Shown one piece after another: positions 1 through 64,000 of a DNA stretch of 64,000 nt. Each line of letters opens with the position of its first letter. The first letter of the stretch is position 1. The notes below the pieces were generated by a model. It saw nothing but the letters and a program-made list of their open reading frames with translations. It did not search any database and was not told where the DNA came from. This DNA is from a bacterium (GTDB taxonomy: Bacteria; Vulcanimicrobiota; Vulcanimicrobiia; Vulcanimicrobiales; Vulcanimicrobiaceae): assembly GCA_021778415.1 (NCBI GenBank), contig JAJYCL010000013.1, positions 1 through 64,000 of the forward strand. The letters are read 5' to 3'. Both the position numbers and the translations under genes were made by a program.

Positions 1-165
1 GAGGAGCGAGTGCGTCCCCGTCATGCTGAGGAGCGAGTGCGATCCCGTCATGCTGAGGAGCGAGTGCGATCCCGTCATGCTGAGGAGCGAGCGAAGCGAG
101 CGTCTCGAAGCACACGCCCCTTCGAAGCACGTACGAATGGAGCACGCGTTCGCGTGCACCATTAG
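1..165. repeat. 27-bp tandem repeats of the GAGGAGCG palindromic family
   Basis: A 27-base unit containing TCATGCTGAGGAGCGAG recurs with exact 27-base spacing, starting at 20, 47 and 74. A partial copy lies at the window edge. The last copy runs into GCGAAGCGAGCGTCTCGAAGCA and GGAGCACGCGTTCGCGTGC, which are short palindromes. The same motifs return at about 23.09-23.37 kb, so this is a dispersed repeat family and not a coding region. The array is cut by the left window edge. Confidence 0.85.
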
Positions 166-632
166 GCGACGTAGTTGATGTTGACGGCGGCGCCGGCGGA
201 TTCTGCGGTGAGCAGAAAACTGTAGAGCGCATCGAGTTCGGCTTCAACGCGGTCGATTTCCATCGCGCTCACCGACCATGTGCCGGCGTGCTGCCACAAC
301 AAATGTTGGGCGCGCTTGAGCGCATCGCGCAAGCGTTGCGGCGTGGCCTCGAGGACGGACCAATCCAAAGCATGCTGCGGTGGTATGAGGCGCCAGCCGC
401 GGCCGACGCGAATCGTTGTCGGCTCCTCTTCTTCCTCAGGAAATGCATTCGGAATGGAGCCAAGCAAATCGAGGGCTTCGCGATCGGCGGATTCGCGCGG
501 CTCGGAGAAATCGCCCTGACGCACGATTAAGCGAAAGAACGTCGCGTCGCCGACGCAATGCGCGCCGGTCGATGAGGCGAGATTGACGTGGATCGCTTCC
601 GGGTCGTAATTCTCGATGTGTTCGTCGTTCAT
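162..632 (-). CDS. Hypothetical protein, 156 aa
   Basis: I do not recognise this family. The ATG at 630-632 opens 156 codons with bacterial-looking composition: an acidic run (EEEEEP) near residue 67 and a predicted helical C-terminal half (about residues 95-145). There is no signal peptide or membrane segment, so it is probably cytoplasmic. It is divergent from the glycolate oxidase subunit gene, 93 bases away, and its stop sits at the edge of the repeat array. No strong ribosome binding site is visible; CCGAGACGG lies just upstream of the ATG. Confidence 0.6.
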   Translation of the reverse strand: MNDEHIENYDPEAIHVNLASSTGAHCVGDATFFRLIVRQGDFSEPRESADREALDLLGSIPNAFPEEEEEPTTIRVGRGWRLIPPQHALDWSVLEATPQRLRDALKRAQHLLWQHAGTWSVSAMEIDRVEAELDALYSFLLTAESAGAAVNINYVA

Positions 633-725
633 CCGTCTCGGTTACTTCAGCGTTCCCGGAGCTGAAGCCTAGCCCGAGCCGCCGCCCGAACGGTAAACTT
701 TGCTTTCGCGGAGAACGCCGCAGCG

Positions 726-2042
726 GTGATCGATGCTGCGATCTTCGATAGGTGCGTCTCGTGCGGCTTATGTCTGCCCGCCTGCCCAACCTACCAAGAA
801 ACCATGACGGAAACATTAGGCCCGCGTGGCCGGATAAGCCTGATTAAGGCGATGGCCCTCGGAGAACTGGAGCCTGATAGCCCGGGATTCCAGGCGACGA
901 TCGGCGGCTGCCTTGGTTGCCGAGCCTGTGAGGCCGCCTGCCCATCGGGTGTTGCCTACGGTGAACTTCTCGAACAAGCACGGGAACGTATTGAACACGC
1001 CGTCGTGCCGTCTCGCTCGCTCCCCAAACGCATGATCCGTACGCTCTTGCTTCGTGATATTTTTGCGCATCCGTGGATGCTTCGAGCGTCTGCAGCTATT
1101 GCGCGGTTCGGCCAGCGTCTCGGACTCGATCGCTTGCTTGTCCTCACCGGCGTTGCGCGGCTTCTTGGCCTGGAGCGAGCGATTGCGCTGGCACCGCGCT
1201 TCGATGGCACGTCATTTGTGGCGAAGGGGCAACGCTTTGCCGCGCATCGCGTCTCCAAGACCGTTGCGTTGCACGTCGGGTGTATTGCATCGGTTGCCTT
1301 CGCGAAGCTGCACGAAGCAACGATTCGTGTGCTCAATCACGCGCATTGCACGGTGGTCGTTCCGGCCGGGCAGGGGTGTTGCGGTGCGATTGCAGCGCAC
1401 GCCGGCGAACGCACCGACGCGCGTGAGCGAGCGAAGGCCGTGATTGCGGCATTTGAAAGCTCCGGCGCATCGATCTACGTCACGAATGTCGCAGGTTGCG
1501 GCGCCGCATTAAAAGAGTATGGAACATGGTTTGCCCATGACGCGGAGTGGAGCGAACGCGCGCGTACATTTAGTGCAGCCGTTCGCGATATCACGGAACT
1601 CCTCGACGAGCAATTTGCCGCTTCGCCACCGAAACTCGGACCGCTCAAATGCAGCGTCGCGTATCAGGATCCGTGCCATCTCGCCCATGCGCAACGCATC
1701 ACGGCAGCGCCGCGCCGACTCTTGGAAATGATTCCGGCGATGACGCTTGTGCCGTTGCGTGAATCGTCGCTCTGCTGCGGTGGTGCCGGCGTTTACAACC
1801 TGACACAGCCGGATATGTCGGATCGCTTACGCGCCCGAAAAATCGAGACGATCATTGAATCCGGCGCGCAAGTTTTGGCGACGGCAAACCCCGGATGCGC
1901 GATACAAATCGAGGCGGGATTACGCGAGCGGACGCTGCGTTTGCCGGTCATGCATGTCGTCGAATTACTCGACGAAGCGTTTAGCGCTTACGACGCCTCG
2001 ACGCGCTCGCGTCCGGCGAGTGCATCGGCCATGGTGCGATAG
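726..2042 (+). CDS. glcF: Glycolate oxidase iron-sulfur subunit GlcF-like
   Basis: This is the (Fe-S)-binding electron-transfer subunit of the glycolate/lactate dehydrogenase family, which passes electrons from the flavin subunits toward the membrane chain. Two 4Fe-4S motifs are visible: C10-x2-C13-x2-C16-x3-C20-P and C62-x2-C65-x2-C68-x3-C72-P. Two cysteine-rich CCG domains follow, with GQGCCG near residue 215 and CCGGAG near residue 355. Length (438 aa) matches the family. The GTG at 726 is preceded by GGAGAA at 710-715. The flavin subunits GlcD/GlcE are not adjacent, so the partner must be encoded elsewhere. The 3' end overlaps the convergent STAS gene by 55 bases. Confidence 0.9.
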   Translation: MIDAAIFDRCVSCGLCLPACPTYQETMTETLGPRGRISLIKAMALGELEPDSPGFQATIGGCLGCRACEAACPSGVAYGELLEQARERIEHAVVPSRSLPKRMIRTLLLRDIFAHPWMLRASAAIARFGQRLGLDRLLVLTGVARLLGLERAIALAPRFDGTSFVAKGQRFAAHRVSKTVALHVGCIASVAFAKLHEATIRVLNHAHCTVVVPAGQGCCGAIAAHAGERTDARERAKAVIAAFESSGASIYVTNVAGCGAALKEYGTWFAHDAEWSERARTFSAAVRDITELLDEQFAASPPKLGPLKCSVAYQDPCHLAHAQRITAAPRRLLEMIPAMTLVPLRESSLCCGGAGVYNLTQPDMSDRLRARKIETIIESGAQVLATANPGCAIQIEAGLRERTLRLPVMHVVELLDEAFSAYDASTRSRPASASAMVR

Positions 2043-2359
2043 ACGGGGAAAACGCGTAACAATCCGGTGATATTCAGCAGACGCGAAATCGGACCGTCGG
2101 CGACGACGAGCGTAACGTGGCCACCGTTTTCGGAGGCGCGGCGGTGACTCCCGATGAGCGCGCCAAGGCCCGTCGAATCGAGAAATTCAACGCCGGAAAG
2201 ATCGACGATGAGATCGTGCTTGCCTTCGTTGGCGGCATCCATGAGCGCGGCGCGAACCGATGGGGCCGTGGCGATATCAAAACTTCCGCGTAAACGGAAC
2301 ACAAGCGCGTCGCCCTCGCGGTCTTTTTTAATATCGATCGTCAGTTCATCGTGGGCCAT
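1988..2359 (-). CDS. STAS-domain anti-sigma factor antagonist
   Basis: A single STAS domain of 123 aa in the SpoIIAA/RsbV family, whose unphosphorylated form binds an anti-sigma serine kinase and frees a sigma factor. The phosphorylatable serine is in FLDSTGLG (Ser62), with the usual preceding beta strand DLIVDLSGVEF. The ATG at 2357-2359 is chosen over an upstream in-frame start because GGGAG lies at 2371-2375 and the upstream extension would overlap the preceding gene. The NTF2-like gene ends only 8 bases before this start, so the two are probably co-transcribed. No kinase or phosphatase partner is in the window. Confidence 0.85.
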   Translation of the reverse strand: MAHDELTIDIKKDREGDALVFRLRGSFDIATAPSVRAALMDAANEGKHDLIVDLSGVEFLDSTGLGALIGSHRRASENGGHVTLVVADGPISRLLNITGLLRVFPVYRTMADALAGRERVEAS

Positions 2360-2367
2360 GATAGTGC

Positions 2368-2724
2368 TTACTCCCGAAATTCGCGCCAAGCGGCAATGCA
2401 ATCGTCGTTATACTCGACGATGACTCTCGTGTCGCGTTCGCGGACGCTCCCATCGGTGCCTTCAGCGTAAAATCGATAGCACACGTGCGTCAGGGGTTCG
2501 GCTTGCGGCCGCGACGCTACAAGGGCGATGGTGAGATCGCGAAATTCAAGGGAGCGAATTCGGGCAAAGTATGCGGCGAAAACGTTGTGTATCTGCGCAC
2601 GTCCCGTGTACTCTCGGCCGTCGAGCCCGCAGAAAATCCCGTCGCGACAAAACAGCGCAGCCGCGCCTTCGGCATCGCGCCGCTCCATCGCTTGGATCAC
2701 ACGTTGAGTGGTGGTTTGCGTCAT
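2368..2724 (-). CDS. NTF2/SnoaL-like small protein
   Basis: This 118-aa protein has the pattern of the SnoaL/NTF2-like cone fold: an N-terminal helix (RVIQAMERRDAEGAAALF), a DGIF strand, YTGRAQI, then a long sheet ending in DTRVIVEYNDDCIAAWREF. Such folds bind small molecules or act as isomerases, but no catalytic residue can be assigned here. The ATG at 2722-2724 has AGGGCG upstream and is preferred to an in-frame start 17 codons earlier that would run toward the tRNA. It is probably transcribed with the STAS gene downstream. Confidence 0.7.
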   Translation of the reverse strand: MTQTTTQRVIQAMERRDAEGAAALFCRDGIFCGLDGREYTGRAQIHNVFAAYFARIRSLEFRDLTIALVASRPQAEPLTHVCYRFYAEGTDGSVRERDTRVIVEYNDDCIAAWREFRE

Positions 2725-2751
2725 CTTGCGCCCTAAGTGACGAGAAAATTT

Positions 2752-2823
2752 CTGGGGTGGCTGGATTCGAACCAACGCATGGCGGAGTCAAAGTCCACTG
2801 CCTTACCGCTTGGCTACACCCCA
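2752..2823 (-). tRNA. tRNA-Gln (UUG)
   Basis: The minus strand folds into a cloverleaf: acceptor TGGGGTG/CACCCCA, anticodon arm GTGGA-CTTTGAC-TCCGC with anticodon TTG, and T arm with GGTTCGAATCC. The discriminator is G. No 3' CCA is encoded; the next bases are AAA. Confidence 0.93.
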
Positions 2824-2852
2824 TCGGCGCGGAGCGATGTTTGTGCACATCG

Positions 2853-3152
2853 CTACTTGTCCCTTTTTTGGAGCCCCGAGGTGGTGATCTCGAAAAGCTC
2901 CCCACGGGCCGCTCGGCGACTGTAGCCGATGGCGCGTGCCAACCAGAGTACGACAAGGACGAGGTCGAGGACTATGGCAAAACCGTACATCCACAACGTC
3001 GCTTGGATCGAGCGGAACACAAACGAGAGGATGAGCGGCCACGAAAGGGCCACCAGCGCGATACCCGCGCTGATGGCTCCGAAACGGAAGGCTTGACGAC
3101 GATGGACCTGATACCATGCAGTCGCCGTCTCATCCGGCGCGATCTGCTCCAT
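2853..3152 (-). CDS. Small membrane protein, two predicted helices
   Basis: This 99-aa protein has two hydrophobic segments (about residues 24-46 and 51-72), a hydrophilic N-terminus and a basic C-terminus after RAIGYSRRAARGE. I do not recognise a family; small two-helix inner-membrane proteins of this kind are common and functionally undefined. The stop codon abuts an 8-bp hairpin (AGCGATGT/ACATCGCT, 2833-2854) lying between this gene and tRNA-Gln. The NlpC/P60 gene is 65 bases upstream in the same direction, so co-transcription from the riboswitch promoter is possible. Confidence 0.6.
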   Translation of the reverse strand: MEQIAPDETATAWYQVHRRQAFRFGAISAGIALVALSWPLILSFVFRSIQATLWMYGFAIVLDLVLVVLWLARAIGYSRRAARGELFEITTSGLQKRDK

Positions 3153-3217
3153 GATCGCCGAGGGCCAGACGAGATAGAGAATACCGGCGCGGCGTTGTTC
3201 TTCCGCCGCGCGGTCGT

Positions 3218-3835
3218 TTATTGGTTCGATGCGACGTAGCGGCGCGCACCGAGGTAGCGCGACGCCCAGTACGATTGCGAGAGCTTCGAAACCATCACAC
3301 CGTGGCTGGAAGCATGGGCGAACTCCCCGTTACCGAGGTAGATGCCAACGTGCGACGGGCCGGGCAGGTAGGTTTGAAAGAACACGAGGTCTCCCGGACG
3401 CGGGCCGCCGACAGCCGGCTTGCCGGCGTAGAACTGCGCATCGGCAGTGCGGGGCAAGTGGATACCAAGCATCGCAAACACGTGCTGGACATAGCCCGAG
3501 CAATCGAAGCCCGAGGTCGACGTGCCGCCAAAAACGTACGGAACGCCGAGAAAACGCAGGGCGCTGTGGGTGACGTTGACGGCAAATTTTGAGAGTCCAC
3601 CAAACATCGTGCCCGCAAAAGCGGCAAGTCCATGGGGCTTGGCGGCTTCAGCTTTGCGAACTTGGACCAGGTGTGCCGTCCATTCGACGACATCGGGATC
3701 ATTGGCGGATTGTGTGGTTTTCGCGGCGGTCGCTACCTGCGTGGCGGCGACGGTGGATGGCTCTGCTGCCGATGCGGCGATACCGATACCGGCCAACGCA
3801 AACGACAAAGCGAGTGCTCCGAGAAAATAGCGCAA
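3218..3835 (-). CDS. Secreted NlpC/P60 peptidoglycan endopeptidase
   Basis: This is a cell-wall hydrolase of the C40 family, which cuts D-gamma-Glu/diaminopimelate bonds in stem peptides. An N-terminal signal peptide (about residues 1-24, ending ASAAE) leads to a catalytic domain from about residue 88. It contains DCSGY (Cys112), SHVGIYLG (His162) and FAHASS (His174). I place the start at the TTG at 3833-3835 because AGAGGAG at 3843-3849 sits 7 bases upstream. The longer GTG at 3857-3859 would fall inside the terminal helix of the c-di-AMP riboswitch. This gives 205 aa, normal for single-domain members. Expression is expected to respond to c-di-AMP. Confidence 0.92.
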   Translation of the reverse strand: MRYFLGALALSFALAGIGIAASAAEPSTVAATQVATAAKTTQSANDPDVVEWTAHLVQVRKAEAAKPHGLAAFAGTMFGGLSKFAVNVTHSALRFLGVPYVFGGTSTSGFDCSGYVQHVFAMLGIHLPRTADAQFYAGKPAVGGPRPGDLVFFQTYLPGPSHVGIYLGNGEFAHASSHGVMVSKLSQSYWASRYLGARRYVASNQ

Positions 3836-3854
3836 AAGACGGCTCCTCTTTCGT

Positions 3855-3972
3855 GACACTTACGAGGTTAGTTGACGGGTTCGGACGGAAAGATTGCCCG
3901 TGAGCCGACCGGCTCATTCACCCCACCTGGGAGTCCCCCGCTCCGCCGCACGCTGCGCCGGATTCAGTGATG
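3855..3972 (-). promoter_or_regulatory. c-di-AMP riboswitch (ydaO/yuaA class)
   Basis: Read on the minus strand, the leader of the NlpC/P60 gene carries the conserved blocks of the ydaO class in order: GCGGGGGACTCCCAGG (3926-3941), GGGGTGAAT (3916-3924), CTTTCCGTCCGAACCCG, and CGTCAACTAACCTCGTA at the 3' end (3861-3877). Short outer strands CACT (3966-3969) and AGTG (3857-3860) can pair as P1. The aptamer ends only 8 bases before the AGAGGAG ribosome binding site, leaving no room for a separate terminator. Control of translation is therefore more likely than attenuation; that part is inference. Confidence 0.93.
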
Positions 3973-4094
3973 TGGTAGTCGTGACCGGGGATATCCCGGC
4001 CTCATCGACGTCCTCTTCAACGGCTACGCCCCATCTCCTGTTCCCCCTTTACGCTTTCATTACACGGCTGGCCCCGCAAGGTGGTATCGAATGA

Positions 4095-4148
4095 AGCCTT
4101 TCCCATGCGTGGGAGGCTCGACCAGGGATCCGCCCACTTGGAAAGGCT
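4095..4148. other. Nested inverted repeat between riboswitch leader and lipoprotein gene
   Basis: AGCCTTTCC (4095-4103) and GGAAAGGCT (4140-4148) are perfect complements enclosing 36 bases, and an inner pair GTGGG/CCCAC can form inside. The right arm overlaps the stop codon of the upstream lipoprotein gene. No T-run follows on either strand, so it is not a standard terminator. It may mark the end of the lipoprotein transcript or a structured RNA. Confidence 0.5.
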
Positions 4149-4686
4149 ACGTTTCGACGACCTCTACGATCCCTCCAGGAACGTCCGTACGCTGAATTTC
4201 GAGGCCAGTACTTTTACCGGATTTATCGAAATATTCGTCTTTCACGCATTTCCCATCCGCGCTTTTCGATGATCGACGTGCAGATTCGTCTCGGGCGTAC
4301 CTGCGTTTTCGGATCGGGCCCGAAATTACGATATCGCAGCCTAATTTCGTCGTCATGCCTCTAACAAGTGCTTGCACATCAATATAGTGAATGTTCGCTG
4401 CTTTTTTCCATTCGATTCCATCGGGCTCGAAAATGGGATCTGTAACGCTACCATGATCGTGGCCCTCTAGAATACGCATTGCTACGATGTGTGGTGTCGG
4501 TGAACGTTTGTAGGTAGCGACAACGCTTCGAGATGAAGTTATGTAGAATTTCATATAAAAATCAGACCCATCGATTGACTCTCGTATAACGTACGTCTTT
4601 TCTTGCGCGCCATAAGGGTGGCAAGATTGAAGCACAGTGCTCATGAAAAGACTCAAGAAAATCGCAGTTTGAAGCTTTCGTCGCAT
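4147..4686 (-). CDS. Putative lipoprotein, unknown function
   Basis: The N-terminus has a basic start, a hydrophobic stretch and a lipobox-like LQSC with Cys22, so a 22-residue type II signal peptide is likely. The mature part (about 157 aa) matches no family I know; it is basic around residues 128-140 (RKRRYARDESARRSSK). The gene and its upstream 190 bases are clearly richer in A+T than the flanking chromosome, as is the next gene. This suggests the pair was acquired. No operon partner can be named. Confidence 0.6.
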   Translation of the reverse strand: MRRKLQTAIFLSLFMSTVLQSCHPYGAQEKTYVIRESIDGSDFYMKFYITSSRSVVATYKRSPTPHIVAMRILEGHDHGSVTDPIFEPDGIEWKKAANIHYIDVQALVRGMTTKLGCDIVISGPIRKRRYARDESARRSSKSADGKCVKDEYFDKSGKSTGLEIQRTDVPGGIVEVVET

Positions 4687-4878
4687 GCTAATTTGCTCTA
4701 TCCTATAAAAAATCGCATGTCCCTTACGTTAGCAAAGCGTTCCAGATCCTTCGCAATATATACTTCTTGTGATGTGATTGTAGGCGATGAGGTAAGTGTT
4801 CTTGAGCGGTTTAGGCGGCTGTAACAGATCGAAAAAGCAGCGTGCATAAAAATTTGCTTGCACGATCATTCCAATTTG

Positions 4879-5487
4879 CTAAATGACGAAATTTAGCGCT
4901 TCTACCGCACGTAACACTGCTGACATCGCTAGATCCCGATAGTCCGGATTAAAAAACTGGACGGTAAGATCGCCCCAATCGCAACCGACGCTTGCAATAA
5001 GCTCCTGACGGCAAGGCGAATAATCCGTGAAAATAGTCGCATCTTTGCTCTCGAAATACTCCTCCCTACGACGCCAAAGCCCCACGACCACATAGCGGTT
5101 AAGTTCAGGCCCATCGCGCGTCGATGTCGCTTGGCACGCCACCTGGACGGCGTTACGATATTCCGGAACAATATATATCTGTCCGCCGCGAGTCCAAAAT
5201 CTCCCGTAATTGTGACCCTCCAAAGGCGATACTTTCTCAACATCTGCAAATTGCGCTTGATAATACCCATCTTGTAAGAGACGTTTGATTTCTTGGACAT
5301 CGTCTGGACGGCCATGAAGAAGAATTCCCGAATCTTTGACTGTTCGAGCAATCGAGTTGAGAACGGTAGCTTCAATAATGCTATTCTCAAGCATATCAAA
5401 TTGCCAGGGGCCAGGGCCATCCCCGTCGTTACGAAACGTCATCCATTTTTGAGTTACTTGTTCAAGATTAAGAAGCATCACCGTCAC
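4879..5487 (-). CDS. Hypothetical protein, 202 aa
   Basis: I do not recognise the family. The protein is soluble and lacks a signal peptide. Segments such as ARTVKDSGILLHGRPDDVQEI and GRFWTRGGQIYIVPEYRN suggest an alpha/beta fold. Two starts are possible: GTG at 5485-5487 and ATG at 5476-5478; GAAGAG just upstream favours the GTG slightly. Base composition is A+T-rich relative to its neighbours, like the lipoprotein gene 192 bases downstream. The position between a housekeeping-like wall hydrolase and a secreted hydrolase gives no functional hint. Confidence 0.55.
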   Translation of the reverse strand: MTVMLLNLEQVTQKWMTFRNDGDGPGPWQFDMLENSIIEATVLNSIARTVKDSGILLHGRPDDVQEIKRLLQDGYYQAQFADVEKVSPLEGHNYGRFWTRGGQIYIVPEYRNAVQVACQATSTRDGPELNRYVVVGLWRRREEYFESKDATIFTDYSPCRQELIASVGCDWGDLTVQFFNPDYRDLAMSAVLRAVEALNFVI

Positions 5488-5656
5488 TACTCTTCTATCG
5501 AGGTAAATTCATTTACCGAGCAGTTACAGGGCCTTTCGCGGTATGTTTCCGTTTGCGCCTTTAAATCCAGGACCGCTACGGTTTCGCTACACGGCAGGTG
5601 AGGCTGGGTGCGTCCCGAGGCAGGTTACCCTCGCATGAACGTATGAATGCGCTAGC

Positions 5657-7225
5657 ATGAGTACATACTGGCGCGTTTTGATCTCGCTTCTTCTTCTTTT
5701 CGCGATGCAGTTTGCGGGGATTCCCGTCTCGGCGGCTCCCCAAGAACCGCCGTCGGCAATCTCTGCGACGCACATAACCCAGGCGAATATTCACAAGGCA
5801 GTTGCGTCGCTGGCCGGGTTTGCGCAGGCACTTCAGAAAAAAACCGGCGTTCCCGGTATCGCGATTGCCGTCGTCCGTGGCGATAAGGTTCTCTATGCCC
5901 GAGGCTTCGGGGTTCGAAAAATTGGCACGACGTTGCGCGTCGACGCGAACACCGTGTTCCAGCTTGCGTCGGTTTCGAAATCGTTGGCATCCACGGTCGT
6001 GGCCGGTGCCGTAGGACAAGGCCGCGTGAAATGGACGGATCCGGTCGCAAAATATCTGCCAGGATTCACGTTATCCGATCCGTACGTCGGATCGCATGTA
6101 ACGATTGAAGATATGTTTTCTCATCGAAGCGGCCTCCCGGATCACGCGGGTGATCTGCTCGAAGACCTCGGCTATTCGCGCGCCGACGTTCTTTCTCGCC
6201 TTGCACTTGAACCGCTCGATCCATTTCGCATCACCTACCATTATACGAACTTCGGCTTGACGGCCGCCGCGCAAGCCGTTGCCAATGCCGAGGGAATGAC
6301 CTGGTCTGCCCTCTCGCAGCATATCTTATACGGTCCTCTCGGCATGACATCGACGAGTTCGCGATGGAGTGATTATCACAACAATGCAAATCATGCAACG
6401 CTCGCAGTAAAAAGAAACGGTATGTGGATCAACAGTAGCCGCGAGCCCGATGCGCAATCGCCGGCGGGCGGAGCGAGCTCAAGTGTCAACGATCTTGCGA
6501 AATGGATGATGCTCGAACTCTCCGAGGGGAAGTATCATGGAAAGCAGATCATCGATAGAGCCGCATTGTTGCAAACACAACAACCGCTCATGCTAACAAA
6601 GCCGGCGAATCCGCCGAATCGCGGAAGTTTTTATGGACTCGGTATGGGCGTGAGTTACGATGAGGCGGGTTTTCTTCGTCTCTCGCATTCAGGTGCATTC
6701 GAAAGCGGCGCGGCGACAACATACGCGATGCTTCCAGCCGCGCATCTTGGCATCGTCGTCCTGACGAACGGCGAACCGATGGGTGTGCCGGAGGCAATTG
6801 CCATGCAGTTTTACGATGTCGTCGAATTCGGGAAGGTGCAACGAGATTGGCCTTCGCTCTTGTTCTCCGCGTTTGCACAACTGATGGCTCCGACAGGTGA
6901 TCTCGTGGGCAAAACGCCGCCCGCGCATCCCAACCCCGCCCTTCCGCTTGATGCCTATGTCGGTCGCTATGTGAACACCTATTACGGCCCCGCAACCGTT
7001 ACGGTGAAGAACGGTGTGCTGCTTCTGGCGATCGGTAAAACCGGAAAATTTACGCTCCGCCATTGGGATGGCAATGCGTTCTCGCTGCAACCGAGCGGCG
7101 AAAATGCTCCCGGCCTAACGTCGGCAACATTTACACCAGCAAGCACCGCGCATGCCGCAAAGTTAACGATTGACTATCTCAACGCAAACGGGCTCGGGAC
7201 GTTTGTTCGGGGACCATTGTATTAG
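5657..7225 (+). CDS. Secreted serine hydrolase, beta-lactamase/class C PBP fold
   Basis: A 522-aa member of the beta-lactamase family that includes D-aminopeptidases, esterases and PBP4*-like proteins. A signal peptide spans about residues 1-28 (cut after PVSAA). The three active-site motifs are present: SVSK (SxxK) at about residues 113-116, YTN (YxN) near 197, and HSG near 344. A C-terminal domain of roughly 110 aa (from about residue 410) resembles the DUF3471-type tail of such hydrolases. The substrate cannot be told from sequence. It stands alone, with 169 bases upstream and 50 downstream. Confidence 0.85.
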   Translation: MSTYWRVLISLLLLFAMQFAGIPVSAAPQEPPSAISATHITQANIHKAVASLAGFAQALQKKTGVPGIAIAVVRGDKVLYARGFGVRKIGTTLRVDANTVFQLASVSKSLASTVVAGAVGQGRVKWTDPVAKYLPGFTLSDPYVGSHVTIEDMFSHRSGLPDHAGDLLEDLGYSRADVLSRLALEPLDPFRITYHYTNFGLTAAAQAVANAEGMTWSALSQHILYGPLGMTSTSSRWSDYHNNANHATLAVKRNGMWINSSREPDAQSPAGGASSSVNDLAKWMMLELSEGKYHGKQIIDRAALLQTQQPLMLTKPANPPNRGSFYGLGMGVSYDEAGFLRLSHSGAFESGAATTYAMLPAAHLGIVVLTNGEPMGVPEAIAMQFYDVVEFGKVQRDWPSLLFSAFAQLMAPTGDLVGKTPPAHPNPALPLDAYVGRYVNTYYGPATVTVKNGVLLLAIGKTGKFTLRHWDGNAFSLQPSGENAPGLTSATFTPASTAHAAKLTIDYLNANGLGTFVRGPLY

Positions 7226-7275
7226 GAAAGCGTCTGCCTGGTTGCAGAGGACTCACTGTGCTAAAGTATTGGTGA

Positions 7276-8457
7276 ATGGATTCACACGCAAATCCCTATC
7301 GCCCGGGCGCAGGACTGCAACCGCCGTTCTTCGCCGGTCGCGAGTCGCTACTAACCGATGCTTCGGTGGCGATGGACCGTTTGCTCATTGGACGTTCGTC
7401 AAAAAGTTTCATGCTCGTTGGCTTGCGTGGCGTTGGGAAAACCGCGCTATTGCAGCGCTATGCAAATCTTGCCGAAGAGGCTGGCATGATGTCGGTCGTC
7501 ATTGAGGTCGCCGAAGGATCGGATATAACCAAACTCCTTGCGGCACGTCTCTATGAAGTCTTGCTGCACATGAGCGCTCGCGGGATGACGTCGAGAATAC
7601 GCAATACGCTACGATTCCTTCAAGGATTCATGCTTCCGGCAAACACGAATGGATACAATGAATTCGTGGCTGATTCAGAGATGCACACCGTGGCAACCGG
7701 TGACCCGTCCATCGATCTGCTTGACATTTTTTTGGAAGTTGGCGAAGTCGCTCGCGAGAACAAAACTACCATTTTTTTCGCATTTGATGAACTCCATCGT
7801 CTTCCGGCGCTTGAGCTTGGCGCGTTGATTGGGGCACAGCACGGCGCGGTACAACGATCAAGACCGATCTTCTTTGTCGCCGCCGGATTACCCCAGCTTC
7901 CAATGCTGGCCGCAGAAGCCAGATCCTATAGCGAGCGTATGTTTGCCGTCCTACCAATCGGTGCATTGTCATATCAAGAAATGCATCACGCCGTCCAAAT
8001 TCCTGCGGAAGCCCAAGGGGTCCGTTTCGAAGATGATGCCGTCAAAGAAATCTATCGCGTTACTCAAGGATTTCCCTATTTCGTCCAGGAGTGGGCGCAT
8101 GGTGCCTGGGCATTGGCGGATGCATCCCTTATTACAATTCAGAATGTCGCTCATGCTTCGCAGGCGGTCCTTCATCGCCTAAGCGAGTCATTTTTTCAGG
8201 TTCGCCTTGATCGACTCACTGACGCGGAAAAGCGTTACCTGGTCGCAATGGGGACACTCGGGGATGGCGCACAGAGCACGCGCGATATTGCGCACTCACT
8301 CGGAAAAAAAAGCACAGCGCTAGGATCGATTCGAGCAAACCTTATTCGAAAGGGCATACTCTATAGCCCGAGGTCCGGTGAGGTCGCGTATACCGCCCCG
8401 CTATTCAAAGAGTTTTTGCAATGCGCACGCTCATCTCTGCGGATACTAGAGGCATGA
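7276..8457 (+). CDS. P-loop ATPase with C-terminal winged-helix region
   Basis: A 393-aa AAA/STAND-type ATPase resembling the broad AAA_16/archaeal-ATPase group. The N-terminal NPYRPGAG and FAGRE lead to Walker A GLRGVGKT (about residues 49-56) and Walker B FFAFDE (about 168-173). A sensor-like region (FFVAAGLPQLP) follows, then a C-terminal winged-helix segment (about 310-390) with RLTDAEKRYLVAMGTLG and LIRKGILYSPRSGEVAYTAP. Its stop overlaps the start of the HTH gene in ATGA, so the two are translationally coupled. ATPases of this kind are often found in variable regions. I infer a regulatory or defence-linked switch, without proof. Confidence 0.75.
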   Translation: MDSHANPYRPGAGLQPPFFAGRESLLTDASVAMDRLLIGRSSKSFMLVGLRGVGKTALLQRYANLAEEAGMMSVVIEVAEGSDITKLLAARLYEVLLHMSARGMTSRIRNTLRFLQGFMLPANTNGYNEFVADSEMHTVATGDPSIDLLDIFLEVGEVARENKTTIFFAFDELHRLPALELGALIGAQHGAVQRSRPIFFVAAGLPQLPMLAAEARSYSERMFAVLPIGALSYQEMHHAVQIPAEAQGVRFEDDAVKEIYRVTQGFPYFVQEWAHGAWALADASLITIQNVAHASQAVLHRLSESFFQVRLDRLTDAEKRYLVAMGTLGDGAQSTRDIAHSLGKKSTALGSIRANLIRKGILYSPRSGEVAYTAPLFKEFLQCARSSLRILEA

Positions 8458-8813
8458 CGAAACTTACCTACCCGCACAGCCAAGGAGTCGATGCAAACGA
8501 ACAACTCCGTTTCATCGCGGAAACATTCGGACTTTCGGAAACGGAGCTCGGGCGTCTCCTTCATGTCACCCGGCAGTCGGTAACAAAATGGAGGGAGCGA
8601 GGAATCCCGCCCAAGCGATCCGCGCAAGTCGATCGCATCGTTGAGGTTGCGCAGTTCTTACAGCGGCGCCTCATTCCGGCGCGCATTCCGGAAATAGTCC
8701 GAACGCCGGCAAAAGGGCTCGAAGGAGCAACCATGCTCTCCGTCTTGCGCGACCAAGGAGCCGAGGCAATTTTTCTCTACGTTACTCGCCTAGCAGCAAA
8801 CGCGAATTCCTGA
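8454..8813 (+). CDS. HTH protein resembling Xre/MbcA/ParS antitoxins
   Basis: A 119-aa protein starting at the ATG that overlaps the ATPase stop. An HTH lies at about residues 17-45 (FGLSETELGRLLHVTRQSVTKWRERGI). The C-terminal part, with TPAKGLEGATMLSVL, resembles the toxin-binding tail (DUF2384-like) of Xre/MbcA/ParS antitoxins. No RES-domain toxin follows; the coupled partner is the ATPase upstream. A true Xre-RES pair lies 2 kb downstream, so the resemblance can be checked within this window. DNA binding is likely; the toxin-binding reading is inference. Confidence 0.65.
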   Translation: MTKLTYPHSQGVDANEQLRFIAETFGLSETELGRLLHVTRQSVTKWRERGIPPKRSAQVDRIVEVAQFLQRRLIPARIPEIVRTPAKGLEGATMLSVLRDQGAEAIFLYVTRLAANANS

Positions 8814-9228
8814 TACGCGTCCAACGGCCCGCAATAGCTGCGATGCGTCATTTAGCCAACGATTCGGCTGACTCTTCGACTTAAATCCAATAGCACGACG
8901 TGATCACGACGGAGGGCTTGCATTCATTGGGCCTTCCTGATGGACGTGCGCCTTACTACGAAAAAACAGCGTGTGCCCTTTGAAGAATGGTTTTCGAATG
9001 CTATAACTGCAACAATGGCAACGCCTCCGACCATGCGGAGCCACATACCATTGACCACGTCAAGAAAAATGGACTGACCACCGCTCGCGCGGTCTTAAAA
9101 CGAGAGCAGACGACGCTCCTGACGCACCTCCTTCTTTTGTTTCGCCCTTATGTTTCTACTATTTGGCGGTCAAAAATCCGTTTCGTGGCAGCAGGAGTTA
9201 GGGGCGTGTCTCGCCACCAGCACATGAT
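8814..9228. other. Intergenic region, 415 bases, no supported gene
   Basis: No convincing gene is visible. A 45-codon frame at 8940-9077 contains RVPFEEWFSNA, reminiscent of the PF-x-x-W motif of RelE/HigB toxins, but it degenerates at once and lacks the rest of the fold. It could be a toxin-gene scar. The base composition is mixed and no strong terminator is seen after the HTH gene. Confidence 0.4.
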
Positions 9229-9606
9229 CTAGTCCCTCGATAAGACAATTTTCTGAACGCGACGGAGCGGTTGCAAATTCGCCCCTTCCACGAAGAGTTT
9301 CCCGTCTCGCAACGAGGCGAGCATTTTCTGCATGCCAAAATTCATGACGACCGTTCCCTCGGACGTCACCGAGTACGTAAAAGCGATTTCACGCAAGGAT
9401 GACGATCCTCCAAAGAGCGTGAACGAATTATCGTCGTATTGCTCACTACCCGTCCCATCAGCGTTAAACGTCATGCCAGTAAACTGATCAGGGGTTTCCC
9501 AAGACCCAACAACACGCGAATTCGCTGATGAGCAAGCGTCGAATCCGAACAAAACAGCAGCGGCAAATGCTGCAATTGCGAGCGGGTGGAGGGTCCATTT
9601 TCTCAT
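9229..9606 (-). CDS. Small lipoprotein, unknown function
   Basis: A 125-aa protein with an N-terminal hydrophobic segment and a lipobox-like FDAC at residues 22-25, predicting a lipid-anchored mature protein of about 100 aa. The mature part begins SSANSRVVGSWETPDQF and continues with alternating strands (GMTFNADGTGSEQY, IAFTYSVTSEGTVVMNF, GKLFVEG). This is the pattern of small lipocalin-like or DUF-type beta-sandwich lipoproteins that measure roughly one domain. No partner gene is adjacent; about 370 bases of noncoding DNA lie upstream. Confidence 0.6.
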   Translation of the reverse strand: MRKWTLHPLAIAAFAAAVLFGFDACSSANSRVVGSWETPDQFTGMTFNADGTGSEQYDDNSFTLFGGSSSLREIAFTYSVTSEGTVVMNFGMQKMLASLRDGKLFVEGANLQPLRRVQKIVLSRD

Positions 9607-9948
9607 CAGCGTGCGCGAGAAACTCCGGCGTTCAGGCCGAAGAGGGATAGCGTGCCGTGCCTAGCACGGCCCCTGTTCTCGCTTCCTTTCGTTCTTATCG
9701 CTATACGGTAGTGACAGTCTAGCGCTTACGGACGGCAACGAAGAACTCCTGGTGTCAATATTCGAACGGCAAGGATGAGAACGGAACCTATGAGCGCGCG
9801 TGTTGTCACGATGATTTTCGAACCCGTCGGTGGGCTGTTCCACAAAATTGCATCGGGTCTTCATGCGCCAGGCTGGGAAGAGGCGGAATTGGCCAGCGCA
9901 GAAAACGCGCTAGTCTACTGGAGCCCGGCCCGCTTCTTTGCAAAGACA
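9607..9948. other. Intergenic region without a supported gene
   Basis: Nothing coding is supported here. It holds the upstream region of the small lipoprotein gene. Toward 9970 it meets the degraded copy of the surface-type protein gene. Open frames in it on either strand lack start signals and family resemblance. Confidence 0.5.
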
Positions 9949-10410
9949 TCATCCGGCGAAGTTATGATTTTTTTCGGCAAACTGCGCGACGCACAAACCC
10001 GATGCCGTGAACGTCACCTGCACCGTCTCGTTGGCTGTAAACGTCCCATCGGTCGATAACGTATCCGATACGATGTGCGGATTCGCGCACACGCTCGGCG
10101 TTTGCACAACCGCCCGAATTGCCCCGTTCGGCGGCAGGTCGTAGTTTCGTTCACTCACGCCCATGTTTGCCACGGCACCCGGAGAAAACGAAATGGCGGC
10201 CCGTCCAACCGCCTGCAACGGATACGTTTGCCCGACGCTTACCGCGATAGGTTGCGTTTGCGGCGTATTATCAGTAACAGACACGGTGAAATTCGCCCCG
10301 TTCGGCAACGGCGTAACGATAGCGACCGGCACCACCGAAATCGCCGGGACACCGCTTCCGACGACGTTCGATGCACCGCTTACATCCAGCAAGGGCCTGA
10401 AGTTCTGCAA
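9949..10410 (-). pseudogene. Truncated duplicate of the 12804-14234 surface-type protein
   Basis: The translated stretch with GAVANMGVSERNYDLPPNG and DTLSTDGTFTAN is almost identical to an internal part of the protein encoded at 12804-14234. Nucleotide similarity covers about 9970-10370 here and 13740-14095 there. Homology stops abruptly on both sides: after LCVAQFAEKNHNF at the 3' end, and near NVVGSGVPAIS at the 5' end. No signal peptide, start context or C-terminal domain remains, so I call it a gene fragment. Compared with the longer copy it retains 40 extra bases, encoding roughly PIAVSVGQTYPLQAVG, and a further in-frame 6 bases. Its broken 5' side faces the Xre-RES module. Confidence 0.75.
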
Positions 10411-10450
10411 GCGCCTGGAATACTGTGTAGACGTATGCTACGGTAGACAA

Positions 10451-10918
10451 ATGGCAACCAAAATGACGACAAATGACAAAAGCTCCAAACCCGCTCGTCA
10501 TGAAGCGACATCGCAATTTGCGGTTTTCCGGACAAATGACGAAGCCAAAATCAGGGCAATGATTCTCGGTCGGCGTGTGCCGGCAAAACGAGCGCTAACG
10601 CAAATCCGATCGTTGTTTGACGTTCGCGATCAGGATCTGGCGGATCTTCTCGAAATTTCGTCGCGTACCGTCGCCCGGCGAATCCACTCCGTCGAGGATC
10701 GCCTCTCCGTACCCGAAGCGGATCGTGCGTATCGGCTCACGCGACTCTTCGATCTCGCAGCCAAGATGTTGGGAGGCAATACCCAAGCGAAACGGTGGTT
10801 CCATGAGCGCGTTCCCGCATTCGGAAACGAATGCGCCGTTCAGTTGATAAGAACGGAGATTGGAGCGTACTACGTTGAACGGGCGCTCTACGCTATCGGC
10901 TACGGCGGACTCGGGTGA
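10451..10918 (+). CDS. Xre/MbcA/ParS-family antitoxin
   Basis: This 155-aa protein is the antitoxin of a RES-Xre type II pair. After a polar N-terminus, an HTH-like segment (about residues 50-75, LFDVRDQDLADLLEISSRTVARRI) is followed by a helical stretch. The toxin-binding DUF2384 tail follows, with FDLAAKMLGGNTQAKRWFHERVPAFGNECAVQLI, where the family has xxAxxWLxxPxxxLGG-type residues. The ATG at 10451 is used; an upstream in-frame extension to 10163 would read through the duplicated fragment. The stop codon overlaps the RES toxin start (GTGA), the usual coupling in this family. Confidence 0.88.
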   Translation: MATKMTTNDKSSKPARHEATSQFAVFRTNDEAKIRAMILGRRVPAKRALTQIRSLFDVRDQDLADLLEISSRTVARRIHSVEDRLSVPEADRAYRLTRLFDLAAKMLGGNTQAKRWFHERVPAFGNECAVQLIRTEIGAYYVERALYAIGYGGLG

Positions 10919-11388
10919 TTGTTTGGCGTCTTGCTCGGAAACTGTTTGCACCGACTCCAGCAGAAGCCTACAACGGGACGGGAGCAAGGCTTGGCGGCGG
11001 GCGTTGGAATTCGCGCACGATCGCGATGGCTTACGCGAGCGAAAACGCCGCGCTTGCCTTTGCGGAATACTTTGCAAACCTTCCGCAAACGATGGCGCCA
11101 ACGGATCTGCAGTTTTTTCCGGCTCTCGTGCCTGATGACTGCATCCTTCCATCGCCAACGCTTCCCACGGGATGGGACGCCGTTCCCGCCGGATTCGTCT
11201 CCGCTCATTTCGGGGATGAATGGATCGCGTCACGCGCTTCGCTTGCACTTATCGTGCCATCGGTACTCGTTCCTAATGTCAACATCCTCATCAATCCGGC
11301 GCATGATGATTTTCAGCGCATCGTTTTTCAACAACCGATTGCGTTCACGTTCGACCAACGCTTTATTGCAAAAAGCGCTCCTGCGTAA
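10915..11388 (+). CDS. RES-domain toxin
   Basis: A 157-aa RES-domain protein. Characterised RES toxins degrade or modify NAD+ or ADP-ribosylate targets, stopping growth. The family signature residues Arg, Glu and Ser are visible: WRLARKLF near residue 4, GGRWNSR near 28-34, YASENAALAFAEYFAN around residues 40-55 (glutamate in the SENAALAFAEY helix), and SLALIVPSVLVPNVNILINPAHDDF in the C-terminal half. The GTG at 10915 overlaps the antitoxin stop. The pair sits directly beside a broken gene copy, consistent with acquisition as a unit. Confidence 0.9.
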   Translation: MIVWRLARKLFAPTPAEAYNGTGARLGGGRWNSRTIAMAYASENAALAFAEYFANLPQTMAPTDLQFFPALVPDDCILPSPTLPTGWDAVPAGFVSAHFGDEWIASRASLALIVPSVLVPNVNILINPAHDDFQRIVFQQPIAFTFDQRFIAKSAPA

Positions 11389-11425
11389 CCAAGTTTCTCG
11401 CCTCGCCACCTCGAAAGGAGCCCCT

Positions 11426-12706
11426 ATGAAACTCACGCTCTCGCTCACCGGAATCGCACTCGTCGCGGCCTTAGCCGCCTGTGGCGGCGGTGGCTCCGGC
11501 CCTACTACCAATCCCCCGGTCGGCGGGCCATCGCCCACTACCGCACCGCCCACCACGCAGGGCTGTGCGCCTGCCTCCGGTTCGCTTCCAACCTCGGGAG
11601 TCTATGGCTGCGTCCGCGTGTTGGCTTCGGCTAATCCGCAGGCTACCAATCTTGCCCCGAATGGCTGGGTTGTGCCCGGTGCCAATGGCCTGGCAACGCA
11701 AGACGTTGGCGTTCCCACCACGACCTTTCATGTCTATATCGGGGGCGTCTATCACGATCCGTTGCATCAACCCACGGGCAGTATCGCCGTAACGACCGAT
11801 GCCAACGGCTTCTTCGCCAGCAACGATCCCACGCTCATGGCCGATCTCGCTGCATCCACGGCATACTATGGAGCCACGGATAAGAGCGGTACGACCTATG
11901 CGCTGATCGAGGCGACGCAGTATGCCTTGGCACCGCCTTGCACGGCTCCGGTCGTCAATGCGGGGCAACCCTCGGCAAATGCGCCGCTGGGGCCGAATGT
12001 CTATCCGGCAACGGCCTGCGGGGTTGCTCTGCCTGCGCCCATGCCTTCGCCGGTGCCGGGCGGCTATAGCGTGGATGAGCAACTGTTCCCGTACACGGCT
12101 TCGGCTTCAAGCGCGCAGTTCGTGCAAGGCTTTCTCCCAACGGCGAAGACCGGAACGGGATGGGGGCCGACTACGCCGCTCTATGTGACGACGCTGACGA
12201 GTGATGAGGCAACGATGTTCGATGGTGCGGAAACCTACCGCATGGCGAACGAGGCTTCGGGCGTCGGCTATGCCAGCAATGCCTTGGGCGCATGGGATGG
12301 AACGCCAATCGTACCGGATGAGACGGAAATGGAACTCGCCCGCTACAACGCCTGGAGCTACGGCAGCACCGGACAAGACGGCTTGGGGGCCAATCTAGTC
12401 ATGAATCAGTCGCTCCTGACGCTTAACGGCGTTTTTGGTGGGCCGGTGGCCGAGGGGCCGTATGCAATTCCTATCGCTCAACAAGGCAGTGTATTGGTTT
12501 CACAAATGTTGACCGCAGGACACGGCCTTATGCTGAATTCACCTTGCCGAAACGGCGTTCCGTACGACGTTACTGCATGTGCCGTTCCAGCGCAACTAGG
12601 ATACTTCCAAGGGTTCGCGTCGCTTTACAATGGCGCCGCCCCCTCGTTTGCACCGACGCAAGGGCCAAGTAACTACTTCGATAACGAGGCATCTTCCCCG
12701 CACTAA
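11426..12706 (+). CDS. Secreted Cys-lipoprotein, unknown function
   Basis: The start is the ATG at 11426, with AAAGGAG at 11414-11420; a much longer in-frame extension upstream overlaps the RES gene and is rejected. The 426-aa product has a signal peptide ending in LAAC (Cys19), a Gly-rich then Pro/Thr-rich linker (about residues 20-45), and a large extracellular part. The segment ETEMELARYNAWSYG and later GHGLMLNSPCRNGVPYDV faintly recall CAP/SCP-type proteins, but I would not assign that. A strong two-way terminator follows at 12727-12766. It converges on the longer surface-type protein gene. Confidence 0.7.
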   Translation: MKLTLSLTGIALVAALAACGGGGSGPTTNPPVGGPSPTTAPPTTQGCAPASGSLPTSGVYGCVRVLASANPQATNLAPNGWVVPGANGLATQDVGVPTTTFHVYIGGVYHDPLHQPTGSIAVTTDANGFFASNDPTLMADLAASTAYYGATDKSGTTYALIEATQYALAPPCTAPVVNAGQPSANAPLGPNVYPATACGVALPAPMPSPVPGGYSVDEQLFPYTASASSAQFVQGFLPTAKTGTGWGPTTPLYVTTLTSDEATMFDGAETYRMANEASGVGYASNALGAWDGTPIVPDETEMELARYNAWSYGSTGQDGLGANLVMNQSLLTLNGVFGGPVAEGPYAIPIAQQGSVLVSQMLTAGHGLMLNSPCRNGVPYDVTACAVPAQLGYFQGFASLYNGAAPSFAPTQGPSNYFDNEASSPH

Positions 12707-12726
12707 CCTTCGCTGCGTCCACCAAA

Positions 12727-12766
12727 CCAAACGCCCCTGAGACTTCATGTTCTCAGGGGCGTTTGG
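12727..12766. terminator. Bidirectional 16-bp hairpin terminator
   Basis: CCAAACGCCCCTGAGA (12727-12742) pairs perfectly with TCTCAGGGGCGTTTGG (12751-12766) around an 8-base loop. It lies between two convergent genes ending at 12706 and 12804, and each end of the stem supplies a short T tract, so it can stop transcription from both sides. Confidence 0.85.
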
Positions 12767-12803
12767 CGTCCTCCCCCCAACGATTCGTGGGGTGAGTCGG
12801 CGG

Positions 12804-14234
12804 TTAGCAGATGCCGAGTCGGTGCATCGTCGGGGTGCAGATTGGCCGAGGCGTCGGCGTCGGTCGCGGTGTCGGCGTTGGCACCGGCGTCGGCGTTGGG
12901 ACCGGGGTTGCCGTGGGGCCAGGCGTCGTCATTGTGCCGGTGGCAAGGTTTATCTTGAGTTGGTTCGCCCCGTTGGCGATCATGTTCGGGTACTGCACCG
13001 GGCCTCGTCCGATGCTCGGGTTGGCTGGAATATCAAAGAGCGAGGTATCGTAGCACATGCTCGGATTGTAGCTTGGTGCAGGCGTTGGAACGCCCCAGGT
13101 AGTGGCATTGGCCGTGAGCGCGGCGACGGAGGGACCGCCGTTCGTCGTACACCAATCCGGCTGGAGATCACGCGGGACTTGCGGGTAGTGGTAGGTGCCT
13201 TGCTTGGCAGGCTGTTGGCCCGGCGTGAATGCGACGCCCTGTTGCAGATAGGGTCCGGCGTCAACGGTCCCGGAGTACCCATGAATTGACGGAGGAGGCC
13301 GACAACCATTGCCATTGCCAGCGCCCGGACTACACGGAGCCGGTACCGGATCGGGTTGACATGTAGCCCCGAAGCCACCGCAAAAATTGGCAGAAATGAC
13401 GTGATAACTCACACACAAATCACCGACCGGACAACTATAGATGCCCCCTCCCACATTCCCTTGACCAATATACGGTCCATAGACGCAGCCGCCCGATACA
13501 ATATAGCCATTGAGGTTGTCGGGGCCGTTCGAACTCGCACACATCCCGTTAGGAACTACTGATCCGCAGTTTTGAGTGCATCCTATTGATCCAGGCCCAC
13601 TCGATGAACCACCTAATGAAGCAATAATCGCGTTTAATTGAGCCAAAGCAGACTGTAGTGCGCCCGTACTCGGATTCACCCCGCCATCGATAAGGCCCAT
13701 CGAACCCGGATTCGCTAGCACCTTTGCCGTCGCTGGCTGATTATACCGATCGGCAAACTGCACGACGCACAAACCCGATGCCGTGAACGTCACCTGCACC
13801 GTATCGTTGGCCGTGAATGTCCCATCGGTCGATAGCGTATCCGAGACGATGCGCGCATTCCCGCATACGCTCGGCGTTTGCACAATCGCCCGAATCGCCC
13901 CATTGGGCGGCAGGTCGTAGTTTCGTTCGCTCACGCCCATGTTTGCAACGGCACCGGGAGAAAACGAAATGGCCGCTTGTCCATCGGTTGCGTTTGCGGC
14001 GTATTGTCGGTGACGGACACGGTGCAATTCGCCCCGTTCGGCAACGGCGTAACGACCGGCACCACCGAAATCGTCGCGACACCGCTCCCAATTGAGCGTA
14101 TAGATTTGCGCCGGATTCGTCGTGCGGTTGCCATAATTTTGTTCGCGTAACGTCGCCGTTTGCGCCGGCATAATCGGTGCGCGGAACGTCATCGGTGAAT
14201 TCGCGATAATCTCGGGATTCGGCGTTGGCGTCAT
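12804..14234 (-). CDS. Surface-type protein with Pro/Thr tail, probably 5'-truncated
   Basis: The open frame is 476 codons. The N-terminal part (ANSPMTFRAPIMPAQTATL) lacks any signal peptide. A conserved beta-rich region follows (AAISFSPGAVANMGVSER, residues about 90-150), then a Gly/Cys-rich region and a PT-repeat tail (PTPVPTPTP, about residues 440-465). The in-frame DNA above the ATG looks coding (YRHIVGT) but is closed by a stop 24 bases upstream, next to the vapBC promoter. The gene has therefore probably lost its 5' end. Relative to the fragment at 9949-10410, a 40-base deletion shifts the frame over roughly 13980-14095. The product is likely non-functional or altered. Confidence 0.55.
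   Translation of the reverse strand: MTPTPNPEIIANSPMTFRAPIMPAQTATLREQNYGNRTTNPAQIYTLNWERCRDDFGGAGRYAVAERGELHRVRHRQYAANATDGQAAISFSPGAVANMGVSERNYDLPPNGAIRAIVQTPSVCGNARIVSDTLSTDGTFTANDTVQVTFTASGLCVVQFADRYNQPATAKVLANPGSMGLIDGGVNPSTGALQSALAQLNAIIASLGGSSSGPGSIGCTQNCGSVVPNGMCASSNGPDNLNGYIVSGGCVYGPYIGQGNVGGGIYSCPVGDLCVSYHVISANFCGGFGATCQPDPVPAPCSPGAGNGNGCRPPPSIHGYSGTVDAGPYLQQGVAFTPGQQPAKQGTYHYPQVPRDLQPDWCTTNGGPSVAALTANATTWGVPTPAPSYNPSMCYDTSLFDIPANPSIGRGPVQYPNMIANGANQLKINLATGTMTTPGPTATPVPTPTPVPTPTPRPTPTPRPICTPTMHRLGIC
12840..12915 (-). repeat. Low-complexity repeat encoding the PTP tail
   Basis: GGCGTCGG/GGCGTTGG hexamer-like units recur imperfectly through this stretch, encoding PTPVPTPTPRPTPTP on the minus strand. 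Such tracts are prone to length change by slippage and commonly form the wall-spanning stalk of secreted proteins. Confidence 0.7.
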
Positions 14235-14264
14235 CGTGCCAACAATGTGCCGATACGTAGTATT

Positions 14265-14300
14265 TTGTACCTTTCACCTATTTATGGTAGAATTATTCTA
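14265..14300 (+). promoter_or_regulatory. vapBC promoter with overlapping palindromic operator
   Basis: TTGTAC (14265-14270) and TAGAAT (14288-14293) are separated by 17 bases. The predicted transcript would start about 14300, leaving almost no leader before the GTG at 14303. TAGAAT-T-ATTCTA (14288-14300) is an inverted repeat that covers the -10 box, a natural binding site for VapB or VapBC autoregulation. Confidence 0.6.
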
Positions 14301-14302
14301 TT

Positions 14303-14548
14303 GTGGTTCTAAGCATCAAAAGCACCGAGGCAAACGACCTTGCGCGCCAACTCGCTCGCGAGACTGGCGAGAGCCTGACAGCGGCCGTGACCGAGGCGCT
14401 ACGCCAGCGTCTAACACTTGTCCGTCAACGAAAAGGCAAGGAGGACGCGTTAAACCGTATTCAACAGATCGCGCGATCTCGCGCCATCCTAGATAATCGT
14501 TCGCATGACGAGATCGTCGGCTACGATTCGAGCGGAGCGCCGATCTAG
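14303..14548 (+). CDS. vapB: VapB-type antitoxin
   Basis: An 81-aa antitoxin of the Rv0623/PSK-operon type. The N-terminal region ANDLARQLARETGESLTAAVTEALRQRL has the ribbon-helix-helix pattern of dimeric DNA binders. The charged C-terminal tail ending GYDSSGAPI fits the VapC-binding segment. The GTG at 14303 is the only start that allows the promoter geometry described at 14265-14300; no Shine-Dalgarno sequence precedes it, so translation from a near-leaderless transcript is likely. The stop overlaps the vapC start by one base (TAGTG). Confidence 0.9.
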   Translation: MVLSIKSTEANDLARQLARETGESLTAAVTEALRQRLTLVRQRKGKEDALNRIQQIARSRAILDNRSHDEIVGYDSSGAPI

Positions 14549-14970
14549 TGGTCCTTGATACCTCCGCCATCATTGCAATTCTTCGAAATGAACCCGATGC
14601 AGCCGTCTATCGAGAGGCCATCGCGCGCGCCGAGACCCTCTCTATCGGTGCGCCAACCCTACTCGAGTGCGAGTTGGTCGTGCGGCAAGCGCTTGGCGAC
14701 AGCGGGTCGACCGATCTCGACAATTTTATCCTCTCCCTCAATGTGCACGTGGAACCGTTCGGAGAAGTCGAAGCAGATTTCGCGCGATACGCCTATCGCC
14801 AATTCGGTAAAGGGCGTCATCCGGCAGGTTTAAATTTTGGGGACTGCCTGACATTCGGAACCGCGGTCGCACGCAATGAACCATTGCTGTTTAAAGGCGA
14901 CGACTTTGCCCAGACCAATATCGCTGATGCGCGCGCTTACTACGCTGACGAAAAACCGCTCCATCCGTAA
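14548..14970 (+). CDS. vapC: VapC-type PIN-domain toxin
   Basis: A 140-aa PIN-domain ribonuclease. VapC toxins cut tRNA or rRNA with Mg2+ held by acidic residues. The expected set is visible: D4 in VLDTSAI, E40 in LLECELV, D99 in FGDCLTFG and D118/D119 in KGDDF. Length is typical and no lesion is seen, so the toxin should be active. The start is GTG at 14548, overlapping the antitoxin stop. The gene ends 17 bases before the left end of the IS element. Confidence 0.93.
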   Translation: MVLDTSAIIAILRNEPDAAVYREAIARAETLSIGAPTLLECELVVRQALGDSGSTDLDNFILSLNVHVEPFGEVEADFARYAYRQFGKGRHPAGLNFGDCLTFGTAVARNEPLLFKGDDFAQTNIADARAYYADEKPLHP

Positions 14971-15004
14971 GCGTGAACTGCTCACACTGACCTGAGGTGG
15001 CGTT

Positions 15005-15636
15005 TTACGCAGCTGATAACCGTGAGAGTTGGTTGATTTTGAAATCCTCCGCAAACTCCCTTGGCGGCCGATTGCCAAGAGCTGAGTGCGGCCTAACGTC
15101 ATTGTAGTCTCGTTGCCAATCTGCAGCTTTACGCCGCGCTTCAAAAATCGTCATGAATCGGTGCTCGTTGAAGAACTCGTCGCGAATTTTCCCGTTGAGC
15201 GATTCGATGTTCGCATTCTGCGTTGGCTTACCGGGCGCAATGAAATGCAATTTGATATTATGCTCAGCGCCCCAACGCAGCATCGCGTGGCTCGTGAACT
15301 CGGAACCATTGTCGAACCGAATCGTTTCCGGCGAACCGCGCTCGAACGCGATCTCCTCGAACGAATGTTCCGGTAGTTACCAATTCGGTCGTGCATGAAA
15401 TCAATCGACCAACGCTCGTTCGGTCGCGTGACCGCCGCGACGCCGTTGCCTCGAACGTAGTTCACCTTACGCTTGCGTCGAGGCCGCACTCGCAGGCCAA
15501 GCTCGCCATCGTCTTTCGGCTTCCGTGCGTGATACAACGTTCGGCGACATTGCCCAACGATTGCACAAGCACGCACCTTCGAAACACCGCGCTCTTCCAA
15601 TGCCGTCACCGCTTCTTTCCGCTGCGAGGGCCCCAT
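15005..15636 (-). pseudogene. IS3 transposase OrfB, internally deleted and frameshifted
   Basis: The first part (KEAVTALEERGVSKVRACAI, then RPNERWSIDFMHDRIGNY) holds the first catalytic Asp of the DDE integrase core. The frame then breaks near 15370-15390. The C-terminal part resumes in another frame with FDNGSEF (second Asp) and NANIESLNGKIRDEFF (catalytic Glu), ending at 15005. About 70-80 residues of the core between the first and second Asp appear missing compared with normal OrfB (roughly 270-290 aa). It cannot make an active transposase. Confidence 0.88.
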
Positions 15637-15899
15637 CCGTTTTTTGAGATCAGGTCTCGCACGGCATCGACTTCAAGCGTGAGCCGGGCGATGATCCGGT
15701 CTTTCTTGGCGCTCTCTTCCTCGAGCTGCTTGAGCCGAGTCAGATCGCTCGTTTCCATGCCGGCGTATCGATCGCGCCAAAGCCGGATGGTGTTTGCGTG
15801 AATGCCGTTTTGGCGTGCAAGCTCCGCGACGGGAACGCCCGCATCGAGTTCCTTGAGGACGGCTACGATCTGCGCCTCGGTGAAGCGACTTTTCTTCAC
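15606..15899 (-). CDS. IS3-family OrfA
   Basis: A 97-aa helix-turn-helix/leucine-zipper protein of IS3 elements that binds the terminal repeats. It begins KKSRFTEAQIVAVLKELDAG, continues with the HTH ARQNGIHANTIRLWRDRYAG and a coiled-coil LKQLEEESAKKDRIIARL. Its 3' end overlaps OrfB by about 30 bases, where the family normally makes an OrfAB fusion by -1 frameshifting. It is intact, but without an active OrfB it can only act as a binding protein or repressor. Confidence 0.9.
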   Translation of the reverse strand: MKKSRFTEAQIVAVLKELDAGVPVAELARQNGIHANTIRLWRDRYAGMETSDLTRLKQLEEESAKKDRIIARLTLEVDAVRDLISKNGWGPRSGKKR

Positions 15900-15965
15900 G
15901 TGAATCTCCTTGGGCCAAAGGCCCGGAATTCACAGTTTCAACTTGAGTAGTTTTGCCACCTCAGG

Positions 15966-16109
15966 TCACGTGCCATTGCAATACCCCATTACATAGTTCG
16001 CAGTACCAGAGTTATAATAAAGAACACCCTCTGATCCATGTACCTCAATCTCGATTTTGCTATTTCCCGAAACTAACTCACCAGACCAGAACGATTTTTT
16101 TTTCCACAT
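15966..16109 (-). pseudogene. Putative immunity gene truncated by the IS end
   Basis: An ATG at 16107-16109 with GAAAGGAAC 6 bases upstream opens 47 codons of plausible protein (MWKKKSFWSGELVSGN, then EIEVHGSEGVLYYNSG). Its stop, TGA at 15966-15968, is the outermost three bases of the IS inverted repeat, so the reading frame was cut by the insertion. The ATG lies 14 bases after the stop of the toxin-like gene, which is the standard place for an immunity gene. The rest of the gene is not found beyond the other IS end. The family is unknown to me. Confidence 0.6.
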
Positions 16110-16123
16110 CGCAATGTTCCTTT

Positions 16124-16521
16124 CTAGGGTATGTAGTGAATGGGTATCCCCAGTCGGTCAAGGATTGGCTTCTCAATGTTTGTCCAAATGGATCCATTCT
16201 CGCGAATAACTGCAGTTACACCTCCCTTTGCGCCGCTCGCAAAATGTTTTGAAAGTGCTCCCCACAATTTACTTGCGAATATACTTCGTTGGAACACTTG
16301 GGGCAATTTATTTACTAGTCCCCCAAACGCGTTTGGCTTATTATACGCCCTCCGGTTCCGCGCGCTACTTGTGCAGCTTCGTCCATTGCGGCAAGCCTGT
16401 ATCCTGACCAGAACACACGGCCTACAGCGTGCCCAAAAGCGGCAAAGTTTTCCGCAGAGCCCATCGCCTTAGCAAGTGTCGAAAGCTCGGGGCCGCCTAA
16501 GAAACTCATGGTTCCGGCCAT
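16124..16521 (-). pseudogene. Toxin-tip-like gene with a single frameshift
   Basis: Two abutting frames, 16315-16521 and 16124-16306, join into one 132-residue protein if one G is added to the G5 run at 16319-16323. The product carries AFGHAVGRVFWSGYRLA, AAQVARGTGG, KLWGALSKHFASGAKGG and GSIWTNIEKPILDR. That pattern resembles C-terminal toxin tips of RHS/CDI-type polymorphic toxins; the exact enzyme class is not recognised. An ATG at 16521 follows AAAGG. The frame lies 43 bases after the DUF4265 gene. As written it is broken; a homopolymer sequencing error would make it intact. Confidence 0.5.
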
Positions 16522-16563
16522 GTAGCCTTTGAAAAAGGGAAGATTACGGAGCTGGATGATTCG

Positions 16564-17043
16564 TTATGGTATGAACGCAGTTTCGAACGTTAGAATACCG
16601 TCATGTTGCGCTTCCTGTAGAAGCGCTTCGATAACCCTTGGATCAAGAGAAGGCGGTGAGCCGATTGCGCGCACTCCTGTCGCTCCGTCGCCTTCCAGTG
16701 TGCAGCCCATATCTGCGAGCGAGTCGAAAAATTGTTCGGCAGTCGGATCGCCAGCGACGGTGCGAGCGACTGCGCGAAAAGTTGAAAATCCCGACCGTAC
16801 CATTACGGCTTCAAAAAGTCTCCGGCTTTTCGGACCATTTTCTGGTCTTGTCGACACGACATCATTTAGAGCTACATCAAATGCAAAAAGTGGCACATTT
16901 TTTATTCTGTACTGCGTATCGGTCACGAGTTCGGCCCAAAGCCACTCTATTTCATATGGGGGCCAATTCGTTCCGTCGTCCATTTTAAAGGACTCAAGTC
17001 TGACACCCAATTTAATGTTAGACGGATTTTGCTCATTAATCAT
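16564..17043 (-). CDS. DUF4265-family protein
   Basis: A 159-aa protein that matches DUF4265 from residue 28 or so: EIEWLWAELVTDTQYRIKN, then VPLFAFDVALNDVV and VMVRSGFSTFRAV. The function of the family is not established. Members are small, soluble and patchily distributed, and several occur near toxin or regulatory genes. Here it is the first gene of a short A+T-richer unit with a toxin-tip-like gene and its truncated neighbour behind it. The ATG at 17043 lacks a clear ribosome binding site but sits close to a promoter-like TTGAGT-18-TAGAAT. Confidence 0.8.
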   Translation of the reverse strand: MINEQNPSNIKLGVRLESFKMDDGTNWPPYEIEWLWAELVTDTQYRIKNVPLFAFDVALNDVVSTRPENGPKSRRLFEAVMVRSGFSTFRAVARTVAGDPTAEQFFDSLADMGCTLEGDGATGVRAIGSPPSLDPRVIEALLQEAQHDGILTFETAFIP

Positions 17044-17056
17044 TTTGGTATCTCAA

Positions 17057-17086
17057 ATTCTAGCATGAGCTGGCCAAGCCACTCAA
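17057..17086 (-). promoter_or_regulatory. Promoter candidate for the DUF4265 gene
   Basis: On the minus strand TTGAGT (17081-17086) and TAGAAT (17057-17062) are 18 bases apart. The expected transcription start near 17050 leaves a leader of about 7 bases before the ATG, much like the vapBC promoter, which shares the TAGAAT -10 box. Confidence 0.5.
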
Positions 17087-17232
17087 ATGGGGAGCTCGCT
17101 CCCTTTGATGCATTGCATGATCTACAGAACAGCACAAGGCCGACGAGCGCTCGCATTCCGGGTACGCATAACTGGAGGCAACTGTATCGCAAGATTTCTC
17201 AGCCACCACTTTAGTCAGTGGCTCAAGATTGT

Positions 17233-18582
17233 TCACACTTGCGCTAGCGTGGCGATTTTCGTGGCGAGATTGTTGGCGAGCGTGTGGATCGTTGTTGCAT
17301 CGTCGCCTTCGATCATCACGCGAATCAGCGGCTCCGTACCCGATGCTCGCACAAGGAGTCGGCCGCCGGAACCCAAGGCTTCGTTCGTAGCATCAATCGC
17401 CTCGCGAACGGCCGGAAGTTCCATTGCGCCTCTGCTCGCTACGCGGACGTTCACCAACACTTGCGGTGCGATAACCAGATCCGACGCGGCATCGTGCAAG
17501 CGTTGTCCGCTGCGTGCAAGAATCGAGAGTAGCGTGACTGCGGTCATCGGCCCGTCGCCCGTTGTGTTGCGGGCGAGATCGATGACATGTCCCGATTGCT
17601 CACCCCCCAGCGTATATCCATGTTCGCGCATGCGTTCGAGCACGTAGCGATCACCGACGGCCGTCCGTTCAAGGCGAATATCGCGAGCAGCGAGCGCGCG
17701 CTCCAAGCCCACGTTTGCCATCACCGTCCCGGCGACCGTCCGATGTGCCAGCGTTCCGAGCTCTGCCATCGCACTGGCAATGATGAGCAATACGTGATCG
17801 CCGGTGATAATGGCTCCCGTTTCATCCACGAACAGCGAACGATCGGCATCGCCGTCGAACGCAATTCCAATAACACGCTCGTGCCCGTGAGCGCGAAGCG
17901 CTCGAACTTCATGCTGCAAGGCACCCATATGCGTTGCGCCCGATTCGACATTGATGCGAGCACCATCGTTTGCACAATGCAATTCGTGCACGGAAGCACC
18001 CAGCTTGCGTAACACATACGGCCCAACGGCATACGCAGCACCGTATGCCGCGTCCACAACGACTTCAATCCCGCGAAGATCCGAACCCGCGTCTTGCAAG
18101 GCCTGGTAGTAATGCCGGCCAAGATTCTGCGCGATACGTGCCTGCCCCACATCGATTCCCGTCGGGCGCGGCCGCGTATCATCGTGCATCGCCGCCTCGA
18201 TGGCATCTTCTGTTGCATCGCTTAACTTAAATCCGTCGGCACCGAAAAATTTAATGCCGTTATCCGCAACCGGATTGTGCGAGGCGGAAATCATCGCCGC
18301 AGCTGCTGCACCTTCGCGCACGGCAACCATCGCCACGCCCGGCGTTGGAAGAATGCCGACGCTGACCACATCGCGCCCAGCCGACGTGATCCCGGCGGTG
18401 AGTGCTGCTTCAAGCATTGTTCCGGAGCAACGTGTATCGCGGCCGACGAGAATCGGGCGCGAGCGCTCTGCTTCTGCCGCCAGAACGACGGCGACGGCGC
18501 GCCCAAGCGAGAATGCAATTTCCGGCGTGAGTTCCGTATTGGCGACGCCGCGAACACCATCGGTTCCGAAAAGCCGACTCAA
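17233..18582 (-). CDS. glmM: Phosphoglucosamine mutase
   Basis: GlmM converts glucosamine-6-phosphate to glucosamine-1-phosphate on the way to UDP-GlcNAc for peptidoglycan. The 449-aa protein begins LFGTDGVRGVAN. The phosphoserine loop is SASHNPVADNGIKFF (serine near residue 100), the metal site is DGDADR near 245, and the C-terminal phosphate loop is RASGTEPLIRVM near 417. The start is the TTG at 18580-18582, overlapping the cdaR stop as TTGA. Operon position behind cdaA and cdaR is the classic arrangement, in which GlmM can bind and restrain CdaA. Confidence 0.96.
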   Translation of the reverse strand: MSRLFGTDGVRGVANTELTPEIAFSLGRAVAVVLAAEAERSRPILVGRDTRCSGTMLEAALTAGITSAGRDVVSVGILPTPGVAMVAVREGAAAAAMISASHNPVADNGIKFFGADGFKLSDATEDAIEAAMHDDTRPRPTGIDVGQARIAQNLGRHYYQALQDAGSDLRGIEVVVDAAYGAAYAVGPYVLRKLGASVHELHCANDGARINVESGATHMGALQHEVRALRAHGHERVIGIAFDGDADRSLFVDETGAIITGDHVLLIIASAMAELGTLAHRTVAGTVMANVGLERALAARDIRLERTAVGDRYVLERMREHGYTLGGEQSGHVIDLARNTTGDGPMTAVTLLSILARSGQRLHDAASDLVIAPQVLVNVRVASRGAMELPAVREAIDATNEALGSGGRLLVRASGTEPLIRVMIEGDDATTIHTLANNLATKIATLAQV

Positions 18583-19247
18583 TGGTGCGTCCCCGTGGCT
18601 TTCACGAATGGTATTCGCACACGCACAAGATTGGGAGCGACTTGAACATTTTCAATTTGTGCGCCGAGCGAATCGACTGCCACCGGACGAATCATTACGT
18701 CGAGATCCTTTGCTGTGTTTTGTAGTGGGACATCGACGCGAACTGCGGCAATCGATGCGAGAGCACTTGTCGGCCCACGAACATCAACGCTGGCCGGATC
18801 AACGGTTGCGCTTCCGACGGCGATGCCCGTTGGCACGCTTCCGATATAGTGAATGACGACGGCTTGGGTTCGCGCCTCCATGCGTTCGATATCGAGTGAA
18901 ATGGATGCCGGAGAAAGCGATTGCACCGCAATATTCGGCGCGAGAATCTCCACGGGCGTAACGTGCATACCTGGTGCGATCGCACTCAAATCGACGACCG
19001 CGCGAATCGCTTGCGCCGGCGGGAGCGTTTCGCCTTGTTTTAGCGAGATGGTGACGCTTGCTTGTTGCTGGCTCACGTGCGTTGCAATATAGCCATTTGG
19101 CAAGTTTGAAAACACAATCGGCACCGTGATACGTTCATTCCCATGCGTCGTGCTTGAGCCCGCGGCAAAACGAACGTAGGCCCATCCCAACAGAGCGAGC
19201 GCGACGGAAAGAAGTTTAAGTGCGAAGTTCTTGCGGATGATCTGCAT
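18579..19247 (-). CDS. cdaR: YbbR-domain protein CdaR, c-di-AMP cyclase regulator
   Basis: A 222-aa membrane-anchored protein with one N-terminal helix (about residues 9-28) and two YbbR repeats outside (about residues 40-120 and 125-210). The second has VGSATVDPASVDVRGP, as expected. CdaR modulates the membrane cyclase CdaA. Two YbbR repeats is short; some homologues carry four. The start at 19247 overlaps the end of cdaA by 32 bases, and the stop overlaps the glmM start, so all three are coupled. Confidence 0.9.
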   Translation of the reverse strand: MQIIRKNFALKLLSVALALLGWAYVRFAAGSSTTHGNERITVPIVFSNLPNGYIATHVSQQQASVTISLKQGETLPPAQAIRAVVDLSAIAPGMHVTPVEILAPNIAVQSLSPASISLDIERMEARTQAVVIHYIGSVPTGIAVGSATVDPASVDVRGPTSALASIAAVRVDVPLQNTAKDLDVMIRPVAVDSLGAQIENVQVAPNLVRVRIPFVKATGTHH

Positions 19248-20112
19248 TGGTTGTTTCGTCTAGCGATGGTTTTGAGGGAAAAAGGCGTGCGCGAATGTGC
19301 AGCCAGAGATCGTTTGCACTGTTCCGTTCCGGCGCGTGTCGTCGAGTCGCCGACAGTAAATAGGTGAGCAATGCCCCTTCATTTTCAAATGGACGCGAGA
19401 GTTTTCCCTCGCGGGCAACGCAAATCGCTCCCGATTCTTCGGAGATCACAATCACAACGGCGTCCGTTTGCTCCGAAAGGCCGAGTGCCGCGCGATGTCG
19501 TGTTCCATAACGTCGCTCGCCACGCGGCTGATCGGCCAACGGCAGCAAACAACCGGCAGCAAGAATGCGATCATCGCAAAGAATCGTCGCTCCGTCGTGC
19601 AGCGGTGAGCGGTGAGAAAAAAGCGAAATGAGTAACTCATTGCTGATCAGGGCGTCCAGCGGCGTTCCCGATTCTGCAAAATCCTTGAGTCCGCTTTGCT
19701 GCTCGATGACCATCAAACCGCCAAGACCCAAGCTCGAGAGGGCAAATGCAGAACGGCACGCGGCGGCAAGCGAGGGATCGGCGGAACGCATCGGATGCCG
19801 GGCATCATCGGCGTCGAGACGAAAAAGGCCGCCGCGCCCAAGTTGTTCGAGCACACGACGAAGCTCAGGCTGAAAGACAATGGGCAGCGTGACCGCCGCG
19901 CCGACGACGAGCAATTGCAGAATCGATCCCAGGAGGTTCAAATGCAGCAACTTCGCCAAGGCCAAAAGGCCGACAAGGACGAGAATGCCTGAGAGTATTT
20001 GCACGGCACGCGTGCCGCGAATCAGCAACAACGTATAATAGATCAGCACCGATGTTGCCACAATATCGAGCACGTCGAAGACGCCGATATGCGCGAGCCA
20101 CTGCTCAATCAT
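19216..20112 (-). CDS. cdaA: Diadenylate cyclase CdaA
   Basis: CdaA joins two ATP into the second messenger c-di-AMP at the membrane. Three hydrophobic helices (about residues 14-31, 37-56 and 62-80) precede the DAC domain. The catalytic motifs are intact: HDGAT (DGA at 173-175) and GTRHRAALG (RHR at 205-207). The C-terminal tail is about 45 aa longer than the shortest homologues. It overlaps the upstream hypothetical gene by 8 bases. The product should be sensed by the riboswitch at 3855-3972. Confidence 0.96.
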   Translation of the reverse strand: MIEQWLAHIGVFDVLDIVATSVLIYYTLLLIRGTRAVQILSGILVLVGLLALAKLLHLNLLGSILQLLVVGAAVTLPIVFQPELRRVLEQLGRGGLFRLDADDARHPMRSADPSLAAACRSAFALSSLGLGGLMVIEQQSGLKDFAESGTPLDALISNELLISLFSHRSPLHDGATILCDDRILAAGCLLPLADQPRGERRYGTRHRAALGLSEQTDAVVIVISEESGAICVAREGKLSRPFENEGALLTYLLSATRRHAPERNSANDLWLHIRARLFPSKPSLDETTNADHPQELRT

Positions 20113-20467
20113 CGAAGCCCGCCTTCTTCAACTGAACTTCAATCATACGATCCGCGGTGATTTCCGGCGCCTGCAACCCTTCGGCGGCAATTCGCGCGAG
20201 CATGTCATCAGAGAGCGGCTCGTAGAACGACATGGCCGCATGGGCTCCCGGCGAGGCGAGTAACGACGCGTCGATGACGGCGCGGAGCAATCGCGCGGAA
20301 AAGTGCGGCTCCTCACAGGTGAGTTCAATATTTCCATCGTCGAGCGTTGCGGCCGAAATGAATGCCAGGCCCCCCGGGCCGGCAAGCGCGCGATAGACCT
20401 GCGAAGCGGCTTGTGGCGGCGTAACGCGAAGAGAGAGTTCGATGGGCACTTTGCGATTGTTACACAT
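20105..20467 (-). CDS. Hypothetical protein at the head of the cdaA operon
   Basis: A 120-aa protein, not recognised. It alternates strands and helices (VPIELSLRVTPPQAASQVYRAL, then GNIELTCEEPHFSARLLRAVIDAS), somewhat like small ferredoxin-like folds such as Pcc1, but the match is too weak to name. It starts at ATG 20465-20467, 21 bases from the divergent rsgA start, and overlaps cdaA by 8 bases. Tight coupling to cdaA suggests a role linked to c-di-AMP or wall synthesis; this is inference only. Confidence 0.6.
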   Translation of the reverse strand: MCNNRKVPIELSLRVTPPQAASQVYRALAGPGGLAFISAATLDDGNIELTCEEPHFSARLLRAVIDASLLASPGAHAAMSFYEPLSDDMLARIAAEGLQAPEITADRMIEVQLKKAGFDD

Positions 20468-20488
20468 GCGCCAGCCGCACTCTTGCGC

Positions 20489-21394
20489 ATGACCCAGGCC
20501 TTAGTGGTTGCGACCGGGCGCAATAGCGCATGGGTGGCAATCGACGGCCAGAACGCAACGGTCGTCGCCGATATGCGCCGCACGCGAGGCCCCCGTACCA
20601 TGCCCGTTCCCGGAGATCGCGTCACGATTACGACCCACGAAGCTGGGCGCGTTGTCATCGACGCGATCGAACCACGCAGCTTCACCCTGGAACGCGAATC
20701 CCTCGATGGACGCAAAAAAATTATGGCTGCGAATGTCGATCTGCTCGTTGCCGTCGTTGCACTTGCCGATCCGTCGCCACGCCTGGTCACGCTGGATCAG
20801 TTGCTGGCCTTTGCCCACATGCATGATCTGCCGGCAATGGTCGTCTTCACCAAACCCGATCTCGCCGATGCTGTGGAGCAAGCACGCCTGGTCGCCCTCT
20901 ATACCGGGATTGGCTACGCCACCCTCATTTGCGATCCCAAGCACAATATCGGCATCGACGCGTTTGCCGCGAAGCTCCTCGGCCGTCATGCGCTCATGGC
21001 CGGCATGAGCGGGGTCGGCAAGAGTTCGCTCTTTTTGCGCTTGGGGGGCGACGGCCCGGTCGGCGAGGTATCGCGCTTTGGGATGGGCCGTCAGACGACG
21101 AGCGCCGCCCGCCTGGCGCGCCTCGGCGACGGCTTTCTCATCGACAGCCCCGGCATCAACGAGTTTGGCCTCGGCCGCATCGATCCCGAAGCCCTCAGCC
21201 AGGGCTTTGTTGAGTTCGACGGCCTGCTCGGAAGCTGCCGTTTTACGGACTGTAGCCATACCGTCGAGCCCAACTGCGCCATTCGCGAGGCGCTCGATCA
21301 GGGCCGAATTGCTCCTTCACGCTACGAATCGTATCGCCGCATCCTTTCCGGCGATGCCGAAGTCGAAACCGAACTGGAAAGCGACGAGGGCTAG
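20489..21394 (+). CDS. rsgA: Ribosome small-subunit GTPase RsgA
   Basis: A circularly permuted GTPase that matures and checks the 30S subunit. In the 301-aa protein an N-terminal OB fold (about residues 1-65) precedes the GTPase, with G4 TKPD at 121-124, G1 GMSGVGKSS at 172-180 and G3 DSPG at 219-222. The zinc motif is C250-x4-C255-x-H257-x5-C263, exactly the family spacing. The ATG at 20489 is preferred to an upstream in-frame start inside the divergent gene. It shares a 21-base divergent gap with the cdaA operon and is followed by rpsT. Confidence 0.96.
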   Translation: MTQALVVATGRNSAWVAIDGQNATVVADMRRTRGPRTMPVPGDRVTITTHEAGRVVIDAIEPRSFTLERESLDGRKKIMAANVDLLVAVVALADPSPRLVTLDQLLAFAHMHDLPAMVVFTKPDLADAVEQARLVALYTGIGYATLICDPKHNIGIDAFAAKLLGRHALMAGMSGVGKSSLFLRLGGDGPVGEVSRFGMGRQTTSAARLARLGDGFLIDSPGINEFGLGRIDPEALSQGFVEFDGLLGSCRFTDCSHTVEPNCAIREALDQGRIAPSRYESYRRILSGDAEVETELESDEG

Positions 21395-21491
21395 GGTACT
21401 TTTGTCGCCCCTGCTGGCACTAGATTCCTGTGGGCGCTTATGGTAAAATGGCGCCTGTTGTCCTCATTCCACGCGTACTAAGGAGTCCACG

Positions 21492-21821
21492 TTGCCGAAC
21501 ATTAAAGCTGCCGAGAAATGGGTCAAAGTCTCCGCCAAGCGCACCAAGCGTAATTTGGATACGAAGACGCGCCTCAAGACCCTTTTCAAAAAGGCGGCCC
21601 TTACCGGCGATGCGGCTGCGGGTGTCGTTGTCGAATCCGCTCTCGATAAAGCTGCCACCAAAGGCATCATTCACCCGAATAAGGCTGCGCGCAAGAAATC
21701 GCGCCTCGCAGCTGCGGTGAAACGAGCCGCCTCGGCGCCTCCGAAGGCAGAAAAACCGACTCGAGCCAAAGCCAAATCGGCGGGCACGAAAGCCAAGACC
21801 ACGAAGAAGGCCGCGAGTTAA
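21492..21821 (+). CDS. rpsT: 30S ribosomal protein S20
   Basis: S20 binds 16S rRNA early in 30S assembly. The 109-aa protein starts MPNIKAAEKWVKVSAKRTK, with the basic helical core to about residue 82. It then carries an extra Ala/Lys-rich tail (about 27 aa) beyond the usual 85-90 residue length. The start is TTG at 21492, with AAGGAG at 21480-21485. TTG for rpsT is notable, because rare starts on S20 are also used in other bacteria for autoregulation. The terminator hairpin overlaps the stop. Confidence 0.95.
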   Translation: MPNIKAAEKWVKVSAKRTKRNLDTKTRLKTLFKKAALTGDAAAGVVVESALDKAATKGIIHPNKAARKKSRLAAAVKRAASAPPKAEKPTRAKAKSAGTKAKTTKKAAS

Positions 21822-21839
21822 CTCGCGGCTTCTTTCTTT
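21808..21839 (+). terminator. Rho-independent terminator of rpsT containing the stop codon
   Basis: GCCGCGAGTTAACTCGCGGC (21810-21829) is a perfect 20-base palindrome whose centre includes the rpsT stop codon TAA (21819-21821). TTCTTTCTTT follows. The last codons, encoding KAAS, are thus part of the hairpin. Confidence 0.9.
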
Positions 21840-21850
21840 AGTGGGTCCAT

Positions 21851-23086
21851 TTGAGTACGATTCTCCCTAGCTACGATGAAGATCCCCGTGCGGCATTTAT
21901 TCGCGCGATGGCGCGTGAACTTCACCTTGCCGGTGTCGCAACCGACGCCTTAGAGCAAACCCTCGATGATGTCGCCGCGACCATTGGGCTTGAGGCGCAA
22001 GTGCTCGCGTTTCCAACCTATCTCATGATTGCCGTCGGCCCTGAACACGATCAGCATCTCACGATGTTGCGCTTGCCGCCGGGCTCGGTATCGTTGCGCA
22101 AAATTTCTTTGCTTAACGATATTTATGATCGCCTGCGCGAAGGCAAGATCGATTATCTCATCGCCACACGGCTCTTGAGCGAACTCGACGAGCACTGGCC
22201 GCCCATTGCCCTATGGCTTCGCATTCCCGCTCTGATGATGATTGGGATCGGCGTTGCAATCATTCTCGGTGCATCGTTGCACGAAATCATCGTTGCCGGC
22301 GCCATCGGCGCGGTGACTGGGAGCCTCTCGATGCTCGCGGCGCGCTATAGCTTAATGGCCCGATTATTTGAAGTCGCCGCCGCATTTGCGGCAACGCTGA
22401 TCGTCGCGATTTTTTCGCTCTGGTATGGACGAACCGATGTCTACGTTTCAATTATCGCCGGTGTGGTCGTTATTCTGCCCGGGTATTCCTTGACGCTCGC
22501 CTTGCATGAACTCGCCAATCGCGATCTTGTCGCCGGCGTCGCGCGTTTAGGAAAAGTGATGTCGACGTTGTTCGCCTTAGGTTGCGGTGCCTTATTAGGA
22601 TTTGCCGTCGCCGGTCCGTGGTTGGCCTCGAGTGGAGCGATTCGGCCGCATCCGGTCTCGATGACCTGGTGGCTGCTCGCCGTCGCGCTGATGGCTTCCG
22701 GATTATGCATTGATCTTGATGCTCGTCGACGAGATATCGGCTGGGTTGCCGCCGCGTGTTTTTTTGCTATTGCGACATCGCACGTCATCGGCGGATTACC
22801 GGTGCATCAAGTCGCTGCGTTTCTTTCCGCCTTTGTTTGCGGCGTCGTGGCGAACCTTGGTGCGCGCTTTTTGCGCGTCCCGCAACCGGTCATGCTCGTA
22901 CCCGCCGTGATTGTTCTCGTTCCGGGAAGTCTGAGTTATGAATCGGTGTTGTTCGCGTTTCAAAATCACATCGCCGATGCGTTAACCATCGGTGCGAACG
23001 CAGCAAGCGCAGCGATCCAAATCGTCGCCGGCCTTCTTCTCTCGCAACTCCTTATCACCAGCTCCCCACTCCGCGGCGAACAATAA
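21851..23086 (+). CDS. ThrE-family threonine/serine exporter
   Basis: A 411-aa membrane protein of the ThrE/DUF1212 family. These proteins export threonine and serine, or small polar amino acids. The N-terminal soluble part (about residues 1-110, with ARELHLAGVATDALEQTLDDVA) is followed by about ten helices in two groups: PPIALWLRIPALMMIGIGVAIIL onwards (five), then SMTWWLLAVALMA onwards. The last part, PVMLVPAVIVLVPGS, is characteristic. The start is TTG at 21851, 11 bases after the rpsT terminator tract. Both halves are fused in one chain, which is the common bacterial form. Confidence 0.88.
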   Translation: MSTILPSYDEDPRAAFIRAMARELHLAGVATDALEQTLDDVAATIGLEAQVLAFPTYLMIAVGPEHDQHLTMLRLPPGSVSLRKISLLNDIYDRLREGKIDYLIATRLLSELDEHWPPIALWLRIPALMMIGIGVAIILGASLHEIIVAGAIGAVTGSLSMLAARYSLMARLFEVAAAFAATLIVAIFSLWYGRTDVYVSIIAGVVVILPGYSLTLALHELANRDLVAGVARLGKVMSTLFALGCGALLGFAVAGPWLASSGAIRPHPVSMTWWLLAVALMASGLCIDLDARRRDIGWVAAACFFAIATSHVIGGLPVHQVAAFLSAFVCGVVANLGARFLRVPQPVMLVPAVIVLVPGSLSYESVLFAFQNHIADALTIGANAASAAIQIVAGLLLSQLLITSSPLRGEQ

Positions 23087-23091
23087 CTCTG

Positions 23092-23372
23092 TCAAGCTGA
23101 GGAGCGAGCGCCCTTCGAGACGCGCACTGCGTGCGCTCCTCAGGGTGACAGAGAGGCCCTTCGAGACGCGTGCTTCGCACGCTCCTCAGGGTGACACAGT
23201 GCTGTCATGCTGAGGAGCGATGCGCAGCATCGCGTCTCGAAGCATCATCAGAACGGAGCACGCGGAGCGTGCAACCTTTTGGGGGCCCCTTCGAGACGCG
23301 CATTGCATGCGCTCCTCAGGGTGACAGAGAGGCCCTTCGAGACGCGCATTGCATGCGCTCCTCAGGGTGACA
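23092..23372. repeat. Cluster of GAGGAGCG-family palindromic repeats
   Basis: CCCTTCGAGACGCG...GCTCCTCAGGGTGACAG recurs four times or more, twice with identical inner GCATTGCATGC. A reverse-orientation unit TGTCATGCTGAGGAGCGATG lies at 23213-23240. Each unit is a near-palindrome flanked by its complement, the same family as at the left window edge. The array fills the space between two genes that converge here, and the last unit reaches within a few bases of the priA stop. Confidence 0.9.
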
Positions 23373-23373
23373 G

Positions 23374-25713
23374 CTAGGGGTCGACGTTGATGATGAGGCG
23401 GGTGGATTTATTACGGGTGGCGAGTGGGATGATATGCTCGCGTATGAATGCGCGCAATCTCGGTGATTGATTGGTTTTCAGCGCGATACGATAGCGCCAT
23501 TCGTTGTTGAGTTTCGGAATGGCATAGGGCGCGGGCCCAAGGACTTCGGCACGATTTTCCGTGCGTAGCATTTCGGCATATTCCAGTGCCGTACGCTCGA
23601 CGATCTCGCGCGAAGGGCCGATAATGCCAAGATAGATCAATCGTTTCGCCGGGGGGAAATCCAAGGCATCGCGATCGGAAAGTTCACGATCGGCGAAGGC
23701 CTGAAAATCGTGGGTCACTAGATCCGCAAACAGCGGATGCTCCGGATAATACGTTTGAACGATCGCCTCGCCCGGTTGTGCGCGACCGCTCCGCCCGCAG
23801 ACTTGCATCAGCAACGCAAAGGTTCGCTCTGCGGCCCGAAAATCCGGAAAATGCAATCCGATATCCGCACTGATAACTCCGACGAGCGTCACTGTCGGGA
23901 AATCCAATCCTTTTGCAACCATCTGCGTTCCGACCAAGAGATCGCCGTCGGCGGCAAACGCGTCGAGTAATCGTGCGTGATCTCCGATGTGCGTGGTCGT
24001 ATCGCCATCCATGCGGATGACTTGTGCCTCCGGAAACAAGCGAGAAAGTTCTTCGACGATTCCTTGTGTACCGACGGCGAATTCGCGCAGAGGTTGCGCA
24101 CCGCAGGCCGCACACACCGGCCGAAAGGCGATGCGATAATCGCAATAGTGACAGCGTAACAATCCATCTGCGCGATGAAGCGTGAGTGAGACCGTGCAAC
24201 GCGGACACTCCGGCACGGCGCCGCACTCGCGGCAGAGAACGAAACCGGCACTTCCTCGGCGATTCACGAAAAGAATCGTCTTTTCTTTGCGTTGAAGCCG
24301 CTCGGCTATCCCTTGTGTGAGCGTGGCACTCAGGGGCGACTTCGACGGATCGCTGCGGAGATCAACAACGGAGATGTGCGGCGGTTGCATTGCCGTTGCT
24401 CGCGACGTGAGGAGAATACGTTCGATACGACCACTTTGCATTGCGGCAACGTGTTCAAGCGACGGCGTTGCGCTCCCAAGAACTAAGACGCCACCTGCCC
24501 GCTTCATTCGTTCGCGTGCAACGGCTATGGCATGGTAGCGCGGTGAACTCTCTTGCTTATACGAAGGATCATGGGCCTCATCGACGATAATGGCGCGCAG
24601 TTTGGGCATCGGTGCGAAGACGGCGCTCCGAGCACCGACGAGCACATCGATCTCGCCGCGTTCGCATGCATGCCACGCATCTGCCCGTTGCACATCCGAT
24701 AGCGCCGAATGTAAAACGGCGACGCGCGCACCGAAGACCGCTTCAAAACGGCGCGCCGTCTGCGGAGTCAAGCCGATCTCCGGAACCAAAACGACGGCAC
24801 GACCACCGCCGCGCACGATATCGGCGACAAGATGCAGATACACGAGGGTCTTTCCGCTCCCCGTTACGCCTTCGAGATACGCTTCGTGCAAGCTCTGCTC
24901 GCGCGCGAGCTCGCGGAGTCGGTCTACCGCTTGCTTCTGCTCTTCAGTGAGAACAAATTCAGGAAGCGTGGGTTCTTCTCGCGCGATGAGCGTCGGCGCA
25001 TGCTGCTCGATGCGCATGCCACCGAGTTCGACGCAGCGAGCGATGACGGCGCGCGTGAATCCCGCAAGGATGGCATCCGTCAGCGGAATGCCCGGTTGCT
25101 CGCGAACGAGCTCTTGCAACGCCTTGGCTTTGGTGCCGCGCACAGCGCTGTGACCGGGCATAAGAACGTCGACGGTATACGTGCGCGATTTTGGAATAGT
25201 GAAGTGTCGCATTCGACGCAGCGCCCCAGCACGAACAAGCCGCGTGATGAACGCGCGCAGCATCGTCCGATCCGCGATGCGACGAGCGGCGGGCGCGTGG
25301 AGAAGACGAGTCGCTGCAATCCCGTCGGGATACTCATCACGCACCAATGCGTAGAGCGTATGCAGATCCTCATCGATATCGTCAAGAGAAATTTCGCGTG
25401 CGATGAGTCGTTCGCCGGCCTTGGGTATTGCGCCGGGTGCAAGCATGCACGTGATCGCGTCATCGAGCGAACAGAGATAGCGTTCTGCCAACCATTTCGC
25501 TAACGACAACGCCGAATGATCAAAACGAGGGCCTCCCGGCGCAACGCTGTGAATTGCACGCAAGCGCCCATCGTCTTCGGCATCCGTAGGATTTCCGATA
25601 ACAAATCCGAGTGCCGTTCGCGTGCCTAATGGGATCTCCACGACGGAACCGAGGGCAACCTCGTGACCGCCGGTGAGATACGTTAAGGCATGATCGAGTC
25701 GTGCCGTCGTCAT
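23374..25713 (-). CDS. priA: Primosomal replication restart helicase PriA
   Basis: PriA reloads the replisome at stalled forks. The 779-aa protein has an N-terminal 3'-OH binding domain (about residues 1-100), a winged helix (about 110-230), and helicase lobe 1 with GVTGSGKT (about 285-292), VDEAHDPS and LGSATPS. The zinc region is CRECG, CPRC, CHYC, CAACG (about 500-545). Lobe 2 has VGTQMVAKGLDFP and QVCGRSGRA. Walker and zinc motifs are intact. It is the last gene of the tig-to-priA run, 26 bases after aroB, and ends in the repeat cluster. Confidence 0.96.
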   Translation of the reverse strand: MTTARLDHALTYLTGGHEVALGSVVEIPLGTRTALGFVIGNPTDAEDDGRLRAIHSVAPGGPRFDHSALSLAKWLAERYLCSLDDAITCMLAPGAIPKAGERLIAREISLDDIDEDLHTLYALVRDEYPDGIAATRLLHAPAARRIADRTMLRAFITRLVRAGALRRMRHFTIPKSRTYTVDVLMPGHSAVRGTKAKALQELVREQPGIPLTDAILAGFTRAVIARCVELGGMRIEQHAPTLIAREEPTLPEFVLTEEQKQAVDRLRELAREQSLHEAYLEGVTGSGKTLVYLHLVADIVRGGGRAVVLVPEIGLTPQTARRFEAVFGARVAVLHSALSDVQRADAWHACERGEIDVLVGARSAVFAPMPKLRAIIVDEAHDPSYKQESSPRYHAIAVARERMKRAGGVLVLGSATPSLEHVAAMQSGRIERILLTSRATAMQPPHISVVDLRSDPSKSPLSATLTQGIAERLQRKEKTILFVNRRGSAGFVLCRECGAVPECPRCTVSLTLHRADGLLRCHYCDYRIAFRPVCAACGAQPLREFAVGTQGIVEELSRLFPEAQVIRMDGDTTTHIGDHARLLDAFAADGDLLVGTQMVAKGLDFPTVTLVGVISADIGLHFPDFRAAERTFALLMQVCGRSGRAQPGEAIVQTYYPEHPLFADLVTHDFQAFADRELSDRDALDFPPAKRLIYLGIIGPSREIVERTALEYAEMLRTENRAEVLGPAPYAIPKLNNEWRYRIALKTNQSPRLRAFIREHIIPLATRNKSTRLIINVDP

Positions 25714-25739
25714 GAGTGGCAGGACGTCGACTGCACGCT

Positions 25740-26843
25740 TTAGCGCGATGACGGTTGCTCCGGTTCCCGCCCAAGTTGCGATAATGTGGCAAGAAGCTGC
25801 TTGTTCGAGACGCGGACGCCGAAATCAACGTCGCCAATGGCTCGCGGCAAAACGAAGCGAAGGACACCGGCACGTTTTTTCTTATCATGAAACATGGCAT
25901 CGGCAATCGCTTGTGCCGGCACGGTGGTGCGCAGCGGCATCCCGAGAAGCGCGAGCAAGGCAAGAACGCGAAAATGCTCGGCCTTCGAAAAACGTCCTGT
26001 GCGGAGAGCCAGCAAACCTGCGGCGCGGAGGCCCAATGCAACTCCAGCACCGTGCGTGATGCGATAGTCGCTCGCGCGTTCGAGCGCGTGCCCAAAGGTG
26101 TGCCCTAAGTTGAGTAAGGCACGATCTCCGTGTTCGAGGCGATCATCGCACACGATCATGGATTTGAGATCGACTGCTGCTTCGACAATTCGAAGCCACG
26201 GCCAATCGACGAACGAAAATGGCGCAAGCTCTTCCAACATCTCGAAAAATTCACCGCCTTCGATAATGGCCGCCTTCACGACTTCGGCAAGGCCTTCGCG
26301 AATATGACGATAGGGCAGTGTTTCCAAGGCAAAGAGATCGCAAAAAACGGCTTGAGGATCGGTGAACGTGCCGACGAGATTTTTGCCATAGGGCAAATTT
26401 ACGCCGGTTTTTCCGCCGATGGCAGCGTCAACCATGGCCACAAGCGAGGTCGCAATGTGCGCATACGGAACACCGCGCATGTAGGTTGCCGCTGCGAAAC
26501 CGAAGAGATCGCTCGCGACCCCGCCGCCAATGCCGAGAACCAACGTATCTCGGGCGACGCCTTTACGCGCAAGAAAATCGTAGACATCGGCAACCGTCGA
26601 GAGATGCTTGCGCTTTTCACCCAAGGGAACAAGAACCGGCGCATCAAGGTTTGCCAGAGCCGCACACACCGCATGTGCGCGCTGCGCGACGGGCGGATGT
26701 GCATCAGCGAGAACGACGACACGGCGTTTTTCGGTGGTTGCAAACCATGTTCTCAGCGCACCGATGACATCTTCACCGATAACGACAGGATAGCCGAGTC
26801 GATCGATTATTCGCTCAGTTCGATCTTCTTCTTGTGCGTCCAT
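25740..26843 (-). CDS. aroB: 3-Dehydroquinate synthase
   Basis: AroB turns DAHP into 3-dehydroquinate, the second step of the shikimate pathway, using NAD+ and Zn2+. The 367-aa protein carries GIGGGVASDLFGFAAATYMRG and DAAIGGKTGVNLPYGKN (about residues 100-165), with zinc ligands in EVVKAAI, LNLGHTFGHALE and HGAGVALG. The start at 26843 lies inside the last codons of aroK (37-base overlap). That is long for coupling, but the alternative starts would cut the fold. It completes an aroC-aroK-aroB block. Confidence 0.95.
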   Translation of the reverse strand: MDAQEEDRTERIIDRLGYPVVIGEDVIGALRTWFATTEKRRVVVLADAHPPVAQRAHAVCAALANLDAPVLVPLGEKRKHLSTVADVYDFLARKGVARDTLVLGIGGGVASDLFGFAAATYMRGVPYAHIATSLVAMVDAAIGGKTGVNLPYGKNLVGTFTDPQAVFCDLFALETLPYRHIREGLAEVVKAAIIEGGEFFEMLEELAPFSFVDWPWLRIVEAAVDLKSMIVCDDRLEHGDRALLNLGHTFGHALERASDYRITHGAGVALGLRAAGLLALRTGRFSKAEHFRVLALLALLGMPLRTTVPAQAIADAMFHDKKKRAGVLRFVLPRAIGDVDFGVRVSNKQLLATLSQLGREPEQPSSR

Positions 26844-27337
26844 GTAATAATCGCCTCAATCGTCTGTTTGGGAGTAAGTGCATCTGCTTCGACGACAAAA
26901 TCGGCGTGAGCATACTGCGGCATTCGCTTCGTGTAGAGCTCGCGGATGCGCGCAAGCGACGGCGTCGGTCCGATCAATGGGCGAATTCGCTGGCTATGAC
27001 GCAGGCGCTCCAACACTTGTTCGGGAGAAACTTTTACGAAGACGCGATAGGCTTTCTTCTTCAGCAATTTTTGCGTGTCTTCGTTGCTCAGCGCTCCACC
27101 GCCAAGAGCCAGAATTCCCGGTGGCAATTCATCGATGACATGCGCGATAGCTGCGTGTTCGTACCGACGAAACGCCGCTTCGCCCTCGCCGTAAAAGATA
27201 TCGCTGATTTGGCCGTGCTCTTTGACGACGAGATCATCGGAATCGTAGAAGGCAACGTCGAGCGCCCGTGCCAGGCGCTTGCCGAGTGTCGATTTGCCCG
27301 CTGCCATAAATCCAACGAGCGCAATATGTCGTTTCAT
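26807..27337 (-). CDS. aroK: Shikimate kinase
   Basis: AroK phosphorylates shikimate at position 3. The 176-aa protein has Walker A GFMAAGKS at residues 9-16, shikimate-binding D32 and D34 in YDSDD, GGGAL near 80 and the R-rich lid around RHSQRIRPL (near 115). The start at 27337 overlaps the aroC stop by four bases (ATGA), so translation is coupled. A 37-base overlap with aroB follows. Confidence 0.95.
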   Translation of the reverse strand: MKRHIALVGFMAAGKSTLGKRLARALDVAFYDSDDLVVKEHGQISDIFYGEGEAAFRRYEHAAIAHVIDELPPGILALGGGALSNEDTQKLLKKKAYRVFVKVSPEQVLERLRHSQRIRPLIGPTPSLARIRELYTKRMPQYAHADFVVEADALTPKQTIEAIITWTHKKKIELSE

Positions 27338-28506
27338 GTGCCCTCCTGTGCAGGTGAAAAGAGAGTAGCTGCGGCCGCCTGCGAGCGGCGTAGATTATCA
27401 AGCGTCTCTTCCATGGAATCGCCGCCATATTTTTCAAGGATCGGCTCCATCAAAGCAAGACGCACCATCGCTTCGCCAACGATCGACGCTGCCGGGACGA
27501 CGCAGACATCGCTGCGTACGATTGCCGCCGGAGCATCCTTACCCGTATGCAGATTGACGCTGGGAAGAGCATGCATCAAGGTGGGAATGGGTTTCACGCT
27601 CACGCGTATGATGATCGGCTCACCGTTACTCATGCCGCCCTCGATGCCACCGGCACGATTCGAACCGCGAACGACGGCGTCACCTTTCAGCGCGAAAATA
27701 TCGTGCGACGCGGAACCCGCAAGGCCGGCCACTTGGCTGCCGAGACCAATCTCAACAGCTTTGACCGTCTGCATTCCCATTAACGCGCCGGCGAGAATGC
27801 CATCGAGTCGCGTTTGTGGTTGGCGATTACTTCCGATGCCGACGGGCATGCCGTCGATACGAATCACAAAGGTTCCACCTAAGGTATCGCCGGCGGATTT
27901 CGCCGCGTCGATTGCTGCAATCATGGCGCTTGCCGCGGCGGCATCGTGACAACGAACGTCGTTCGCGGTGAGCGTCGAGCAATCGGGTGCGTCGATGGGT
28001 TCCGGTGCAACCACCGATCCGATTTGTGCGACGTAGCCCGTTGTACGAATGCCGAGTGCGTCGAGAAATTGGGCACAGATTGCGCCTAAGCAGACGCGCA
28101 TCGCCGTTTCGCGCGCCGATGCGCGTTCTAACACATTGCGAAGATCTCGCTGCCGGTATTTGATCGCCCCGGCATAATCGGCGTGGCCCGGCCGAGGATT
28201 GGTTATCGGTTCGCCGCCGCCGGTCAGTGGATCCATCAAGGCATGAACTTTGGGCGTTTGATGATCGCGATTGCGAACCATGACGGCAAGCGGAGAGCCG
28301 AGCGTTTGACTTCCCCGCAAACCGGCAAGAAATTCCACTTCGTCGCGTTCTATTTTCATGCGACCGCCGCGACCATGGCCGCCTTGGCGAGCAACCAGGG
28401 CGGCGTTAATTTCCTCTACATCGAGATGGAGTCGAGCGGGCAATCCATCCAGGATGCCAACGAGTGCCGGCCCGTGCGATTCGCCGGCTGTTAGGTAGCG
28501 AAACAT
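27334..28506 (-). CDS. aroC: Chorismate synthase
   Basis: AroC makes chorismate from 5-enolpyruvylshikimate-3-phosphate with reduced FMN. The 390-aa protein starts MFRYLTAGESHGPALVGI, has RPGHADYAGAIKY (about residues 103-115) and RASARETAMRV (about 125-135), and ends with the C-terminal SNRAGGIEGGMSNGEPI region near 285. Family motifs are intact. It lies three bases after clpX in the same direction, an unusual partner. It couples to aroK by an ATGA overlap. Confidence 0.96.
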   Translation of the reverse strand: MFRYLTAGESHGPALVGILDGLPARLHLDVEEINAALVARQGGHGRGGRMKIERDEVEFLAGLRGSQTLGSPLAVMVRNRDHQTPKVHALMDPLTGGGEPITNPRPGHADYAGAIKYRQRDLRNVLERASARETAMRVCLGAICAQFLDALGIRTTGYVAQIGSVVAPEPIDAPDCSTLTANDVRCHDAAAASAMIAAIDAAKSAGDTLGGTFVIRIDGMPVGIGSNRQPQTRLDGILAGALMGMQTVKAVEIGLGSQVAGLAGSASHDIFALKGDAVVRGSNRAGGIEGGMSNGEPIIIRVSVKPIPTLMHALPSVNLHTGKDAPAAIVRSDVCVVPAASIVGEAMVRLALMEPILEKYGGDSMEETLDNLRRSQAAAATLFSPAQEGT

Positions 28507-28509
28507 TCG

Positions 28510-29769
28510 CTACGCAGGCATGTCTTTTTTTTGCTCGTGATAGACTAGCGCGGGCGCGTCCTTCTTCTCGATGACATCTTTATTGACGATACATTTCTTC
28601 ACGCCTTCAAGCGACGGAAGATCGTACATGACTTCAAGCATCACTTCTTCAAGGATTGAACGTAAGCCACGCGCACCGGTCTTGCGAGACTGGGCTCTAT
28701 GTGCAATGGCGACGAGCGCTTCTTTCGTGAACTGAAGATCCACGCCGTCCATTTGCAAGATCTTTTGGAATTGTTTGACGAGCGCGTTACGCGGCTCGGT
28801 GAGAATACGGCGCAACGCCAGTTCATCGAGCGAATCCAGCGTAACGACGATCGGCAATCGACCGATGAATTCCGGGATTAAACCGAATTTGAGGAGATCT
28901 TCCGGCATGAGTTGCGAGAACATTTTGCCGAGGTGTTTGCCCGCTTTGCCTTCAGGCTGCGCGCGAAAACCCATGTTATTTGCGGCGACCCGCGATTCGA
29001 TAATGCGCTCAAGACCATCAAAGGCGCCACCGCAGATAAACAGCACATTGGTGGTATCGATCTGAATAAACTCTTGATGTGGGTGCTTACGGCCCCCTTG
29101 AGGCGGCACGTTTGCCGTGGTCCCTTCGAGAATCTTCAGGAGAGCTTGTTGGACGCCTTCGCCTGAAACGTCGCGTGTGATCGATGGATTCTCGCTCTTG
29201 CGTGCGATCTTATCGATTTCATCGATATAAACGATGCCGCGCTCGGCGCGTTTGACATCGTAATCGGCCGCTTGGATGAGCTTGAGAAGAATGTTCTCGA
29301 CATCCTCGCCGACATACCCCGCTTCAGTGAGCGATGTGGCATCGGCCATTGCGAGTGGAACATCGAGAATTTTCGCGAGCGTCTGGGCGAGATAGGTTTT
29401 CCCGCTTCCCGTCGGCCCGACAAGCAAAATATTGGATTTCTGCAACTCGACATCGTCGGCGCTCGAACCGGCATTGATGCGCTTGTAGTGGTTATAAACG
29501 GCTACGGCAAGCGATTTCTTTGCGCGGTCCTGTCCGATGACATACGAATTGAGAATGGTGTTGATATCCTTGGGCTTTGGAATATTCCGAAGCTTGAGAT
29601 TCTCATCGACATTCTTATAGAGCTCTTCCTCAATGATCTCATTGCAGAGCTCGATGCACTCGTCGCAAATATAGACGCCCGGGCCGGCGATGAGTTTTCG
29701 CACCTGCTCCTGGGATTTTCCACAGAAGCTGCATTTAAGTTGCCCTTTTTCATCGCCGAATCGAAACAT
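28510..29769 (-). CDS. clpX: ATP-dependent Clp protease ATP-binding subunit ClpX
   Basis: ClpX unfolds substrates for ClpP. The 419-aa protein has the N-terminal zinc domain C15-x2-C18 ... CDEC (34-37). Walker A is GPTGSGKT (about residues 117-124), the pore loop is [11 protein letters not shown], Walker B is YIDEIDKI, and the sensor/RKH region is normal. The IGF-type ClpP-docking loop is not obvious by eye. The start is ATG at 29767-29769. It follows clpP by 21 bases. Confidence 0.97.
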
Positions 29770-29790
29770 CGTGTGCGGGTGCCGTCCTCC

Positions 29791-30405
29791 CTAGTTCGGT
29801 GCGGGCGTTGCGAGCCCGAGACGATTTTCGATAATGGTATCGATAATCCCGTACTCTTTGGCATCGGCCGATGTCATGTAGTAGTCGCGTTCGATATCCC
29901 GCATGACTTGGTCCATCGGCTTCTTGGTCGTTTCTTCGTAGATCTGGGCAATCGTGAGGCGCGTGGCGATCAGGTCGCGCGCAGCAATCTCGACATCGGT
30001 TGCCTGGCCGCCGATTTGCGAGACCCACGGCTGGTGGATCAGAATCTTGGCATGTGGAAGCGCCATGCGCTTGCCTGGTGCGCCACCCGTGAGCAGAACC
30101 GAGCCCATGGACGCGGCCATGCCCATACAAATGGTCGCAACATCCGGTTTGATAAAGCGCATCGCGTCGTAAATCGCCAAACCGGCCGTGACGCTTCCGC
30201 CCGGCGAGTTCACATACATATCGATATCTTTATCGGGGTCTTCTTTTTCCAAGAAGAGCAGCTGCGCAATGACGAGATTGGCAATCTGATCGTCAATCGC
30301 CCCACCGACGAAAATGATCCGATCTTTTAGGAGTCGCGAATAGATATCGTACGCGCGTTCACCGCGGGCAGACTGTTCGACGACCATTGGAACGAGATGA
30401 CCCAT
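29791..30405 (-). CDS. clpP: ATP-dependent Clp protease proteolytic subunit ClpP
   Basis: The serine peptidase of the Clp complex. The 204-aa protein has the catalytic Ser in GMAASMGS (about residue 98), His in ILIHQPW (about 123) and Asp in ERDYYM (about 172). The N-terminal [26 protein letters not shown] is typical of the short, unprocessed form. It lies 62 bases after tig, and the order tig-clpP-clpX is the common bacterial one. Confidence 0.97.
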
Positions 30406-30467
30406 GTTGTTCGCGGTACTCCTAAACGACGAGAATGACTACTGGCTAGGAACTACGACACGCAGCG

Positions 30468-31787
30468 TTAAGTTGCTTCTTCCGCGAGTTCAACGGGCAA
30501 AGGCGGGGTGACGGACGCACCGTCGATCAGCAGGTCCAAGGTCTTTTCGCGGACGATGCCATCCATCAGACCGAGGATATTATTCCCCAGGGCGGCCTGA
30601 ACTTGATCGACCGGACGGCCGTAGCGTGCCGAGAGCGCATGTAATTCGGCGTTGATATCGGCAGTCGTCGCGACGATTCCCTCGGCTTTGGCGACGGCCT
30701 CGATGAGCAATGTTCCCTTGACGCGGCGCTGGGCGTCCTCGCGAAGGCTCTCGCGCAGTTCATCGCGCGTCTTGCCGCTCCGTTCCAACATATCTTCGAA
30801 GGTCGCGCCATTGCGCTCGGCTTCGGTTTCGATTTCAGAGATCATGCGATCCATTTCGCGCTCGACGAGTCCCGGCGGAAGCGCGACGTCATTGGTATCC
30901 AGCATAGTTTGCATGATGCGGTTGCCGACCATTCGCCGCACACGCGAGCGACCGATGGCGTGGAGACGCTTACGAACCTGCTCTTTGAGTTCATCGACGG
31001 TTGCATAATCACTGATCGATGCGACGAACGCATCGTCGATGGGCGGCAATTCGAGTTCTTTGACATCATGGAGCGTAATGGCGAAAACGGCCGTCTTACC
31101 GGCAAGCGTCGTCTCGGCATAATCCTCGGGGAACTTTGCTTCGACATCGCGTGACTCGCCCGCCGACATGCCGGCAATTCCTGTGGCAAAACCGGGGATA
31201 AAGCGCTCGTCGAGCAGCTCGACGACATTCTTTTCGGCCGTTCCGCCGTCGAACGCGACGCCGTCAATAGTGCCGCGATAATCGATGGTGACAATGTCGC
31301 CTAAAGCGGCCGCACGATCGACCGGAACGAGCGTGGAGCGTTCTTTTGCCATCGATTCGATGGCGCGATCGACATCCTCATCGCTTACGGTGACGGCTTC
31401 GCCTTCGATCGCGATACCCTTATAGGTGCTCAGCACGATCTCCGGACGAATTTCAACCGAGGCCTTAAAGCGCGGCGGTTTGCCGTCTTCATCGGGGAGC
31501 AATTCCATGTGCGGGCGTTCGAGCGGATCGAGATGATGCTCTTTGAGGGCCTGTGCGTACAACTCCGGGACGATCTCTTCCATCGCCCGCTCTTCGATGG
31601 TGTGAACACCATAGTTCTGCTCGAAGACGCGACGCGGCACATGCCCAGGACGAAAGCCGGGGAGCTTCACGTTCTTGACAAGCTCGCGGAAGGCGCGCTC
31701 TTGAGCCTGCTTGAGGGCTTCGGGAGCAATGGTGATTTCGAGTTCAACGTGGGTTGGTTCACGCTTAAGAATCGTCGAAGACGACAT
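30468..31787 (-). CDS. tig: Trigger factor chaperone
   Basis: A ribosome-associated chaperone for nascent chains. In the 439-aa protein the N-terminal ribosome-binding domain carries LPGFRPGHVPRRVFEQ (about residues 42-57), replacing the usual G-F-R-x-G-K-x-P signature with H for K. The PPIase domain (about 150-240, GDIVTIDYRGTIDG) and the C-terminal helical arms follow. It begins the minus-strand tig-clpP-clpX-aro run. tRNA-Gly lies 40 bases upstream. Confidence 0.95.
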   Translation of the reverse strand: MSSSTILKREPTHVELEITIAPEALKQAQERAFRELVKNVKLPGFRPGHVPRRVFEQNYGVHTIEERAMEEIVPELYAQALKEHHLDPLERPHMELLPDEDGKPPRFKASVEIRPEIVLSTYKGIAIEGEAVTVSDEDVDRAIESMAKERSTLVPVDRAAALGDIVTIDYRGTIDGVAFDGGTAEKNVVELLDERFIPGFATGIAGMSAGESRDVEAKFPEDYAETTLAGKTAVFAITLHDVKELELPPIDDAFVASISDYATVDELKEQVRKRLHAIGRSRVRRMVGNRIMQTMLDTNDVALPPGLVEREMDRMISEIETEAERNGATFEDMLERSGKTRDELRESLREDAQRRVKGTLLIEAVAKAEGIVATTADINAELHALSARYGRPVDQVQAALGNNILGLMDGIVREKTLDLLIDGASVTPPLPVELAEEAT

Positions 31788-31827
31788 ACGACCTACTCCG
31801 GAGCAACACTGGGCGTAAAAAAAATGG

Positions 31828-31899
31828 AGCGGAAGACGAGATTCGAACTCGCGACCCTCGCCTTGGCAAGGCGATGCTCTACCACTGAGCTACTTCCGC
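31828..31899 (-). tRNA. tRNA-Gly (GCC)
   Basis: Cloverleaf on the minus strand: acceptor GCGGAAG/CTTCCGC, anticodon arm with loop TTGCCAA (GCC), T arm with GTTCGAATC. The discriminator is T and the CCA is encoded (31825-31827). A run of eight T follows, serving as a simple terminator. A promoter TTGCCA-16-TACAAT lies at 31912-31939. Confidence 0.95.
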
Positions 31900-31911
31900 A
31901 AACGAGTCGCT

Positions 31912-31939
31912 ATTGTACCGACTCTGGCCGCTCTGGCAA
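31912..31939 (-). promoter_or_regulatory. Promoter of tRNA-Gly
   Basis: TTGCCA (31934-31939) and TACAAT (31912-31917) are 16 bases apart on the minus strand and end about 12 bases before the mature 5' end. The box lies between the two tRNA genes, so tRNA-Gly can be transcribed on its own. Confidence 0.6.
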
Positions 31940-31959
31940 GCGACCTATACCGCTTTTGG

Positions 31960-32041
31960 TGGGCGAGCAGAGACTCGAACTCTGACGGGTTGCCCCACCG
32001 GAACCTAAATCCGGCGCGTCTACCAGTTCCGCCACACGCCC
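31960..32041 (-). tRNA. tRNA-Leu (UAG)
   Basis: A class II tRNA with a long variable arm: anticodon stem CCGGA/TCCGG with loop TTTAGGT (TAG), D arm with TGGTAGACGCG, and T arm GTTCGAGTC. The acceptor GGGCGTG/CTCGCCC has one T-T mismatch at the sixth pair. The discriminator is A and a CCA is encoded (31957-31959). Confidence 0.9.
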
Positions 32042-32063
32042 CTACGGTCCCCAAGCGACCCCG

Positions 32064-33041
32064 CTATATAGGCCGAGCGCCGCCGTTTTCCTTCCAGACT
32101 CCGTCGCCAATATCATCGGGTTCACGCAGGAGCGCACCATCCGCCGGGGGCTCGAAAAACGACGGGAGGTGCGAAAAGGTCGTTTGGGTGTGGAGATTTT
32201 CAAACGCTACGGTCGCGACCGTATAGGTGCGTGAGCTTTCTCCGCTCAGCACGGCTTCGGTGTGAACCGGTGCGAGCGCCGTTTCGGACGCGATATAGAG
32301 AGCGCCGGAATGCATGCCGAAATCGATACGCCACGGCACTTTCGTGCCGAGACCGCGAATGAAATTGAGCCCAATGATCGCGCGGACGGTGCGATGAGTC
32401 GCATGATCGATCCACAATTCGCGCAAGCGATTGCGTCCTGGATTTCGCGTGGGGCGCAACGAAAGATGATCGCAATCTACGCCACGTACCGCTTCGCGGC
32501 CGGCATAAGTGATGGCGTAGGCATGATTCGTGGAAACGAGACGGGCGATGGTACTCAAGCTCGAACTGGCCGGGCGCACCGTATCGTGATACTGTCGTCG
32601 AATTTCGTTGACGATCTCTTGTGACGTGGCTTGACGACCAACCACATGAGGGCCAATCCCGAAAGAGTAGGTGGGTTCGAGTATTGGGACACCCATAAAA
32701 TCGATTGGACGCGCCGCCTTGTTGAGTTGTTTTCCGAAAAAGAAAAAATTGACCCCTCGGCCGTCCGGGGGATGCGCACGTTCGTAGTCGCTAATCGGGT
32801 TGACGTGAATCGTGCCTTTCACCGCGTCATAGGTCGTCGCGTAGCGCTCCGTTAGCGCCTTTCCTTGATCGACAACATGAACGACCACATCGTAGGAAAG
32901 ATTCGTCGGGTATTTTTGGAGCGCCCATTCTTCTTGCGTCCGGTTGAATATCGCGTACGGATCGCCTTGCGCCGGCGGTGCAGCAACCCCAAGAAGCACA
33001 AAAGCAGCCGCAAGGGTGACAGACACTCGGCTCATCATCAT
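32064..33041 (-). CDS. Secreted protein, tandem paralogue B
   Basis: A 325-aa exported protein with a signal peptide (about residues 1-24) and mature N-terminus near DPYAIFNRTQEEWALQ. I do not recognise the family. Conserved landmarks shared with the neighbour at 33042 are LSYDVVVHVV, NPISDYERAHPPDGRG, LEPTYSFGIGPH and ELWIDHATHRTVRAIIGLNF. The last recalls DUF-type outer-membrane lipoprotein-sorting folds, where a beta half-barrel binds lipid. Three ATG codons stand in a row at 33033-33041, directly after the TAG stop of the paralogue. Identity along the whole length shows a tandem duplication. Confidence 0.7.
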   Translation of the reverse strand: MMMSRVSVTLAAAFVLLGVAAPPAQGDPYAIFNRTQEEWALQKYPTNLSYDVVVHVVDQGKALTERYATTYDAVKGTIHVNPISDYERAHPPDGRGVNFFFFGKQLNKAARPIDFMGVPILEPTYSFGIGPHVVGRQATSQEIVNEIRRQYHDTVRPASSSLSTIARLVSTNHAYAITYAGREAVRGVDCDHLSLRPTRNPGRNRLRELWIDHATHRTVRAIIGLNFIRGLGTKVPWRIDFGMHSGALYIASETALAPVHTEAVLSGESSRTYTVATVAFENLHTQTTFSHLPSFFEPPADGALLREPDDIGDGVWKENGGARPI

Positions 33042-33986
33042 CTAGCGAAAATCTCCAGGTTCTTGCAACATGGCGCCGCTTGCCGGCGGCTCGAAAAATG
33101 ACGGGAAATGAGAAAATTTGGTTTGCGGTTGCAGATGCTCAAATGCAATCGACGCCGAGGAATAGGTATGGGTTTGAAGGCTTGAGGTCTCAACCTGCAC
33201 CGGAGCCAGAGCTGTCTCCGAAGTGACATACAGGGCGCCGTCAGCCATACCGAAATCGATTCGCCACGGGACCTTCGTTCCTAGCCCGCGTACAAAATTG
33301 AGGCCTATGATTGCGCGGACACTGCGATGCGTTGCGTGATCGATCCAAATATCGCGCAATCGATTACGCCCAGCGTCGCGAGTGGGGAGTAGCGCGAGAT
33401 GATCGCAATCGATGCCACGAATATTTTCTCGGCCAACATAGCGTATGATATAGGCTTTACTTGCGGACACGATTCGTGCAATCGTTTTCATAGTCGACGT
33501 GTGCGGCTGTACGGTATCGTGAAATTCACGGCGAATTTCGTTCAGGATTTCTTCCGATGTTTTTTTTCGGGCCGCAACATGCGGGCCGATCCCGAATGAA
33601 TAGGTCGGCTCTAACAGGGGAATGCCGAGGAAATCAATCGGTCGGTTGGGCTTGTCCATGCGTATGGAAGGTCCGCCTACAATTCCGGCGCCGAATTTTA
33701 CGCCGCGGCCATCCGGCGGATGTGCGAGTTCGTAATCACTAATCGGATTGACGCGAATTTTTCCATGGAACGCATCGTACGTCGATGTGTAGGTTTCTGT
33801 CGCCGGCGTGCCATTTTCAACGATGTGAACAACGAGGTCGTAGCTCAGGTTCATTGGATACCGTTGCAACGCCCATTGCTCTTGCGTTTGCTCGTAGAGC
33901 GCATAGGGATTGACCGCGGCTGGTGGACCCGCAATGCCTAGCAACGCAAAAGAAAGCGCGAACATCACACTCATCCGGCCGATCAT
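33042..33986 (-). CDS. Secreted protein, tandem paralogue A
   Basis: A 314-aa paralogue of the next gene, aligned along its full length. I start it at the ATG at 33984-33986 (IGRMSVMFALSF) because this matches the paralogue's start, although an in-frame extension of 50 codons exists upstream. A signal peptide is followed by NPYALYEQTQEQWALQ. A loop of about ten residues (GAGIVGGPSIRMD, near residue 103) differs in length from paralogue B. It has the same landmarks, DCDHLALLPTR and IWIDHATHRSVRAIIGLNF. Stop and next start touch (TAGATG), so the pair is coupled. The role is unknown; a carrier for a hydrophobic ligand is a guess. Confidence 0.7.
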   Translation of the reverse strand: MIGRMSVMFALSFALLGIAGPPAAVNPYALYEQTQEQWALQRYPMNLSYDLVVHIVENGTPATETYTSTYDAFHGKIRVNPISDYELAHPPDGRGVKFGAGIVGGPSIRMDKPNRPIDFLGIPLLEPTYSFGIGPHVAARKKTSEEILNEIRREFHDTVQPHTSTMKTIARIVSASKAYIIRYVGRENIRGIDCDHLALLPTRDAGRNRLRDIWIDHATHRSVRAIIGLNFVRGLGTKVPWRIDFGMADGALYVTSETALAPVQVETSSLQTHTYSSASIAFEHLQPQTKFSHFPSFFEPPASGAMLQEPGDFR

Positions 33987-34134
33987 ACTAAAAAAACGTC
34001 GGCTCTCCGCATTTGGTTCCCGAAATGAGAAATCCATGAAAAACAAGGCCGGACCGCGACGGTCGCAAATCAGTCTGCGTTTTTGTGGATGAGCGAGCCG
34101 AGACTCGCACTTGTGACCGATTAAGAGGACGACC

Positions 34135-34461
34135 ATGAATCTTCAAAAGACCGCTCTCGCGTGCACCCTCTTTCTCTCACTGCTTGCGCCCATGGCAGCG
34201 CAAGCCGATGGGGACGACCATCGCAATCGGCCCTACGAGCATGCAATCGTCGGGCGCGTTGCGGCCTTCTGGCCCTATAACGTTCGCCTCCGTAACGGCG
34301 AGCACGTCGAGCTTCACGACGGAACTATTATCAATCCACGCGGCATCACGCTACGCGGCGGAATGAACATTCGCATCTGGGGCCATTCCGATGGTGACGG
34401 TGGTTTTATTGCCGACCGCATCGATCTCATCGCCCGCCATCGCGTAGACGACGATCAATAA
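34135..34461 (+). CDS. Small exported protein with OB-like fold, unknown function
   Basis: A 108-aa protein with a signal peptide (about residues 1-23, cut after AAQA) and a compact mature part rich in Arg, Asp and His. The pattern VGRVAAFWPYNVRLRNGEHVELHDG, then IRIWGHSDGDGGFIADRIDLI suggests a small beta barrel like the DUF5666/OB family of periplasmic proteins. The ATG at 34135 has AAGAGGA upstream. It converges on the response regulator, with one base between the stops. Confidence 0.6.
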   Translation: MNLQKTALACTLFLSLLAPMAAQADGDDHRNRPYEHAIVGRVAAFWPYNVRLRNGEHVELHDGTIINPRGITLRGGMNIRIWGHSDGDGGFIADRIDLIARHRVDDDQ

Positions 34462-34462
34462 C

Positions 34463-35161
34463 CTACTCGGGCCCCGTTCGCATCGAATACCCCGCGCCAC
34501 GAATCGTGTAGATCAATCGACGACGATCGGATCGCTCGATCTTGGCGCGGAGGTAGGAGATATACGTCTCCACCGCATTCGGTGCGACCTCGGCATCCAT
34601 ACCCCACACAAGATCGATCAACGCTTCGCGCGAGAAGACGCGGCCAGGATGGCGAATGAGCGCGACAAGTAAATCGAATTCGCGTGTCGATAATTCGATG
34701 CGTTCGCCGTTGCGCATCGCACTTCGCGTAGGAATATCCACGGAGAGATCGGCGAACTGCAAAACATCGCGCCGGGAAAGTTGCGGTCGGCGTAAGCGGG
34801 AGTAAATGCGCGCAGCCAACTCCGCAAGATCGAACGGCTTTGCAACGTAGTCATCGGCCCCTTGCGCGAGGCTGGCAATTTTTGCATCGATCTCGCTCTT
34901 TGCGCTGAGCATCAGGATCGGGGCCTCCGTGCGACGTCGTAAGATCGGAAGGAGCGAAATGCCATCGATCCGCGGCATCATCACATCTAAAATGATCGCT
35001 TCAGGTTCCCACGTATCGACCGCGGCAAGGGCCGCTTGCGCATCGGCTGCGACACGCACGGCAAATCCGTGCCCCTTAAGGCCCAATTCGAGGACGTCAC
35101 GCATTGCAGCTTCATCGTCGACAACCAAGACGCGGGGACCGTTCGGTGAGGGGTCGATCAC
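34463..35161 (-). CDS. OmpR-family response regulator
   Basis: A receiver plus winged-helix DNA-binding protein of 232 aa. The GTG at 35159-35161 overlaps the kinase stop as GTGA and is preferred to a start six codons earlier. Receiver acidic pair D15/D16, phosphoacceptor D59 (IILDVMMP) and K108 (AKPFD) are present. The DNA-binding domain (about residues 130-230) ends YTIRGAGYSM. The target genes cannot be told, but the tight overlap with the histidine kinase shows the pair. Confidence 0.93.
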   Translation of the reverse strand: MIDPSPNGPRVLVVDDEAAMRDVLELGLKGHGFAVRVAADAQAALAAVDTWEPEAIILDVMMPRIDGISLLPILRRRTEAPILMLSAKSEIDAKIASLAQGADDYVAKPFDLAELAARIYSRLRRPQLSRRDVLQFADLSVDIPTRSAMRNGERIELSTREFDLLVALIRHPGRVFSREALIDLVWGMDAEVAPNAVETYISYLRAKIERSDRRRLIYTIRGAGYSMRTGPE

Positions 35162-36573
35162 GATGCAGCCGTCTCGCACGGAAGTTCGATCACAAAAGAC
35201 GCTCCACGATCACTGGGAGCCGCGTGTAGCGTTCCGCCGTTGCGTTCCACGGCGCGACGTGCGATCGACAGCCCAAGCCCCGAACCCTCAATCCCGGGCG
35301 CTGACACACCGCGATAAAAGCGTTCGAAGAGAAGCTCGGATTCATCTCGCGTAATTCCCGGGCCGCTGTCGCTGACCGTCATCTTTGCACAATTGCCCTC
35401 ACTCGCCACATGGACGACGACATCCGAGCTCGCGCCATATTTCAATGCATTTTCAATAAGATTCCCGAGAGCCGTCTCAATATCCGATGCGTTGGCGCGA
35501 ACCTTTATCGGCGCATCGGCGCGAAGATGTACCTCTCGATCTCCGGCCATGCGAGAAAGTCGTTCGACGACCGTTTTGGCAATGTCGGAAAGATCGATGG
35601 GCGTTGCATCGTGCGCGCGCCCCTCAATGCGGGTCAGTGCCAAGAGATTCTCCACGAGGCGCCGCATGCGTTTGATTTCGCCCGACATGCCGGGAAGTAC
35701 TTTGGCGTGCATATCGGCGTCGGAAGGCGAACGCGCTAACACATCAAGGTATCCGCTCAGAATAGTCAGCGGGGTGCGCAACTCGTGCCCTGCATCACCG
35801 ATGAAACGACGCATCGAAGCGCGCGCCGAAGCCTCTTCTTCCATCGCAATAGCGACGCGGCGGGTCGCCGCGTTGTAGGCATCGACGAGATCACCCATCA
35901 CACCGCTATCGCTTTCGGCGACGTGGCGCTCGGTGAAATCCCCAGCAGCCAATGCGCGCAGCGCAACGGTGGTGCTTACTATCGGTTCGAGTGCGGCGCG
36001 CATTCCCGAGCGAGCTGCTGCATGCAAAATGAGGACGCTTGCAACAAGCGCAACGATCAGTGAAAACCCGATGATGATGGCGAACATCAGAAGCGCGTTT
36101 TGCTCCGGGCGCACCACCAGGATAAGAACCGGCGAAAGCGGGACAATGATCGGTCGAATACCGATGGCTCCCCAGACGCTTTGCAGTTGCCGACGAGCGC
36201 CCGGCGGTGGGCCGGCCCCGTTAGGCGGACCCGGCGCACCGGGAGGGTGCATCATGCCGCCCATCGCCAGTTGCCCCGATCCGAGCTTTCCATCGCTCAT
36301 GCCATAGCGCTTGCCGGTACGCATATCGATAATTTCTACGTGAACCCCGGGCCGTTGTAGGGCTTGCAGCGTTGGCGCGATGCGCGCATCGATGTTCGCG
36401 GTGTGATCTAGATAGGCACGCAGTTGCACGCGGGCGATATCGGCCGTCGCTCGTATACTTTGAATCTCTTGATACCGCAATGCCAGAACCACGGCGATTG
36501 CGACGCCGACAAGAATCAAGGCAATGCCGAGCGCGGGAAGCACGACGGTGCGAAATGGACTGCGAAAGATCAT
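35158..36573 (-). CDS. Membrane histidine kinase
   Basis: A 471-aa sensor kinase. Helix 1 (about residues 9-33) and helix 2 (about 158-185) bracket a periplasmic loop that holds a Gly/Pro-rich stretch (GAPGPPNGAGPPPGA, about 112-126). HAMP follows, then HisKA with H263 in GHELRTP, and the ATPase with N box ENALKYGA, DSGPGI and SGLGLSIARR. The Gly/Pro loop is unusual for a sensor and may be disordered. It is divergent from the small membrane protein gene by 66 bases and coupled to the response regulator downstream. Confidence 0.93.
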   Translation of the reverse strand: MIFRSPFRTVVLPALGIALILVGVAIAVVLALRYQEIQSIRATADIARVQLRAYLDHTANIDARIAPTLQALQRPGVHVEIIDMRTGKRYGMSDGKLGSGQLAMGGMMHPPGAPGPPNGAGPPPGARRQLQSVWGAIGIRPIIVPLSPVLILVVRPEQNALLMFAIIIGFSLIVALVASVLILHAAARSGMRAALEPIVSTTVALRALAAGDFTERHVAESDSGVMGDLVDAYNAATRRVAIAMEEEASARASMRRFIGDAGHELRTPLTILSGYLDVLARSPSDADMHAKVLPGMSGEIKRMRRLVENLLALTRIEGRAHDATPIDLSDIAKTVVERLSRMAGDREVHLRADAPIKVRANASDIETALGNLIENALKYGASSDVVVHVASEGNCAKMTVSDSGPGITRDESELLFERFYRGVSAPGIEGSGLGLSIARRAVERNGGTLHAAPSDRGASFVIELPCETAAS

Positions 36574-36639
36574 GCTCTAGATATCCAAACAGCGGCTGTG
36601 ATACGCCTGTGATCGCAGCCCATATGGTACCATGAAAGC

Positions 36640-37119
36640 ATGGATGCACCGGACGAACCGAATGCGCAACGGGCCGTCGCATATGCAGAAAGCCTCATTC
36701 GCCGAGCACCGGCGCCATCGGCACCGCAACCGGTGAACACGTCGGCGTATCTTTGGCGGTCCAATGGTCGCTTATCGGCCTTTCCTCCGGCTCGGGGCCT
36801 TGGCGACTATGGTATCCCGGGGAAGATTCTCATGCTCCTCGGTGTGGTGCTATGCATTCCCGGTTGGATTATTCTCGCAATGATTACGTTGCCGATTGTG
36901 TTCTGGCCGTTTGCCATTTGTGCCGTTGCCGATATTGGTACTGCGCTGCTGAATCACTTACGATCAACGGGCGAAACGCACACTGCGAAAGTCGGTTTGT
37001 GGTATTTCCGTCTGCTCTTTTCCGTTCCGGGGGCACTTGTCGGCTATGGGATCGTCCTGCTAGTCGGCGGCTTCATCGGCATCATCGCGCTTTCGCTGAT
37101 GTCGTTTGCTCATCACTAA
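36640..37119 (+). CDS. Hypothetical membrane protein
   Basis: A 159-aa protein, not recognised. A soluble N-terminus (about residues 1-58, Pro/Ala-rich) is followed by two hydrophobic helices (about 62-88 and 89-103). A short loop with STGETHTAK precedes another pair (about 123-153). It ends SLMSFAHH. A terminator hairpin follows at 37141-37171. It is divergent from the histidine kinase. Membership in its regulon is possible but only positional. Confidence 0.6.
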   Translation: MDAPDEPNAQRAVAYAESLIRRAPAPSAPQPVNTSAYLWRSNGRLSAFPPARGLGDYGIPGKILMLLGVVLCIPGWIILAMITLPIVFWPFAICAVADIGTALLNHLRSTGETHTAKVGLWYFRLLFSVPGALVGYGIVLLVGGFIGIIALSLMSFAHH

Positions 37120-37140
37120 CGCGACGAATCATGAAAACAG

Positions 37141-37171
37141 AAACCCCGGAAGCGACGTGCTTTCGGGGTTT
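37141..37171. terminator. Hairpin terminator between membrane protein gene and tRNA genes
   Basis: AAACCCCGGAAGC (37141-37153) pairs with GCTTTCGGGGTTT (37159-37171) through one G-T wobble, with a 5-base loop GACGT. Its T-rich flank, GACTTTTGG, serves the plus-strand gene. On the other strand it follows the tRNA-Lys pair. Confidence 0.8.
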
Positions 37172-37180
37172 GACTTTTGG

Positions 37181-37252
<72 letters not shown>

Positions 37253-37256
37253 CTGG

Positions 37257-37329
37257 TGCGCCCTCCGGGACTTGAACCCGGGACCAACGGATTAAAAGTC
37301 CGCTGCTCTACCGACTGAGCTAAAGGCGC
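37257..37329 (-). tRNA. tRNA-Lys (UUU)
   Basis: Acceptor GCGCCTT/AGGGCGC, anticodon loop CTTTTAA (TTT), T arm GGTTCAAGTCC. The discriminator is A with encoded CCA (37254-37256). Both Lys isoacceptors are read from one promoter at 37344-37372. Confidence 0.95.
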
Positions 37330-37343
37330 GCATACGGCTCCTG

Positions 37344-37372
37344 ATTCTACCGATGCCAGCCTAAAAATGCAA
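37344..37372 (-). promoter_or_regulatory. Promoter of the tRNA-Lys pair
   Basis: TTGCAT (37367-37372) and TAGAAT (37344-37349) are 17 bases apart on the minus strand, about 15 bases upstream of the mature tRNA. The box lies just past the stop of the GGDEF-EAL gene at 37387. Confidence 0.65.
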
Positions 37373-37386
37373 GCAGACTTCTGTCG

Positions 37387-40173
37387 CTAGGCCTTCGCGC
37401 CCATCACGACTGCGAAGGTTTCAGGGAAAAGCTCCTCGACTTTTTCTGCCGTGACCGGACGCGAGTACAGGAAGCCTTGCCCAAATGCGCAGCCCATCTC
37501 GCGAAGTTGTTCGCGCTGACGCGAGGTTTCTATGCCTTCGGCAACGACGCGCACTTGGAAATCTTCGGCGAGTGCCATCAGCGTACGGACGATCGGTTCG
37601 CTCGCTAAATTGCCGTCGGTTCCGGAAACAAAGCCGCGATCGATTTTAATTGTGTCGACTGGGAACTGCTGTAAGTAGCGTAACGAGGAATATCCCGTAC
37701 CAAAATCATCGATGACGATGGGGAAACCAGCCTGTCGAACGCGTTCTAACATCGCATTGGCACGACTTCGGCGATCGAGCACGACGGATTCGGTAATTTC
37801 AAGGGCAATTTCCGCGGGCAGTACGCCATACTGCTCGAGGGTCTGGAGGAGTATGCGCTCAAAATCCGGATCGTTGAGCTCGGGAACAGAGACATTGACA
37901 TTCACGACGATCGGCAATGGACCGCCGAATGCTTTCTTCCAACGCGCGATTTGCTCGCACGCTGCGGCGACCACATATCGACCAATCGGCGGAGCCAATC
38001 CCGTCTGCTCCGCAAGGGACATAAACTCTGCCGGCGCAAGCAGCCCTTCGACCGGGTGATCCCAGCGGAGTAGCGCTTCACACCCACTGAGTTTGCCTGT
38101 CAAAAGCTCGACGATAGGTTGATACAACAAGCGAAATTCGTGGCGTTCGAGCGCGAGATGGAGATCCGACGAGCGGGCAAGACGGCGTTGCGCACGCGTG
38201 CGCATACCGGAATCGAAAATCTCATAGCGGCCGCCACCGCCGGTTTTTGCGTGCTGCATTGCAATATCGGCATCGCGTAGCACATCTTCCGCTCGCTCGT
38301 AACGCGACGATGCGACTGCGATCCCGACGCAGGCCGAGACAAATATCGAACGTTCGCGAACGACGATGGGGCGAGCAAGTGCCGCAACGATTCGCCGGGC
38401 AACCGTCTCAACGTGAAGCACGTCACCGAGCGCACGTACTAAGATCGCAAATTCATCTCCGCCAAGGCGAGCGACAAGATCTTGCTGATCGACAGCACTC
38501 CGCAGACGCTGAGAAACTTGCGTCAGAACAAAATCCCCGGCAGCATGCCCAAGCGACTCGTTGACATCTTTGAAGCGATCCAAATCAACGATCAGCACGG
38601 CATAGAACGATTCGAGCAAGGCATCGGCATCGGCGAAACGACGTCGCAAGACCTCTTCGAACTCGGGACGATTGGCAAGGCCCGTGAGTGCGTCGTGCGT
38701 CTTATCATGAAGCATCCGTCGCTCATTTGCCCGAAGTGCGCTGAGATCGCGGAACGTACAGACGGCAAAACGCGGTCGATTTTCATCGTCGCGAACTAAC
38801 GATAGCGAAGTCGCCAACCATGCTTCGCTTCCGGTCGGCGTGAGTACGTGAATCTCCGCTTCATATCCGTCGCGCTCACCGAGCATTAATTCCCGGAATT
38901 CAACTTCGCGATTTCCGACAAGCGCTTCACTCGAATCGCCAAAGAAAGTACGGAAAACCGCATTGGCGTCGACGATCTTTCCATCGGCGTCCAAAATCGC
39001 AATGCCGATAAGTGCGCGTTCGAAAATCGCGCGGAACTGCGCCTCGGAGAGACGCAAGGCTTCTTCTGCGCGTTGTCGGGCAATTTGTTCTGAGAGGCGC
39101 TCGGATTCGCGCTTCGCCTCGGTAAGGGCTCGACGTGAACGACGCTCGGAGAATTGCGCCATCAAGAGCATCAACCCGACGATTAAAATGACCCCGGAAA
39201 CGATTGCCCCGATGGTGAGAGAATCACGTTCGCCGCGCAAGCGCGAGCGTTGCATGAGTTGCGCATCGAGAATCGTTGTTAGCGCATCGAATGTTTCGAG
39301 AGTGACCTGACGCATGCGAGCCGCTGACGCATCGAGTTTACTTTTTGCCAGCGTCGGCTTCTGCTTGAGAACGACGCCGAAGTTCACGGTCGTACTGAAG
39401 AGCTTCGCTTGCCGACTGTAGTCACCGACCAACACGATGGCTCGATCGATAAGCGGCCCGATCGCAGCATTTTGTGTCTTGTATGTTTTAAGCGCCGGAA
39501 CGACATCATCGGGCGCAAGATCAGCGAGCCCCTGAATCGTATCGAGTCGCGTTGCGAAATCGAGGCGCTGCGAAAGGGTCATGGTGCCCTTGCGAATAGC
39601 CAGCAACGCCTCCATGCGCGAGCGCTCAGTGGCGGCCAAATTGGGTGGTTGCGAATTCAGCGTCGCATCGCCGAGATCCTGAGCAAAACGACTGGTATCG
39701 TAGGTTAGCCCGGAAGCGTCTTGCATTTTCGAATAAATATCGATCCAGGCACCGACCATATCCGTAAGATCGGAAACGCGCTTTTGACCCGAATGCGTCT
39801 GTGCTTTTGCCCATGCGGTTTGTACCGCCGTCCATTTGGTCGACAATCCCATTTGCGCGGCATCGCCTGTTCCAAGCAAATGAGCAATATGCGTCACTTC
39901 GCCGGAAAGAATCGGCTTTTGAACGGCGGCGACGGTCGGCTCATCAAGCGCAATTGCACTCCGATAGGCGAGGAGCGATAAGAGACCCGGCGTCATGGAA
40001 CGGGCGACCGAAATTGCAGCACGCTCCCGCGCGAGACGATTCTGATCGGCTCCGGCCTGGGATGAAATCGATGCGATTCTCGTAAGGATGAACAGCAAAG
40101 CGACGGCTGCCAACAACGTTAGCGCCATCCCAAGCCAATCACGCCCACGCGATGCCTTGGTGATCCGGGTCAT
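37387..40173 (-). CDS. Membrane PAS-GGDEF-EAL protein for c-di-GMP turnover
   Basis: A 928-aa protein likely to make and break c-di-GMP. Helix 1 (about residues 15-34) and helix 2 (about 320-342) bracket a large helical sensor region of roughly 285 aa. After a short coiled coil, a PAS domain (about 375-490) precedes GGDEF (RLGGDEFAIL, about 585-594) and EAL (CEALLRWDHP, about 700-709). The second lobe has DFGTGYSSL and IKIDRGFV. Both catalytic signatures are intact. The inhibitory RxxD site upstream of GGDEF reads DQQD, so product inhibition is likely lost. A terminator separates it from the tRNA operon upstream. Confidence 0.93.
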   Translation of the reverse strand: MTRITKASRGRDWLGMALTLLAAVALLFILTRIASISSQAGADQNRLARERAAISVARSMTPGLLSLLAYRSAIALDEPTVAAVQKPILSGEVTHIAHLLGTGDAAQMGLSTKWTAVQTAWAKAQTHSGQKRVSDLTDMVGAWIDIYSKMQDASGLTYDTSRFAQDLGDATLNSQPPNLAATERSRMEALLAIRKGTMTLSQRLDFATRLDTIQGLADLAPDDVVPALKTYKTQNAAIGPLIDRAIVLVGDYSRQAKLFSTTVNFGVVLKQKPTLAKSKLDASAARMRQVTLETFDALTTILDAQLMQRSRLRGERDSLTIGAIVSGVILIVGLMLLMAQFSERRSRRALTEAKRESERLSEQIARQRAEEALRLSEAQFRAIFERALIGIAILDADGKIVDANAVFRTFFGDSSEALVGNREVEFRELMLGERDGYEAEIHVLTPTGSEAWLATSLSLVRDDENRPRFAVCTFRDLSALRANERRMLHDKTHDALTGLANRPEFEEVLRRRFADADALLESFYAVLIVDLDRFKDVNESLGHAAGDFVLTQVSQRLRSAVDQQDLVARLGGDEFAILVRALGDVLHVETVARRIVAALARPIVVRERSIFVSACVGIAVASSRYERAEDVLRDADIAMQHAKTGGGGRYEIFDSGMRTRAQRRLARSSDLHLALERHEFRLLYQPIVELLTGKLSGCEALLRWDHPVEGLLAPAEFMSLAEQTGLAPPIGRYVVAAACEQIARWKKAFGGPLPIVVNVNVSVPELNDPDFERILLQTLEQYGVLPAEIALEITESVVLDRRSRANAMLERVRQAGFPIVIDDFGTGYSSLRYLQQFPVDTIKIDRGFVSGTDGNLASEPIVRTLMALAEDFQVRVVAEGIETSRQREQLREMGCAFGQGFLYSRPVTAEKVEELFPETFAVVMGAKA

Positions 40174-40220
40174 GACTCCCCAACTTCGAGATGACTGGAC
40201 CGACTACTGCGTGACGACTG

Positions 40221-40260
40221 TAAAAAAATAGACGGCCGACCTCCAGAGGAGGTCGACCGT
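40221..40260 (-). terminator. Rho-independent terminator of the tRNA operon
   Basis: On the minus strand ACGGTCGACCTCC and GGAGGTCGGCCGT pair around the loop TCT (one T-G wobble). They are followed by CTATTTTTTTAC. It closes the Pro-Arg-His tRNA unit before the GGDEF-EAL gene. Confidence 0.92.
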
Positions 40261-40271
40261 CGCGTTAGTGG

Positions 40272-40346
40272 GGTGACTGAGGGGACTTGAACCCCCGGCC
40301 TCTCGAGTCACAGTCGAGCGCTCTAACCAACTGAGCTACAATCACC
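40272..40346 (-). tRNA. tRNA-His (GUG)
   Basis: Acceptor GTGATTG/CAGTCAC with an extra G at -1 (40346) opposite discriminator C, the histidine identity pair. Anticodon arm CTCGA-CTGTGAC-TCGAG (GTG). CCA is encoded (40269-40271). Confidence 0.95.
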
Positions 40347-40363
40347 ATATACCCCGCAAAATC

Positions 40364-40437
<74 letters not shown>

Positions 40438-40485
40438 GTCCGCGCTGACGCCCGCGTTAGGATACCACAGCTGGGCAAGACCCTA

Positions 40486-40559
40486 TCGGGACGACAGGAT
40501 TTGAACCTGCGACTTCTTGCTCCCAAAGCAAGCGCTCTACCAAGCTGAGCTACGTCCCG
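40486..40559 (-). tRNA. tRNA-Pro (UGG)
   Basis: Acceptor CGGGACG/CGTCCCG, anticodon arm CTTGC-TTTGGGA-GCAAG (TGG), T arm GGTTCAAATCC. The discriminator is A without encoded CCA. It is the first tRNA of the three; a TACTAT box at 40572-40577 may be its -10. Confidence 0.94.
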
Positions 40560-40580
40560 ACACAGAAGAGCATAGTACCA

Positions 40581-41423
40581 CTAGAATGCAAATGGTAAAA
40601 ATCCGACGTAGGTCGCAAGCTCGCCAAGCGTTCGATTCGAGGCTCGGGCGAAGCTCCGATCCAGGCGCATTCCGTAGCGTAATGCCACGCGTAGCGCCCG
40701 CGTATTGGCCGCTGGCACGTTCACGCGGGCCCAAGTGACACCGAGCATCGAGCGCAGCGTATGCATGCAGTACGCGAGCATCGGGGCCGTATACGAGGGC
40801 GACGAGACACGCAATGGACCGATTTGCCCGGTGGAATCGAAATAGGCGTAGCCCGCACATTCGTTCCCACGCCACAGCGTTATGCCGGCGCCCTGCTCAT
40901 CGCGCATATCATACAGCCAGCCATCCTGGCGACCACCGGCAAAGCGATCAAGGTCCCCCATTGCATCGCGATGGCTAGGCGAGATGTGTCGTGCTTCGAA
41001 TTCGCCATCGATGCCGATCTCGGCGAGTAAGCGATCGTCCTTGGGAATTTCTCCGGCGAGGACGTGTACGAGAGCGGTCTCACGCGCGTCGAACTTGGCG
41101 AGGAATGCTTGCGATGACGCGTCGAGACCGCACGTGCCTATCCAGTGCGTTGCATCGGACAAGAGATCACCCGCCAACGCACGACCGACACCGGAGTTTC
41201 GCGCGCTAGGATGCACGAAAAGATCGATAATCTCCATATGAGGCGACGAGTCGCGAACGATAAGCACTCCGAGGGCACCGTTTTCGTCATAGGCACAAAG
41301 GCGCGTCGTCGCCCGCATGGATGCCGCCAGATAACTTTGCCGACTCGTCTCGTCGCGCGTCCGTTCCGCGGCAAATCGAGCGATATCGCTTTCATCGGCA
41401 ATGCCGATTCGCGGGCTCGTCAT
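40581..41423 (-). CDS. GNAT-family acetyltransferase
   Basis: A 280-aa protein with two GNAT-like halves. The N-terminal half has the acetyl-CoA loop HPSARNSGVGRAL (about residues 72-84). The second half (about 145-280) has a degenerate fold, with LRVSSPSYTAPMLAYCMHTL and VNVPAANTRALRVALRYGM in the usual order, so it may be a substrate-side domain. The substrate is unknown. The start overlaps the rdgB stop as ATGA, so the two are coupled. It is the last gene of the lepA-rdgB unit, ending 22 bases before tRNA-Pro. Confidence 0.8.
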   Translation of the reverse strand: MTSPRIGIADESDIARFAAERTRDETSRQSYLAASMRATTRLCAYDENGALGVLIVRDSSPHMEIIDLFVHPSARNSGVGRALAGDLLSDATHWIGTCGLDASSQAFLAKFDARETALVHVLAGEIPKDDRLLAEIGIDGEFEARHISPSHRDAMGDLDRFAGGRQDGWLYDMRDEQGAGITLWRGNECAGYAYFDSTGQIGPLRVSSPSYTAPMLAYCMHTLRSMLGVTWARVNVPAANTRALRVALRYGMRLDRSFARASNRTLGELATYVGFLPFAF

Positions 41424-42007
41424 CGCATCGCACCGAGCAACGCATCGGCTGCCTTCCGGCGATGGCTGCGTGCATTTTTTTCCGCGAACGCAAACTCGGC
41501 AAACGTACGTTGCTGTCCCAGCGGGACGAAAATCGGGTCGTAGCCGAATCCGGAGCCGCCAAACGCCGACTCTGCAATGTGCCCATGAATTTCACCGACT
41601 CCATGAAACTCATCACCCGATGCCGTACGAAACGAGATGACGCTGACGAAACGCGCGGTTCGTAAACCATATGGAACATCGCGAAGTTCATTGAGCAGCA
41701 AGGCGATACGCTGGGCCCACGTTGCCGTCTCGCCACCATAGCGTGCAGAAAGTACGCCGGGACGACCATCGAGTGCGTCGATTTCCATGCCGGAATCATC
41801 GGCGATCACGTTGGCGACGATCCCGGACGCGAGAAGTTCGGCATGCAAGGCGCGAGCCTTGATCAGTGCGTTTTCAAGATAACTCTTCGCACCCTCTTCT
41901 ACCGCCCGGTAGCCCGGATAGGCGCGCAATTGTAATGGCGACGAGGCAAAGACGGCCTCCATCTCCGCCAATTTTCCGGCATTTTGCGTGGCAACGTAGG
42001 TGAGCAC
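41420..42007 (-). CDS. rdgB: dITP/XTP pyrophosphatase RdgB
   Basis: Removes non-canonical purine nucleotides (ITP, dITP, XTP) from the pool. The 195-aa protein has the N-terminal VATQNAGKLAEM (T/SxNxxK), VIADDSGMEIDAL (about residues 66-78), RPGVLSARYGG, FGYDPIFVP and SHRRKAADAL. All ligands of the active site are visible. The start is GTG at 42005-42007, ten bases after lepA. Confidence 0.95.
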   Translation of the reverse strand: MLTYVATQNAGKLAEMEAVFASSPLQLRAYPGYRAVEEGAKSYLENALIKARALHAELLASGIVANVIADDSGMEIDALDGRPGVLSARYGGETATWAQRIALLLNELRDVPYGLRTARFVSVISFRTASGDEFHGVGEIHGHIAESAFGGSGFGYDPIFVPLGQQRTFAEFAFAEKNARSHRRKAADALLGAMR

Positions 42008-42017
42008 GGGACGGGCT

Positions 42018-43841
42018 CTAATCGTTGAGTTGCAAGACCGCCATAAAGGCCTCTTGCGGCAACTCGACGCGGCCGACGCGCTTCATGCGTTCTTTTCCGA
42101 CTTTTTGCTTCTCTAGGAGTTTGCGTTTGCGGGAAATATCGCCACCATAGCATTTCGCCAACACGTTCTTCCGCATGGCCGCAACGGTTTCACGCGCAAC
42201 GATCTTCCCACCGATAGAGGCTTGAATTGGCACTTCGAACATCTGACGCGGAATGAGTTCTTTGAGCTTCTCGGCGAGCGCGCGACCGCGAAACGCCGCT
42301 TTATCGCGAGCGACAATGAACGAGAGGGCATCGACCACCTCGCCGTTGAGCATGATCTCCAGCTTGACCAGATCGCCGGCGCGATAGCCGACGATTTCAT
42401 AATCGAGCGACGCGTAGCCTTTGGTGCGCGATTTCAGTTGGTCGAAGAAATCGACAATGACTTCGATGAGCGGCATCTCATACGTGAGAATGACGCGTCC
42501 GTCATGCAGATACTCCATGTTATCGAGGGTACCGCGTCGCGCTTGCGTCAATTCCATAATGCCGCCGACATATTCCGGCGGCGCGATGATCGTCGCCTTA
42601 ACGTACGGCTCTTCCATCAATGAAATGAGGTTACTGGCCGGCATTTTCGACGGATTGTCGATGAGTTCGACTTCGCCATTGGTCTTGGTCACGCGGAAAA
42701 CAACCGATGGCGATGTAGCGATCAGATCAAGGTTGTAATTGCGCTCCAATCGCTCTTGGACGATCTCCATGTGCAAGAGGCCGAGGAAGCCGCAACGGAA
42801 ACCAAAGCCAAGCGCAATCGACGTTTCCGGTTCGTAGATGAGCGCCGCGTCATTGAGTTTCAGTTTCTCAAGCGCATCGCGCAGGTCGTCGTAATTGGCG
42901 CCCTCGTTTGGATAGAGGCCGCAATAGACCATGGGAATGGCCTTGCGATAGCCGGGAAGCGGAACGTGAGCGGCATTCACCGATCCCGTGATCGTATCGC
43001 CGACGTCGATATCGCCGAGCGATTTGACATTCGCAATGACGTAGCCGACCTGCCCGAGGCCAAGCCGTTTCGTCGGAACCATCTGCGGTGAAAAGATGCC
43101 CGCTTCAGTACATTCATAGACGCGCTCATGCGCCATCGACATAAATTTGGTGCCAGCTTTTAGCTCGCCGTCGACGACGCGAACGTAGGAAACGACACCA
43201 CGATAGGCGTCGAACTGCGCGTTAAATACGAGCGCCCGAAGGTGATCGTTATGTCCCTTCGGGGCTGGAACGCGAGCGACAATCGCTTCGAGAATTTCTT
43301 CGATCCCGATGCCATTTTTTGCACTGGCAAGAATACACTCGGAACGTTCGATGATGAGGGATTCCTCAACGTCGCCCATGACGCGTTCAGGATCGGCAGC
43401 CGGGAGATCAATTTTGTTGATCACCGGGATAATGGTCAAATTATGTTCGAGCGCGAGATGATAGTTCGCTAATGTTTGCGCTTCGATGCCTTGAGCCGCA
43501 TCGATAATCAGAATAGCGCCCTCGCAGGCAGCAAGAGAGCGAGACACTTCATATGAAAAATCGACATGCCCCGGCGTATCGATCAAATTGAGTTGATAGG
43601 TTTGCCCGTCCTTCGCCGTGTAAGAGAGCGTAACGGGATGCATTTTGATCGTGATCCCACGCTCACGCTCGAGATCCATTGCATCGAGCATTTGGTCTTC
43701 CATTTGCCGTAATGCAATCGTCTTGGTAAATTCCAAAAGGCGATCGGAAAGCGTCGTCTTTCCATGATCGATATGCGCAATGATGCAGAAATTGCGAATG
43801 TGCGTTGCCGTCTGCAACGCATGCGGGTTTTCCGATTTCAT
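42018..43841 (-). CDS. lepA: Elongation factor 4 (LepA)
   Basis: A translational GTPase that helps ribosomes with stalled or late-initiation states. The 607-aa protein has G1 HIDHGKTT (about residues 21-28), G3 DTPGH, G4 NKID, an EF-G-like domain 2, and the LepA-specific C-terminal domain with [18 protein letters not shown]. Length fits the family. It follows yggT by 17 bases and leads rdgB. Confidence 0.97.
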
Positions 43842-43858
43842 ACGGCTCGCTTACGGAG

Positions 43859-44137
43859 CTAAAATGCCGGCGCGCAGGCGTGCAGCATAAACGTGTAAAT
43901 CATCGGACGGACGACGAGTTGCAAAACCAGCAGCAATACCAAAAACGCCACATCGAGACCACCCAGCGGCGGAATGACGCGTCGAATCGGCATAAGAACG
44001 GGCTCGATGAGCATTCCCAAATAGCGAACCCAGGCGCCGCGTAGATCCGGTATCCATGATACGATGGCATAGACGAAGAGAATGATCGTGTAGACAGTTA
44101 CTGCCTTGGAAAGAATATCGCCGAGGAGACAGAGCAC
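43859..44137 (-). CDS. YggT-family membrane protein
   Basis: A 92-aa two-helix membrane protein of the YggT/YlmG family, with the signature YAIVSWIPD (about residues 24-32), EPVLMPIRRVIPPLGGLD (about 45-62) and a second helix after it. Homologues act in osmoadaptation or division-site membrane organisation; a precise role is not established. The start is GTG at 44135-44137. It lies between the M23 peptidase and lepA. Confidence 0.9.
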   Translation of the reverse strand: MLCLLGDILSKAVTVYTIILFVYAIVSWIPDLRGAWVRYLGMLIEPVLMPIRRVIPPLGGLDVAFLVLLLVLQLVVRPMIYTFMLHACAPAF

Positions 44138-44161
44138 GTGGAGACCCCTTAGAACAAAAAG

Positions 44162-45079
44162 TTACAGTGCAGCCAGGACGTTGGCTGGAACGCCGTTGAG
44201 ATACGGCGTCGGATCGATGGCGACACCATTGAGCATAATCTGATAATGCAAATGTGGTCCGGTCGCAAAGCCCGTCGCACCGGCATGGCCGATCACTTCG
44301 CCCTTGTAGACATGTTGGCCGACGCTCACGAGCGCTACTTCAAGATGAGCGTACCAGGTGTGATACCCGTTGCCGTGATCGATATCGATTTTGAGGCCGT
44401 AGCCGCCGTCATAGGATGCCGCGACAATCGTGCCGGCTGCCGATGCACGAACCGGCGTTCCATAATCTGCAGCGATATCGACGCCTTCGTGAAATTCGAC
44501 ATCCGGATACGAACGATAGCAAAAACATCCGATCACCGGCGCGCCTTCAACGGGATCGATCGACGGAATTGCGGCAAGTGCGGATGCCCGACGAGCGGCT
44601 TCTTCACGACGCATGTTGAGGGCAATGAGCGCCGCCGAATGAATTTTCTTGGAAAGCGCTGCGGTTTGCGCCGATTGGCGCGACAGGACGTTTAGGCGCG
44701 CTTCAACATCGGAGAGCGAACGCGCATGCGGGACGGAGCGCGACGTGTGCGTAAGCCCGCGAGGCGGCGTCACTTTGACGCCAATAAGCTTCTGGATTTC
44801 GGAGTTTTCGCGCTGGAGGTGTGAGAGTTGCGCTTGAAGAGCCGTCGCCGTGTGATCGATCTTGGAAATCCGCGATTGCTCAGCCGTGGCCTGCGTGCGA
44901 AACTGGGCAACTTGCGCATGGGCCCGAGCAACTTGCACGCTGGCGAATAACAATGATCCGAATATGATGATGGCCAGGCTCGAGGCCGCGATGATAATGT
45001 GATTGCGAGCTAAGGCGAAGCGATGAACGGTCTCACCGCGATGCGGGACAATCTTAATATAGTAGCGTTCTTTTAACAT
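44162..45079 (-). CDS. Membrane-anchored M23 metallopeptidase
   Basis: A 305-aa LytM/M23 peptidase, either a wall endopeptidase or a degenerate activator. One membrane helix (about residues 28-50) is followed by a coiled coil (about 55-95), then the M23 domain (about 180-300). Zinc ligands are visible: H and D in FHEGVDIAADYG, and HLHYQI near 285; HTWYAHLE carries a further active-site His. The set appears complete, so it is likely active. It follows the DUF4446 gene by three bases. Confidence 0.92.
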   Translation of the reverse strand: MLKERYYIKIVPHRGETVHRFALARNHIIIAASSLAIIIFGSLLFASVQVARAHAQVAQFRTQATAEQSRISKIDHTATALQAQLSHLQRENSEIQKLIGVKVTPPRGLTHTSRSVPHARSLSDVEARLNVLSRQSAQTAALSKKIHSAALIALNMRREEAARRASALAAIPSIDPVEGAPVIGCFCYRSYPDVEFHEGVDIAADYGTPVRASAAGTIVAASYDGGYGLKIDIDHGNGYHTWYAHLEVALVSVGQHVYKGEVIGHAGATGFATGPHLHYQIMLNGVAIDPTPYLNGVPANVLAAL

Positions 45080-45082
45080 CTC

Positions 45083-45583
45083 TCACGACATTCCAGAACT
45101 CTTCGCGCGTTCGATCGCTTGGAGTTCTTCTTGCGAAGCGTTAGCTAGAGGAGCGTACTTGGCGACCGCTTTTCCATAGGTGCGGGTATCGGTCCGTGAG
45201 TAAATCGACGAGATGACAACCCCGTCTCCCTCACGATTGAGGAGCGCCAGTGCGTACGACAGATCCGATTTTGTATCGTCAAAAGCATCGTACCGGACAA
45301 ATCCCGCGCGCGAGAGATCCCGGTTCGAGCGTTTTTCCAGTTCGGCTATGCGACTCTCCAGACCCTCTATCGCGACTTTTGTCGCTTGCAGCTCCGACTC
45401 GATGCCGGAAAGACGGCTTTGGGCACCGTGATCGCCGCCGCCTAAAAGTGAGTCATGAGCGGCAAGGGTCGATCCGAGACGTTTTTGCGCGCCTCGCACG
45501 ATGACAAAGTGATAGATTGCCACGACGATAAGGGTGCCGAGGAACGCTCCCGCGGCGGCGATGTAACCAGACGTCGTCTCCAT
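45083..45583 (-). CDS. DUF4446-family membrane protein
   Basis: A 166-aa protein with one N-terminal helix (about residues 6-27), a coiled coil (about 55-88) and the family motif RYDAFDDTKSDLSYALALL (about 97-115) before a VVISSIYSR stretch. The function of DUF4446 is unknown. It occurs near wall and division genes in several phyla. Here it precedes the M23 peptidase at three bases, so the two are one unit. The SRP RNA gene is 45 bases upstream. Confidence 0.9.
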   Translation of the reverse strand: METTSGYIAAAGAFLGTLIVVAIYHFVIVRGAQKRLGSTLAAHDSLLGGGDHGAQSRLSGIESELQATKVAIEGLESRIAELEKRSNRDLSRAGFVRYDAFDDTKSDLSYALALLNREGDGVVISSIYSRTDTRTYGKAVAKYAPLANASQEELQAIERAKSSGMS

Positions 45584-45627
45584 GCGTCACTCCGAGGCTT
45601 CAAGGTAAGTGATAGGACCACGATAGA

Positions 45628-45740
45628 GGCCGGGGAGTTCGCGGCACCCGTAAGTGACCGCGGACCGTTGCTTCCTTCCGGACCTGGCGGGGTTGGCGGG
45701 TTTACGCCGCGCGAAGCCCGACCCCCATCGAGGCCGGGCC
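45628..45740 (-). ncRNA. ffs: Signal recognition particle RNA, small bacterial type
   Basis: The minus strand has the conserved domain IV core CCAGGTCCGGAAGGAAGCA (symmetric and asymmetric loops with GGAA tetraloop) closed by CCGCCAACCCCGCC and ACGGTCCGCGG. The distal helix pairs GCGGCGTAAACCC-type strands with complements near the 3' end. The ends are set by the outer pairing GGGGGTC/AACTCCCC, about 110 nt. A -10-like TATGAT lies at 45741-45746 on the minus strand. Confidence 0.92.
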
Positions 45741-45752
45741 ATCATACCATGC

Positions 45753-45793
45753 CCCTCCAAGGCCAACGCTATGGCAGCGGTCGCCTTGGAGGG
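45753..45793. other. Hairpin between secreted-protein gene and SRP RNA
   Basis: CCCTCCAAGGC (45753-45763) pairs perfectly with GCCTTGGAGGG (45783-45793) around 19 bases. No T-run follows on the minus strand, so termination of the upstream gene is uncertain. The hairpin also overlaps the region where the SRP RNA -35 box should be. Confidence 0.5.
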
Positions 45794-45804
45794 CACTGCC
45801 GGTG

Positions 45805-46848
45805 CTATTTCTTGGTGAACCCTGGGGGGATCTCGAAGAGCGGGATGATCTCTTCTTTCGTCAGCCAGTGAATGTTGCCGCGCTCCATGACCATCGTCGG
45901 ATGCGCGCCGGCTGCGCCACCGCGCCCACCCATCATCGCGCCGGTATCGAAGGACATGGCCCGATAAAAGGCCAGGAGCGTGTGGTTGCCCATCATGGGG
46001 CGACCTTGCATGTGCATGCGAGGCTTACATCCGCCGATGCTTGGCGATCCGCCGGCGAAATTCGGGGTTCGATTGGCGACTTTCGGAAGCGGACAATAGG
46101 CCCGCGGCTTGACGATTCCGGAAATATATTCGACTTGCGTCATTTTGGAATCGCCGTTGTGACAGGATCCCGTAGCGTTCGTCGTCGCCATTTCCATCAC
46201 CGAAGAGGTTCCGTGGGTGAGATAGCCTTCGAGCGTTTTCGGACCGAGTGAGGTCGACGTTGCTTTCATCGTCATATCGGCCGTCCCGGGTTTGTTATAT
46301 TGGGCCGCTCTGCCGCTGATCATCGGATTTCCACCGCTCGGCGTTGTATCGATGCACGGCGTGGTATCGGAGATCGTGTAGGTCTTTGCCTTGAGATCGA
46401 GTGTGATGTATTGATGCAGATCACACTTGGTGATGACCGCCGTTTCTTTGACCGGGTCATCCGTTCGCACCCAATTCCGATAGAACGTGTGCCGCGAAAG
46501 CGTCCCCAACTTCATCATCGCAAACATGTCACTCGGATTCATGCCCCCGGGCATATGCCCGGCCATAATGCCGCCAAGCATCCCCCCGAAGCCGCGATGA
46601 GGCTTCGGCGTCGGTTGCGTTGCTTGGTTTTTGGCCGCATCCATGATGGCCTGATAATCTTGCGAAAACGCTCCGGGCGGAGCGGGCGTCCCGCCGCCGA
46701 ACGGCATGCGGTCGATTTGATCATATTGCAAATACAGCGGAGTCTTGGTCGGTTTGGGCCTCGGAGCGGCTGCGAGTGTCGCCGTGTGTGGCCAGATCGC
46801 TGCAACCGCGAGAAGTCCGATACCGAACGATGCAAGAGAGAAGCGCAC
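45805..46848 (-). CDS. Exported Met/Gly-rich protein, unknown function
   Basis: The start is the GTG at 46846-46848 because AAGGAGGAAA lies a few bases upstream, within an in-frame extension. The 347-aa product has a signal peptide (about residues 1-28). A Gly/Met-rich segment follows (GFGGMLGGIMAGHMPGGMN, about 87-105), then a beta-rich domain with four or more Cys (CDLHQY, DTTPCID, GSCHNGDS, CPLPK), suggesting disulfides. Late in the protein a second Met/Gly cluster appears (GRPMMGNH, GAMMGGRGGAAGA). No family is recognised; metal or heme contact through Met/His is conceivable. Confidence 0.65.
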   Translation of the reverse strand: MRFSLASFGIGLLAVAAIWPHTATLAAAPRPKPTKTPLYLQYDQIDRMPFGGGTPAPPGAFSQDYQAIMDAAKNQATQPTPKPHRGFGGMLGGIMAGHMPGGMNPSDMFAMMKLGTLSRHTFYRNWVRTDDPVKETAVITKCDLHQYITLDLKAKTYTISDTTPCIDTTPSGGNPMISGRAAQYNKPGTADMTMKATSTSLGPKTLEGYLTHGTSSVMEMATTNATGSCHNGDSKMTQVEYISGIVKPRAYCPLPKVANRTPNFAGGSPSIGGCKPRMHMQGRPMMGNHTLLAFYRAMSFDTGAMMGGRGGAAGAHPTMVMERGNIHWLTKEEIIPLFEIPPGFTKK

Positions 46849-46919
46849 GAAAATTTCCTCCTTCGGCTCGGGAGTAGTAAGTGCAAGAACCATTGGGTAT
46901 ACAGCGAACGGACCCTGCC

Positions 46920-47126
46920 ATGAGTGATGTCACCATTAAAGTTCGCGAGAGCGGCCCGTATCTAGTAAAGGGTCCAGTCACCGTCACGGATGTCGATGGA
47001 ACACCGTACGTGATAACGGGCGAGAGTATTGCGCTTTGCCGCTGCGGACGTTCCGGCTCGAAGCCGTTTTGCGATGGCAGTCATCGCGATGTCTTTGTTG
47101 CCACCGAACGCGCACCGCACGCCTAA
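46920..47126 (+). CDS. CDGSH iron-sulfur protein
   Basis: A 68-aa protein with a single CDGSH domain: C-R-C (CRCGRSGSKPFCDGSHRDVF, about residues 41-60). This binds a [2Fe-2S] cluster by three Cys and one His. The segment before it (IKVRESGPYLVKGPVTVTD) is the usual beta part. ATG at 46920 is used; an in-frame start further upstream would overlap the divergent gene. It lies three bases before homogentisate dioxygenase, so they are co-transcribed, perhaps supplying redox or iron balance to that Fe(II) enzyme (inference). Confidence 0.88.
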   Translation: MSDVTIKVRESGPYLVKGPVTVTDVDGTPYVITGESIALCRCGRSGSKPFCDGSHRDVFVATERAPHA

Positions 47127-47129
47127 CCG

Positions 47130-48284
47130 ATGCCAGTCTACGTCAGGGCCGGCCAGCTTCCGCCAAAACGCCACATCCAATTTCGTAACGGCGCCGGTAC
47201 GCTCTACAGCGAAGAATTACTTTCGACCAAGGGCTTCGAATCGGTCTACTCGCTGCTGTATCACGAGCATCCACCGACGGCTATTTCCGATGTGCGTCCG
47301 TGGAAGCGTTCGTCATACGCACTGGTACCCAACGAGCCGTTGCGCAACCGACATTTTTTCACGACGCGCGCACCCCACGGCAGCGATGCCATCGACGCTC
47401 GCGTCCCAATGCTCGGCAACGACGACATCCTCATCTCTATCGCCGAGTTCACCGATGCGATGGACTATTTCTATCGCAACGTCGGTGGTGATGAGTTACT
47501 CTTCGTCCACTCCGGATCGGGAACGTTACAAACGCCGTTCGGCAATCTCGATTACCGCCCGCACGATTATCTCATCATTCCATCGGGGACGACCTATCGT
47601 GTCGTGCCCGCCGAGCAAACACGAATGCTCGTCCATGAATGTCGTGGCATGGTCAAAGTACCGCGAAAATACCGTAACGAATTCGGTCAGTTGGAAGAAC
47701 ACGCTCCGTATTACGAACGCGATTTTCGAGCCCCGGTGTTGCAGGCCCCGATAACCGAGCGCGGAGCCTTTGAAATTCGCGTCGCGCATTCCGGGCGAAA
47801 TGCCATTCACATCGCGCAATTCCATCCGTGCGATGTCGTCGGCTGGGATGGCTATTGTTATCCCTACGCCTTTAATGTCGATGATTTTGCGCCCATTGTC
47901 GGGCAACTGCACCAGCCGCCGCCCGTCCACGCAACGTTCGAATCGCCCGGCGCGGCGTTTTGCGCGTTTGTTCCGCGGCTCTTCGATTTTCATCCGCTTG
48001 CGGTGCCGATTCCCTATAATCATGCCTCCGTCGATTGCGACGAAGTCCTTTATTACGTGAGCGGTAATTTCATGAGCCGTCGCGGCATACTTGAAGGATC
48101 GATCACCTTACATGCCGCCGGGGCAACGCACGGTCCTCAACCCGGTGCCATCGAATCGTCGCTTGATAAAAACTCAACCGACGAACTCGCCGTGATGGTC
48201 GATACGTTTGCTCCGCTACTCATTGCCCAGCCGGCCATCGCCTGCGAAGATGAGGCGTATTTCCGTTCGTGGATGGTGCCTTAA
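47130..48284 (+). CDS. hmgA: Homogentisate 1,2-dioxygenase
   Basis: Opens homogentisate to maleylacetoacetate with O2 at a mononuclear Fe(II) site. The 384-aa cupin-type protein is somewhat shorter than the animal form (about 445). DYFYRNVGGDELLFVHSGSG lies near residue 120, PYNHASVDCDEVLYYVSG carries the His/Glu iron ligands (about 296-313) and a third His is in GATHGPQPG near 332. It overlaps the convergent fumarylacetoacetase stop within TTAA. Confidence 0.93.
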   Translation: MPVYVRAGQLPPKRHIQFRNGAGTLYSEELLSTKGFESVYSLLYHEHPPTAISDVRPWKRSSYALVPNEPLRNRHFFTTRAPHGSDAIDARVPMLGNDDILISIAEFTDAMDYFYRNVGGDELLFVHSGSGTLQTPFGNLDYRPHDYLIIPSGTTYRVVPAEQTRMLVHECRGMVKVPRKYRNEFGQLEEHAPYYERDFRAPVLQAPITERGAFEIRVAHSGRNAIHIAQFHPCDVVGWDGYCYPYAFNVDDFAPIVGQLHQPPPVHATFESPGAAFCAFVPRLFDFHPLAVPIPYNHASVDCDEVLYYVSGNFMSRRGILEGSITLHAAGATHGPQPGAIESSLDKNSTDELAVMVDTFAPLLIAQPAIACEDEAYFRSWMVP

Positions 48285-49561
48285 CACGCGTCGCTAGGAA
48301 GTATTTCTCCCGTAGCGGAGCCGAATCCGATAGTTCGTTCACCCGATTTGCGACATGTTCCGGCGATGGTAATACGATCGCCGTCTTGCAGAAAGCTGCG
48401 TGTCTGCCCATCGGGTAGCGATAGCGGGCGCGTTCCATTCCAGCTTAATTCAATGAAACTGCCCAGAGAATCCGGCGTCGTTCCGCTGATCGTTCCCGAG
48501 GCAAAAAGATCCCCGGGCTCGGCAATTGCGCCATTTGCCGTCGCATGGGCCAATTGCTGAGCGAGATTCCAATACATCATCCCGTAATTCGTCCGCGATA
48601 CAACGTGAGGCGCCAGACCGCGGGCGCGCATTGCTTCGGATTGGATGGCAACGTCCAAAGCGATATCATAACTCCACGAATCATCGCAGGCGAGATACGC
48701 GAGTGGGGCGGGATCTTGTACCGGGCCACGCATGCGGAACGGTTCGAGCGCATCGAGCGTGACGATCCATGGGGAAATGGTTGTCGCAAACGATTTGCCT
48801 AAAAACGGCCCAAGCGGTTGATATTCCCATGCTTGGATATCACGCGCAGACCAGTCGTTGACCAACACCAAACCGAAGACGTGATCGCGCGCTGCGCCCG
48901 TCGGGATTCGTTGCCCCAATGCATTTGCCGGCCCGGTAAGAAAACCGATTTCAAGTTCGATATCCAAGCGTGCCGAGGGGCCAAACGTGGGCTCGGAAGC
49001 AGTTGGCAGTTTTCGTTGGCCGCATGGTCGACGAATCGGCGTCCCGTCAATGACGACGGTGGCGCTGCGTCCGTGATAGCCGATGGGCATCCAACGCCAA
49101 TTCGGCATCAGCGGATCGCCATCGGGGCGAAACAGTTTGCCAAGATTCGTCGCATGTTCGAGCGATGAGTAAAAATCGACATAATCGCCGATCTGAGTCG
49201 GCAAACGCATCGACACCTCACGCTGCACGACGAACATCGCGTGGTCATTAAGATCTCTTAACGCGGAATCGCCGTTCGTTTTCAATAGCTCGATAAGACG
49301 AGAGCGTAGGCCCGACCATACGCCGCGCCCGGCCGCTAAGAGCGGATTGAGCACGGGTGCATTGAGGATTTCACGTTCACAGACACCGTCGAGTAGACCG
49401 GCATTCGCGAGCGCCGCAAGATTGAGAATGCGATCGCCGATGGCTACGCCGATGGTATCGAGTCCGCCATCCGAAAAGACGCCGAAGGGAAGATTTTGGA
49501 TCGGAAAATGCGATTCCGGTAGGACCGGTAGCCAAGATTCTTCTTGCGATATGCTACTCAC
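48281..49561 (-). CDS. fahA: Fumarylacetoacetase
   Basis: Cuts fumarylacetoacetate to fumarate and acetoacetate, the last step of tyrosine breakdown. In the 426-aa protein the small N-terminal domain is followed by the catalytic beta roll with DYVDFYSSLEHATN (about residues 127-140), PIGYHGRSATVV, ELEIGFLTGP, LVNDWSARDIQAWEYQPLGPFLGKSF and SGTISG. Metal and active-site residues are in place. The GTG start at 49559-49561 overlaps the unknown gene's stop (GTGA), so the two are translationally coupled. It converges on hmgA. Confidence 0.95.
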   Translation of the reverse strand: MSSISQEESWLPVLPESHFPIQNLPFGVFSDGGLDTIGVAIGDRILNLAALANAGLLDGVCEREILNAPVLNPLLAAGRGVWSGLRSRLIELLKTNGDSALRDLNDHAMFVVQREVSMRLPTQIGDYVDFYSSLEHATNLGKLFRPDGDPLMPNWRWMPIGYHGRSATVVIDGTPIRRPCGQRKLPTASEPTFGPSARLDIELEIGFLTGPANALGQRIPTGAARDHVFGLVLVNDWSARDIQAWEYQPLGPFLGKSFATTISPWIVTLDALEPFRMRGPVQDPAPLAYLACDDSWSYDIALDVAIQSEAMRARGLAPHVVSRTNYGMMYWNLAQQLAHATANGAIAEPGDLFASGTISGTTPDSLGSFIELSWNGTRPLSLPDGQTRSFLQDGDRITIAGTCRKSGERTIGFGSATGEILPSDAC

Positions 49562-50427
49562 GCGGATTCCACCATTCCAAGAGTTTGAAGATCAGTGAGC
49601 GGTTCGCGGAAACTGCAGCTTCCGTACGATGTAAACGCCCCGGAGCGAACGTCCCGTAGTTCGCTCTGGGAAATCGTTTCCGTAGAAAACCGCAGGGTAT
49701 GGCCGTCGTAGGCAAAGGCCGATGCATCCTGAGATTCGAGGATTGAAATGATCGATTCCATTCGTCCTCCGCGACGGGCCAGCGTTGCGCCGACGAGCAT
49801 GTTGAGAAATCCGTGCATCGTGGCGCCATTATGCTCATCGCGAACGCCGCAAATGGGGTGATGCAATCCGGCCGTGGCCTTAAAGGCGATCCCTACTCGG
49901 GCAACTTCGACGAGAAATCGCGCCAGTTGCTCGCTCGACGGATAGGCCGTCGCCACCATCCCACCGCATCGCACCTTAGCCCCAAGACCGGCAGCATGGA
50001 CGCGATCCAAGCATTCCGGGAGCGACTCATCAAGACGCACCTCGCAGAATATCGGCATCGCGCCGATGTTGGAGCGTTCCGCGAGCGTCGCCAATCGCTC
50101 CGGGGAAATCGAGCATGATACCGGGATTTCGAAGGCCTCGACGTTCACGGAATCGCCGAGCGACGCAACCCGGGCAAAGGCGGCGGCAAACGCCGCTTCA
50201 TCATCGAGCCCGTCGAGAATCAGGCTTACGGGAAATCGTTGGGTGCCCTTGGCGGCGCAGAAAGCGCGCAGGGATGAGAGCGGGAGGATGAAGCGACCCA
50301 GCATCCAGGCCTGAGGCAACGTACGAAGCGCGGCATATTCTGCAATGGCAGGCTCCATGGCGAGCGTCGCAGGCGGAAACAGCCCGGCGTAGTCGATAAG
50401 TTGGGAGAACGCAACGGATTCATGCAT
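49558..50427 (-). CDS. Unknown protein coupled to fumarylacetoacetase
   Basis: A 289-aa protein from the ATG at 50425-50427; the longer frame would run into the HPPD upstream region. I do not recognise a named family. The pattern is alpha/beta: LIDYAGLFPPATLAMEPAI, RFPVSLILDGL, SVNVEAFEIPVS, GAMPIFCEVRLD, LGAKVRCGGMVATAYP, VGIAFKATAGLHHPI. The repeated strand-helix order and GIAFKATAGLHHPI recall a TIM barrel, with Lys and two His at a strand end. The GTGA overlap with fumarylacetoacetase and the absence of a maleylacetoacetate isomerase make a role in that pathway likely. Confidence 0.7.
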   Translation of the reverse strand: MHESVAFSQLIDYAGLFPPATLAMEPAIAEYAALRTLPQAWMLGRFILPLSSLRAFCAAKGTQRFPVSLILDGLDDEAAFAAAFARVASLGDSVNVEAFEIPVSCSISPERLATLAERSNIGAMPIFCEVRLDESLPECLDRVHAAGLGAKVRCGGMVATAYPSSEQLARFLVEVARVGIAFKATAGLHHPICGVRDEHNGATMHGFLNMLVGATLARRGGRMESIISILESQDASAFAYDGHTLRFSTETISQSELRDVRSGAFTSYGSCSFREPLTDLQTLGMVESA

Positions 50428-50495
50428 AACGAATGCGCGGCCGTTTCGCACGGTTGGACAGGGAGGCCTTCGAGGCGACGCCAATCCCGGACTTT

Positions 50496-51611
50496 ATGAC
50501 GACAGCTGCCACTCCTGCGCCTACTGCGCTTACAACGATCGATTGGGACTACGTAGAGTTCTACGTGGGCAATGCTCAACAAGCTGCCCATTTCTATTGC
50601 ACTGCATTTGGCTTCGACCAAATTGCCTATGCCGGCCCCGAGACCGGAGTGGCTGGACGCGTCAGCTATTTGCTCGAGCAAAACAAACTTCGCTTTCTCA
50701 TCACCGCGTCGTTGCTTCCGGACGATGACATCGCCCGCCACGTTGCCCTGCATGGCGATGGCGTCAAAGATATTGCCATCCTTGTCGACGACGCGAAGGC
50801 TGCCTGGGAACAAGCGACGCGCGCCGGCGCACAATCCGTCCGAGCTCCAAAAACCGACCACGATGCTCACGGCACCATCGTTCGAGCGTCGATCGCCACC
50901 TATGGCGATACGATTCATACCTTTGTGCAACGGTCCGATTACAACGGCGTGTTCGCACCCGGCTTCGTTGAAGCGCGCAAATCCTATCCGAACGCAAAAA
51001 AGACGGGTCTGCAATTTATCGACCACTGCGTCGGCAACGTCGGTTGGGGACAAATGGATGAGTGGGGCGAGTTTTATGCCAAGGTCTTTGGATTCTCGCA
51101 GCTGATTTCGTTCGATGATAAAGATATCTCGACGGAATTCACGGCGCTCAAATCCAAGGTGATGAGCGATCCGCTACATCGCGTTAAATTTCCGATCAAC
51201 GAACCGGCCGAAGGAAAGAAAAAATCGCAAATCGAGGAGTTCCTCGATTTCTATCATGGTGCCGGCGTACAACACATCGCAATTCGTACCGACGATATTG
51301 TCGCCACGATCCGCGCGCTAGCAGCAAACGGCGTCGAGTTTCTCAATACTCCCGATTCGTATTACGAGATGCTTCCCGAGCGCGTAGGCGCCATCGATGA
51401 AGATATTGCCATTCTCCGCGAGCTGCGGATTCTCGTTGATCGCGACGATCTCGGGTACATGCTGCAGATTTTCACAAAACCGCTGCAAGACCGGCCAACG
51501 GTCTTTTTTGAAATTATCCAGCGCAAAGGTAGCCTCTCCTTCGGAAAAGGCAATTTCAAGGCGCTCTTTGTCTCGATCGAACGAGAACAGGAAAAGCGCG
51601 GTACACTCTAA
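50496..51611 (+). CDS. hppD: 4-Hydroxyphenylpyruvate dioxygenase
   Basis: Converts 4-hydroxyphenylpyruvate to homogentisate with Fe(II) and O2. The 371-aa protein has two vicinal-oxygen-chelate halves. The iron ligands are H177 (QFIDHCVGN), H260 (AGVQHIAIRT) and E339 (TVFFEIIQRKG). The C-terminal helix GKGNFKALFVSIEREQ is present. The ATG at 50496 is chosen; an upstream in-frame start adds 21 residues with no family match. It is divergent from the unknown gene by 68 bases and leads a six-gene plus-strand unit. Confidence 0.96.
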   Translation: MTTAATPAPTALTTIDWDYVEFYVGNAQQAAHFYCTAFGFDQIAYAGPETGVAGRVSYLLEQNKLRFLITASLLPDDDIARHVALHGDGVKDIAILVDDAKAAWEQATRAGAQSVRAPKTDHDAHGTIVRASIATYGDTIHTFVQRSDYNGVFAPGFVEARKSYPNAKKTGLQFIDHCVGNVGWGQMDEWGEFYAKVFGFSQLISFDDKDISTEFTALKSKVMSDPLHRVKFPINEPAEGKKKSQIEEFLDFYHGAGVQHIAIRTDDIVATIRALAANGVEFLNTPDSYYEMLPERVGAIDEDIAILRELRILVDRDDLGYMLQIFTKPLQDRPTVFFEIIQRKGSLSFGKGNFKALFVSIEREQEKRGTL

Positions 51612-51637
51612 TTTATACGCAGGTTCCGGTTGATGCG

Positions 51638-52498
51638 GTGATGCTCGAAGCTCGAGCAACCGCATTGGCCTCGCGGTCTATAAAAACCACGACAAAGCGC
51701 GTTGGCATCGATCTCGCCATAGCGTGCGTCGATCTGACGACACTTGAGGGCCGCGACAGCGCAGGTCGCGTGCGTTCCCTCTGCATTCGCGCCATGCATC
51801 CGGATCCAAGCGACGCGACAGTTCCACACGTCGGCGCGGTGTGCGTCTATCCGAATCTCGTCGCCGTTGCCCGCGAAACGCTCGGCACGAGTGCCGTGCA
51901 TCTCGCATCCGTCGCGACGGCATTTCCAAGTGGACAAGCCGAGATGAGCGTCAAGCTCGCCGATACCGAACAAGCGTTAGCGGCCGGTGCGGATGAAATC
52001 GATATGGTGATCGATCGCGGCGCATTTCTTGAAGGCAACGATCGCAAAGTCGCTACCGAAATCGAAGCGATAAAAGAGCTGTGCCATGGGCGCGCCCACC
52101 TGAAAGTCATCCTTGAAACCGGCGAATTGGGAAGTTACGAAAACATCCGCCGTGCCAGCGATCTTGCATTGCACGCCGGTGCCGATACGATTAAAACCTC
52201 GACGGGAAAAATCGGTACGAACGCCACCTTGCCGACCGCCCTGCTCATGTGCGAAGCCATTCGCGATTTTGCCGATCGTACGGGCGAACTCCGTGGCTTA
52301 AAAGTTGCCGGCGGTGTGCGCACCACAAAACAAGCTCTCGCCTATTTGGTCGTTGTCAACGAGACACTCGGGGCCGATTGGCTCACGCCGGATCGATTCC
52401 GGATTGGCGCGTCATCGTTGCTCGACGATCTGCTCATGCAACGTCAAAAAGAGCGCTCCGGCCGCTATGCCGGAAACGACTACATCTCGAAAGATTAA
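51638..52498 (+). CDS. deoC: Deoxyribose-phosphate aldolase
   Basis: Splits 2-deoxyribose-5-phosphate to glyceraldehyde-3-phosphate and acetaldehyde. The 286-aa protein has D123 (EIDMVID), the Schiff-base Lys at K186 in DTIKTSTGK and K222 in LKVAGGVRT, at the usual spacing. The start is GTG 51638 or ATG 51641. The stop is directly followed by the aldehyde dehydrogenase ATG (TAAATG), so the pair may channel acetaldehyde to acetate (inference). Confidence 0.95.
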   Translation: MMLEARATALASRSIKTTTKRVGIDLAIACVDLTTLEGRDSAGRVRSLCIRAMHPDPSDATVPHVGAVCVYPNLVAVARETLGTSAVHLASVATAFPSGQAEMSVKLADTEQALAAGADEIDMVIDRGAFLEGNDRKVATEIEAIKELCHGRAHLKVILETGELGSYENIRRASDLALHAGADTIKTSTGKIGTNATLPTALLMCEAIRDFADRTGELRGLKVAGGVRTTKQALAYLVVVNETLGADWLTPDRFRIGASSLLDDLLMQRQKERSGRYAGNDYISKD

Positions 52499-53947
52499 AT
52501 GACCGTGGCCCTTGCATTCGATTACGCGCCCGCTCCTGAAACGACTCGCCCGCACATTCGCGACGAATACGGACTTTTTATCGATGGTCGTTGGACGCGC
52601 GCGCACAATAATCGACAGTTCGCAACCGTAAATCCCGCGACGGAAGAGTTTCTCGCATCGGTCGCCTACGCATCGGAGCTGGATGTCGATGCAGCGGTAA
52701 AGGCAGCACGCAAAGGGTACGAAAAATACTGGAGCAAACTCACGCCGGCTGCGCGCGCGAAATATCTGTACCGCATCGCGCGTTCGATCACCGAAAAAGG
52801 CCGCGAACTTGCCGTCTTGGAGACCATGGACGGCGGCAAGCCGATTAGAGAGTCGCGCGATTTCGATATCCCGACCGCTGCTGCGCACTTCTTCTATTAC
52901 GCCGGGTGGGCCGATAAATTACGGTACGCATCGCGCAACGGTGCGGACGCGCTCCCCCTCGGCGCCTGCGGGCAAATTGTGCCATGGAATTTTCCGCTGC
53001 TTATGGCCGCGTGGAAACTTGCACCGGCACTTGCCTGCGGCAATACCGTCGTCCTAAAACCCGCCGAGACGACCTCGCTTACGGCACTTGCTCTAGCCGA
53101 TATCATTGCGCAAGCCGATTTACCCCCCGGCGTTGTCAATATAGTTACCGGGCCCGGTGAAACCGGACGAGCCCTCGTTTCACATCCAGACATCGATAAA
53201 ATAGCGTTTACCGGATCGACGGAAGTCGGCAAACAGATCATGCGTAGCGTCGCGGGACGAGATATTCGTCTGACGCTTGAACTCGGCGGAAAAGCGGCCC
53301 ACATCGTCTTTGCCGATGCTCCGTTGGACCAAGCCATCGAAGGCATCATTTCGGGGATCTATTTCAATCAGGGCCACGTTTGTTGTGCCGGTTCACGATT
53401 GCTTGTTGAGGAATCCATTCACGACGAGGTCGTTGCCCGACTCCTTCGGCGTCTCCAAACGATGCGACTTGGCGATCCTCTCGATAAAAACACCGATATC
53501 GGAGCGATCAATTCCGCCGAACAGCTTGCGCGCATTCAAGAACTTGTAGCTAGCGGCGTTGCGCAAGGCGCGCAATTGCATAGCCAGCCGTTTTCGGCCC
53601 CGGATCGCGGATATTGGTTCCCTGCATCCTTTTTCACCGGTGTGACACAATCGCACCGTATCGCGCAAGAAGAGATCTTTGGTCCGGTGCTTTCTATTCT
53701 CACTTTTCGCACCCCCGATGAAGCACTGTCGAAAGCAAACAATACACCGTACGGTCTCTCGGCCGGCGTTTGGACGAGCAGCGGCAGCAAAAACATGTGG
53801 ATCGCCGAACATCTCCGCGCGGGCGTTGTATGGTGCAACACCTATAATCGCTTCGATCCGGCCTCGCCGTTTGGCGGCTATCGGGAATCGGGATTCGGGC
53901 GCGAAGGGGGTGTCCACGGACTTCGGGAGTATCTACAACACGCATGA
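52499..53947 (+). CDS. NAD(P)-dependent aldehyde dehydrogenase
   Basis: A 482-aa ALDH superfamily enzyme oxidising an aldehyde to the acid. PWNFP (N164), FTGSTEVGK (about residues 237-245), general base E261 in LELGGK and the catalytic Cys C295 in GHVCCAGSR are present. EEIFGPVL follows near residue 385. The ATG abuts the deoC stop, and the end overlaps the GGDEF gene by four bases (ATGA). Acetaldehyde from deoC is a plausible substrate. Confidence 0.93.
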   Translation: MTVALAFDYAPAPETTRPHIRDEYGLFIDGRWTRAHNNRQFATVNPATEEFLASVAYASELDVDAAVKAARKGYEKYWSKLTPAARAKYLYRIARSITEKGRELAVLETMDGGKPIRESRDFDIPTAAAHFFYYAGWADKLRYASRNGADALPLGACGQIVPWNFPLLMAAWKLAPALACGNTVVLKPAETTSLTALALADIIAQADLPPGVVNIVTGPGETGRALVSHPDIDKIAFTGSTEVGKQIMRSVAGRDIRLTLELGGKAAHIVFADAPLDQAIEGIISGIYFNQGHVCCAGSRLLVEESIHDEVVARLLRRLQTMRLGDPLDKNTDIGAINSAEQLARIQELVASGVAQGAQLHSQPFSAPDRGYWFPASFFTGVTQSHRIAQEEIFGPVLSILTFRTPDEALSKANNTPYGLSAGVWTSSGSKNMWIAEHLRAGVVWCNTYNRFDPASPFGGYRESGFGREGGVHGLREYLQHA

Positions 53948-56826
53948 CGGCCTTTAGCGGTGCCGATATGGAACGGCTCGATTCGGTTCTCGTCAACTCA
54001 CCGCTCGGTCTCGTTGCGTGGGATGCTTCTCTACGCATTTCTTTTTGGTCGAATAATGCGACGACCATCTTCGGTTGGACCTCCGACGAAATGCTTGGAA
54101 AGACGATCCAAGAGTCGAAATTCGTCCATCCCGATGATCTCAGTTCCGTCCTCGCCCTAGAGACGGCGACGCGCGTCGGTAACCGGAAGACACGCGTCAA
54201 CATCAATCGGAATATCCGCAAAGACGGAACGGTAATCACCTGCAAATGGTTTAACGGCCTGCGCCAAGACGACGAACGTTTTCTCGTCGTATCGTTTGTT
54301 GAAGACATCTCCGAATGGTCGCAAGTCGAAGCGAGCACGCATGAGAGCGAGGAGCGGTTTCGTTCGCTTTTTGTGAATAACCCGGATACGGTCGTGATCT
54401 TCGACAATAAGGGAACGATTATCGATGTAAACGACGCTATTGCCGGGTATGGAATGTCGGCAGATGCTCTTCGCGGTTTGCATTATAGTCGCTTCTTACG
54501 CGCTGAAGATCGAGCACTCCACGACAATTATTTCCAACGAGCGCTATCCGGCGAAGTATTGCGTTATGAATCTAGCATTTTCGATATTGACGGGCGAAAT
54601 CTCGATGTCTCGGTAACAACGGTTCCTATTTGGAGTGGAGGCGAAGTCACCTCGCTCTATACGATTTTACGTGATCAAACCGAGCAAATGGCGGCTGCGG
54701 CAGCCCTTGAACAAAGCGAAGAACGGCTACGATCGCTCTTTGAAGAAAATCCGAACCCCGTGGTTGCCCTTGACAGCGACGGTCTTATTCGTGCCATAAA
54801 CGATGCGGCTGCAGTTCTTTTTGGTAAAGACCGATTTGAAGTGGTGTCACGACGACTCAGTGAGTTCATCTCTCCCGAAGATGAGCCGCTAGCCGCGCTG
54901 CGATTTATCGAAGCGATGGAGGGAACGCCATCCTCCATGCTCGTCACCACAAACGATGCGCAAGGACGTCGTCGAGAACTCGATGTCACGATGATTCCGC
55001 AGTTCAGTTCGAGCAATGTTGTTGGCGCCTATGTGGTCATGCTTGACGTCACCGATAAACGCTTAGTCGAGCGACAGCTCGTGGCGCAAGCGCAGCGTAT
55101 TCGCGATCTCTACGCCATCGCTGCAACCACGGATTATTCGCCGCAGCACGTTCAAGAGACGCTCGCCATGGGCTCGCAAATTTTTCACGCGTCCGTGGGT
55201 GCGGTCGTCCGAATGGTCGGCGACGATGCCATGATTGAAACCAGCTACGCGGGAGGGCGTGGAATGGTCGACGCGGGTGAGCGGGTCTTTGCCATTGCTC
55301 GACGTGTCGCGCAACGTTGGCAATCCGGATCGCTGCTCGTCGAAGATAACGCGGTCGCAACGGCTATTCTCGTTGGCGGCGAGCTCCATGGAGCGCTCGT
55401 CTTTGCGATGCCTGATTCAAATGCCCGGCCCGATCCGACCGATCTCGATTTGCTGGCCCTTATGGCTGCGCTCCTCGGAACCTTGATCGAGCGAGGACGA
55501 GCACGAGAATCTTTGCGAGCGCTCGCGTATTATGATACGCTCACCGGCCTTCCAAATCGTGTTGCGTTGCATGAATCATTGCATGACGCCATCGAATCGG
55601 CACAGCGACGCCTTGCCCGCGTAGCCGTTCTTTTTATCGATCTCGATCGCTTCAAGGACGTCAACGATACGTTAGGACATGCCCTCGGCGATCGCTTGCT
55701 CGAACTCGTCGCCGGGCGTCTCGTCAGCGAAGTCGGCGCACAAGGCACCGTGGCCCGCATGGGAGGTGACGAATTTGTCGTTTTGCTCCCCAATGTTCGA
55801 GATGCCGAAATTGCTCGATCGCTGGCCGAACGTGTCGTCGCCATTCTTAGTGAGCCATTTCTCATCGACGAATACGAACAATTCGTTTCCGCCTCAGTCG
55901 GCATTTCAATGTTTCCGGAAGACGGCCGCGATGATCAGGCTCTCGTCAAAAATGCCGACATTGCGATGTATCGTGCGAAAGATCGTGGCCGGAACGGCTT
56001 TTATTTTTACAATCCTGCTCTTGAAGCTCCGATTCATTTACGATTATCGCAAGAAAAATTGCTTCGTCGAGCGTTAGAGCGCGAGCAATTTTCGGTTCAC
56101 TATCAACCGCAAGTCAACGTACGAACCGGCGAAGTCGTTGCCGTTGAAGCGCTTCTGCGTTGGGAGGATCCGAAGACCGGGCTCATCGAGCCGAAGCACT
56201 TCATCCCAAGTGCAGAAATTTCCGGACTTATCGTTCCCTTAGGTGAATGGGTCCTTACCAATGTTGCCGCACAAATGGCGCGCTGGAAATCCACGCTCGG
56301 CCCGCTTCGCGTCGCGATCAACTTATCGGGCAGGCAATTCCACCAACGCAACCTCGTGCAAAAAATTATATCGGCATGTAGCGATGCTTCTATCGATCCT
56401 TCGCTAATCGAGCTTGAAATAACCGAAACGGTTGCCATGTCGGATGCCGATCATACGGTGTCGACACTGCGACAGCTTAAAGACGCCGGCATGCGCTTAG
56501 CCGTCGATGATTTTGGGACGGGCTATTCATCGCTTGCCTATCTTCGGCGATTTGCACTCGATGCAATGAAAATCGATCGCTCATTCATCACCGGAGTGGG
56601 CTCGGGAAGCAGTAATGAGTCAATCGTCAGTACCCTTATCACGATGGCCCATAACCTTGGTCTTGAAACGATTGCCGAGGGAGTTGAGGATCAACCTGAA
56701 CTCGATTGGTTGGCCGAACACGATTGCGATATGATTCAAGGATTCCTTATCGCACCGGCTCTTCCGGTCCCAGAATTTGAACGCTTTATGGGCGAGCGTC
56801 GCATCCGACAAAGCGCAACGGGGTAA
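53944..56826 (+). CDS. PAS-PAS-PAS-GAF-GGDEF-EAL protein
   Basis: A 960-aa cytoplasmic sensor for c-di-GMP turnover without a signal or membrane segment. Three PAS domains lie at about residues 8-125, 130-250 and 255-375, and a GAF domain at about 385-520 (SVGAVVRMVGDD, then VATAILVGGELHGALVFAMP). GGDEF has MGGDEFVVL near 605, and EAL has VEALLRWEDP near 735 with DFGTGYSSL and MKIDRSFITG. Catalytic motifs are intact; no RxxD site precedes GGDEF (GAQG). It overlaps the aldehyde dehydrogenase gene and lies three bases before the EgtB-like gene, an unusual place for a c-di-GMP enzyme. Confidence 0.93.
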   Translation: MTAFSGADMERLDSVLVNSPLGLVAWDASLRISFWSNNATTIFGWTSDEMLGKTIQESKFVHPDDLSSVLALETATRVGNRKTRVNINRNIRKDGTVITCKWFNGLRQDDERFLVVSFVEDISEWSQVEASTHESEERFRSLFVNNPDTVVIFDNKGTIIDVNDAIAGYGMSADALRGLHYSRFLRAEDRALHDNYFQRALSGEVLRYESSIFDIDGRNLDVSVTTVPIWSGGEVTSLYTILRDQTEQMAAAAALEQSEERLRSLFEENPNPVVALDSDGLIRAINDAAAVLFGKDRFEVVSRRLSEFISPEDEPLAALRFIEAMEGTPSSMLVTTNDAQGRRRELDVTMIPQFSSSNVVGAYVVMLDVTDKRLVERQLVAQAQRIRDLYAIAATTDYSPQHVQETLAMGSQIFHASVGAVVRMVGDDAMIETSYAGGRGMVDAGERVFAIARRVAQRWQSGSLLVEDNAVATAILVGGELHGALVFAMPDSNARPDPTDLDLLALMAALLGTLIERGRARESLRALAYYDTLTGLPNRVALHESLHDAIESAQRRLARVAVLFIDLDRFKDVNDTLGHALGDRLLELVAGRLVSEVGAQGTVARMGGDEFVVLLPNVRDAEIARSLAERVVAILSEPFLIDEYEQFVSASVGISMFPEDGRDDQALVKNADIAMYRAKDRGRNGFYFYNPALEAPIHLRLSQEKLLRRALEREQFSVHYQPQVNVRTGEVVAVEALLRWEDPKTGLIEPKHFIPSAEISGLIVPLGEWVLTNVAAQMARWKSTLGPLRVAINLSGRQFHQRNLVQKIISACSDASIDPSLIELEITETVAMSDADHTVSTLRQLKDAGMRLAVDDFGTGYSSLAYLRRFALDAMKIDRSFITGVGSGSSNESIVSTLITMAHNLGLETIAEGVEDQPELDWLAEHDCDMIQGFLIAPALPVPEFERFMGERRIRQSATG

Positions 56827-56829
56827 CGC

Positions 56830-58041
56830 ATGACCCATTCGGACGTTTACTTGCAAAGTCGTCAACGCACGGCTGCTATTTTTGCATCCATACGGACCGG
56901 CCACGAAAGAGAACGGCCGATTCCTCTGCGACATCCGTTTGTTTTTTATGTCGGCCATATCCCGACATTTAGTTTTCTCACGCTCAATCGTCGCGTCTAT
57001 CATGAACCCGCGATCAACGCAACGTTTGAAAAGCTCTTTGAGCGAGGCATTGATCCAAGCTTATCAAGCGATGCTTCCGAAACGACAAGGACCGATTGGC
57101 CTTCGCACAATGAGATACAATCGTTCGTGAAGCGTTATGACGCACGTGTTCTTGCCGCTCTCGAAAGAGTAGATTCTGAGCCATCTGCGCTTGCACATCT
57201 CGCAGCCGGTACACTCTTAGAGCATGAATTCATGCACCAAGAGACCCTTCTCTACATTGTCAATGCGCTCGACCATTCGATGAAGTCCGCGCGGGTAAGC
57301 GATCACCGAACTGCAGGGCGACCAGTTAACGGCATGCGTCATATTCCGGCGGGCGAGGCGCATTTAGGGATGGCATCAGACGGCGCTTTCGCATGGGATA
57401 ACGAACGCGACCCACATAGCATTGCGTGCAAAGAATTTTGGATGCAACGCTACGCCGTGAGCAACGGAGATTGGCTAGCCTTCGTGGCTCAAGGTGGCCC
57501 GGTACCTCATTTTTGGGAGCGACAAGGACACTCATGGATGTTGCGATGCACCTACGAATCGATTCCCCTTCCGCTTTCTTGGCCGGTCTATGTTACGCAA
57601 CGGCAAGCGTCCGCATACGCAGCGTTTTATTCGATGCGGCTTCCAAGTGAGCCGGAATTCCACCGTGCAGCGTATGGGGATTCGCTACAACAGTATCCTT
57701 GGGGTGCCGAGTCTCCTACGTCCAAACATGCCAATGTCGGATTCCGCCGCTACGATCCCGAAGGCGTGGATGTTCATCCGCTTTCCGCTTCTCAATTCGG
57801 CATCGAGGGCCTAGTGGGTAACGGTTGGGAGTGGACCTCGACGCCATTCGAACCGTTTGACGGGTTTACCCCAATGCCAACGTATCCGCGATATTCTGCC
57901 GATTTCTTCGATGGCGAGCATTTTGTGTGCAAGGGCGGATCGCCGATTACCGATCCTTCGTTGCTACGACCCAGTTTCCGCAATTGGTTTTATGCCGATT
58001 ATCCCTACGCGTATGTGAAATTCCGATGCGTCGCAGCGTAG
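56830..58041 (+). CDS. egtB: EgtB-like iron sulfoxide synthase
   Basis: Resembles EgtB, the non-heme iron enzyme that joins hercynine to a thiol with O2 in ergothioneine synthesis. In the 403-aa protein the N-terminal DinB-type domain carries H43 (VGHIPTF) and HEFMHQE (H132, H136, E138), matching the three-His iron site. The C-terminal formylglycine-type domain (about residues 165-400) has GLVGNGWEWTSTPFEPF and KGGSPITDPSLLRPSFRNWFY. No EgtD or other ergothioneine genes are adjacent, so a related thiol substrate is possible. The 3' end overlaps the next gene by 16 bases. Confidence 0.85.
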   Translation: MTHSDVYLQSRQRTAAIFASIRTGHERERPIPLRHPFVFYVGHIPTFSFLTLNRRVYHEPAINATFEKLFERGIDPSLSSDASETTRTDWPSHNEIQSFVKRYDARVLAALERVDSEPSALAHLAAGTLLEHEFMHQETLLYIVNALDHSMKSARVSDHRTAGRPVNGMRHIPAGEAHLGMASDGAFAWDNERDPHSIACKEFWMQRYAVSNGDWLAFVAQGGPVPHFWERQGHSWMLRCTYESIPLPLSWPVYVTQRQASAYAAFYSMRLPSEPEFHRAAYGDSLQQYPWGAESPTSKHANVGFRRYDPEGVDVHPLSASQFGIEGLVGNGWEWTSTPFEPFDGFTPMPTYPRYSADFFDGEHFVCKGGSPITDPSLLRPSFRNWFYADYPYAYVKFRCVAA

Positions 58042-59636
58042 TTGCCTGCCTGATTGCCATCCTTTTCGCGCAATCAGGCTGCTCGCGAATCGGAAGTTCC
58101 TATACGCCAAAACATACGTTACGCATCGCGGTCCTCATTAATCCGAATACGCTGAATCCGATTCTGGCGGCGAATACCATCGAATCATTTATCGACGGAC
58201 TCTTCGCAAGCGAACTCGTAACGCTTAATCAGCACGGCCAAGAGATTCCGGATCTTGCCAGGGCAGTTCCGAGTATTCGTAATCACGGAATTTCAACTGA
58301 CGGATTAACGATCACGTATCACTTGCGGCCCAATGCACGCTGGCAAGATGGCGTGCCTGTCACTTCGCGCGACGTAGCATTTACCTGGCGCGCTATCATG
58401 AACCCGATCAATAACGTGATCGAACGCACCGGATACGAACAAGTGCGGCGCGTCCTTACCCCGGATGCCCACACGGTTGTCTTTGTGCTCATTCGGCCAT
58501 ATGCGCCATTCGTGCGCACGGTGTTCGGGGAATCCGATTCGCCTTTCCGCATTTTACCCGAGCACCTGCTCGCCCGCTACCGCACGCTCAATCATATCCC
58601 CTATAATTCGCTGCCGATCGGTAGCGGGCCATTTCGCGTGGTGAAATGGATACGTGGTGATCGAATCGAGTTAGCGGCAAATCCTCACTACTATCGAGGC
58701 GCACCGAAAATCGCGAAAATCCTCATTCGGATTATCCCGAATGTTGCTACGATCGAGGCGGAGTTTCGAGCCGGAAATCTTGATCTCGGCCATGAAATTA
58801 ACGCGACGACCGCGCACGATCTACAGAGTGTGCCGGGCATTCGCATTGTTCATGCAAAATCGCCCATTTACAACTCGATCGCCCTTAATACGGCTCATCC
58901 GCCGCTTAGCAACGTCGACGTGCGACGAGCTCTTGCAATGGGCATCGATTCTGCGGCCCTCATTCGACATTTCTACCATGGATACGCCCAGGAAGCGCGT
59001 GCCGATCTCACGCCTTTTTCATGGGCGTACGATCCGGCCATTGCACTTCGCCGCTTCGATCCGAAGCAAGCGGAACGGCTCCTCGATGCCGCCGGATGGA
59101 AACGTGGACCCGATGGCATACGCCAAAAAAACGGAAAACCACTCGATCTCCTTTTCGTTTATGGTAATACCGGCACCACCGTACAAGATTTCGCCGTTTC
59201 AATTGCCGCGATGCTCAAAACGATCGGCGTCCAAAGTACGATCAAAGGCTACACGCTCTCACTCTTCTACGCGCCCGCCCAAGAGCATGGGATTCTCAAC
59301 AGTGGAAATTTCGATGTGGCGCTCTATCCATGGGTATCGGGATCCGACCCGGATAACTCCTCGCAGTTTCTCTGCGCCGATATTCCCCCCGCGGGAAACA
59401 ATATTTTTCACTATTGTTCGAGGAAAACCGATGCTCTCGAACGCGACGCACTTCTGACGTACGATCGCGCCGCACGCAAACGCGACTATGCACAGATTGA
59501 AGAACAACTGATGAATGACGTTCCGCTCGACGTTCTGGCCTATCCGGGCCTGATGTATGCTCTATCGAACCGCTTTCATGGATTCGCACCGAATGGCATC
59601 AGCGAGGGTTGGAACGCGCAGAACTGGCATTTTTAG
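58026..59636 (+). CDS. Peptide/nickel-type ABC transporter substrate-binding lipoprotein
   Basis: A 536-aa family 5 solute-binding lipoprotein; the ligand is probably an oligopeptide or similar. The lipobox is QSGC with Cys at residue 19. The mature protein has TLRIAVLINPNTLNPI at its start, TITYHLRPNARWQDGVPVTSRDVAFTW (about residues 100-125) and IPYNSLPIGSGPFRVVKW. The ATG at 58026 is used; the longer frame runs inside the EgtB gene. No permease or ATPase genes follow in the window, so the transporter must be completed elsewhere. Confidence 0.88.
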   Translation: MRRSVVACLIAILFAQSGCSRIGSSYTPKHTLRIAVLINPNTLNPILAANTIESFIDGLFASELVTLNQHGQEIPDLARAVPSIRNHGISTDGLTITYHLRPNARWQDGVPVTSRDVAFTWRAIMNPINNVIERTGYEQVRRVLTPDAHTVVFVLIRPYAPFVRTVFGESDSPFRILPEHLLARYRTLNHIPYNSLPIGSGPFRVVKWIRGDRIELAANPHYYRGAPKIAKILIRIIPNVATIEAEFRAGNLDLGHEINATTAHDLQSVPGIRIVHAKSPIYNSIALNTAHPPLSNVDVRRALAMGIDSAALIRHFYHGYAQEARADLTPFSWAYDPAIALRRFDPKQAERLLDAAGWKRGPDGIRQKNGKPLDLLFVYGNTGTTVQDFAVSIAAMLKTIGVQSTIKGYTLSLFYAPAQEHGILNSGNFDVALYPWVSGSDPDNSSQFLCADIPPAGNNIFHYCSRKTDALERDALLTYDRAARKRDYAQIEEQLMNDVPLDVLAYPGLMYALSNRFHGFAPNGISEGWNAQNWHF

Positions 59637-59751
59637 GCGCTCCTCCAAGCTAGCAATCGCTTGGCATACCGGAACGAAGGCACAGCCCACAAGCAAAGCT
59701 AATCTCCCCAAACTCTTACCTTACGTCAATTGAGCAGTCAGGAGATTCTTG

Positions 59752-61203
59752 TTGTCTACGAATGGTAAACGCGTTCCCATTACCGTCGCGAATGGGGATG
59801 GCATCGGTCCTGAAATCATGGATGCGACGCTACGCATTATTCAAGGAGCCGGCGCCAGAATCGATATTGAAATGATCGAGATCGGCGAGGCCGTTTACAA
59901 CCGCGGTGTCAGTAACGGCATCGAACCGAGCGCCTGGGATTCGCTTCGGCGCACGAAAGTATTTTTGAAGGCTCCCATTACTACGCCGCAAGGCGGTGGT
60001 TTTAAATCCCTCAACGTCACCGTTCGTAAGACACTTGGCATGTACGCCAACGTTCGACCCTGTGCTTCGCTGCATCCCTACGTTGCAACGAAACATCCGA
60101 AGATGGATCTCGTGATTGTTCGTGAGAATGAGGAAGACGTCTACGGCGGCATCGAGCATCGTCAAACACATGATGTCGTCCAGTGCCTCAAACTTATTTC
60201 GCGGCCGGGAAGCGAACGCATCGTTCGCTATGCCTTCGAATATGCAAAAGCGAACAACCGGAAAAAAGTGACATGCTTTAGCAAAGACAACATTATGAAG
60301 CTCACCGATGGGCTGTTTCATAAGATTTTCGATGAGATCGCGCTTGATTATCCGGAAATCGAGAACGAACATTGGATCGTCGATATCGGATCGGCAAAAC
60401 TCGCCGATACGCCGGAAGCCTTCGATGTCTTGGTGATGCCGAATCTCTACGGCGATGTGCTCTCCGATGTTGCCGCGCAAATTACCGGTTCAGTCGGCCT
60501 TGCGGGGAGTGCAAACATCGGCGACCATTGTTCGATGTTCGAGGCGATTCATGGTTCGGCACCACGCCGCGCCGGGCAAAACCTCGCCAATCCCTCGGGA
60601 CTGATGCATGGTGCCTTGCTCATGCTCGTTCACATCGGCCAGGGCGATATCGCCGAACTCGTCCATAACGCGTGGCTACGGACGATTGAAGATGGCATAC
60701 ATACCTATGACATCTACAAGGATGGGATTTCTCGCGAGCGTGTGGGCACAAAAGAGTTCGCCGACGCCGTGATTGCTCGCGTCGGGCAAAAACCGCAGCA
60801 TTTACCGGCGGCCCACTATGCGCCCCATGCGAAACTCGATATTGATGCGCGTCCACAGAACCGCACATCGAAAAAGCAACTCGTCGGATTCGATCTGTTT
60901 ATCGATCTGCCGACTGGAAATCCGGATGCAATCGCGGAACGTCTTGCAACACTCAACGTGCCCGGAGCAAAACTTACGATCATTGCCAATCGCGGAACGA
61001 AAGTTTGGCCGAATGGCGATCCGGATACATTTTGGTCGGATCACTGGGTGTGCCGCTTCGAAGCTGACGGTTCGGAGTTTCTGCCGCAAACGACAATCAA
61101 GCTCATGCAGGCAATGCTCGAAGCCGGCTACGATGTCGTCAAATCCGAAGGGCTCTACACGTTCGACGGTGAGCGCCAATACTCGTTCGCTCAAGGTCAA
61201 TAA
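59752..61203 (+). CDS. icd: Isocitrate dehydrogenase, long C-terminal type
   Basis: Oxidises isocitrate to 2-oxoglutarate in the TCA cycle. Two TTG codons in a row open the frame; I prefer the second (59752) because CAGGAG at 59739-59744 is then 7 bases away. The 483-aa protein belongs to the Thermus/Rickettsia-like isocitrate dehydrogenases with an extra domain of about 140 aa after residue 335. Substrate and metal residues lie in VTVRKTLGMYANVRP and MPNLYGDVLSDVAAQI, and the cofactor loop in EAIHGSAPRRAGQNLANPS. Cofactor (NAD or NADP) is not certain by eye. Confidence 0.9.
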   Translation: MSTNGKRVPITVANGDGIGPEIMDATLRIIQGAGARIDIEMIEIGEAVYNRGVSNGIEPSAWDSLRRTKVFLKAPITTPQGGGFKSLNVTVRKTLGMYANVRPCASLHPYVATKHPKMDLVIVRENEEDVYGGIEHRQTHDVVQCLKLISRPGSERIVRYAFEYAKANNRKKVTCFSKDNIMKLTDGLFHKIFDEIALDYPEIENEHWIVDIGSAKLADTPEAFDVLVMPNLYGDVLSDVAAQITGSVGLAGSANIGDHCSMFEAIHGSAPRRAGQNLANPSGLMHGALLMLVHIGQGDIAELVHNAWLRTIEDGIHTYDIYKDGISRERVGTKEFADAVIARVGQKPQHLPAAHYAPHAKLDIDARPQNRTSKKQLVGFDLFIDLPTGNPDAIAERLATLNVPGAKLTIIANRGTKVWPNGDPDTFWSDHWVCRFEADGSEFLPQTTIKLMQAMLEAGYDVVKSEGLYTFDGERQYSFAQGQ

Positions 61204-61209
61204 CAGACC

Positions 61210-64000
61210 ATGAAATTAGGGACTATGCTACGCCGCTGCGGAATTGCCGTATTCGCACTACTCGCACTCGGTGCTACGCACTCGCATACTGCACTTTTAG
61301 GATCCCTGCATTTTCGCAGTATCGGCCCGAACCCCGGGCGCATCGATGCTGTAGCCGGGGTTCCGGGTGATCCGCGAACGTACTACATCGGTGGCCTTGG
61401 TGGCTTACAAAAGACGACCGATGGCGGCGTAACATGGTCCTCAATATTCAACCACAAGCCGGTCAGTTCGATTGGCGCGATCTCCGTTGCGCCATCGGAT
61501 CCGAATGTGCTGTACATCGGCACCGGCGAGCCGAATCTCCGCAACGATATTCTCTACGGTGATGGCGTTTGGCGCAGCAACGACGCGGGAAAAACCTGGA
61601 TCCATCTCGGCCTTTCGGCAACCGCGCACATTACGCAGATTGCCATCGATCCCAAGGATGCCAACATCGCCTATGTTGCGGCAAACGGCTCATTCTACAA
61701 AGCGAATCCCGAGCGAGGCATCTATAAGACGACGGACGGCGGGAAAACCTGGACGCAGTCGCTTCGCATCGATAATCGAACCGGTGCATCGGCCATCGTG
61801 ATCGATCCGTCCAATCCTCACCATCTTTTTGCCGGCATGTGGACAGCCTACCGCAAGCCGTGGACCCTGGTCAGCGGTGGACCGAACGACGGATTGTATG
61901 AAAGCGACGATGCGGGCAAAACGTGGAAGCATCGCGTCGGCGACGGACTCCCCGCCGGTCTCATGGGGCGCATTGGATTGGCGTTTGCGCCAAGTGATCC
62001 CAAACGAGTGTACGCGCTGATCGAATCGAAAAGCGGGTCGCTGTGGCGTTCGCACGACGCCGGCGCAACCTGGAAACTCGCCAACACGGCACATGTCTTG
62101 GCGCAGCGCCCCTTCTATTTTTCGCAACTGAGCGTCGATCCGCGTAATCCGATGCATGTCTATTTTCTCTCGGTGCCGCTACTTGAATCAACCGATGGCG
62201 GCATAACCACCAAACGCTTGCACCCGCCGATTGGTGATAATCATCAGATGTGGATCGATCCGAGCAATCCGGATCGTCTCATCATCGGAAGCGATCAAGG
62301 TGCGGCGATCTCACTCGATGCCGGAAAACATTGGTCTTATCCGCAGCTAGCGCTATCGCAGCCCTATCACGTTGCCGTCGACCAACGCTTTCCGTATACG
62401 GTCTGCGTCGAAATTCAAGATGCGGGAAGTGCATGCGGACCAAATTCGAATCCCAATGGTTCGCAAATTTCACCGTCGCAATGGTTTGCAACGCAAGGCG
62501 GCGAGAGCGGTTGGATCGTCTTTTCTCCGTCGAACGATAATCTGATTTTCGGCGGTGGGTACACCGGTGATCTCACGCGGTATGATCGACGCACGAACCT
62601 AGCCCGGCAAATCTCCCCTTGGCCTCAAGATTATATCGGCTATGCCGCGCGCGATGAAAAATATCGCTTCGGCTGGACGGCTCCGCTTGCCGTAACACCA
62701 CTGGCCCCACATCGACTCTATTTTGGCGGCAATCGGCTCTTTCTTTCGCGGGATAATGGCCACAGCTGGAGCATCATCTCGCCGGATCTGACGCGCAACG
62801 AACGCAGCAAACAAGGCCCACCCGGCGGTCCGATAACGCACGATGCCACCTCAGTTGAAACGTATGACACGCTCTTCACCATCGATCCATCCCCATTTGC
62901 AAAAGATACGCTCTGGGTGGGCACCGACGATGGCCTCGTGTGGCTGACGCACGATAACGGGGCACATTGGAACGCGATCACCGTGCCTGGGTTACCGCAG
63001 TATGCGCGCATCGATCGCATCGTGCCATCGCCATTTCACGCGGCTACCGCGTATCTTGTTGCCGATCTGCACAAAAATGGCGACCGCGCACCGTATCTCT
63101 TTAAAACGACGGATTATGGCGCGCATTGGCAGAGCATTATCGGGAATCTTCCTAGCGATAACTACGCTCGTGTGATTCTGCCCGATCCTATCAAGCCCGG
63201 AATGTTGTACGTCGGCACGGCGCATGGGCTCTATGTGAGTTTCGATGACGGGAGCAAGTGGAATGCGTTGCGCGGCAAGCTTCCGACAACGGCAATCTAT
63301 GATCTCACAATCGCACCGAAATGGGATGATCTCATCGTAGCCAGCCACGGTCGCGGCGTATGGATTCTCGACGACATCAGAGCCCTACAGCATGACACAA
63401 CGCACACGCATCTTTTCGCGCCGCGCATTGCCTATCGCGCGGTTGGCGGTCGCTTTACCTATGGCCCGCGAACAGGCGGGGGCACCAGCGCGCCGTACGG
63501 TGTTCCAGTGACCTTTACTCTGGCGACGGCCTCCAAAGCTCCGGTAACGTTGGTTATCTCAAAGCATGGGCAAACGATTCGTACACTGACCGTGAAGAAT
63601 GCGTCCGCCGGCATCAATCGCGTCTGGTGGAATCTGCGCTACGCCGCGATAAAAGCCGTCCCTAAAAGTAACGTGTGGGATGACACCGGATTCTCCGGAC
63701 CGCTGGTGCTGCCGGGGAGATACACTGTGACGCTTCACGCCGGTTCCACAGAGCAATCGCAACCGCTTACTGTCGCCTCCGATCCACGTGTGCCCTCGGA
63801 TATTGTTGCCCTGCGCGAACAGCTCGGTTTCCTCATGCTCGTCCGTAAGGATCTTCTCCGCATGAACCGCGAGATCACGGCGCTGCGTGCAAAAGCCGCG
63901 GCTTCGACAAAAAATGATGCTGAGGTTACTCGTATCGATGCCGCGCTCGCAGTTCTTCTCCAAACGAAAAACCTCGCCGGTGAGGATGTGCTTCGCCATC
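61210..64000 (+). CDS. Sortilin/BNR-repeat exported protein, cut by the window edge
   Basis: The frame is open for 930 codons from the ATG at 61210 to the window end; no stop is seen. A signal peptide (about residues 1-29) is followed by many Asp-box/BNR-like repeats such as KTTDGGVTWSS, RSNDAGKTWIH and KTTDGGKTWTQ, the motif of beta-propeller sialidase-like, Vps10/sortilin and photosystem-stability-type proteins. Each bears SxDxGxTW-type residues. About residues 300-450 carry extra loops (CVEIQDAGSACGPNSN). The last visible part is helical (REQLGFLMLVRKDLLRM, LRAKAAAS). The role of the family is unclear; it follows icd by 6 bases. Confidence 0.85.
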   Translation, partial: MKLGTMLRRCGIAVFALLALGATHSHTALLGSLHFRSIGPNPGRIDAVAGVPGDPRTYYIGGLGGLQKTTDGGVTWSSIFNHKPVSSIGAISVAPSDPNVLYIGTGEPNLRNDILYGDGVWRSNDAGKTWIHLGLSATAHITQIAIDPKDANIAYVAANGSFYKANPERGIYKTTDGGKTWTQSLRIDNRTGASAIVIDPSNPHHLFAGMWTAYRKPWTLVSGGPNDGLYESDDAGKTWKHRVGDGLPAGLMGRIGLAFAPSDPKRVYALIESKSGSLWRSHDAGATWKLANTAHVLAQRPFYFSQLSVDPRNPMHVYFLSVPLLESTDGGITTKRLHPPIGDNHQMWIDPSNPDRLIIGSDQGAAISLDAGKHWSYPQLALSQPYHVAVDQRFPYTVCVEIQDAGSACGPNSNPNGSQISPSQWFATQGGESGWIVFSPSNDNLIFGGGYTGDLTRYDRRTNLARQISPWPQDYIGYAARDEKYRFGWTAPLAVTPLAPHRLYFGGNRLFLSRDNGHSWSIISPDLTRNERSKQGPPGGPITHDATSVETYDTLFTIDPSPFAKDTLWVGTDDGLVWLTHDNGAHWNAITVPGLPQYARIDRIVPSPFHAATAYLVADLHKNGDRAPYLFKTTDYGAHWQSIIGNLPSDNYARVILPDPIKPGMLYVGTAHGLYVSFDDGSKWNALRGKLPTTAIYDLTIAPKWDDLIVASHGRGVWILDDIRALQHDTTHTHLFAPRIAYRAVGGRFTYGPRTGGGTSAPYGVPVTFTLATASKAPVTLVISKHGQTIRTLTVKNASAGINRVWWNLRYAAIKAVPKSNVWDDTGFSGPLVLPGRYTVTLHAGSTEQSQPLTVASDPRVPSDIVALREQLGFLMLVRKDLLRMNREITALRAKAAASTKNDAEVTRIDAALAVLLQTKNLAGEDVLRH

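Follow-up and report, generated by a model that had tools for sequence, protein, structure and literature searches.

Introduction

Textbooks describe the homogentisate pathway with a glutathione-dependent isomerase. This isomerase, MaiA/GST-zeta (TIGR01262), has a GST fold and uses glutathione. Its gene sits next to fahA or the homogentisate 1,2-dioxygenase (HGD) gene in catabolic clusters. A glutathione-free cis-trans isomerase is known for a related ring-cleavage product. It is the mycothiol-dependent maleylpyruvate isomerase (DinB/MDMPI-like), a thiol-dependent enzyme with a DinB-like helical structure. Maleate cis-trans isomerase, a member of the Asp/Glu racemase superfamily, works by cysteine addition-elimination without a cofactor.

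The homogentisate pathway also operates in many bacteria that lack glutathione. We analyzed a gene, here called U, which lies beside the fumarylacetoacetase (FAH) gene in one such cluster. We consider it likely that U is a glutathione-independent maleylacetoacetate cis-trans isomerase, co-translated with fumarylacetoacetase, and a non-homologous replacement of MaiA/GST-zeta. U resembles MaiA in its inferred reaction and in its position, whereas it is a 289-aa TIM barrel for which no homology to MaiA was found. It also differs from the mycothiol-dependent enzyme, being a barrel that is unmatched in Pfam. The fold and family of maleate cis-trans isomerase differ from those of U as well, and its cysteine chemistry is the role that we propose for C271 of U.

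The homogentisate cluster in the window

The window was a stretch of 64,000 nucleotides (contig JAJYCL010000013.1, positions 1 to 64,000). The features of its tyrosine/homogentisate cluster are listed in Table 1. The FAH matched the solved FAH structures 1hyo/1qqj at about 1e-128. The HGD aligned to human HGD (1ey2) at 3e-11 and gave only a partial match to TIGR01015 (61 bits, under the 511 cut-off). It is a divergent short form of ~384 aa, and the same form was present in U clusters of Bacillota and Cyanobacteriota. The curated NCBIfam hmgA model would miss it.

Table 1. Genes of the homogentisate cluster in the window and candidate active-site codons of U
Feature	Position	Strand	Remarks
hgd, short-form homogentisate 1,2-dioxygenase	47130..48284	+	Pfam HgmA_N over cut-off; stop overlaps fahA stop by 4 bases (convergent)
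fahA, fumarylacetoacetase	48281..49561	-	GTG start; TIGR01266 517 bits against a cut-off of 375 (NCBIfam scan)
U, candidate glutathione-independent maleylacetoacetate isomerase, 289 aa, DERA-like TIM barrel	49558..50427	-	ORF; ATG start set by homologues
hppD, 4-hydroxyphenylpyruvate dioxygenase	50433..51611	+	Divergent from U; TIGR01263 452 bits against a cut-off of 277 (NCBIfam scan)
K151 codon of U	49975..49977	-	End of barrel strand 6, DERA K167 position; arithmetic from ATG 50427
K183 codon of U	49879..49881	-	Barrel strand 7, in KATAGLHHP, DERA K201 position; coordinate by arithmetic
C271 codon of U	49615..49617	-	GSCS motif, end of strand 8, candidate nucleophile; coordinate by arithmetic

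The ORF of U was listed from a TTG (49558-50484, minus strand), and its homologues supported the ATG at 50427, giving 289 aa. The initial annotation had described an overlap of this ORF with the fahA start by GTGA. The junction, read directly as ...GCGTGAGTAGC, contains these four bases, in which the TGA that ends U overlaps the GTG that starts fahA. The true start of hppD is probably downstream of 50433, near 50496, judging from the sequence.

HGD and fumarylacetoacetase had been noted in the window without a glutathione-type isomerase. This was confirmed at the level of the window's own genome (95.6% complete), in which no match to maiA (TIGR01262) was found. Glutathione synthetase did not pass its cut-off in this genome either (best match 17.9 bits vs 23).

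After hppD, on the same strand, are deoC and an aldehyde dehydrogenase gene (51638-53947). The deoC gene stays close to the U cluster in several Eremiobacterota (e.g. loci L025-L030, L032, and L135).

U belongs to a widespread family

The U sequence had no match in Pfam, NCBIfam, or the PDB sequences, either singly or as a 76-member family. Relatives of U were encoded in at least 569 genome stretches from about 12 phyla. These were Eremiobacterota, Acidobacteriota, Gemmatimonadota, Bacillota, Actinomycetota, Cyanobacteriota, Planctomycetota, Verrucomicrobiota, Chloroflexota, Bacteroidota, Armatimonadota, and Krumholzibacteriota. Conservation over so many loci ruled out a chance ORF.

In an alignment of 76 sequences, the invariant residues of U were A14, G15, P19, E100, E129, K151, R153, K183, T185-H190, G206, R261, G269-S272, and P276. 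DYAGLFPPA, KATAGLHHP, and GSCS are the signature motifs. Further copies from Actinomycetota and Bacillota plasmids kept most of the invariant residues, with H190 and R261 altered in some.

U was also considered as a GST-type MaiA. This candidate was rejected: TIGR01262 was unmatched by U or the U family in the NCBIfam scan, and the modeled fold is a TIM barrel, not GST.

No account of the U family was found in the open-access PMC literature, and an earlier report elsewhere is possible. The main text of a catabolic gap-filling study (PMC9007349) mentions neither homogentisate nor maleylacetoacetate. The pathway step is already known, whereas the enzyme family appears to be new, a probable non-homologous replacement enzyme.

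U occurs with fahA and without maiA

The initial annotation had proposed a search for co-occurrence of U with fahA and absence of maiA. In three separate samples, U was found almost wholly within fahA-positive genomes. Among 60 relatives, 33 had U, and 32 of these had fahA; in the remaining one (G040), U is a contig-end fragment. In 198 Bacteroidota genomes, fahA was present in 75 and U in 30, and all 30 U genomes were fahA-positive. For 246 Actinomycetota, the numbers were 32 and 14, respectively, with fahA in 13 of the 14 U genomes; the exception is again a contig-end fragment. The hypergeometric p values were 3e-15 for Bacteroidota, 3e-12 for Actinomycetota, and 1e-10 for the relatives, which are optimistic values as shared ancestry was ignored.

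No maiA over cut-off was detected in the 60 relatives, in 50 U-bearing genomes from many phyla, or in the 198 Bacteroidota (0 of 308 genomes in total). A maiA homologue elsewhere in the genome, combined with loss of U in relatives, had been named beforehand as the pattern that would speak against a role of U in this step. The observed pattern was the opposite, with maiA absent here and U kept in more than half of the relatives. The cyanobacteria among the 50 U-bearing genomes showed weaker GST matches, none of which passed the maiA cut-off. Cyanobacteria make glutathione, and the presence of U in them weakens the isomerase reading.

This reading is also weakened by fahA-positive genomes that contain neither U nor maiA. 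They made up 45 of the 75 fahA-positive Bacteroidota and five of the relatives (G007, G014, G018, G022, and G028). Thus, U is not the sole answer to an absent maiA, and other routes exist. These genomes must have a third kind of isomerase, use a thiol route, or hydrolyze the cis substrate directly, or else fahA has another purpose in them. The genes beside fahA in U-less genomes (loci L146-L165) were scanned, and they included flavin reductase, CoA transferase, Crp-like regulator, nuclease, and HbpS-like genes. Nothing recurrent and no U remnant were seen among them.

U is coupled to fahA in compact modules

In 70 of the best 80 U loci, covering about 12 phyla, fahA was the next gene after U and had the same orientation; the median gap was 54 bases. 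Among the other ten, three loci end too early to be informative, fahA is more distant in two, and it is absent from five despite sufficient room. None of the loci read contained U fused to FAH or HGD.

The near-constant adjacency and the translational overlap in the window would also suit a partner or activator that lets FAH hydrolyze maleylacetoacetate directly, so that isomerization is skipped. The genomes with fahA and neither U nor maiA suggest that FAH sometimes works without a known isomerase, in agreement with such a partner. However, the barrel of U looks like that of an enzyme and contains many conserved polar residues, and U lies apart from fahA in some genomes (G013, G020, and the Nostoc loci), which is unusual for an obligate subunit. 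We regard a partner role as unlikely. The initial annotation had offered both possibilities for U, a glutathione-independent isomerase and an aid to direct FAH action on maleylacetoacetate. The former stands as the best reading, and the latter is retained as a lesser rival, with the genomes lacking both genes as a reservation.

Plasmids carried the shortest versions of the cluster. In a plasmid collection, fahA was present in 119 records and U in 24, where it was annotated as "hypothetical protein". The U records were from Actinomycetota, Bacillota, and one cyanobacterium; no U from Pseudomonadota plasmids appeared in the organism tally. In Rhodococcus, plasmid-borne U forms the minimal module HGD-U-fahA. 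The same module on a Pseudonocardia plasmid (L169) is flanked by transposase genes, which suggests that it may move as one unit. A Streptomyces plasmid has the order HGD-U-fahA-CoA transferase A-B, and a Priestia plasmid has hppD-U-fahA-hisC-HGD.

In four of six Pseudomonadota plasmid clusters (Acinetobacter, Sphingobium, Sulfitobacter, and Rhizobium), an annotated maiA was beside or near fahA. The Paracoccus and Acidovorax clusters had neither maiA nor U near fahA. By this contrast, which was drawn from plasmids only, U fills the slot next to fahA that is often held by maiA in Pseudomonadota.

The minimal modules, and the exchange of U and maiA at the position beside fahA, indicate a role in the main step of the pathway. 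They argue against another explanation, in which U uses Schiff-base chemistry to clear or repair a harmful by-product, e.g. succinylacetone-like or decarboxylated diketones, and low-molecular-weight thiols or another enzyme carry out the isomerization. A class I aldolase-like architecture would suit diketones, and U is missing from some fahA-positive genomes, both of which agree with a repair role. A glutathione-dependent nonenzymatic bypass in MaiA-deficient mice also favors it (Fernandez-Canon 2002, as cited in PMC10970868). Yet a repair enzyme would be expected alongside maiA, and the two genes occurred together in no searched genome. We find a repair function improbable.

On a Streptomyces plasmid, a protein annotated with a "maleylpyruvate isomerase N-terminal domain" is encoded two genes upstream of U (L167, 4361-5017), so U and a thiol-dependent isomerase-like protein can occur together.

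The predicted structure of U resembles DERA

The 3D structure of U was modeled using AlphaFold2 on the 76-member alignment (pLDDT 94.6, pTM 0.92). The model is a TIM barrel, which bears out the earlier remark that the protein looked TIM-barrel-like. Its top solved folds were deoxyribose-phosphate aldolases (DERA/DeoC, TIGR00126), with a VIA Z of 14.2 (1n7k/1mzh), 207 aligned residues, and an rmsd of 3.4. Among the fold matches listed, the first 43 rows were DERA or DERA-derived designs. The next family was ALAD, with a Z of 11.7.

In the model, strands 1, 4, and 5 carry D12, E100, and E129, respectively. Strand 6 (residues 149-152) carries K151, strand 7 (residues 182-184) carries K183, and C271 is located just after strand 8. 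The corresponding places in E. coli DERA are occupied by D16, D102, K167, K201, and S238/S239. Their residue numbering was checked on the sequence. Both proteins would therefore share a lysine pair on strands 6 and 7, along with acidic residues on strands 1 and 4. U has GSCSFxEP where DERA has the phosphate-binding GASS motif after strand 8, as placed by strand order only. As there was no profile similarity to DeoC, this mapping as a whole follows strand order in the model. C271 was invariant in the 76 sequences and was kept in eight additional homologues, which came from plasmids and from one relative.

Sequence or profile similarity to DERA was absent; U has its own signature motifs, and a separate true deoC is present in the window. 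As modeled, the likeness of U to DERA is one of fold and active-site layout, not of family membership. U as a DeoC paralogue by sequence was rejected, with TIGR00126/PF01791 unmatched and an hhalign probability of 0.7% against the DeoC profile.

The aldolase fold, together with deoC two genes away in the window, could mean that U acts elsewhere in tyrosine/phenylacetate breakdown, as an aldolase, a tautomerase, or a downstream acetoacetate enzyme, and that the neighborhood reflects co-regulation only. This is very improbable, as HGD-U-fahA is kept in modules without hppD or deoC and no profile links U to DeoC.

ALAD is a Schiff-base lysine enzyme of a different pathway, and no sequence similarity between it and U was found. 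The title of PDB entry 1h7r describes ALAD with succinylacetone as a Schiff base. Succinylacetone is a beta-diketone close to maleylacetoacetate, so a diketone closely related to the substrate can form a Schiff base with a barrel lysine.

Proposed mechanism of U

Several observations support U as the isomerase: its adjacency to and co-occurrence with fahA, the minimal modules, the slot exchanged with maiA, the absence of maiA, the own genome without a glutathione synthetase match over the cut-off, the DERA-like fold, and the 1h7r precedent. U would convert maleylacetoacetate from HGD into fumarylacetoacetate for FAH without glutathione. It would probably do so with Schiff-base assistance, which we hold with less confidence than isomerization itself. 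The C4 ketone, which is conjugated to the cis double bond, would react with K151 or K183 to give a Schiff base. In this iminium, C2 would be open to reversible addition, for which the C271 thiol is the most likely nucleophile. The bond, now single, could then rotate, the nucleophile would leave, and the imine would be hydrolyzed. R153, H189, and H190 may hold carboxylates or transfer protons. The addition-rotation-elimination logic would be the same as that of MaiA with glutathione, here built into the protein. The full proposal is tentative, namely that this family, found in about 12 phyla and also on plasmids, consists of cofactor-free maleylacetoacetate isomerases in which a class I aldolase-type barrel supports catalysis by a lysine Schiff base (iminium).

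If true, the isomerase step of tyrosine breakdown would have been solved twice by unrelated proteins, and U would bring new chemistry for enzymatic cis-trans isomerization and a new isomerase mechanism to study. The family appears to fill the isomerase gap in Acidobacteriota, Gemmatimonadota, Bacillota, Actinomycetota, Eremiobacterota, Cyanobacteriota, and others. A name for it would let many genome annotations and metabolic models include the step that they now lack.

Divergent U copies in Bacteroidota

Six of the 30 Bacteroidota U copies were divergent (L171-L176; genomes G155, G186, G236, G248, G252, and G300). These flavobacterial copies kept K151 and K183 and lacked R153, H189/H190, and the GSCS motif with C271, and fahA was not adjacent to them. 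The loss of H189, H190, and GSCS weakens the isomerase reading, and the function of these U-like copies may have changed. They share their neighborhood, a radical SAM HemN-like gene and an HU-type DNA-binding gene, with the canonical U of related genomes.
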